Shown here: in pieces, positions 1 to 22,510 of the stretch
How the letters are laid out: each line of letters begins with the position of its first letter
How positions within the stretch are numbered: the first letter of the stretch is position 1
Translations under genes and position numbers: made by a program
The notes under the pieces: generated by a model
The model's database searches: none
What the model was told of the DNA's origin: nothing
The model's input: only the letters and a program-made list of their open reading frames with translations
From: a virus
DNA length: 22,510 bases
Virus record (IMG/VR): IMGVR_UViG_3300025276_000234
Coordinates: 1 to 22,510 of that record
Strand: one strand, 5' to 3'

Positions 1-95
1 GTGCAACCAAGGGCAACGACTTCTGTGAGCCATGCGCTGCGCACATAAACTTGTTCAACTACCTGTGGAGGGTGACCGACCATGAAAGATTCTAA
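1..95 (+). CDS. C-terminal end of an unidentified protein (partial)
   Basis: The third frame is open from the window edge to a TAA at 93-95 and reads 30 residues ending in TDHERF. It contains a CEPC (CxxC) motif followed by a hydrophobic-aromatic stretch. Its end overlaps the next gene by 14 bases, the compact packing seen throughout this strand. The product cannot be identified from this fragment. The other two frames close within 48 bases, which mildly favours this reading. Confidence 0.4.
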   Translation, partial: ATKGNDFCEPCAAHINLFNYLWRVTDHERF

Positions 96-261
96 CGATG
101 CGCAAACCATTGACTGGGTAGATTTTGTAGGCGAACCAGAATTGGTTGAAGACGGCGAGCTGCTTATGCCTACATACGCTACACCAAACCCTGCGCTGAA
201 TACTGCGCTAACCAAGATCGTAAACGTAACCCTGCAAGACTTACTTGCTGAATATAACTAA
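82..261 (+). CDS. Small acidic hypothetical protein, 59 aa
   Basis: ATG at 82 is preceded by GGAGGG (67-72) with a 9-base gap. The 59-residue product is acidic in its N-terminal half (WVDFVGEPELVEDGEL) and ends in LAEYN. The TAA at 259-261 overlaps the AGGAG ribosome binding site of the next gene, so the two are probably translated from one message. I do not recognise a family. The strong ribosome binding site and tight spacing are the main reasons to call it. Confidence 0.6.
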   Translation: MKDSNDAQTIDWVDFVGEPELVEDGELLMPTYATPNPALNTALTKIVNVTLQDLLAEYN

Positions 262-272
262 GGAGCACGACC

Positions 273-1211
273 ATGAACCAAGTATCAGAAACAAACTACC
301 AAGACCGCGTGTACCAAGCGTACGCTGAACCCTTAACCCCTGCGCCTGTGCCCTCGATATCTAGCAGCGCAGTGCTAGTGAGTCTGTCTAGGTCTGTACC
401 CAAGATGACCAAGATAGACAAACAAGTTACCGCAGAGGTAACTTCCGCTAAACACGCGAGCAAAAGCGCGGGTAAATTCCAGAAGAAACTACTTAACTGT
501 AGCGTGCTAGATGCACTGCATACGCTTAGTGGGCAGATATACAGTTACCACATAGAGAACACTGTAGCGTGGACAGATCGAGGTCCAAGGCTGCTGCCCA
601 ATGAGAAGCTGATCGACTACAAGAATACGGTGGAGGCGTTCTTTGTCGAGGCAGACCTGTTATGGGAAGACTTTTTGCGGGTGTATCCAAGTAGGGTAGC
701 CAGTGCGCAGCTAAACCACGTGGGGGATATGTTCAATGAGTCGGACTACCCGACAGTCGAAGAGCTACGCCGTAAGTTCCGTATGGCTGTGTCCTATGAG
801 CCGATACCCGATGCGGGTGATTTCCGAGTGGATATAGGTAACCAAGCTGCACAGGAAATGGCAGATACATACACCACGTTGCTACAAGACAGGGTTAGAG
901 CTGCGATGGGTGACGTGATGGAACGCTTGACCGCCCCCCTAGTGAACATGAGTAAGATGCTGGACTACCACGAGGGCGAGAAGGCCACGGGATTCAGAGA
1001 TACGCTAGTCGATAACGTGACGGCTATTGTAGACCTGCTGCGCACATGCAATCTGACTAACGACCCGCACATCACTAGTGTACAGAAACAACTGCGTGCA
1101 ACGCTGACAGGTGTAACGCCTGATGGACTGCGCCGAGACCCTACGCTGCGAGCCAATACCAAGCGCGACGTAGACTCGATCATCAAAAACCTCCCCTCGC
1201 TAGGCTTCTAG
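273..1211 (+). CDS. DUF3150-like protein, 312 aa
   Basis: ATG 273 follows AGGAG (261-265) at a 7-base gap. The protein looks like the DUF3150 family of phage and proteobacterial proteins: an LSRSVPKMTKIDKQVTAEV segment (about residues 38-56), then WTDRGPRLLP (100-109), a helical FFVEADLLWEDFL stretch, a DYPTVEELRRKF segment (about 158-169) and PIPDAGDFRVDI. It is predicted to be mostly alpha-helical, with no signal peptide or membrane segment. From memory, DUF3150 genes sit beside a CobS/MoxR-like ATPase and a VWA protein, and both follow here, which supports the call. No enzymatic activity is established for the family; a partner or adaptor role with the ATPase is inference. The family name rests on recalled sequence feel. 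Confidence 0.7.
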   Translation: MNQVSETNYQDRVYQAYAEPLTPAPVPSISSSAVLVSLSRSVPKMTKIDKQVTAEVTSAKHASKSAGKFQKKLLNCSVLDALHTLSGQIYSYHIENTVAWTDRGPRLLPNEKLIDYKNTVEAFFVEADLLWEDFLRVYPSRVASAQLNHVGDMFNESDYPTVEELRRKFRMAVSYEPIPDAGDFRVDIGNQAAQEMADTYTTLLQDRVRAAMGDVMERLTAPLVNMSKMLDYHEGEKATGFRDTLVDNVTAIVDLLRTCNLTNDPHITSVQKQLRATLTGVTPDGLRRDPTLRANTKRDVDSIIKNLPSLGF

Positions 1212-1226
1212 CGGGTGGGTGTACTA

Positions 1227-1254
1227 TTGACATAACATAACAGAACCTTATAAT
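1227..1254 (+). promoter_or_regulatory. Near-perfect sigma70 promoter
   Basis: TTGACA (1227-1232) and TATAAT (1249-1254) are both full consensus hexamers, separated by 16 bases. The site lies in the 119-base gap between the DUF3150-like gene and the AAA+ ATPase gene, giving a predicted start near 1261 and a leader of about 70 bases. It points to transcription of the ATPase/VWA module by host RNA polymerase soon after infection. Confidence 0.85.
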
Positions 1255-1296
1255 AGACACCGTAACAGCAACAAACAGCACGACCCCAACCAACCC

Positions 1297-1314
1297 TGTG
1301 GACAATTGTCCACA
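1297..1314. promoter_or_regulatory. 18-bp perfect palindrome, candidate operator
   Basis: The sequence TGTGGACAATTGTCCACA is its own reverse complement with no interruption. It lies about 36 bases downstream of the predicted transcription start and 16 bases ahead of the ATPase start codon, immediately before the GGAG ribosome binding site. Position and symmetry suit a dimeric repressor site. As RNA it could form only a tight hairpin with a small loop, and no U-tract follows, so it is not a terminator. The binding protein is unknown. Confidence 0.6.
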
Positions 1315-1330
1315 ACAACGGAGCAACACA

Positions 1331-2431
1331 ATGAATAACGCAAACACAGCACAAGCAATGTACGCACTGGGCATCAACCAAACAGCCGACCTGATCGGCA
1401 CCATCGGGCGGGACATAACGGTAGTGGTGCAAGGAAACATGGGGACAGGCAAGTCCTCGATCATTAACATCCTCGCTGACCGTTTTCCAAACCACAAACC
1501 TGTTTACCTAGACTGTACAACGATGGTCGATTCAGCCGACATGTTTATGGTCAAGTATTCCGAGGACGGTAAGACCTTTAAGACCGTGCCGCTCGAAGAC
1601 CTTGGGCTACACCTGCCAGACCAACCCATTATTCTAATGCTAGACGAGATCGGTAAGTGTAACCGCTCAGTGATCCTAGCCTGTAACCGCATCATGCTCG
1701 AACGTAAGCACAGCGGGTATGAGTTACACCCTGACAGTATTGTGTTCGCTACTACTAACCTAGGCTCCGAAGGGTTAGGCGACCTACTACCTGCACACAC
1801 CCGCAATCGCATCACCGTAGTGACCATGCGTAACCCTGACAACATGGAGTTCATCGAGGACTTTGGCATCAACAACAACCTCGACCCTGCACTACTTGGT
1901 TTCTGTAAAGAGAAGCCCGAGCTATTCCACAGCTTCGAGCAGTACGAGAACCCCGAGGAGAACCCTTACATACCTCACCCACGCGCCAACCGTGTTGCCT
2001 TTACTACCCCACGCTCACTGCACAGGGCTAGTGACATACTCAAAATGCGCCACTTGTTGGACGACACACAGCTATCCGCTGCCTTGATTGGTACGATTGG
2101 TGACCGTGCTGCGCTAGACCTAGCTGCCTTTATATCCCTAGCTGACAAGCTACCAACCCGCGAACAGATAGAGACCGACCCGATGAATGCGCCTGTACCT
2201 GACAGCCCTGCGGCTATGTGTATGGTGGTGTATCGAGCACTGGCAACTATCGAACGTAAGTGGGTAGACCCTTGGCTGACTTACATGAACAGGTTACCCA
2301 AGGAAGCACAGGGCTTGTTCGTTAACGGAGTGCGTGCCCCCAAGTACAGCCGACGTGACTACGTGGTGCAGAACAAGGGGTTCCAAGACTGGTGCATGGC
2401 TAACAACTACATGTTCAGTGCTGACAAATAA
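1331..2431 (+). CDS. MoxR/CobS-like AAA+ ATPase, 366 aa
   Basis: An AAA+ ATPase of the MoxR/CobS type. Walker A GNMGTGKSS is at residues 35-43, Walker B ILMLDEIGK at 101-109, sensor 1 VFATTNL at 138-144, and RNR at 158-160 is a likely arginine finger. A short N-terminal region and a C-terminal helical lid (to SADK) complete it. I chose ATG 1331 because GGAG (1320-1323) lies 7 bases upstream; a GTG at 1298 in the same frame has no ribosome binding site and overlaps the palindrome. MoxR-type ATPases work as ring-shaped remodellers with a VWA partner; a VWA protein follows at 2568. In cobaltochelatase, CobS with CobT drives metal insertion, but no CobN-like subunit is visible, so protein remodelling is a better guess than cobalamin synthesis. 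Confidence 0.88.
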   Translation: MNNANTAQAMYALGINQTADLIGTIGRDITVVVQGNMGTGKSSIINILADRFPNHKPVYLDCTTMVDSADMFMVKYSEDGKTFKTVPLEDLGLHLPDQPIILMLDEIGKCNRSVILACNRIMLERKHSGYELHPDSIVFATTNLGSEGLGDLLPAHTRNRITVVTMRNPDNMEFIEDFGINNNLDPALLGFCKEKPELFHSFEQYENPEENPYIPHPRANRVAFTTPRSLHRASDILKMRHLLDDTQLSAALIGTIGDRAALDLAAFISLADKLPTREQIETDPMNAPVPDSPAAMCMVVYRALATIERKWVDPWLTYMNRLPKEAQGLFVNGVRAPKYSRRDYVVQNKGFQDWCMANNYMFSADK

Positions 2432-2442
2432 GGGGGTGAGGT

Positions 2443-2574
2443 ATGGATAGGCAAGAGTTTTTTGAGTGGTTAGAAACGTGCCCGACCCACAAGTGGGAAG
2501 TAAACGACGAAGGGGAAGGGTATATCGTCGTGTCATTCCCAACACAAGAATACGAGGAGAACGAATCATGCTAG
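2443..2574 (+). CDS. Small hypothetical protein, 43 aa
   Basis: ATG 2443 follows GGGGGTGAGG (2432-2441), a purine-rich but very close ribosome binding site. The product has TCPTHKWEVNDEGEGYIVVSF in its middle, a pattern like short phage proteins with a CPxHxW motif, then a glutamate-rich tail. Its stop (2572-2574) overlaps the VWA start by seven bases, so translation is probably coupled. It fills the gap between ATPase and VWA genes exactly, which argues that it is real. Function unknown. Confidence 0.6.
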   Translation: MDRQEFFEWLETCPTHKWEVNDEGEGYIVVSFPTQEYEENESC

Positions 2575-3809
2575 CAATCAACACACAACTATCAGCCGAA
2601 CAGCGGCTATCTAAAAACATCACGCAGATCATGGGCAACCCGAAGTACGTGGCGCTCGCAGGTGTACTAATGATCGGTGAGAAGGGTATCAAGGACGACT
2701 GCCCTACTGCCTACACTAACGGACGTGATGACTACTATGGACGTGCGTTTGTCGATGGACTGGCAGACTCAGAGTTTCGGTTCCTGATACTACACGAGAC
2801 ATACCACAAGCTGTTCAAGCACCTGACTACGTGGGATCACTTGTACAAGGACGATGCGCAGCTAGCCAACATGGCGTGTGACTACGTGATTAACCTGATG
2901 ATCGCTGACGAGAACCGTGACATGTTTGCGGTGATGCCCAAGGATGCTGAGGGTAACGCGATAGGCTTACTCGATGAGAAGTTCCGCAACATGGACACAG
3001 CGCAGGTCTACAAGATACTGAAACAAGAACAGGAAGAGAACGGTGGTGGTGGGGAAGGTGACGAAGGTGAAGGTGAAGGTAGTGGCAGCGGGGCAGGTGC
3101 AGGTGGTGGGCTAGACGAGCACGACTGGGAAGGTGCACAGGAAATGGACGAAGACGAACGGCGTGGGCTAGCACGAGACATCGACGAAGCTATACGCCAA
3201 GGTGCGCTGACCGCAGGTAAGGTAGGTAGTGGAGGCAACCGAGCTATCGACCAACTACTACAGCCCGAGGTTAACTGGCGCGAGGTGCTGCGTGAGTTCA
3301 TTACAGAAACGTGTCGAGGTAACGACGACAGCACGTGGAGACAGCCTAGTCGACGACATCTAGCGATGGGCATACTTCGACCTAGTGGTATTACCGAGCG
3401 AGTGGGCGAGCTAGTCATTGCCATCGACACGTCGGGAAGTATTGGACAGCACGAGTTAACCAAGTGCCTGAGTGAGATCAAGGGTGTCTGCGATATGGTC
3501 AAGCCCGAATCCGTTCGCATACTGTACTGGGATACCAAGGTGTGCAGCGAGGAAGTATACGGTGCTACAGGTACGCCACTCGAACAGCTTACACAAACAA
3601 CCAAGCCCGCAGGTGGTGGGGGTACGATGGTGCAGTGTGTGCCTGACTACATACAAGAGAAGAACATCAACGCACAGGCAGTGATCGTGCTGACTGATGG
3701 CTATCTAGGTGGGCATTGGGGTGCATGGAGCACGCCGCTACTGTGGGGAATCCTAGATAACAAGAGTGCCCGACCCACAATCGGCAAGACCTTACACATC
3801 AACCTATAA
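2568..3809 (+). CDS. VWA-like protein with N-terminal HExxH metallopeptidase-like domain (DUF2201 type), 413 aa
   Basis: Two parts are joined by a flexible linker. The N-terminal domain has LILHETYHK (HExxH, residues 76-80) and NMACDYVIN (101-109), as in the putative metallopeptidase domain of DUF2201 proteins. A Gly/Glu/Ser-rich acidic linker covers about 157-181. The C-terminal VWA-like domain has a MIDAS motif DTSGS (287-291), a GGGGT loop (349-353) and LTDG (375-378). ATG 2568 is chosen because GAGGAG lies just upstream; a start at 2466 in the same frame would run through the preceding small gene and add 34 unsupported residues. VWA proteins of this kind pair with MoxR ATPases, which matches the gene at 1331. 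Whether the HExxH site is catalytic or structural cannot be told; substrate unknown. Confidence 0.85.
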   Translation: MLAINTQLSAEQRLSKNITQIMGNPKYVALAGVLMIGEKGIKDDCPTAYTNGRDDYYGRAFVDGLADSEFRFLILHETYHKLFKHLTTWDHLYKDDAQLANMACDYVINLMIADENRDMFAVMPKDAEGNAIGLLDEKFRNMDTAQVYKILKQEQEENGGGGEGDEGEGEGSGSGAGAGGGLDEHDWEGAQEMDEDERRGLARDIDEAIRQGALTAGKVGSGGNRAIDQLLQPEVNWREVLREFITETCRGNDDSTWRQPSRRHLAMGILRPSGITERVGELVIAIDTSGSIGQHELTKCLSEIKGVCDMVKPESVRILYWDTKVCSEEVYGATGTPLEQLTQTTKPAGGGGTMVQCVPDYIQEKNINAQAVIVLTDGYLGGHWGAWSTPLLWGILDNKSARPTIGKTLHINL

Positions 3810-3826
3810 CTAACAGGAGCTACACC

Positions 3827-4813
3827 ATGAGAAACCGCATAGAAAAAACATTCGGATTTGACGCATCACTTAACCGCGAGATGGAGGTAGACAACTACTC
3901 TCCACGAATGGCAACGGAGTTAGCCGCGTTACAGAAACGTGTTAAGAAGTCTCACCCATTCGCTAAGTTCAGACACACCGCAGACGATGCGTTAGCCATA
4001 CGCCTTAGCCCCCAGAGTATGTGCTTCGATGCCAAGGTATCGTGGGACAAGGATGCCTACATAGTTATGACTGTAAGCACCCACCGCGCACGCGAACTAC
4101 CCTACGCCGACTTGGATAGGTACGGCATAGCCTACATTGATAGAAGTTTCACTAGCCTAACTAAGACCCTAGCCCGCGCGACTAAGCTAGTCAAAGATAC
4201 CGAAAGCGTGACAGGCGAGCGTGTGTTAGAGAAAATCATGCAGAGAACTGTAGACCCCTTTGGTCGAGGTCTTAAGCAAGCCCAAGAGACGTTAAACGAA
4301 CTCCAGTCTCGAGTGTTCAACGCAATGAGAAGCTCCGTAAGCAATGAGGCGCTGCTCGAATACTCCTTAGCTACTATGGAACAACGCCCAGTACGTGCCG
4401 ACATACGCCATCAAGTTGAGGACTGCACTAACAAGTACCTAGAGAGTAAGCGGGACTTAGGTGACTCTATTGCTGCGTGCGATGGACTACAGACTCTTTC
4501 TATATACAAGCTGAAGGACGTAGACAAGGTGTTCTTTCACTACAGAGACACGACCGCAGGTGAGATGCAGCGCGTCAAGCACGTAGACGATGTAAACAAT
4601 TTACCCCAAGAAGTTCTGGCTAAGCTGTCTGTGCTGCAAGCTACAGGTATAGATGCGATGGAGCCGTTGGGGTATTCGTATGACATAAAGGTGCTGACTA
4701 GTATTGGCTGCGTGCACAGAGACGCGAGCGATCTTGACTTTGTTGAAGACGCTATGTGTGTCTACGTCTCGCCCGAAACAATGACGGAGGTAGAAGCCCT
4801 TGTCGGATACTAA
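3827..4813 (+). CDS. Hypothetical protein, 328 aa, in the ATPase/VWA module
   Basis: ATG 3827 follows AGGAG (about 3814-3818) and lies 17 bases after the VWA stop, so it is probably in the same operon. No domain is recognised. The first 130 residues mix beta and helix (LAIRLSPQSMCFDAKVSWDK, IVMTV). The middle, about 130-225, is strongly helical with heptad-like spacing (LKQAQETLNELQSRVFNAM; VEDCTNKYLESKRDLGDSI). The end returns to mixed structure. There is no signal peptide or membrane segment. The gene order ATPase, VWA, this protein suggests a partner, substrate or adaptor of the module, but that rests on position alone. Confidence 0.75.
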   Translation: MRNRIEKTFGFDASLNREMEVDNYSPRMATELAALQKRVKKSHPFAKFRHTADDALAIRLSPQSMCFDAKVSWDKDAYIVMTVSTHRARELPYADLDRYGIAYIDRSFTSLTKTLARATKLVKDTESVTGERVLEKIMQRTVDPFGRGLKQAQETLNELQSRVFNAMRSSVSNEALLEYSLATMEQRPVRADIRHQVEDCTNKYLESKRDLGDSIAACDGLQTLSIYKLKDVDKVFFHYRDTTAGEMQRVKHVDDVNNLPQEVLAKLSVLQATGIDAMEPLGYSYDIKVLTSIGCVHRDASDLDFVEDAMCVYVSPETMTEVEALVGY

Positions 4814-5108
4814 CGCACCACTGTCACCAGACAAGTATACCTACCGAGTCGAATTCATTGGGGATACAGCTAGGGTGCAGTGTTTTGGTATACCCATACA
4901 CGCATGCGCTGAGTTCGAGGGAGAGACAGTCGTTCCAATAGTAGAGCTGCCCGACTGGGTAACGCGACGTGTTGCTGTACTGTGCACCATGTCGTACGAA
5001 CCACCTACCGAGTTCGTCAATAAGATCGGTAGGAGGATAGACAAATACGTTTACTGGATATTTTACGAAGGAGATGATGATGGCGATAACACCAGAGAAG
5101 AAAGTTAA
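4800..5108 (+). CDS. Hypothetical protein with TTG start, 102 aa
   Basis: A TTG at 4800 preceded by GGAGG (4786-4790) at a 9-base gap is the best start; no ATG fits. The gene overlaps the end of the preceding gene by 14 bases and the VRR-NUC gene by about 29 bases. The product is beta-rich in the middle (YRVEFIGDTARVQCFGIPIH) and ends in an acidic tail (YEGDDDGDN). No family is recognised. The strong ribosome binding site and chained overlaps support a real gene. Confidence 0.6.
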   Translation: MSDTNAPLSPDKYTYRVEFIGDTARVQCFGIPIHACAEFEGETVVPIVELPDWVTRRVAVLCTMSYEPPTEFVNKIGRRIDKYVYWIFYEGDDDGDNTREES

Positions 5109-5379
5109 AAACGCTATAGTAAAACAGTTGAAGTTGTTCGGAGATTCTGTATATTATTTCTTTCCTGCAACAGGTGGTTTCGGGCGTAGTGGCGTGCCCG
5201 ACATTGTAGGCTGCTTCAACGGCAAGTTCTGGGCAATAGAATGTAAGGCAGGTAAGAACACCACGACTGCATTACAGGACAGAGAACTAAACGCCATACG
5301 TAACGCACGAGGTGAAGCATGGGTAATCAACGAAGATAACGTCGATGCCGTAGCCATAATGTTTAGAAAATTCCTATAA
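5080..5379 (+). CDS. VRR-NUC domain nuclease, 99 aa
   Basis: A single-domain VRR-NUC protein of the PD-(D/E)XK superfamily. The core is GRSGVPDIVGCFNGKFWAIECKAG (about residues 35-58): D41, E54 and K56 form the D...ExK site, and Q66 follows at the usual distance. The length, about 100 residues, is normal for phage stand-alone VRR-NUC proteins, which act as Holliday-junction or flap nucleases in replication modules. Three ATGs in a row stand at 5074, 5077 and 5080; GAAGGAG (5067-5073) best fits the third, giving MAITPEKK. It belongs functionally with the polymerase, SNF2 helicase and SSB further right. Confidence 0.88.
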   Translation: MAITPEKKVKNAIVKQLKLFGDSVYYFFPATGGFGRSGVPDIVGCFNGKFWAIECKAGKNTTTALQDRELNAIRNARGEAWVINEDNVDAVAIMFRKFL

Positions 5380-5399
5380 AAACTTGGAGAATGATGATG

Positions 5400-6008
5400 A
5401 TGAGTAAGACAAGAGAAGAGTTAGAGAAAGAGTTACACAACACGAAGTCTTCACTTAGCTACCACAAGAACAAGAACAAGCCTAACAGGCGCAAGAAGGG
5501 GGAGTCGCCACAAGCAAGAGCGAATAGGCTTGCGGGCAACAAGGCGTGGAACGACGACAAAAGGGCTATGGCACATATAATAGCTCTTATCACGACTGAA
5601 AACGACGCAGACTATAAAGACGCGTACACCCAAGCGTGCGCTATGCCTGTGGAAGATGCGCGTGAACTAACTAAGGGGCACGAAGCCGAAGTAGAAAAAC
5701 AAGTTAAAGTACTGCAAGAAGCAAGAAAGGCTAGGCAAGAAAAAAGTGAGGTAAAGAAAATGATAGACGCGTGGGCAGACGAACCTAAGCCTGAACCTAA
5801 GCCTGAACCTAAGCCTGAACCTATACAAACCGTACCGGTATGCGTTCCCCTCGAAGACGCAAAGAAAATCCACATTCCCATCAAACGTGAACTGCTAAGC
5901 CTCGCCCAAAAAGTGGTGCTCGCGGAGTCTGGATTTGAGGACTTGAGCAGTGGACAAGTTGTCGGGTATGTATTAAACCGATACCTAAAGTACAACAAAG
6001 AAAGGTAG
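5400..6008 (+). CDS. Hypothetical protein with KPEP repeats, 202 aa
   Basis: Four ATGs in a row stand at 5391-5402; GGAG (5386-5389) fits 5397 or 5400 best, so MSKTREELEKEL is taken as the start. The protein begins with a charged helix and a basic stretch rich in Lys, Asn and Arg (about 19-40), continues with a long helical region, then a proline-glutamate-lysine linker made of a 12-base DNA repeat (about 128-141). It ends in a compact segment beginning KIHIPIKRELLSLAQ. That strand-helix-helix pattern recalls a ribbon-helix-helix DNA-binding fold, but this is only a pattern impression. Function unknown; DNA binding is a guess. Confidence 0.75.
   Translation: MSKTREELEKELHNTKSSLSYHKNKNKPNRRKKGESPQARANRLAGNKAWNDDKRAMAHIIALITTENDADYKDAYTQACAMPVEDARELTKGHEAEVEKQVKVLQEARKARQEKSEVKKMIDAWADEPKPEPKPEPKPEPIQTVPVCVPLEDAKKIHIPIKRELLSLAQKVVLAESGFEDLSSGQVVGYVLNRYLKYNKER
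5781..5822 (+). repeat. 12-bp tandem repeat, 3.5 copies, in coding sequence
   Basis: GAACCTAAGCCT is repeated exactly three times, followed by half a unit. Each unit encodes Glu-Pro-Lys-Pro, making a stiff extended linker between the helical and C-terminal parts of the host gene. The lack of third-position differences suggests recent expansion by slippage. Confidence 0.95.
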
Positions 6009-6112
6009 TGTGGGGTAAGGGTTTACTTGGTTTCCCTTACTCAATGTCCCAGTGGGCGGTGGGCATATTCAGAAAAACACCCTCAGTTAACGATCACGTC
6101 CACGGCATCTAG
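6008..6112 (+). CDS. Possible 34-aa small protein
   Basis: A GTG at 6008 overlaps the previous stop as TAGTG, the same junction used at 8253-8257, and opens a frame to TAG at 6110-6112. It encodes MWGKGLLGFPYSMSQWAVGI followed by a short polar end. An internal ATG at 6044 is an alternative start. No ribosome binding site stands out beyond AAAGG, and no family is recognised. The stretch can also be read as untranslated RNA. Confidence 0.25.
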   Translation: MWGKGLLGFPYSMSQWAVGIFRKTPSVNDHVHGI

Positions 6113-6261
6113 CTTTCTTCGATTTAGCTTGTGTCTCCTACGTGATGCGTTGCCGAAGAAACCGCGCTAAGGTTAGCCGTGCGAAGCTAACAAGTTGAAC
6201 TGAATAGGTGGGGATACTTGTTAGTGGGACACGCACCATAAATTAACTAAGGATAAAGACG
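6113..6261. other. Gene-poor stretch with competing hairpins
   Basis: No convincing gene lies here; the longest candidate is a 17-codon basic frame at 6145-6198. The stretch holds the right arm of one stem (6140-6146, pairing with 6093-6099) and two hairpins that share bases (6172-6191 and 6187-6224). No tRNA, U-tract or clear promoter was found. It may be a leader that controls the small genes starting at 6262, or decay of a former gene. Confidence 0.5.
6172..6224 (+). promoter_or_regulatory. Mutually exclusive hairpin pair, candidate RNA regulator
   Basis: Hairpin A pairs GTTAGC (6172-6177) with GCTAAC (6186-6191) over an 8-base loop. Hairpin B pairs CTAACAAGT (6187-6195) with ACTTGTTAG (6216-6224), 9 bp over a 20-base loop. 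Bases 6187-6191 are used in both, so only one can form at a time. The pair lies 38 bases before the start codon at 6262. No terminator U-tract follows hairpin B, so any switch would act on translation or RNA stability. Which, if any, is used is unknown. Confidence 0.4.
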
Positions 6262-6369
6262 ATGGACGCAGACTTAGATAGATGGCAAGACGAGCAAGAC
6301 GAAGACTACATTGACCCTGCTGAGCTAGCGCGTGATCGTGCTGAGTACTTAGCAGATCAAGAAGACTGA
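6262..6369 (+). CDS. Very small acidic protein, 35 aa
   Basis: ATG 6262 follows AAGGA (6249-6253). The 35 residues are very acidic (MDADLDRWQDEQDEDYIDP) with a short helix and end in LADQED. No family is recognised. It is the first of a run of tiny genes before the DUF3310 gene. The ribosome binding site and high Asp/Glu content resemble other small early phage proteins, but its length makes the call tentative. Confidence 0.5.
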   Translation: MDADLDRWQDEQDEDYIDPAELARDRAEYLADQED

Positions 6370-6398
6370 TACCAGATCCCAGTATCTTAGGAAAACAA

Positions 6399-6494
6399 AT
6401 GACTGAAGCAGAAATCAAAGCCATGCTTAAATTGTTTGCTCGCCAGTTAGAAATAGCAGCGGAACTTAAACAATTAAGAGAGGGAAACAAATGA
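6399..6494 (+). CDS. Very small helical protein, 31 aa
   Basis: ATG 6399 follows TTAGGA (6387-6392) at a suitable gap, and the TGA at 6492-6494 overlaps the next ATG as ATGA. The product is one amphipathic helix (EIKAMLKLFARQLEIAAELK). No family is recognised. The overlap with a better supported gene is the main support. Confidence 0.5.
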   Translation: MTEAEIKAMLKLFARQLEIAAELKQLREGNK

Positions 6495-6676
6495 ATGGTA
6501 AAGGAAGCAAACGCAGACCCCACTTTGTGCCTATACAAGAGTTCGGAGAGAACTGGGCAAAAATCTTTAAGAAACAAAAACAGAAGGAGCAAGAGAATGA
6601 TAACAGCAAACGTACCGAGAGTGACGAAGAACGAAAGCAAGACCCCTACAACGGAAGGGATGGGCGAAACGACTAG
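6491..6676 (+). CDS. Small basic conserved phage protein, 61 aa
   Basis: The product starts MNGKGSKRRPHFVPIQEFGE and continues NWAKIF. This NGKGSKxRP...NWxxIF pattern recurs in short phage proteins near DUF3310 genes, as far as I recall. After it comes a lysine/glutamate-rich, low-complexity tail with no predicted fold. The ATG overlaps the previous stop (ATGA), and GAGAGGG stands just upstream at 6479-6485. The tail overlaps the first 80 bases of the DUF3310 gene in another frame. No role is established. Confidence 0.65.
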   Translation: MNGKGSKRRPHFVPIQEFGENWAKIFKKQKQKEQENDNSKRTESDEERKQDPYNGRDGRND

Positions 6677-6884
6677 CGCCTTAAGCAGGCAGACTGGCGG
6701 TAATCATTACAAGAACATGCTAATCCAACCTGCCGAGTACGCAGAGAAGAACGGCTTGTCGCTACTAGAAGGTAATGTGGTTAAGTACATTTCCAGATGG
6801 AAGTTAAAGGGCCATCCACTAGCTGACTTACTCAAGGCTAAGCATTGCATCGATCTGTTGATCGAGCTGCACGAGGTAGAATGA
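6597..6884 (+). CDS. DUF3310 family protein, 95 aa
   Basis: The C-terminal two thirds match the DUF3310 (SaV-like) family of phages: GGNHYK (residues 34-39), QPAEYAEKNGL (44-54), then GNVVKYISRW (59-68) and a helix KAKHCIDLLIEL. The family is sometimes annotated as nucleotide-kinase-like, but no activity has been firmly shown. ATG 6597 is chosen for GGAG (6586-6589) at a 7-base gap; an upstream GTG in the same frame would overlap the preceding gene fully. The stop overlaps the next ATG (ATGA at 6881). Confidence 0.85.
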   Translation: MITANVPRVTKNESKTPTTEGMGETTSALSRQTGGNHYKNMLIQPAEYAEKNGLSLLEGNVVKYISRWKLKGHPLADLLKAKHCIDLLIELHEVE

Positions 6885-7003
6885 AAATAATAATTGAAGT
6901 GGATGGCACTGATGCCGAAGAGCTTATGGCTATGCTACAACGTGCAACGGAAGCGGTGGAGAAGCTAGAAGCTATTCTTAAGGAGTTTGAAGATGCTGAT
7001 TGA
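6881..7003 (+). CDS. Small helical protein, 40 aa
   Basis: ATG 6881 overlaps the DUF3310 stop as ATGA, and GAGG (6873-6876) lies upstream. It encodes a short strand (MKIIIEVDG) followed by a charged helix with leucines at heptad-like spacing (ELMAMLQRATEAVEKLEAIL). The end overlaps the next gene by 11 bases. No family is recognised. Translational coupling on both sides supports it. Confidence 0.6.
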   Translation: MKIIIEVDGTDAEELMAMLQRATEAVEKLEAILKEFEDAD

Positions 7004-7502
7004 GTGCAACGTAGAAAACCACCTACATCTAATTAAAGATGATCCCGTGCGACCTAACTTATTTGATGCAGACGAGACTAGGTTTCACGGCCCCTTTCGA
7101 GTGTTCGCTGAAGTAGATGAAGATAGCGGGGATGTGCAAGCTGTAGTATGTGTAGTGTTAACGGCGTTCGTAGTTACCGAAGAAGACGACTTGCTTATGT
7201 TAGCTAGCGGTGAGTTCTTTATGGAAACTGAAGACGGTGAAGATGTGACGCATGCCGACCCTACTCTTGCTTGCCCGTACTCTATCTGGTCTTATAAGAA
7301 AGGTGCAGGAAGGCGGTTGATTAGCTCGCTAATAGAATTTGTAGCCCTATCTTTTCCGAAAATAGACTCAGTGGTAACGATGTCACCTAAATCAGATAGC
7401 GCACTGAAGTTCCATACCAACAACGGCGCAGAAATGTTTTCGGTTAACGAAGACACCATTAACTATTTGTATGAGATAACAGAAGAGGTCGTACTTCACT
7501 AA
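6993..7502 (+). CDS. GNAT-like acetyltransferase fold protein, 169 aa
   Basis: The second half looks like a GNAT domain: a strand and helix with KKGAGRRLISSLIEFV (residues 102-117, the Gly-x-Gly acetyl-CoA loop at G104-G106), the strand SVVTMSPKSD, then ALKFHTNNGAEMFS (137-150), typical of GNAT C-termini. The N-terminal half is acidic and beta-rich (FRVFAEVDEDSGDVQAVVCV). ATG 6993 is chosen for AGGAG (6981-6985) at a 7-base gap. GNAT proteins in phages may modify host proteins or small molecules; the substrate here cannot be predicted. The TAA overlaps the next ATG (TAATG). Confidence 0.65.
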   Translation: MLIECNVENHLHLIKDDPVRPNLFDADETRFHGPFRVFAEVDEDSGDVQAVVCVVLTAFVVTEEDDLLMLASGEFFMETEDGEDVTHADPTLACPYSIWSYKKGAGRRLISSLIEFVALSFPKIDSVVTMSPKSDSALKFHTNNGAEMFSVNEDTINYLYEITEEVVLH

Positions 7503-7675
7503 TGATTATGTTTGATAAGCTTGAAGACGCGCTAGAAGAGGCTCAATGGTGCGCCGAAAACGAACAGAAAGTGTATATTATTAGGCGCAAGGGCGAGTGG
7601 TTTAAAGTCATGCCTAAACACCGAGTGCAAAAATATCACCTCAACATTGAAGTTGGTTACAAGGGGCGTAAATAA
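7502..7675 (+). CDS. Small hypothetical protein, 57 aa
   Basis: TAATG links it to the GNAT-like gene and another TAATG (7673-7677) links it to the next. The product has an acidic helix (FDKLEDALEEAQWCAENEQ), a strand pair (KVYIIRRKGEWFKVMP) and a basic end. No family is recognised. Coupled junctions on both sides and a sensible mixed composition support a real gene. Confidence 0.6.
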   Translation: MIMFDKLEDALEEAQWCAENEQKVYIIRRKGEWFKVMPKHRVQKYHLNIEVGYKGRK

Positions 7676-7851
7676 TGTTTGTAGAAAATAGCTATGGTGT
7701 AAAAAAGTCTCTTCTTTCGGCTAAAGAAAGAGAGGCTAATCAAGAAAGTATTAGAAAACTTAGAGCATTGTGGAATGAGTTCGATAATGAAACACGTATG
7801 CGCGCGACGCAAACAATACGTTGTTTAGAAACTCAAGAGTTTTTCGGATGA
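7675..7851 (+). CDS. Small hypothetical helical protein, 58 aa
   Basis: It starts at the TAATG overlap and ends in ATGA overlap with the cell wall hydrolase. It is mainly one charged helical region (SAKEREANQESIRKLRALW). No family is recognised. Its 3' end fits the hydrolase start exactly, suggesting coupled translation. Confidence 0.6.
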   Translation: MFVENSYGVKKSLLSAKEREANQESIRKLRALWNEFDNETRMRATQTIRCLETQEFFG

Positions 7852-8255
7852 TTACCCCCGCGCTTATGTGCATAGCAATCGCCGTATACTTTGAGGCGCG
7901 GGGCGAACCCGGCGCAGGACAAGTTGCAGTGGCTCAAGTAATACGAAACAGAATTGAAGACCCACGTTACCCAGACAATGCGTGTGACGTGGTTAAACAG
8001 GGGTACTATTGGCAAGGCAACCCTGTAAGAAACAAATGCCAATTTAGCTTTTACTGTGATGGCAAGTCGGATGACCCGAAGAACAAACAGGCTTGGTTTA
8101 ACTCGCTATACATTGCGCACTTAAGTGGGTTCGTACCTGATATTACAGAAGGCGCGACTCACTACCATAGTACAAAAGTGTTCCCACAGTGGGCATTCAA
8201 CGGCGAGATAACCACTAAGATTAACAAACATATTTTTTACACAGGTATTAATTAG
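7848..8255 (+). CDS. SleB-type cell wall hydrolase (Hydrolase_2), 135 aa
   Basis: Nearly the whole protein is a SleB/CwlJ-like Hydrolase_2 domain: AVYFEARGEPGAGQVAVAQV (residues 12-31, with likely catalytic Glu16), VIRNRI, then CQFSFYCDGKSD (64-75) and GATHYHS (102-108). These enzymes cut peptidoglycan glycan strands; in phages they serve as endolysins or virion lysins. The ATG at 7848 (ATGA overlap) gives a mature-size domain with only about ten mildly hydrophobic residues before the conserved core, so there is no real signal peptide. An upstream frame to 7821 adds nine basic residues without a ribosome binding site. No holin or spanin is seen nearby. Confidence 0.88.
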   Translation: MITPALMCIAIAVYFEARGEPGAGQVAVAQVIRNRIEDPRYPDNACDVVKQGYYWQGNPVRNKCQFSFYCDGKSDDPKNKQAWFNSLYIAHLSGFVPDITEGATHYHSTKVFPQWAFNGEITTKINKHIFYTGIN

Positions 8256-8494
8256 TGACTACAACCAAGATAGATCGGCCCACATTAAACGAAAAAGAAA
8301 GACAGCAAGAGAAGATAGCGCGGGATATTAAAAAATATCTAGCCAAAGGGGGTACGATAACTATATGCCCTGATCGTGCGTTTACTTTAACCGAAGGCCC
8401 GAAGAAACGGTTCGACGGTGGGCGAAACGATTCGTTAACCGACCCAACCAATCGAGATGTAGGTGCGATGCGCCCTACAAAAAAGGAAACATAA
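8255..8494 (+). CDS. Small hypothetical protein with GTG start, 79 aa
   Basis: GTG 8255 overlaps the hydrolase stop as TAGTG. The product begins with a charged helix (TLNEKERQQEKIARDIKKYL), followed by AKGGTITICPDRAFTLTEGP, a motif of small phage proteins with an R-D-I-x2-(Y/F)-L-x2-G-G pattern, and a disordered tail. No function is known to me. Its stop adjoins the start of the nuclease gene. Confidence 0.65.
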   Translation: MTTTKIDRPTLNEKERQQEKIARDIKKYLAKGGTITICPDRAFTLTEGPKKRFDGGRNDSLTDPTNRDVGAMRPTKKET

Positions 8495-8902
8495 ATGTAC
8501 GAATACGAATGCACAATAAGGAGAGTGGTTGATGGCGACACTATCGACGTGGATGTTGACCTTGGGTTTGGTACTTGGCGTTGTGCTGAGCGCATACGTT
8601 TGTTTGGTGTTGATACTCCAGAATGCCGCACACGAGATGCTGAAGAAAAAGTGGCCGGACTCTTGGCAAAGAAATTTGTCGAAGACGTACTGCACGTCGG
8701 AGGAACCTACAAACTCCAGACCAAAGAGAAAGGTAAGTTTGGAAGATTCTTGGGAGTAATATTTATATCAGCCAGAACTTCAATCAACGCTGCCCTAGTT
8801 ACAGAACACCTCGCTGTTGCGTACCACGGGCAAAGCAAACAAGAAATAGAAGACGCACACGCAGCGAACTATGAAATTCTAAAAGATAAGGGGTTATTGT
8901 AA
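8495..8902 (+). CDS. Staphylococcal-nuclease-like (TNase) nuclease, 135 aa
   Basis: The protein has the SNase/thermonuclease OB-fold motifs in order: VVDGDTIDVDVDLGFG (residues 11-26, D15), RIRLFGVDTPE (33-43, R35, D40, E43) and KGKFGRFLG (79-87, R84). Together these match the calcium-binding and catalytic residues of thermonuclease (D21, R35, D40, E43, R87 in the staphylococcal enzyme). It should cut DNA or RNA with calcium. AAAGGAAAC upstream is a usable ribosome binding site. There is no signal peptide, so it should act inside the host cell, in contrast to secreted homologues. The TAA overlaps the next ATG (TAATG). Confidence 0.9.
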   Translation: MYEYECTIRRVVDGDTIDVDVDLGFGTWRCAERIRLFGVDTPECRTRDAEEKVAGLLAKKFVEDVLHVGGTYKLQTKEKGKFGRFLGVIFISARTSINAALVTEHLAVAYHGQSKQEIEDAHAANYEILKDKGLL

Positions 8903-9249
8903 TGGACGTAGAAATACTAAATTTAGATAGGCAGTTTTCGGGAGAGCATAATGGGTTAGCTCCCGGTATGCACGTAGAGGTAGCCGAAGGGCAAATTTAC
9001 ACGGTGCAACGTGTTTGCCTTGACGATGAACAATGCCATGCCGCCGCTAAATACTCCTTAATTAGCCTCCTCGAAAGCACAGAAACAATGCTAGAAGATG
9101 CAAAAAACGGGAAGCCGCAAAACTTTTTCTCTACTGACGCTGAGGAAGATAAAGTTGCTATCCAAAAGCATGTGGACGCATTAAACCTAATCGCTGGTTT
9201 TTGGTTTGGGTATAGAGACGAGTATAAAGATGGGGTTAACATAAAGTGA
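8902..9249 (+). CDS. Hypothetical protein, 115 aa
   Basis: The gene starts at a TAATG junction and ends in GTGA overlap with the DNA polymerase. The N-terminal part is beta-rich (GLAPGMHVEVAEGQIYTVQRV), resembling a small barrel; the rest is helical with an acidic middle and a tryptophan-aromatic patch (GFWFGY). No family is recognised. Position directly before the polymerase suggests a replication-linked role, by location only. Confidence 0.65.
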   Translation: MDVEILNLDRQFSGEHNGLAPGMHVEVAEGQIYTVQRVCLDDEQCHAAAKYSLISLLESTETMLEDAKNGKPQNFFSTDAEEDKVAIQKHVDALNLIAGFWFGYRDEYKDGVNIK

Positions 9250-11108
9250 ATATAATAACAGTAGACTTCGAGACGTACTACGACAAGACGTTTTCTCTAA
9301 CTAAGTTAACGACCGAACATTACGTACGCAGTTCTGAGTTCGAGGTTATAGGACTAGCAGTCAAGGTAAACAACGGTGAAACAGATTGGATAAGCGGGTC
9401 ATTCGATGCGGTTAAAAAATACTTACACGCTAATTACGATTGGGAAGGTTCTGCTGTTCTTGCCCATAATACTTTGTTTGATGGCTCTATTCTTAGTTGG
9501 CTGTTTGATATTCACCCTAAGCTATATCTTGATACGTTATGTATGGCGCGCGCACTCCACGGTACGGAAGTTGGTGGCTCGCTTAAGTACTTGGCCGACA
9601 TGTATGAGATCGGTGAGAAAGGCAACGAAGTAATACTTGCCCTCGGTAAGAACCGCGCCGACTTTACTGACGAAGAACTAGAGCGTTACGGCGACTACTG
9701 CATACAAGACGTTGAGCTTACCTATCAGTTATTCGAGATATTCTTAAAAGTATTCCCGAAGAAAGAACTAAAAGTAATAGACATGACGCTGCGCATGTTC
9801 ATCGACCCCGCTTTGGAGTTAGATGTAGGTAGGCTAGAAGACCACTTAGATACGCTGAAAGAACAGAAAGAAAAGCTATTAGAGGAGTGCGGCATAGAGA
9901 AAGAAGAATTAATGTCCAATCCCAAGTTTGCTAAAGCACTTGAGTCGCTGGGCGTTGTGCCACCAATGAAAACGAGTTTACGTACAGGCAAGGAAGCGTT
10001 TGCTTTTGCCAAGAGTGACGAGGCGTTTAAGGCACTACAGGAACACGACGATGCGCGAGTGCAAGCCCTAGTAGCTGCACGAATAGGTTTGAAGAGTACA
10101 CTAGAAGAGACACGCACTGAGCGGTTCATTGGTATAGGGATACGCGGGACTATGCCCGTACCGATTCGGTACTACGCTGCGCATACAGGCAGGTGGGGCG
10201 GTTCCGACAAGATAAACCTACAGAACTTACCCTCACGCGGACCAAATGCCAAGGTATTGAAATCATGTATTTGCGCCCCTGAAGGCTACACCTTGATCGA
10301 AGCTGACTCTGCGCAGATAGAGGCCCGCGTCTTAGCTTGGTTAGCAGGACAAGCTGACCTAGTTAGATCGTTTGAGAACGGTGAAGACGTATACAAAAAG
10401 ATGGCAGCTACCATCTATAACAAGAAGGTAGACGAGATAGACGGCTCGCAACGGTTCATTGGCAAGACCACGATCCTAGGCGCGGGTTATGGCATGGGTG
10501 CGGTTAAGTTCCGCGATCAGCTAAAGGGTATGGGCGTCGAGGTAGAGGAAGAAGAATGTAAGCGCATCATACGTGTCTACCGTAGTGCTAACGCTAGTAT
10601 CTCTCAGTTGTGGCGTGACGCACAGAACGGTCTAATGGGCATGTACCAAGGTGAACGGTATGGTGTAGGTAAGGCCGGGGTGTTAAAGGTGTTACCAGAA
10701 GTTAATGGTATGCGCCTGCCCTCTGGACTCATCATGCGGTACGAAGACTTGAAGGCCGAAGAAGGGGAGATGGGCTTACAGTTTTCATACAAGACGCGCA
10801 GGGGTAGGGTAAACATTTACGGCGGTAAGGTTATAGAGAACGTCTGCCAAGGCATCGCCCGTTGTGTAATGTCGGATCAAATGCTAATGATTTCAAAGAA
10901 GTATCCCATACTTCTTACTGTCCATGACTCTGTGGTATGCTGTGTTTCAGATAGCGAAGTTGACGAAGCTGCGGCCTATGTTGACTCATGTATGCGACAC
11001 ACCCCCGATTGGGCACAGGGCCTTCCGGTGCGTGGTGACGTGGAGATCGGAAAAAACTATGGAGAATGTACCGCATGGGTAAACCCACATGGTCATTTAG
11101 CAGCATAA
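9246..11108 (+). CDS. Family A DNA polymerase with 3'-5' exonuclease, 620 aa
   Basis: The likely replicative polymerase. Exonuclease motifs: VDFETYYD (D7, E9), AHNTLFD (73-79, D79) and YCIQD (Y151, D155). All catalytic residues are present, so proofreading should work. Polymerase motifs: thumb/palm TGRWGGSDKINLQNLPSRG (314-332), motif A EADSAQIE (352-359, D354), motif B RFIGKTTILGAGYG (403-416, R403, K407, Y415) and motif C VHDS (559-562, D561). There is no 5'-3' exonuclease domain. The residue at the E. coli Phe762 position is Leu411. Motif A has DSAQIE where bacterial enzymes have DYSQIE. The GTG start overlaps the preceding stop. The 3' end overlaps the nuclease gene by 34 bases. Confidence 0.96.
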   Translation: MNIITVDFETYYDKTFSLTKLTTEHYVRSSEFEVIGLAVKVNNGETDWISGSFDAVKKYLHANYDWEGSAVLAHNTLFDGSILSWLFDIHPKLYLDTLCMARALHGTEVGGSLKYLADMYEIGEKGNEVILALGKNRADFTDEELERYGDYCIQDVELTYQLFEIFLKVFPKKELKVIDMTLRMFIDPALELDVGRLEDHLDTLKEQKEKLLEECGIEKEELMSNPKFAKALESLGVVPPMKTSLRTGKEAFAFAKSDEAFKALQEHDDARVQALVAARIGLKSTLEETRTERFIGIGIRGTMPVPIRYYAAHTGRWGGSDKINLQNLPSRGPNAKVLKSCICAPEGYTLIEADSAQIEARVLAWLAGQADLVRSFENGEDVYKKMAATIYNKKVDEIDGSQRFIGKTTILGAGYGMGAVKFRDQLKGMGVEVEEEECKRIIRVYRSANASISQLWRDAQNGLMGMYQGERYGVGKAGVLKVLPEVNGMRLPSGLIMRYEDLKAEEGEMGLQFSYKTRRGRVNIYGGKVIENVCQGIARCVMSDQMLMISKKYPILLTVHDSVVCCVSDSEVDEAAAYVDSCMRHTPDWAQGLPVRGDVEIGKNYGECTAWVNPHGHLAA

Positions 11109-11752
11109 AGACGTTCGACCAATGCCCCAAGAAGTATTACCACACCAAAGTACTGAAGGATTACAAAGAAGACTTTAACACCGAAGCCATACTGTACGGT
11201 AACGAGTTTCACGAAGCTGCTGAGCACTACGTACGAGGTGATGTCAAAGAGTTAGACCCAAGGTTTGACTACGCGCTAACTGCGCTAGACAAACTTAAAA
11301 ACATGAAAGGCGAGAAGCTCTGCGAGTTTAAGATGGGGCTGACCGAGAACCTTGAGCCATGCGGATTCTTTGATGACAACGTATGGTTTAGGGGCGTTTC
11401 CGACCTTACGATATTAGATAGAGAAGCCGGTGTAGCTAAGATATTCGACTACAAGACCGGTAAGTCTGCGAAGTATGCGGACAAGGGACAGCTTGAGTTG
11501 ATGGCGTTAGCTACGTTTAAGCACTTCCCAGAAGTAAAGGTAGTAAAGAGTGGTCTGCTATTCGTGGTGTGTAACGCGTTTATCAAAGAGACGTACACCA
11601 TAGAGAACGAACCGGACTTATGGAAGAAGTGGCTTGGCGAGTACGGTAAGCTAGAGAAAGCGTTTGAGGTAGATACTTGGAATGCTAAACCCACAGGGCT
11701 TTGCCGCGCATGGTGCGTGGTACTAGAGTGCCCACATAACGGTAAGAGGTGA
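11075..11752 (+). CDS. PD-(D/E)XK nuclease, Cas4/RecB-like, 225 aa
   Basis: Motifs of the Cas4/RecB nuclease group (including DUF2800 proteins): SFSSIKTFDQCPKKYY (7-22), GNEFHEAAE (42-50, H46), FRGVSD (105-110, D110), IFDYKTGK (123-130, D125, K127) and QLELMA (139-144, Q139). Four cysteines stand at C17 and, near the end, C210, C214 and C219, an arrangement like the iron-sulphur cysteines of Cas4 and AddB. It would be a DNA exonuclease or end-processing enzyme for recombination-dependent replication. ATG 11075 is chosen for GGAG (11061-11064) at a 10-base gap; an ATG at 11066 is too close. It overlaps the polymerase gene by 34 bases, so expression is coupled. Confidence 0.88.
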   Translation: MGKPTWSFSSIKTFDQCPKKYYHTKVLKDYKEDFNTEAILYGNEFHEAAEHYVRGDVKELDPRFDYALTALDKLKNMKGEKLCEFKMGLTENLEPCGFFDDNVWFRGVSDLTILDREAGVAKIFDYKTGKSAKYADKGQLELMALATFKHFPEVKVVKSGLLFVVCNAFIKETYTIENEPDLWKKWLGEYGKLEKAFEVDTWNAKPTGLCRAWCVVLECPHNGKR

Positions 11753-11756
11753 CACG

Positions 11757-12035
11757 ATGCCGTACAAGAATCCAAAAGATAGACCTAAGCAGAAGAACAA
11801 ACCCGTCGATAGCCCTGAGTTTAAGGCTCGTATGGAACGCCAACGCGCTCGACGTAAGATGGATAAAGAAGGTAAGGACGCTAACAAGAACGGCAAAGCC
11901 GACAAACGCGAAGGCAAAGACGTTAGCCACAAGAAAGCTCTAAGCAAAGGTGGTAGTAACAAGGACGGCGTGACTGTAGAGAGCCGCAGTAAGAACCGCG
12001 CTCGAAACTATAAAAAGAAAAAGAAAACATCCTAG
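11757..12035 (+). CDS. Basic protein with degenerate HNH-like motif, 92 aa
   Basis: A lysine/arginine-rich protein without hydrophobic segments. DSPEFKARMERQRARRKM is helical; then comes a low-complexity KDANKNGKADKREGKD stretch, then VSHKKALSKGGSN (56-68) and RSKNRARN (77-84). The H-K-K-x-L-S-K-G-G...N...N pattern recalls the HNH-like core of small phage proteins, but one of the paired histidines is missing (VSH rather than VDH), and there is no CxxC zinc knuckle. It may bind DNA without cutting it. GAGG (11746-11749) lies at a good gap before the ATG. Confidence 0.6.
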   Translation: MPYKNPKDRPKQKNKPVDSPEFKARMERQRARRKMDKEGKDANKNGKADKREGKDVSHKKALSKGGSNKDGVTVESRSKNRARNYKKKKKTS

Positions 12036-12056
12036 AAGAAGTAACTACAGGCGAGA

Positions 12057-13601
12057 ATGATGAGAATAATAGACGGACGGGGCTTGCTCCTGCGGCTTCG
12101 CAACCCCGCTAAAATCACAACAGCAATACCGACAAGTAAGACTATAAGCGACACCGAAGTGCTAGTTAAGTGGGGTGTAGACGAGGCGCGCGTACTTAGG
12201 AACCTAAACGTAAAGGACGTGCCCTCACCTATTATGGGTATGTACGACTGGCCCGGTCGGTATAAACCTTTTGAGCATCAAAAAACTACCGCGTCTTTTA
12301 TGACTATGAACCGCCGAGCCTTTTGCTTTAACGAGCAAGGTACAGGTAAAACAGCTTCTGCTATCTGGGCTGCCGATTTCTTAATGACACAGAAGTTAGT
12401 GAAACGTGTCTTGATTATATGTCCCTTGTCCATTATGGACTCTGCGTGGCGTGCGGACTTGTTTAACTTTGCTATGCACCGCACAGTGGATATCGCACAT
12501 GGGAGTAAAAATAAACGTCGTGAGATAATCAACGGTGATGCTGAGTTCGTCATCATTAACTACGACGGTGTAGAGATAGTACGAGACGAAGTAGCTGAAG
12601 GCGGGTTTGATCTTATTATTGTGGACGAGGCAACCCACTACAAGAACGCACAGTCTAAACGATGGAAGGTGCTAGCTAGTGTGTTAAAACCAGAGACGTG
12701 GTTATGGTTGATGACCGGTACTCCTGCCGCACAGTCACCCGTGGATGCGTATGGGCTAGCCAAACTTGTTAACCCTAAAGGGGTGCCTAGGTTCTTTGGA
12801 GCTTTCCGCGAGATGGTAATGCACAAGGTGACGCAGTTTAAGTGGGCACCTAAGCCGACCGCTACTGATACGGTGTACAACGCGCTGCAACCTGCAATAC
12901 GTTTCACTAAAGAACAGTGTCTTGACCTGCCAGACATGACCTATGTTAAACGCGAAGTGGCATTAACCGCACAACAGAAGAAATACTACGACCTCTTGCG
13001 CAAACAAATGATGGCTATTGCGGATGGGGAACAAATAACTGCGGCTAACGCAGCGGTCAACATGAACAAGCTGTTACAGATATCATGTGGCGCGGTCTAT
13101 ACGGATACTGGCGAGACAATAGAGTTTGATGTTAAGAACCGATACAAAGTTCTACGTGAAGTAATAGACGAGTCGAGCCAGAAGGTACTTATCTTTGTGC
13201 CATTCAAACACGTCATTGGTATCCTCAAAGAGAAATTAGCCAAAGATGGCATTACAACTGCTGTTGTATCCGGTGAGGTAAGCGCCAACAAACGTACTGC
13301 TATCTTTAAAGAGTTCCAAGAAACTAACGACCCCCGAGTACTTATTATACAACCGCAAGCTGCTGCGCATGGCGTGACACTTACTGCGGCGAATACAATC
13401 GTATGGTGGGGGCCAACCTCTTCGCTAGAAACTTACGCCCAAGCTAACGCGCGCGTACACAGATCGGGGCAAAAGCACCCGTGTACAGTAGTTCAGTTAG
13501 AAGGCTCTAAGGTAGAGAGACACATATATAAGATGCTAGACCAACGGATTAACGTACATACAAAAATGATAGATTTATATCAAGATATACTTGAACTATA
13601 A
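12057..13601 (+). CDS. SNF2-family DEAD/H helicase-like ATPase, 514 aa
   Basis: Superfamily 2 motifs in order: Q-like motif PFEHQK (71-76), Walker A EQGTGKTAS (93-101, K98), LIICPLSIMDSAW (119-131, motif Ia), DEATHYKN (190-197, motif II), LMTGTPA (218-224, motif III), motif V around QPQAAAHGVTLTAAN, and motif VI QANARVHRSGQ (462-472, R466, R469). The R-x-H-R-x-G-Q signature is typical of SNF2 proteins. It lacks HARP or SANT extensions, so it is the short phage type. Such proteins likely remodel DNA forks or clear DNA-bound proteins. Two ATGs stand at 12057 and 12060; AGGCGAG upstream is a modest ribosome binding site. Confidence 0.93.
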   Translation: MMRIIDGRGLLLRLRNPAKITTAIPTSKTISDTEVLVKWGVDEARVLRNLNVKDVPSPIMGMYDWPGRYKPFEHQKTTASFMTMNRRAFCFNEQGTGKTASAIWAADFLMTQKLVKRVLIICPLSIMDSAWRADLFNFAMHRTVDIAHGSKNKRREIINGDAEFVIINYDGVEIVRDEVAEGGFDLIIVDEATHYKNAQSKRWKVLASVLKPETWLWLMTGTPAAQSPVDAYGLAKLVNPKGVPRFFGAFREMVMHKVTQFKWAPKPTATDTVYNALQPAIRFTKEQCLDLPDMTYVKREVALTAQQKKYYDLLRKQMMAIADGEQITAANAAVNMNKLLQISCGAVYTDTGETIEFDVKNRYKVLREVIDESSQKVLIFVPFKHVIGILKEKLAKDGITTAVVSGEVSANKRTAIFKEFQETNDPRVLIIQPQAAAHGVTLTAANTIVWWGPTSSLETYAQANARVHRSGQKHPCTVVQLEGSKVERHIYKMLDQRINVHTKMIDLYQDILEL

Positions 13602-13619
13602 GCTAAACTGCACTATATT
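13591..13619 (+). promoter_or_regulatory. Sigma70-like promoter
   Basis: TTGAAC (13591-13596) and TATATT (13614-13619) are 17 bases apart. The -35 hexamer has 4 of 6 consensus bases and the -10 hexamer 5 of 6. The site straddles the SNF2 stop codon and the only intergenic gap in this part of the operon, and would start transcription near 13626, about 28 bases before the next start codon. It could boost the SSB and primase genes apart from the polymerase block. Confidence 0.6.
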
Positions 13620-13653
13620 ACATAAAACATAACTATAGATGGAGTATGATGAC

Positions 13654-14058
13654 ATGACAGACGCTGTTGTGACGGACCTTGACCGCCTCGTTTCGGTGTA
13701 CGTAAAGATTCGAGACAAGAAGGCAGAGTTAGCTACTGAATTTACTGCCAGAGAAAAAGAGCTTAACGCTAAATTAGATACACTTAAGGCGGCGTTACTA
13801 GAACATTGCAAGGCTACTGGAATCGAATCTGTTAAGACCGCTTCTGGTACGTTCTGGCGCACCCAGAAGAAACGTTTTTGGACTAGCGATTGGGAAGCCA
13901 TGAATAAGTTTATCGTAGAAAACGAAGTGGTAGACCTACTGGAGAAACGAATTAGCCAAGGTAATATGCGGCAGTTTCTTGAAGAAAACCCTGACCTACA
14001 TCCCCCCGGATTAAACGCAGACAACGAGTACACCATAACCGTACGGAGAAAAAAATGA
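13654..14058 (+). CDS. Coiled-coil hypothetical protein, Gp157-like layout, 134 aa
   Basis: ATG 13654 is preceded by GGAG (13641-13644) at 9 bases; ATG 13639 in the same frame has no such site. The N-terminal part is a coiled coil (residues about 15-55, KKAELATEFTAREKELNAKL), followed by ATGIESVKTASGTFWR and a C-terminal HPPGLNADNEYTITVRRKK. A coiled coil followed by a TGI(x)SVKT strand also occurs in siphovirus Gp157 proteins, so the layout is similar, but homology is not certain. It lies at the head of the SSB/primase block. The stop overlaps the next ATG (ATGA). Confidence 0.7.
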   Translation: MTDAVVTDLDRLVSVYVKIRDKKAELATEFTAREKELNAKLDTLKAALLEHCKATGIESVKTASGTFWRTQKKRFWTSDWEAMNKFIVENEVVDLLEKRISQGNMRQFLEENPDLHPPGLNADNEYTITVRRKK

Positions 14059-14303
14059 CTGGCTTAGAAAATTACGTCCCCGTGGAAGAAGTTGCAGAAC
14101 ATCTTTCTGTAAAGGTGAGCACGATTCGACAGTGGGTAAACAAGGGTTTGATACCAAAAAATACCTACATAAAAGTGGGCTACACCTACCGCTTTAGTAT
14201 TCCGGCTGTAGTTGAAGCGTTAAAACAAGAAGCCCCCGAAGAAAGTTCTGGGCAAATTACAGAACAGCTAGAGCTAGCGTTCGACGAGGACGAAGACGTA
14301 TGA
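14055..14303 (+). CDS. MerR/excisionase-type helix-turn-helix protein, 82 aa
   Basis: A single HTH of the HTH_17/excisionase type: YVPVEEVAEHLSVKVSTIRQWVNKGLIP (residues 7-34), where the helix-turn-helix covers VEEVAEHLSVKVSTIRQWV, followed by the wing strand YTYRF and a second helix AVVEALK. The acidic tail (LELAFDEDEDV) may contact partners. Such proteins serve as excisionases, regulators or replication initiators in phages. No integrase is seen in the window, so a regulator or initiation role is as likely as excision. Overlaps are ATGA on both sides. Confidence 0.78.
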   Translation: MTGLENYVPVEEVAEHLSVKVSTIRQWVNKGLIPKNTYIKVGYTYRFSIPAVVEALKQEAPEESSGQITEQLELAFDEDEDV

Positions 14304-15127
14304 CCGATAGCTCGGGTGACGTAGACCCCTTTGAAGCCTTACTTGCTGAACTTAAGCCCGAAGTTATTGCGCCTAAAGTTATTGAGCCTACGGCAGATGT
14401 TGCAGTTCTCGATCCAGAAGAAACGTCTACAATACTGCGTTTGAGTATTCGTGAAAGTTTGTTTCGTGTGACGGGGGAGGCAACAGTAGAGCTAGGAGAC
14501 GACCCTCTTAAAATTGTTATCCTAAAAGCTGCGCCTTTATCACGTATGTATTACTCAGAAGCTTATACGGACGGGCAGAGTAAAGCACCTACGTGTTGGT
14601 CTACGGATGCAGGAGGGGGCCGCCCCGCTATACAAGTGCCAGTAGATAGTAGACAGGCGTCTGCGTGCTTAAATTGCCCCCAAGATATTAGGGGTTCGGG
14701 TAACGGTTCTTCCAAAGCGTGTAGGTATCAGCAACGTCTTGCTGTAATGCTAGCTAATAAAGATGGGGTTCTACAGCCCAACCAAGTTTGCCAACTATCT
14801 TTACCTGCAACAAGTGTGTTCGCTAAAGATAATAAAAAGAAGGGCCTACAGACGTACGCGAAGCTAATTGAAGATCAAGGCGCGTTACTGTCCATGATCC
14901 TGACAGAATTAAGTTTCGATAAAGATAGCAGTACGCCTAAGCTGTGCTTTAGACCTTCCCGAGTGTTAACTGACGCCGAAACTGGAGTAGTGAAAGATGT
15001 ACAGAAAGACCCCAAGACTAAAAGATTGATTACTTTTAGCCCAAAGCCCTACGTAGACGATGGCCCTAGCATGGACAACGTATTTAGTACCGTAAAAGGC
15101 GATGGGGTGTACGTAAGAAGTTTGTAG
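14300..15127 (+). CDS. Four-cysteine conserved phage protein, 275 aa
   Basis: The N-terminal 40 residues are acidic and probably disordered. The core carries C99 (PTCWST), C123 and C126 (ACLNCPQ) and C141 (KACRY), spaced as a likely zinc site, followed by QRLAVML and a beta-rich part with LPATSVF. A similar arrangement, SW/CWS...CxxCP...GSGxG..KACRxxxRLAV, occurs in phage proteins encoded next to SSB genes, as far as I recall; no function is given to them. A role as an SSB or recombinase partner is inference from position. It overlaps the HTH gene (ATGA). Confidence 0.68.
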   Translation: MTDSSGDVDPFEALLAELKPEVIAPKVIEPTADVAVLDPEETSTILRLSIRESLFRVTGEATVELGDDPLKIVILKAAPLSRMYYSEAYTDGQSKAPTCWSTDAGGGRPAIQVPVDSRQASACLNCPQDIRGSGNGSSKACRYQQRLAVMLANKDGVLQPNQVCQLSLPATSVFAKDNKKKGLQTYAKLIEDQGALLSMILTELSFDKDSSTPKLCFRPSRVLTDAETGVVKDVQKDPKTKRLITFSPKPYVDDGPSMDNVFSTVKGDGVYVRSL

Positions 15128-15151
15128 TAACCGTAGTACCTGAACCATAAC

Positions 15152-15178
15152 TTAGCCTTTATCGGCTAATGCTATTTT
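15152..15178 (+). terminator. Weak intrinsic terminator or attenuator
   Basis: TTAGCC (15152-15157) pairs with GGCTAA (15164-15169), 6 bp over a 6-base loop, followed by TGCTATTTT. The stem is short and the T-run broken, so it probably lets most polymerases through to the SSB gene. It lies in the 75-base gap before 15203. Confidence 0.35.
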
Positions 15179-15202
15179 AAAAACCTTAAAGAGAGTGCAG
15201 AT

Positions 15203-15910
15203 ATGTCTAAACCAACTTACATGTTAAACAATGTGGAAGCCCTTTACCCAAAGCTAGATCAGCCCTATCATTTTGATCGGCAGGGTGGGAAAAACAAACA
15301 GGGAGCAAGCGTTCCATGCTTGGCTACTGCCCAAGGAGCTACGTACCAAGTCAATTTTAAAATGACATCGGCTCAAGCTAAAGATCTTTTTACCGCTATG
15401 TCTGAAGCTTATGACGAAAGCAAAGAAGACTCATGGCCCGCGCTAACAATGCCCTTTACAAAGACTGACGAAAAAATGTTTGTGGGTAAAGCTAAGTTAC
15501 CTGCTTCGTTCGATGGCAGACCAACAAACCCACCTAAGCATTACGACGCTAACAATACTCCGTTAGATAGCGAGTTCCAGCTTACTTCAGGCAGCACTGT
15601 AAATGTGTTTGTGGAATTAGTTTCTTATAACGGAAGTATGGGTAATGGTGTATCTTTACGCTTGCGTGCGATACAAGTTATAAAGTACAAAGAGTACTCT
15701 GCGGCTTCGCCTTTTGAAACTCAAGAAGGGTTTACCCAAAGCGGCTTTGCCGCTAGCACAGAAAATCTCGATGCCGTGTTCGACACCGATGCAAAGCCTG
15801 TAGAAGAAGAGGTTGTCGAAGAACCTAAAGTTAAAGTTTCTAAAAAGAAACAAGATGCCCCCAAACCCGATGTTGACCTAGCTTCTTTGCTAGATGAGTT
15901 TGATGACTAA
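15203..15910 (+). CDS. Single-stranded DNA-binding protein, DUF2815/gp2.5-like, 235 aa
   Basis: The body (about residues 5-165) is a beta-rich OB-fold-like domain of the DUF2815 type: MLNNVEALYPKLDQPYHFDR, a PSLT-like PALTMPF segment, PASFDGRPTNPPKHYD (about 100-115) and a GVSLRLRAIQVIKY strand. The C-terminal 65 residues are low-complexity and very acidic (VEEEVVEEP, then DLASLLDEFDD). A charged tail ending in an aromatic and acidic residues is the hallmark of phage SSBs such as T7 gp2.5, where it contacts the polymerase and helicase. Ribosome binding site AGAGAG lies at 15190-15195. This SSB would coat single-stranded DNA at the fork and recruit partners. Confidence 0.82.
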   Translation: MSKPTYMLNNVEALYPKLDQPYHFDRQGGKNKQGASVPCLATAQGATYQVNFKMTSAQAKDLFTAMSEAYDESKEDSWPALTMPFTKTDEKMFVGKAKLPASFDGRPTNPPKHYDANNTPLDSEFQLTSGSTVNVFVELVSYNGSMGNGVSLRLRAIQVIKYKEYSAASPFETQEGFTQSGFAASTENLDAVFDTDAKPVEEEVVEEPKVKVSKKKQDAPKPDVDLASLLDEFDD

Positions 15911-15917
15911 TAATAAG

Positions 15918-15937
15918 CGGGTGCCTTCGGGCACCTG
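15918..15937 (+). terminator. UUCG-loop hairpin after the SSB gene
   Basis: GGTGCC (15920-15925) pairs with GGCACC (15930-15935) around a UUCG tetraloop, with C15918-G15937 and a G-U pair extending the stem. It starts 8 bases after the SSB stop. The following bases (TAACTCTCTTTG) are not a clean U-run, so it may protect the 3' end or reduce read-through rather than stop transcription fully. Confidence 0.6.
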
Positions 15938-15963
15938 TAACTCTCTTTGATTTGGATTAAATA

Positions 15964-18900
15964 ATGATGACGGACACCAAACAGTTCTTAAGTACGGTGT
16001 TGAGTGATGAGGGATTTTACCACGTAGCGGGAATCGCAAAGAACAAACCTATAAAAGAAAAGTTCTACGATTCGTTAGACGCTGCTATTGAGACTGCAAA
16101 TAATTTTGACGAAGAGGGGCGCGATTCTTACTTTGCATTAGGTGTGTTCTTAGATGCAAATGAGGGCCGTACTGCGCAAAACGTGCGCGGACTAAAGGCA
16201 CTGTTTCTCGATTTAGATTGTGGCAAAGGTAAGCCTTACAGCACGCAACAAGATGCACTTATTGCATTAAAAACTTGGTACAAGAAGTACGACATATCTC
16301 GTCCTACTGTGGTGAACTCAGGGCGTGGACTACATGTGTACTGGTCGCTAGATAAATCTTACACGCGCGAAGAGTGGTTACCTGTTGCTAGAGGCTTAAA
16401 GGCTACGTGTTTACAGGACGGGTTGCATATTGACGCCGTTGTAACTGCGGATGCAGCTAGGCTACTGCGCGTACCTAATACACGTAACTTTAAAGATTCT
16501 CCACCAAAAGACACCAATATAATTGTTTTAGGTAAGTCGGTAGTTTTACAAGAGTTTGCGGCTAAGTTGCCTACAACTTTGATACCAGTACTCTCCCCGA
16601 GAGACTATACAAACGCAGATATTGCGGACATGGCTAACGCAAAAGGCGGGGAGAACAAGTACACCTACAAGTTTGCTAACATACTAACGAAGACGGCCCA
16701 AGGTAAAGGCTGTGCGCATATAGAAAAGGCTGTACGTAAAGCAGACGAGCTTACCTACCCAGAGTGGACTCATGCCCTTTCTATAGCGAAGCGGTGCGAC
16801 ACAGACGGTGTGGTAAAGCAACCGGCAATACATTTAATATCAAAGGGGTACAGCGAGTACAGCCCTGATGAAACTGAAAAGATAGCGGCGTCTATTGACT
16901 ACCCGCACCTATGCACTACTTTCGACAATGACTGTCCCGGCCTATGTGAAGGATGCCCAAACAACGGCAAGATAAAAAGCCCTATCACGCTATGCCGAGA
17001 ACTTAAGCTAGCCGAAAGTAGTGAAGTAGAAGTACGCGGCTACGACGAACCAGAAGAAGCTCACGCTGAGCGCGCAGAAGAAGTTGTTAGCGCACCTAGT
17101 AATGCCGACAACGGTGATATACCGCCAAGCAAACCTAAGAAAGAATCTGTACTAGAAAAGATTAAGATACCCGAGTACCCGCCGGGGTATGCACGCCCAG
17201 AAGGCGGTGGGGTAGCAAGAATATCGCACGACAAAGACGGTAACCGCGAAGAAAAAGTCCTATGTCCTGACAACTTGTATGTGAAGAAGCGGATGATAGA
17301 CATAGACGGCCCGTGCTACGAGATAGGCCATACGAGTGATTTTGAAGGCGAACGTACGTTCGTAGCGTCTCAGAAAGACTTAATGTCTACCGAAACTTTT
17401 CGCGGCACGATGAACGCTAACGACGTGCTAGTGATGCCCAGTACACAGAGAGAACTTATGGAGTACATAGCTGCTTGGATTACTAAACTTAAGCCCGAAG
17501 GGCCACCGATTAAAGTTAAGTCGCAGTTTGGTTGGTCGGAAGATGAGAAGTCTTTTGTAATTGGGGACCAAGAAATATTCGCTAACCGTATAGAACGCAA
17601 TCCCGCAGGGTCACGCACCGCTCAGTATATGTCCATGTTCGGCAAGAAAGGCACGCTAGAGAGTTGGAAAGAGTCAGCTAAATTTTACGGGCAAAAGGGA
17701 TTTGAACAGCATCAATACATGTTTGGGCTTTCGTTTGGTTCTCCACTGATGGAGTTCATGTCGGGCATAGCAGGCTGTATCTATAACCTTAACAGTCCTG
17801 AGACAGGCATAGGTAAAACCACAGGTATGTGGGGCGGCGCGTCGGTGTGGGGCAACCACAAGAAAATAGTGTTAATCGGTAAGGACACAGCTAACTCGGC
17901 TTGGAACCGTGCCGAAGTAGTAAAAAATCTGCCTCTGTACATTGATGAGGTGTCTAACTTTAAGCCCGAACCTGCTAGTGATTTCTGTTACTCCATTAGT
18001 GACGGCATGCAAAGAAACCGTATGAGTGGCAAGGGCGAGAACGCCGAGCGGTACAGGGGAGAACCGTGGTCATTAAACAGCGGCACTAGTGGCAATAGCA
18101 GTTTAACCGACACAGCGGGGGAGTATCGGTCGTCGCCAAAAGGCGAAGCAGCGCGAGTAGTCAGTTATCACGCTACAAAACTACTGAGCGGACCCAAAGA
18201 TACGCTACGAGCGAATGACTTAAACGACCAGTTAGCCGCAAACTACGGCCATGCAGGGCCGATATTTATGCAACACGTTATGCGAAACAAGGCTTCGGTT
18301 AAACAACTCGTTCTTAATACCCGCTCCGATCTTGTTGTCAAATTAAGAGCCGAAGCCCACGAACGGTTCTGGATAGCACAGGGAGCTACTGTGTATGCGG
18401 GATGTGTTATAGCTAAAGAAATAGGTCTTATAGACTGGGACTTAGACAATCTGTGGAAGTGGATAATTGAGCTTATACGTAGCCAAAGAGCCGATCTTAA
18501 AGAGATGGATTTGGATATACACGACTTGATCTCGCAGTTCTACATGGACAACGCCCGCTCTATACTACGTATTACTAGCTCTGCGGACGCTAGAGACCCA
18601 GAACTACAAAACATAATTAGGCCAGATATGCAGGACATGCCTAACTTTAGATTTGTAGCGCGGCACGAGACGGACGTAGGGAAACTGTTTATACGTCTAC
18701 CCCCGTTTAAGAAATGGCTAGCTGATCGCAAGTATGTTGAAAGCCAGATCAAAGGTTTAATCTTTGAGCACATGGACGGTAAGTACTCTAAAAAGAAGAT
18801 GGGTAAGGGTACTAAGATGGACATAGGCACGACGCATGTAATCGAGTGCACGCTAAACCTAGACCCTGTAGCGCAAGCAGAAGGCGCTGATGCGGTTTAA
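15964..18900 (+). CDS. PrimPol-type primase fused to DUF927-like ATPase/helicase, 978 aa
   Basis: The N-terminal part is an archaeo-eukaryotic primase (PrimPol) domain: LFLDLDCG (D83, D85), SGRGLHVYW (119-127, H124) and HIDAVV (D157), then LLRVPNTRNFKD. Next come a cysteine cluster C317, C324, C328, C331 (NDCPGLCEGCP), a likely zinc site, and an acidic linker (about 347-395). The C-terminal half is DUF927-like: KSQFGW (519-524), Walker A SPETGIGKTTG (611-621, K618), WNRAE, and Walker B LPLYIDEVSN (656-665). A basic, helical tail follows. It would prime and unwind DNA in one protein, filling the place of VapE or of T7 gp4. Start: ATG at 15964 or 15967. The C-terminus overlaps the next gene by 11 bases. 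Confidence 0.9.
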   Translation: MMTDTKQFLSTVLSDEGFYHVAGIAKNKPIKEKFYDSLDAAIETANNFDEEGRDSYFALGVFLDANEGRTAQNVRGLKALFLDLDCGKGKPYSTQQDALIALKTWYKKYDISRPTVVNSGRGLHVYWSLDKSYTREEWLPVARGLKATCLQDGLHIDAVVTADAARLLRVPNTRNFKDSPPKDTNIIVLGKSVVLQEFAAKLPTTLIPVLSPRDYTNADIADMANAKGGENKYTYKFANILTKTAQGKGCAHIEKAVRKADELTYPEWTHALSIAKRCDTDGVVKQPAIHLISKGYSEYSPDETEKIAASIDYPHLCTTFDNDCPGLCEGCPNNGKIKSPITLCRELKLAESSEVEVRGYDEPEEAHAERAEEVVSAPSNADNGDIPPSKPKKESVLEKIKIPEYPPGYARPEGGGVARISHDKDGNREEKVLCPDNLYVKKRMIDIDGPCYEIGHTSDFEGERTFVASQKDLMSTETFRGTMNANDVLVMPSTQRELMEYIAAWITKLKPEGPPIKVKSQFGWSEDEKSFVIGDQEIFANRIERNPAGSRTAQYMSMFGKKGTLESWKESAKFYGQKGFEQHQYMFGLSFGSPLMEFMSGIAGCIYNLNSPETGIGKTTGMWGGASVWGNHKKIVLIGKDTANSAWNRAEVVKNLPLYIDEVSNFKPEPASDFCYSISDGMQRNRMSGKGENAERYRGEPWSLNSGTSGNSSLTDTAGEYRSSPKGEAARVVSYHATKLLSGPKDTLRANDLNDQLAANYGHAGPIFMQHVMRNKASVKQLVLNTRSDLVVKLRAEAHERFWIAQGATVYAGCVIAKEIGLIDWDLDNLWKWIIELIRSQRADLKEMDLDIHDLISQFYMDNARSILRITSSADARDPELQNIIRPDMQDMPNFRFVARHETDVGKLFIRLPPFKKWLADRKYVESQIKGLIFEHMDGKYSKKKMGKGTKMDIGTTHVIECTLNLDPVAQAEGADAV

Positions 18901-19108
18901 GAGTACTGATATATCCCCTGACGGGGTGCGCATAGTGATAGATTGGGACGAGTTTGTAGTCGGTACGTCGGTCTTTGTGCCTTGCGTAAACACGAAACAG
19001 GCTATGCGCGACATAGTAGCTGCCAGTGGCATAGCCCATAAAGATTTAGTAAAACGAGTTTGTGTTGATAAGGGGCGGTACGGTGTTAGAGTCTGGCGTA
19101 ACCGCTAG
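18890..19108 (+). CDS. Small conserved phage protein, 72 aa
   Basis: ATG 18890 lies inside the end of the primase gene. The product starts MRFKSTDISPDGVRIVIDWD, then VGTSVFVPCVNTKQAMRDI, and ends in YGVRVWR. A DPxGVRIVIDWD...VGxSVFVPCxN...GVRxWR pattern recurs in short phage proteins. It is probably a beta-rich DNA- or protein-binding adaptor, but no function is established. It is the last gene before the terminator. Confidence 0.7.
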   Translation: MRFKSTDISPDGVRIVIDWDEFVVGTSVFVPCVNTKQAMRDIVAASGIAHKDLVKRVCVDKGRYGVRVWRNR

Positions 19109-19112
19109 TAAC

Positions 19113-19141
19113 TGTATGGAGTTGTATGGAGTTGTATGGAG
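19113..19141 (+). repeat. 10-bp tandem repeat, 2.9 copies
   Basis: TGTATGGAGT is repeated twice exactly, then TGTATGGAG, in the noncoding gap right after the stop at 19108. The repeat is perfect, suggesting a recent origin. It may mark a slippage site or a protein-binding array; no function is visible. Confidence 0.95.
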
Positions 19142-19190
19142 CTTGCTGGTACTATAGTAGCTCATCATTCTCCCTAGTCATAGAGAGCTT

Positions 19191-19216
19191 AGCCCCCACT
19201 AGTTGGGGGCTTTTTT
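19191..19216 (+). terminator. Strong intrinsic terminator between convergent arms
   Basis: AGCCCCCA (19191-19198) pairs with TTGGGGGCT (19203-19211), 8 bp with a five-base loop, followed by six T residues (19211-19216). It closes the rightward replication arm. Read leftward the stem is not followed by a U-run, so it is a one-direction terminator, although it also lies 8 bases beyond the end of the minus-strand gene. Confidence 0.9.
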
Positions 19217-19223
19217 ATGCGCG

Positions 19224-22200
19224 TTACTCATCTTCGTACAATCTGTCCCCGTACTGCCTTCTTGATTCTAGTAGGGACTGGATAAACCTACGGTCTGCCA
19301 CGTTACCACCGAGTTGTTCTGCTATCGCAGAGCCTCTAGCGCGCGTTTTAATAGACTGGCGTAGGGTCTCGGCTTTTATTGCCACGTTGCCGTGCTTCTG
19401 GTTGAACTCTCGTATGTCCTCTATTACTTGCTCTTTACCTGCCTCGTCCCCGTTGTTATGGGCAAAAGCAAACCGATCTAGCAGCCCTTTACGCATACCG
19501 CCAACACCGGTAGTTACGCGGCGGTCTCTCGCTAGCTTGTCCTGCTCAGCACGGAACTTAGAGGGGGCAAAGCCCATCGTCTGTAGGATCGCATCTCCTA
19601 CGGTAACCTCTCCGACAATAGCATCCCCGCGCGTAGTCTCGTAGCCCTCTGTAGCGTACCGATAGGCTTTCTTGCCGTTAGATATAGCAGTGGGTAGCAT
19701 ACCTTCTACAGCCCGCGTGTCGTTCCTAGGGTCGTCATCAAAGTAACGGGCTATGTTGGTGCCCAGTCGTATGCCAATACCTATCGTAGGTCCACCGAAA
19801 GACTCTAACCCGTATTGGATAGTGTTTTCTGGGCGGTAGTTACCTTTGTCTCGAATCAGTAGGTTGGTTAGGGCAACACGATCCGTTACGTCCGTACCAA
19901 AGTACTTAGCAACTGCGCCGTAAAAAGCACCTTCACCTAACGTTTTAGCTACTATAGTGTTTACGTCGTCTTCGTCCTCACCCAAAAACATGTTAGCAAT
20001 AGCCGCGACGAGGCCGTAGAAGGGTACACCTTTAGCGCCAACTAGCGCCGCGCCGGTAGCATTCATGTATATAAACGCATTACGCAAGGCACGGTCTTCT
20101 TCTATCTGCTCTGGCGTACGGGTTGCCCCTCTGGCCTGACGCTGTATGGCGTTTAGCATATTCATTTGGATATACAGTATCTGGGCAGGGAAACGCTTAA
20201 ATTGGTAGATGATGCTACCCACCCCACTTTGCGCCCAACGAGGAGCGGTGGCGAGTAATGCTGAGCTGTTTGCGTACTCCATAAACTCAATAGCTATCTG
20301 CGCGGCTTTTTCTCCGTGGGCTTCGAGCTGAGCTTCGGTTAGTTTATCTATGGGCTTACCGTACTTCTTCTCCATCTCTAGGATATAGGCGCTGCCCGCT
20401 GTAATCTGGCGAATAGCCCGTTCCGAATGGTTGAAGATGAAGCTAGATACGTAGGCTATCTTGTTTAGTAAAGGCGCAGCAGGGTTTTCGTAGTCTGCGT
20501 TCTCTGACGAAATAGTACGGGTGTCTAAACCCAGTTCTTTAAGTTTCGCTATTAGTGGCCCAAGCAGCCCCCCTTCTTTGTTTGCGTAACTAAACCCGCC
20601 TAGCTCAGATATATCGCCTACCTCACCTTCTTTTGTAATGCCCTCGCGCGTAACGTCGCCAAAGGATTGTAAGTACATAGTTGAAGCGCGAGACATAGCC
20701 GAGGTAGCGTTAACTAAACCGAACTTACCGGCCAGTAGTGGCCCCACGACCATAGGTAGGGTAGACATGTTTACCGCAGCAGAGGATACGTTAAAACCTA
20801 GCGTGTAGATAAACGATGAAGAGCGCAGTCTACGCGCCCAGTTAGGCAGGTTCGGGTTTTTAACGAACTCTAAATAGCTAGATAGTTTACCCGGCAAGGA
20901 GTTTGTTTCGGCAGGAGTACCTACGAGCGCCTTCATTACATCTTGTACTAGACGGTCGTCTGCGTTAGCTCCTGCCGCAGCTTCCTCCCGTATTTTATTG
21001 GCGACAAGCGCAAAGTCTGCATCAAAGGACAGATTCGCAAGGCTGTTAACCAGTGTAGGGTACGTATCCTCGAAAGCTTTAATAGCCTGTGTTTCGTAGC
21101 CTGCAAACCCTTCGCGGCCCATGTGCCCCTGTATTAGATTTTGTTCGGGTAACGACTTTATTAGCACGTCGTCAACAAAATCAATCGCCCCTTGAGGTAG
21201 GGTAACTTGCTTCTCTACGTCGTTTCCGTTTGCGTCTTTCTCAACGATCGTAACCGGCTTTTTAAGTTCGGCAAGTAGGTCAACTAAGAATCCTGTAGGG
21301 ACATTAAACCCTTGAGAGGACATATCCGGACGGGGTTTTGGTTTAACAGACTCCGGCACTACATCCGTACGAGCTTTAAGGGCGTTTATAGCTACCTCGC
21401 GGAGACCTTTGCTCGGGTGCGAGCTAACCCCATACTTGACCTGCCCGTCTCTATCTTTGTACTCATACTCAACCCAGAATTCACCCGGACGATTAAGTGG
21501 GAAATAGGGGTCAATAACGCCAGAGGTAAGCAGCTTTCTAAACACTCTGTCTTTAACTGTAGCTTTAACACCGGCTTCTATGTCTAGTTTGTCTAACTTG
21601 TCGTCAATAGCGGCGAGAATATCCGCGTTAATTTGTTTATACATATCCCGCATTTCGCGGTAGGCGGTCTTTTGTGTGGGTGACAGCTTGTTGTACAGCC
21701 GTTGCGCTTCCTCGTACGCAGTAATGCGCTCTTGGGTAGTGTTTAGTTTCCTAACCCCGGCGAGGATGTTTGTCTTATCGAGGGCTTCTACTGCCTCATC
21801 GCGTTGCGCTTCCGTAGGGAACGTTACCTTTTCTACTACATTACCGTTGGTGTCTGTGTAGCTGTACCCAAAGTTTTTATAGCGGGCAGCCGGTTTAGTA
21901 GGGTCTACTTCCTCGATAGTGCTAAGCCCTACTAAGGTATTGTAGGTTTCTGTTGCTGCGCTATCGTCTTTAAACGCTTCTTTGAAATCACTTAGCTTAT
22001 TGCCAAAGGTCTTCATTAACTCGTTGCGCTTGCCGTCTTGCTTACGGATAAAATTTTGGAAGTCTGCTGCTGATGGCAGCCTTTCTTTGATGAGATCGAC
22101 TATGTTGTCCAAAGTCATAGCGTTAATCATGGTCACACGGGACTTAGCACCTAGCTCTTGTGCGTTACCCAGTATCCAATCTTTGGAATCTTTCAGCGTT

Positions 22201-22510
22201 TTACGTTTAGCAAGCGCCGTACCGCCGCCCATCATTTCGTAGGCCGCGCGAAGTGCGTCACCATCGGACAGTTTTTGTTCTACTACTGTAGCATCACGGG
22301 TTGATATGGACTCTGCAACGATTAAGTTCACGAAGTCTAACGCTGCGTCTGCTACGGTCTCAACTTCAGTGGTGGGCATACCAAATAGGCGTTTAATAGC
22401 ATTAGTAAACCGTTGCCACGCAGTTAACTTAGACCCAGTGGGCTTATGCGCAGCTAGTGTGGCTCTGAAATCGGGATTAGTGTATACCTCGGCAGCAAAG
22501 TCTTTTAGTG
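19224..22510 (-). CDS. C-terminal part of a giant polyvalent virion protein (LPD38-like), 1094 aa visible, partial
   Basis: The reverse-strand frame is open from the window edge to the stop at 19224-19226; an ATG at 22377-22379 is internal, since 43 more codons precede it without a stop (they include LTAWQRFTNAIKRLFG). The protein is mostly helical, with an ordered series of charged helices, a region with SSFIYTLGFNVSSAAVN (about 20780-20825), SSFIFNHSERAIRQITAG (about 20400-20450), and a hydrophobic stretch AALVGAKGVPFYGLVAAIAN (about 19990-20060). The segment from FIFNHSERAIRQ through FKRFPAQILYIQMNML matches large polyvalent proteins with the LPD38 domain. Such proteins are packed in the virion and injected with the DNA, carrying several enzymatic domains upstream. 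N-terminal domains lie outside the window. Confidence 0.78.
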   Translation of the reverse strand, partial: LKDFAAEVYTNPDFRATLAAHKPTGSKLTAWQRFTNAIKRLFGMPTTEVETVADAALDFVNLIVAESISTRDATVVEQKLSDGDALRAAYEMMGGGTALAKRKTLKDSKDWILGNAQELGAKSRVTMINAMTLDNIVDLIKERLPSAADFQNFIRKQDGKRNELMKTFGNKLSDFKEAFKDDSAATETYNTLVGLSTIEEVDPTKPAARYKNFGYSYTDTNGNVVEKVTFPTEAQRDEAVEALDKTNILAGVRKLNTTQERITAYEEAQRLYNKLSPTQKTAYREMRDMYKQINADILAAIDDKLDKLDIEAGVKATVKDRVFRKLLTSGVIDPYFPLNRPGEFWVEYEYKDRDGQVKYGVSSHPSKGLREVAINALKARTDVVPESVKPKPRPDMSSQGFNVPTGFLVDLLAELKKPVTIVEKDANGNDVEKQVTLPQGAIDFVDDVLIKSLPEQNLIQGHMGREGFAGYETQAIKAFEDTYPTLVNSLANLSFDADFALVANKIREEAAAGANADDRLVQDVMKALVGTPAETNSLPGKLSSYLEFVKNPNLPNWARRLRSSSFIYTLGFNVSSAAVNMSTLPMVVGPLLAGKFGLVNATSAMSRASTMYLQSFGDVTREGITKEGEVGDISELGGFSYANKEGGLLGPLIAKLKELGLDTRTISSENADYENPAAPLLNKIAYVSSFIFNHSERAIRQITAGSAYILEMEKKYGKPIDKLTEAQLEAHGEKAAQIAIEFMEYANSSALLATAPRWAQSGVGSIIYQFKRFPAQILYIQMNMLNAIQRQARGATRTPEQIEEDRALRNAFIYMNATGAALVGAKGVPFYGLVAAIANMFLGEDEDDVNTIVAKTLGEGAFYGAVAKYFGTDVTDRVALTNLLIRDKGNYRPENTIQYGLESFGGPTIGIGIRLGTNIARYFDDDPRNDTRAVEGMLPTAISNGKKAYRYATEGYETTRGDAIVGEVTVGDAILQTMGFAPSKFRAEQDKLARDRRVTTGVGGMRKGLLDRFAFAHNNGDEAGKEQVIEDIREFNQKHGNVAIKAETLRQSIKTRARGSAIAEQLGGNVADRRFIQSLLESRRQYGDRLYEDE

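Follow-up and report, generated by a model that had tools for sequence, protein, structure and literature searches.

Comparison with Described MoxR–VWA Systems

A MoxR–vWA/metallopeptidase pair has already been described in jumbo phages (Iyer et al. 2021, PMC7824862), and the N4-like gp24/gp25 (Schitoviridae core; phrog_1297/phrog_1314), listed as core genes (PMC7650795), constitute a homologous pair encoded in the early/replication region. The ATPase/VWA pair, a core component of N4-like phages, occurs in hundreds of phage genomes, and the function given for it in the literature, virion assembly, is only a proposal. The window analyzed here, the whole 22,510-nucleotide stretch of a viral record, has the same domain combination as the jumbo phage pair, with the metallopeptidase fused to vWA (PMC7824862), together with a DUF3150-like gene. 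The jumbo phage system, in contrast, is two-part and proposed for virion assembly, with phages G and UB lacking DUF3150; likewise, DUF3150 was not found in the N4, LUZ7, SBP1, JSF3, and nACB1 records.

The IncA/C plasmid backbone also holds a MoxR-type ATPase, DUF3150, and VWA in one region (pRA1: AAA ATPase, bet, exo, DUF3150, VWA). The pRA1 DUF3150 is full-length (298 bits), and the IncA/C DUF3150 is remotely homologous to the window family (E 1e-4; hhalign 86.6%). The IncA/C cluster differs, however, in that its ATPase carries CbbQ_C, its VWA protein is CobT-like, and bet/exo lie in between. Ternary conflict systems (VMAP, iSTAND, FtsH; PMC7159879) resemble the window module in combining MoxR and vWA with a third conserved subunit, but DUF3150 is not among the third subunits reported for them, and these systems occur mainly in multicellular bacteria (PMC7159879). 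Within the Pfam, PADLOC, and NCBIfam model sets, to which the comparison was confined, there was no match to VMAP, iSTAND, FtsH, or effector domains. The CobN/CobS/CobT cobaltochelatase has AAA+ ATPase and VWA subunits in common with the window module, which differs in having no CobN (none in 18 related virus records) and a VWA protein without a CobT domain. NorQ/NorD, finally, combines a motor with a VWA/MIDAS partner, and its docking mode is likely shared (PMC13036017, PMC9976466). The job of NorQ/NorD is metal insertion into nitric oxide reductase. Neither a metallopeptidase head nor DUF3150 is known to us from that system.

In terms of novelty, the original prediction of an undescribed system does not extend to the pair, which is known (PMC7824862, PMC7650795), whereas no description was found of the DUF3150 component or of the occurrence on plasmids.

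Organization of the Locus

The large reading frames previously noted are all present in a single block on the + strand, in the order DUF3150-like gene, ATPase, 43-aa ORF, metallopeptidase-VWA, and 328-aa ORF. The three module genes occupy positions 273–3809 of the window, and the 328-aa orphan follows at 3827–4813:

273–1211, + strand: DUF3150-family protein, 312 aa (family homology, AF2 model, obligate co-occurrence)
1227–1254, + strand: sigma-70 promoter between the DUF3150 and ATPase genes, identical to the consensus (TTGACA-N16-TATAAT, 12/12)
1297–1314: 18-bp perfect palindrome TGTGGACAATTGTCCACA, 5' of the ATPase start; operator-like or RNA element
1331–2431, + strand: MoxR-type AAA+ ATPase, 366 aa, phrog_1297, ATG start (profiles, conserved residues)
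2443–2574, + strand: 43-aa ORF in the ATPase/VWA gap, one among several alternative small ORFs
2565–3809, + strand: metallopeptidase-VWA protein, 414 aa, DUF2201_N + DUF2201, phrog_1314 (profiles, invariant residues)
3827–4813, + strand: 328-aa lineage-specific protein, accessory or substrate candidate (tblastn, profile match)

An in-frame GTG at 1298 lies ahead of the ATPase ATG at 1331, and the stop codon of the 43-aa ORF overlaps the VWA start (ATGCTAG). The neighbors in the window phage are DNA-metabolism genes (PolA, exonuclease, SSB-like, primase-helicase). A nucleotide search against phages with the first 6.5 kb of the window as query gave no match.

Catalytic Motifs of the ATPase and the Metallopeptidase-VWA Protein

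The ATPase matches Pfam AAA_5 (3e-7, 30.8 bits; cut-off 22) and phrog_1297 (1e-42), and its Walker A (G35/G38/G40/K41), Walker B (D105), sensor-1 (N143), R160, and sensor-2-like (R228) residues are conserved in 65 sequences. The VWA protein matches the putative metallopeptidase family DUF2201_N (1e-27, 97.7 bits; cut-off 23.2), the VWA-like DUF2201 (2e-12, 48.0 bits; cut-off 26.4), and phrog_1314 (1e-87). Across 77 sequences, its HExxHxxxxH motif (H77, E78, H81, H86), D106, and N110 are invariant, and the MIDAS residues D288, S290, S292, T354, and D378 are conserved at 99–100%. Judged from these alignments, the active-site residues of the ATPase, the peptidase, and the MIDAS are near-invariant and the motifs intact. 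HExxH motifs may also be structural.

The earlier designation "MoxR/CobS-type" holds for MoxR (AAA_5, phrog_1297) and is not supported for CobS, as Pfam reveals neither CbbQ_C nor CobT domains in the window module; the "VWA protein" is indeed VWA-like (DUF2201), but its metallopeptidase half (DUF2201_N) went unmentioned.

The domain content bears directly on a cobaltochelatase helper, in which phage CobS/CobT-like subunits would hijack host CobN for more cobalamin, as proposed for viral cobST clusters (PMC8651126). The pairing of DUF3150 with a CobT-like VWA protein on IncA/C plasmids is consistent with such a role, which nevertheless appears very improbable: no CobT domain is present in the VWA protein of the window, CobN was found in 0 of 18 related virus records, three of five module-carrying bacterial genomes (genome completeness unknown) have no CobN match, and DUF3150 is left unexplained. 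To our knowledge, E. coli, the N4 host, has no aerobic CobN pathway, which also counts against this role. The original prediction of a complete MoxR/VWA-type remodelling machine without CobN, as opposed to a cobaltochelatase, is supported.

DUF3150 Is a Strict Partner of the ATPase and VWA Genes

The DUF3150-like protein of the window has, alone, no Pfam match to PF11348. It aligns over its full length, however, with L060, a homolog from the most divergent phage group (L054/L057–L061), at 34% identity, and because L060 passes the PF11348 cut-off (28.9 bits; cut-off 24.9), the window protein can be placed in the DUF3150 family. The original assignment was therefore correct, yet invisible from the window protein alone. 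The protein is predicted to be mostly helical by an AF2 model of only moderate confidence (pLDDT 78, pTM 0.49), with long helices at residues 110–149 and 184–229. A fold search of this model against the PDB gave no significant match, and no literature on DUF3150 was found. LUZ7 gp036, considered as a DUF3150 candidate, is an AAA protein.

About 80 of at least 570 viral DUF3150 loci were analyzed. Of the 82 loci in viral contigs, 53 have room (at least 2.8 kb) downstream, and both ATPase and VWA are present in every one of these (53/53). In bacterial genomes, where the loci are mostly on Burkholderiales plasmids, both partners accompany DUF3150 at all 54 loci found, except where the contig stops first. 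When the VWA loci of IMG/VR were taken as the starting point, those without ATPase or DUF3150 proved to end at a contig edge there. The ATPase tree requires at least three gains or losses of DUF3150, so that the association spans several lineages. DUF3150, the ATPase, and the VWA protein thus form a strict three-gene module, and co-conservation this strict excludes chance for the three large genes.

In many phages, among them N4, LUZ7, phage G, and RHph_TM27A, the ATPase/VWA pair occurs and DUF3150 is not detectable; nor was it found in SBP1, nACB1, CRP-7, JSF3, S-TIM61, isim, UB, or Rollin. DUF3150 is therefore not needed for every such machine.

In terms of genomic context, type IV secretion genes immediately follow the trio on Burkholderia conjugative plasmids, and the plasmid stretches read around it carry no annotated virion genes. 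The Dechloromonas module neighbors RecT, Toprim primase, and RadC, and the pair in N4-like phages adjoins helicase and PolA.

Promoter and Palindrome

The sigma-70 promoter at 1227–1254 matches the consensus at 12/12 positions, and the runner-up within 12 kb scores 10/12. Among 14 close relatives, the score is 11–12/12 in 13 and 10/12 in the remaining one (L017). By its sequence, the ATPase-VWA-328 gene group of the window phage has its own host-type promoter. The palindrome TGTGGACAATTGTCCACA is present in a single copy in the window; relatives each have their own palindrome, in 3–11 copies, at early gene starts, and in the 66-kb record of one relative the repeated element is confined to a 7.5-kb early/module block. 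Given this promoter, and an element that in relatives is shared with early genes, the machine probably acts early. A match of palindrome type to DUF3150 allele was also considered, and no correspondence was seen by eye.

These observations bear on a role as a virion assembly/processing chaperone-protease, in which the pair would fold and cut structural proteins in maturation. For group 2.2 jumbo phages, which have the same pair, such a role has been proposed, the analogy being the assembly of tails in the Acidianus two-tailed virus (PMC7824862), and structural genes are nearby in phage UB and cyanophage S-TIM61. In the window phage and N4-like phages, however, the module sits with replication genes. 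Plasmid occurrence, the perfect promoter, and the operator-like element, shared only with early genes, favor an early role over one in building virions. Because the machine, strict third subunit included, is also found on conjugative plasmids, assembly is unlikely as a general purpose, and we consider it quite improbable for this trio. The search for function shifts accordingly to early establishment and DNA metabolism.

The 328-aa Protein and the 43-aa ORF

The 328-aa gene is present at 20 of 63 loci (tblastn), and its product matches the second ORF after VWA in a sister lineage (hhalign 95.9%, E 6e-9). Its AF2 model (pLDDT 72) gave no significant fold match in the PDB, and searches of a viral library with the DUF3150 and 328-aa models returned a DUF3150 protein and unnamed or uncharacterized viral proteins. 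The gene belongs to a fast-diverging family conserved only within this phage lineage, with a divergent relative in the sister lineage; its absence from plasmids, MinM2, and L054/L057–L061 rejects it as a universal adaptor. The adaptor role first suggested as a possibility for it is not supported; it is DUF3150 that accompanies the motor in phages and plasmids alike. Relatives of the 43-aa ORF occur at few loci (L003, L103, L111), and the ATPase/VWA gap elsewhere holds unrelated small ORFs or nothing, so that interchangeable small ORFs fill this gap and a conserved partner is ruled out. Of the genes once grouped together, the three large ones are strictly co-conserved, the 328-aa gene only within the phage lineage, and the 43-aa ORF not. 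Profile comparisons gave no match to 328-aa or DUF3150 proteins for the Vequintavirus gene before the metallopeptidase, CRP-7 gp16, or two MinM2 ORFs after VWA.

Within the close clade, median identities are 53% for DUF3150 and 55% for the 328-aa protein versus 85% for the ATPase, 86% for VWA, and 80% for PolA. Such faster divergence is as expected for target-facing subunits on a constant motor. It could also reflect weak constraint. A counter-defence or host-takeover protease would, on entry, unfold or cleave an immune or regulatory protein of the host, with DUF3150 and the 328-aa protein diversifying to keep up with that target. The fast divergence, the early promoter, the sharing of the module by phages and conjugative plasmids, and the service of MoxR-vWA pairs in conflict systems (PMC7159879) would all fit. 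We nonetheless regard this role as unlikely, as the divergence figures are clade identities rather than a population-level test, the neighbors are mostly DNA-metabolism genes, and PADLOC matched no known defence or counter-defence family (no model for DUF3150 or the VWA protein at E<=0.01; only weak P-loop matches for the ATPase).

Proposed Mechanism

We favor, with a probability of roughly 45%, the notion that the trio is an energy-driven protein remodeller/protease of phages and plasmids in which DUF3150 helps target selection. The MoxR ATPase would serve as the ring motor, the VWA protein, bearing a zinc-metallopeptidase head, would dock on the ring, and helical DUF3150, most likely a subunit that helps to select targets, would be the third component. 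With NorQD as the mechanistic template (PMC13036017, PMC9976466), a VWA finger would enter the ring pore, the MIDAS metal would hold the target by an acidic patch, ATP turnover would twist or stretch it, and the HExxHxxxxH head would cut an exposed segment or change the target's metal. The early target would probably be a host or phage protein of DNA replication, recombination, or defence. The DNA-metabolism neighbors (PolA, RecT, primase, helicase, RadC) were counted in favor of this remodeller.

The same neighbors could instead point to a dedicated, NorQD-like chaperone for maturation of, or metal insertion into, one replication or recombination protein, without proteolysis: PolA, RecT/Bet-Exo, primase, and RadC adjoin the module in phages, a chromosome, and IncA/C plasmids, and NorQD provides a precedent. 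The invariant HExxHxxxxH suggests catalysis, however, and no neighbor is constant across all contexts, which leaves such a chaperone rather unlikely. For the remodeller/protease, the joint travel of the trio across phages and plasmids suggests an undescribed machine that reshapes or cuts proteins soon after cell entry, with DUF3150 as a tractable handle on its target.

DUF3150 Beyond the Phage Module

More tentatively, mobile genetic elements may use DUF3150 as a portable adaptor for AAA+ machines. It would plug into two or more sets of MoxR-VWA motors, and perhaps into a third AAA+ machine as well, and would steer remodelling or cleavage at establishment; we consider this possible, at less than even odds. 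The motor sets found with DUF3150 are of the DUF2201 type (phages, Burkholderiales plasmids) and the CobS/CobT-like type (IncA/C plasmids). The possible third machine is that of Ca. Manganitrophus, in which DUF3150 (35.3 bits against PF11348; E 7e-46 with the A2 profile) adjoins a different AAA+ protein with DUF1257/DUF2997, in a stretch that, as read, has no VWA. Among complete E. coli genomes, 90 of 5426 (~1.7%) have a stretch similar to the pRA1 DUF3150-VWA genes, nearly all on plasmids.

Module genes and catalytic residues

The module genes lie on the + strand within the first 4.8 kb of this 22,510-base virus record.

Genes of the module block
273–1211, + strand: DUF3150-like protein, 312 residues (reading frame; family through homologues)
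1331–2431, + strand: ATPase, 366 residues (matches AAA_5 and phrog_1297)
2443–2574, + strand: 43-residue ORF (reading frame)
2565–3809, + strand: VWA protein, 414 residues (fusion of a putative metallopeptidase and a VWA-like domain; matches phrog_1314)
3827–4813, + strand: p328, 328 residues (reading frame)

Taken alone, the 312-residue protein does not show that it belongs to DUF3150; because its viral homologue L060 scores above the PF11348 cut-off and the two can be aligned from end to end, assignment to the family through its relatives is secure. PHROGs labels phrog_1314 "HNH endonuclease", a name borne by many public records of N4 gp25-type proteins, and both the Pfam match and the conserved residues fail to back this identity. 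By domain and motif, the N4 gp25-type members are metallopeptidase-VWA proteins.

A comparison of 65 ATPases shows conservation of the Walker A glycines and lysine, Walker B D105, N143, R160, and R228. Among 77 VWA proteins no variation is seen at H77, E78, H81, H86, D106, N110, D288, S290, or S292, and 99% have T354 and D378. The machine appears equipped to turn over ATP, to grip in a metal-dependent way, and to hydrolyse peptides. Cobalt chelation is unlikely, as the VWA protein of the window has no CobT domain and CobN, whose absence had been noted in the original prediction, is found in 0 of 18 related virus records.

Co-occurrence in viruses

With the VWA protein as query, 63 viral loci were recovered, and DUF3150, ATPase, and VWA are all present wherever the contig extends, a gene being missing only at the side cut by the contig. 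Most have the order DUF3150-ATPase-VWA; a divergent group (L054 and L057–L061) has ATPase-VWA-X-DUF3150. The reverse test, starting from DUF3150, gave at least 570 viral stretches with relatives; 82 loci were examined (80 of these and 2 further), and both ATPase and VWA were found in 53/53 whose downstream sequence spans 2.8 kb or more. The three genes form a strict module. The expectation that four genes stay together held for these three, and for p328 only within the phage lineage: in the sister lineage the second ORF downstream of VWA encodes a divergent relative (profile comparison), and nothing is recognisable outside the close and sister lineages.

The ATPase/VWA pair is already known; no description of DUF3150 in any role, of the trio, or of its occurrence in both phages and plasmids was found in the literature searched, with most subscription journals outside the search. 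Rhizobium phage RHph_TM27A (L221), a cultured relative by gene order, has ATPase, metallopeptidase-VWA, PolA, RecB-like exonuclease, SNF2 helicase, and primase genes arranged as in the window, and its opposite strand carries a giant gene. DUF3150 was searched for in this phage and not found, so that two-part and three-part machines can readily be compared. At the other end of the window, an open-ended 1094-residue ORF (19224–22508, − strand) has its match in the C-terminal region of a DarB-like antirestriction protein family (phrog_10089, E 1e-35), and for this reason may represent the terminal portion of a giant polyvalent protein truncated where the contig stops.

Plasmid and bacterial loci

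A DUF3150 match occurs in 41 plasmid records, mostly from Burkholderiales, 16 of them predicted to be conjugative. ATPase-DUF3150-VWA is contiguous on Cupriavidus, Burkholderia, and Rhodovastum plasmids, a Simplicispira plasmid carries DUF3150-VWA with an ATPase ~3.6 kb upstream, and in B. cenocepacia and B. vietnamiensis plasmids type IV secretion genes lie directly downstream of the module. Virion assembly has been proposed as the role of the pair in jumbo phages (PMC7824862); the presence of the trio on conjugative plasmids makes this an unlikely general purpose of the module.

On pBcp895-1 of B. cenocepacia (L223, 1586–7173), the stretch from ATPase to VWA, which holds DUF3150 in sister plasmids, is interrupted by an IS21 element, and DUF3150 is detected only in pieces there; by sequence, this conjugative plasmid carries a naturally disrupted DUF3150.

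Scanning genome contigs yielded 54 bacterial DUF3150 loci, with ATPase and VWA in all except where a contig end intervenes; the one exception, L218, has a DUF3150 fragment only and no VWA match. RecT, a Toprim primase, and RadC are encoded beside the module on a Dechloromonas chromosome. DUF3150 bearers are not united in one clade of the ATPase and VWA trees, and the ATPase tree requires at least three gains or losses of DUF3150, so that the association is, by these trees, old or repeated and not one recent block.

DUF3150 also occurs beside other motors. IncA/C plasmids encode a strong PF11348 protein (298–307 bits) next to bet, exo, and a VWA protein of CobT-like type; a CbbQ_C-type ATPase is encoded close by. 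The PF11348 protein is remotely similar to the window-type profile, at a level that exceeds chance (E 1e-4; hhalign 86.6% versus 0.1–0.6% for shuffles). The DUF3150 of Ca. Manganitrophus is closer to that profile (E 7e-46), yet adjoins another AAA+ protein, together with DUF1257 and DUF2997. In SXT, deletions of bet, exo, s067, s068, and s070 lowered transfer by at most tenfold (PMC2791158). By their position among these genes, s067 and s068 may encode DUF3150 and VWA. In the IncA plasmid pRA1 (L235, 10513–12294), the CobT-like VWA protein has one HExxH motif in its N-terminal part, and a peptidase-like head may therefore be common to it and DUF2201 proteins.

Promoter, palindromes, and timing

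Within the first 12 kb, a 12/12 match to the sigma-70 promoter consensus occurs only in the DUF3150/ATPase gap (1227–1254). Its counterpart scores 11–12/12 in 13 of 14 close relatives examined (10/12 in L017) and is absent in the sister lineage; sites of 11–12/12 are scarce on these contigs, numbering 19 in 218 kb versus 8 expected from one shuffle.

An 18-bp palindrome (1297–1314) lies just 5′ of the ATPase start. Palindromes with 8-bp arms are repeated at least three times in 77 of 131 loci, and in 0 after shuffling. They are phage-specific (L007, L009, L010, L017, L020, L021, L037–L039, L130, and others), 17–22 bp long, and present in up to 11 copies at early gene starts; the 77 loci have 33 different arms, the sequence differing between phages while the symmetry is kept. 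A ribosome-binding site and start codon follow within 80 nt at 49% of 388 palindrome sites versus 18% of random positions. In one 66-kb record all 7 sites fall inside a 7.5-kb early/module block, and by sequence the module thus has a signal in common with early genes only, "early" being judged from gene position. The palindromes resemble operators of the immunity type or stoperators; an RNA element is another candidate.

We favor an early protein remodeller or protease, in which motor-VWA coupling would work as in NorQ/NorD (PMC13036017, PMC9976466) and DUF3150 would help to pick a target among DNA-metabolism or defence proteins.

Variation among subunits

Median pairwise identity in the close clade is 85% for the ATPase, 86% for VWA, and 80% for PolA, and 53% for DUF3150 and 55% for p328. 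This pattern fits target-facing subunits on a constant motor; relaxed constraint is a possible alternative. Predicted structures of DUF3150 (pLDDT 78) and p328 (pLDDT 72) have no match among solved structures.

The ATPase/VWA gap is filled by unrelated small ORFs (for example window 2443–2574 and viral loci L003, L006, L018, and L023). Several share the final residues ESC-stop owing to the overlap of their stop with the start codon of VWA, a pattern that suggests exchange and translational coupling.
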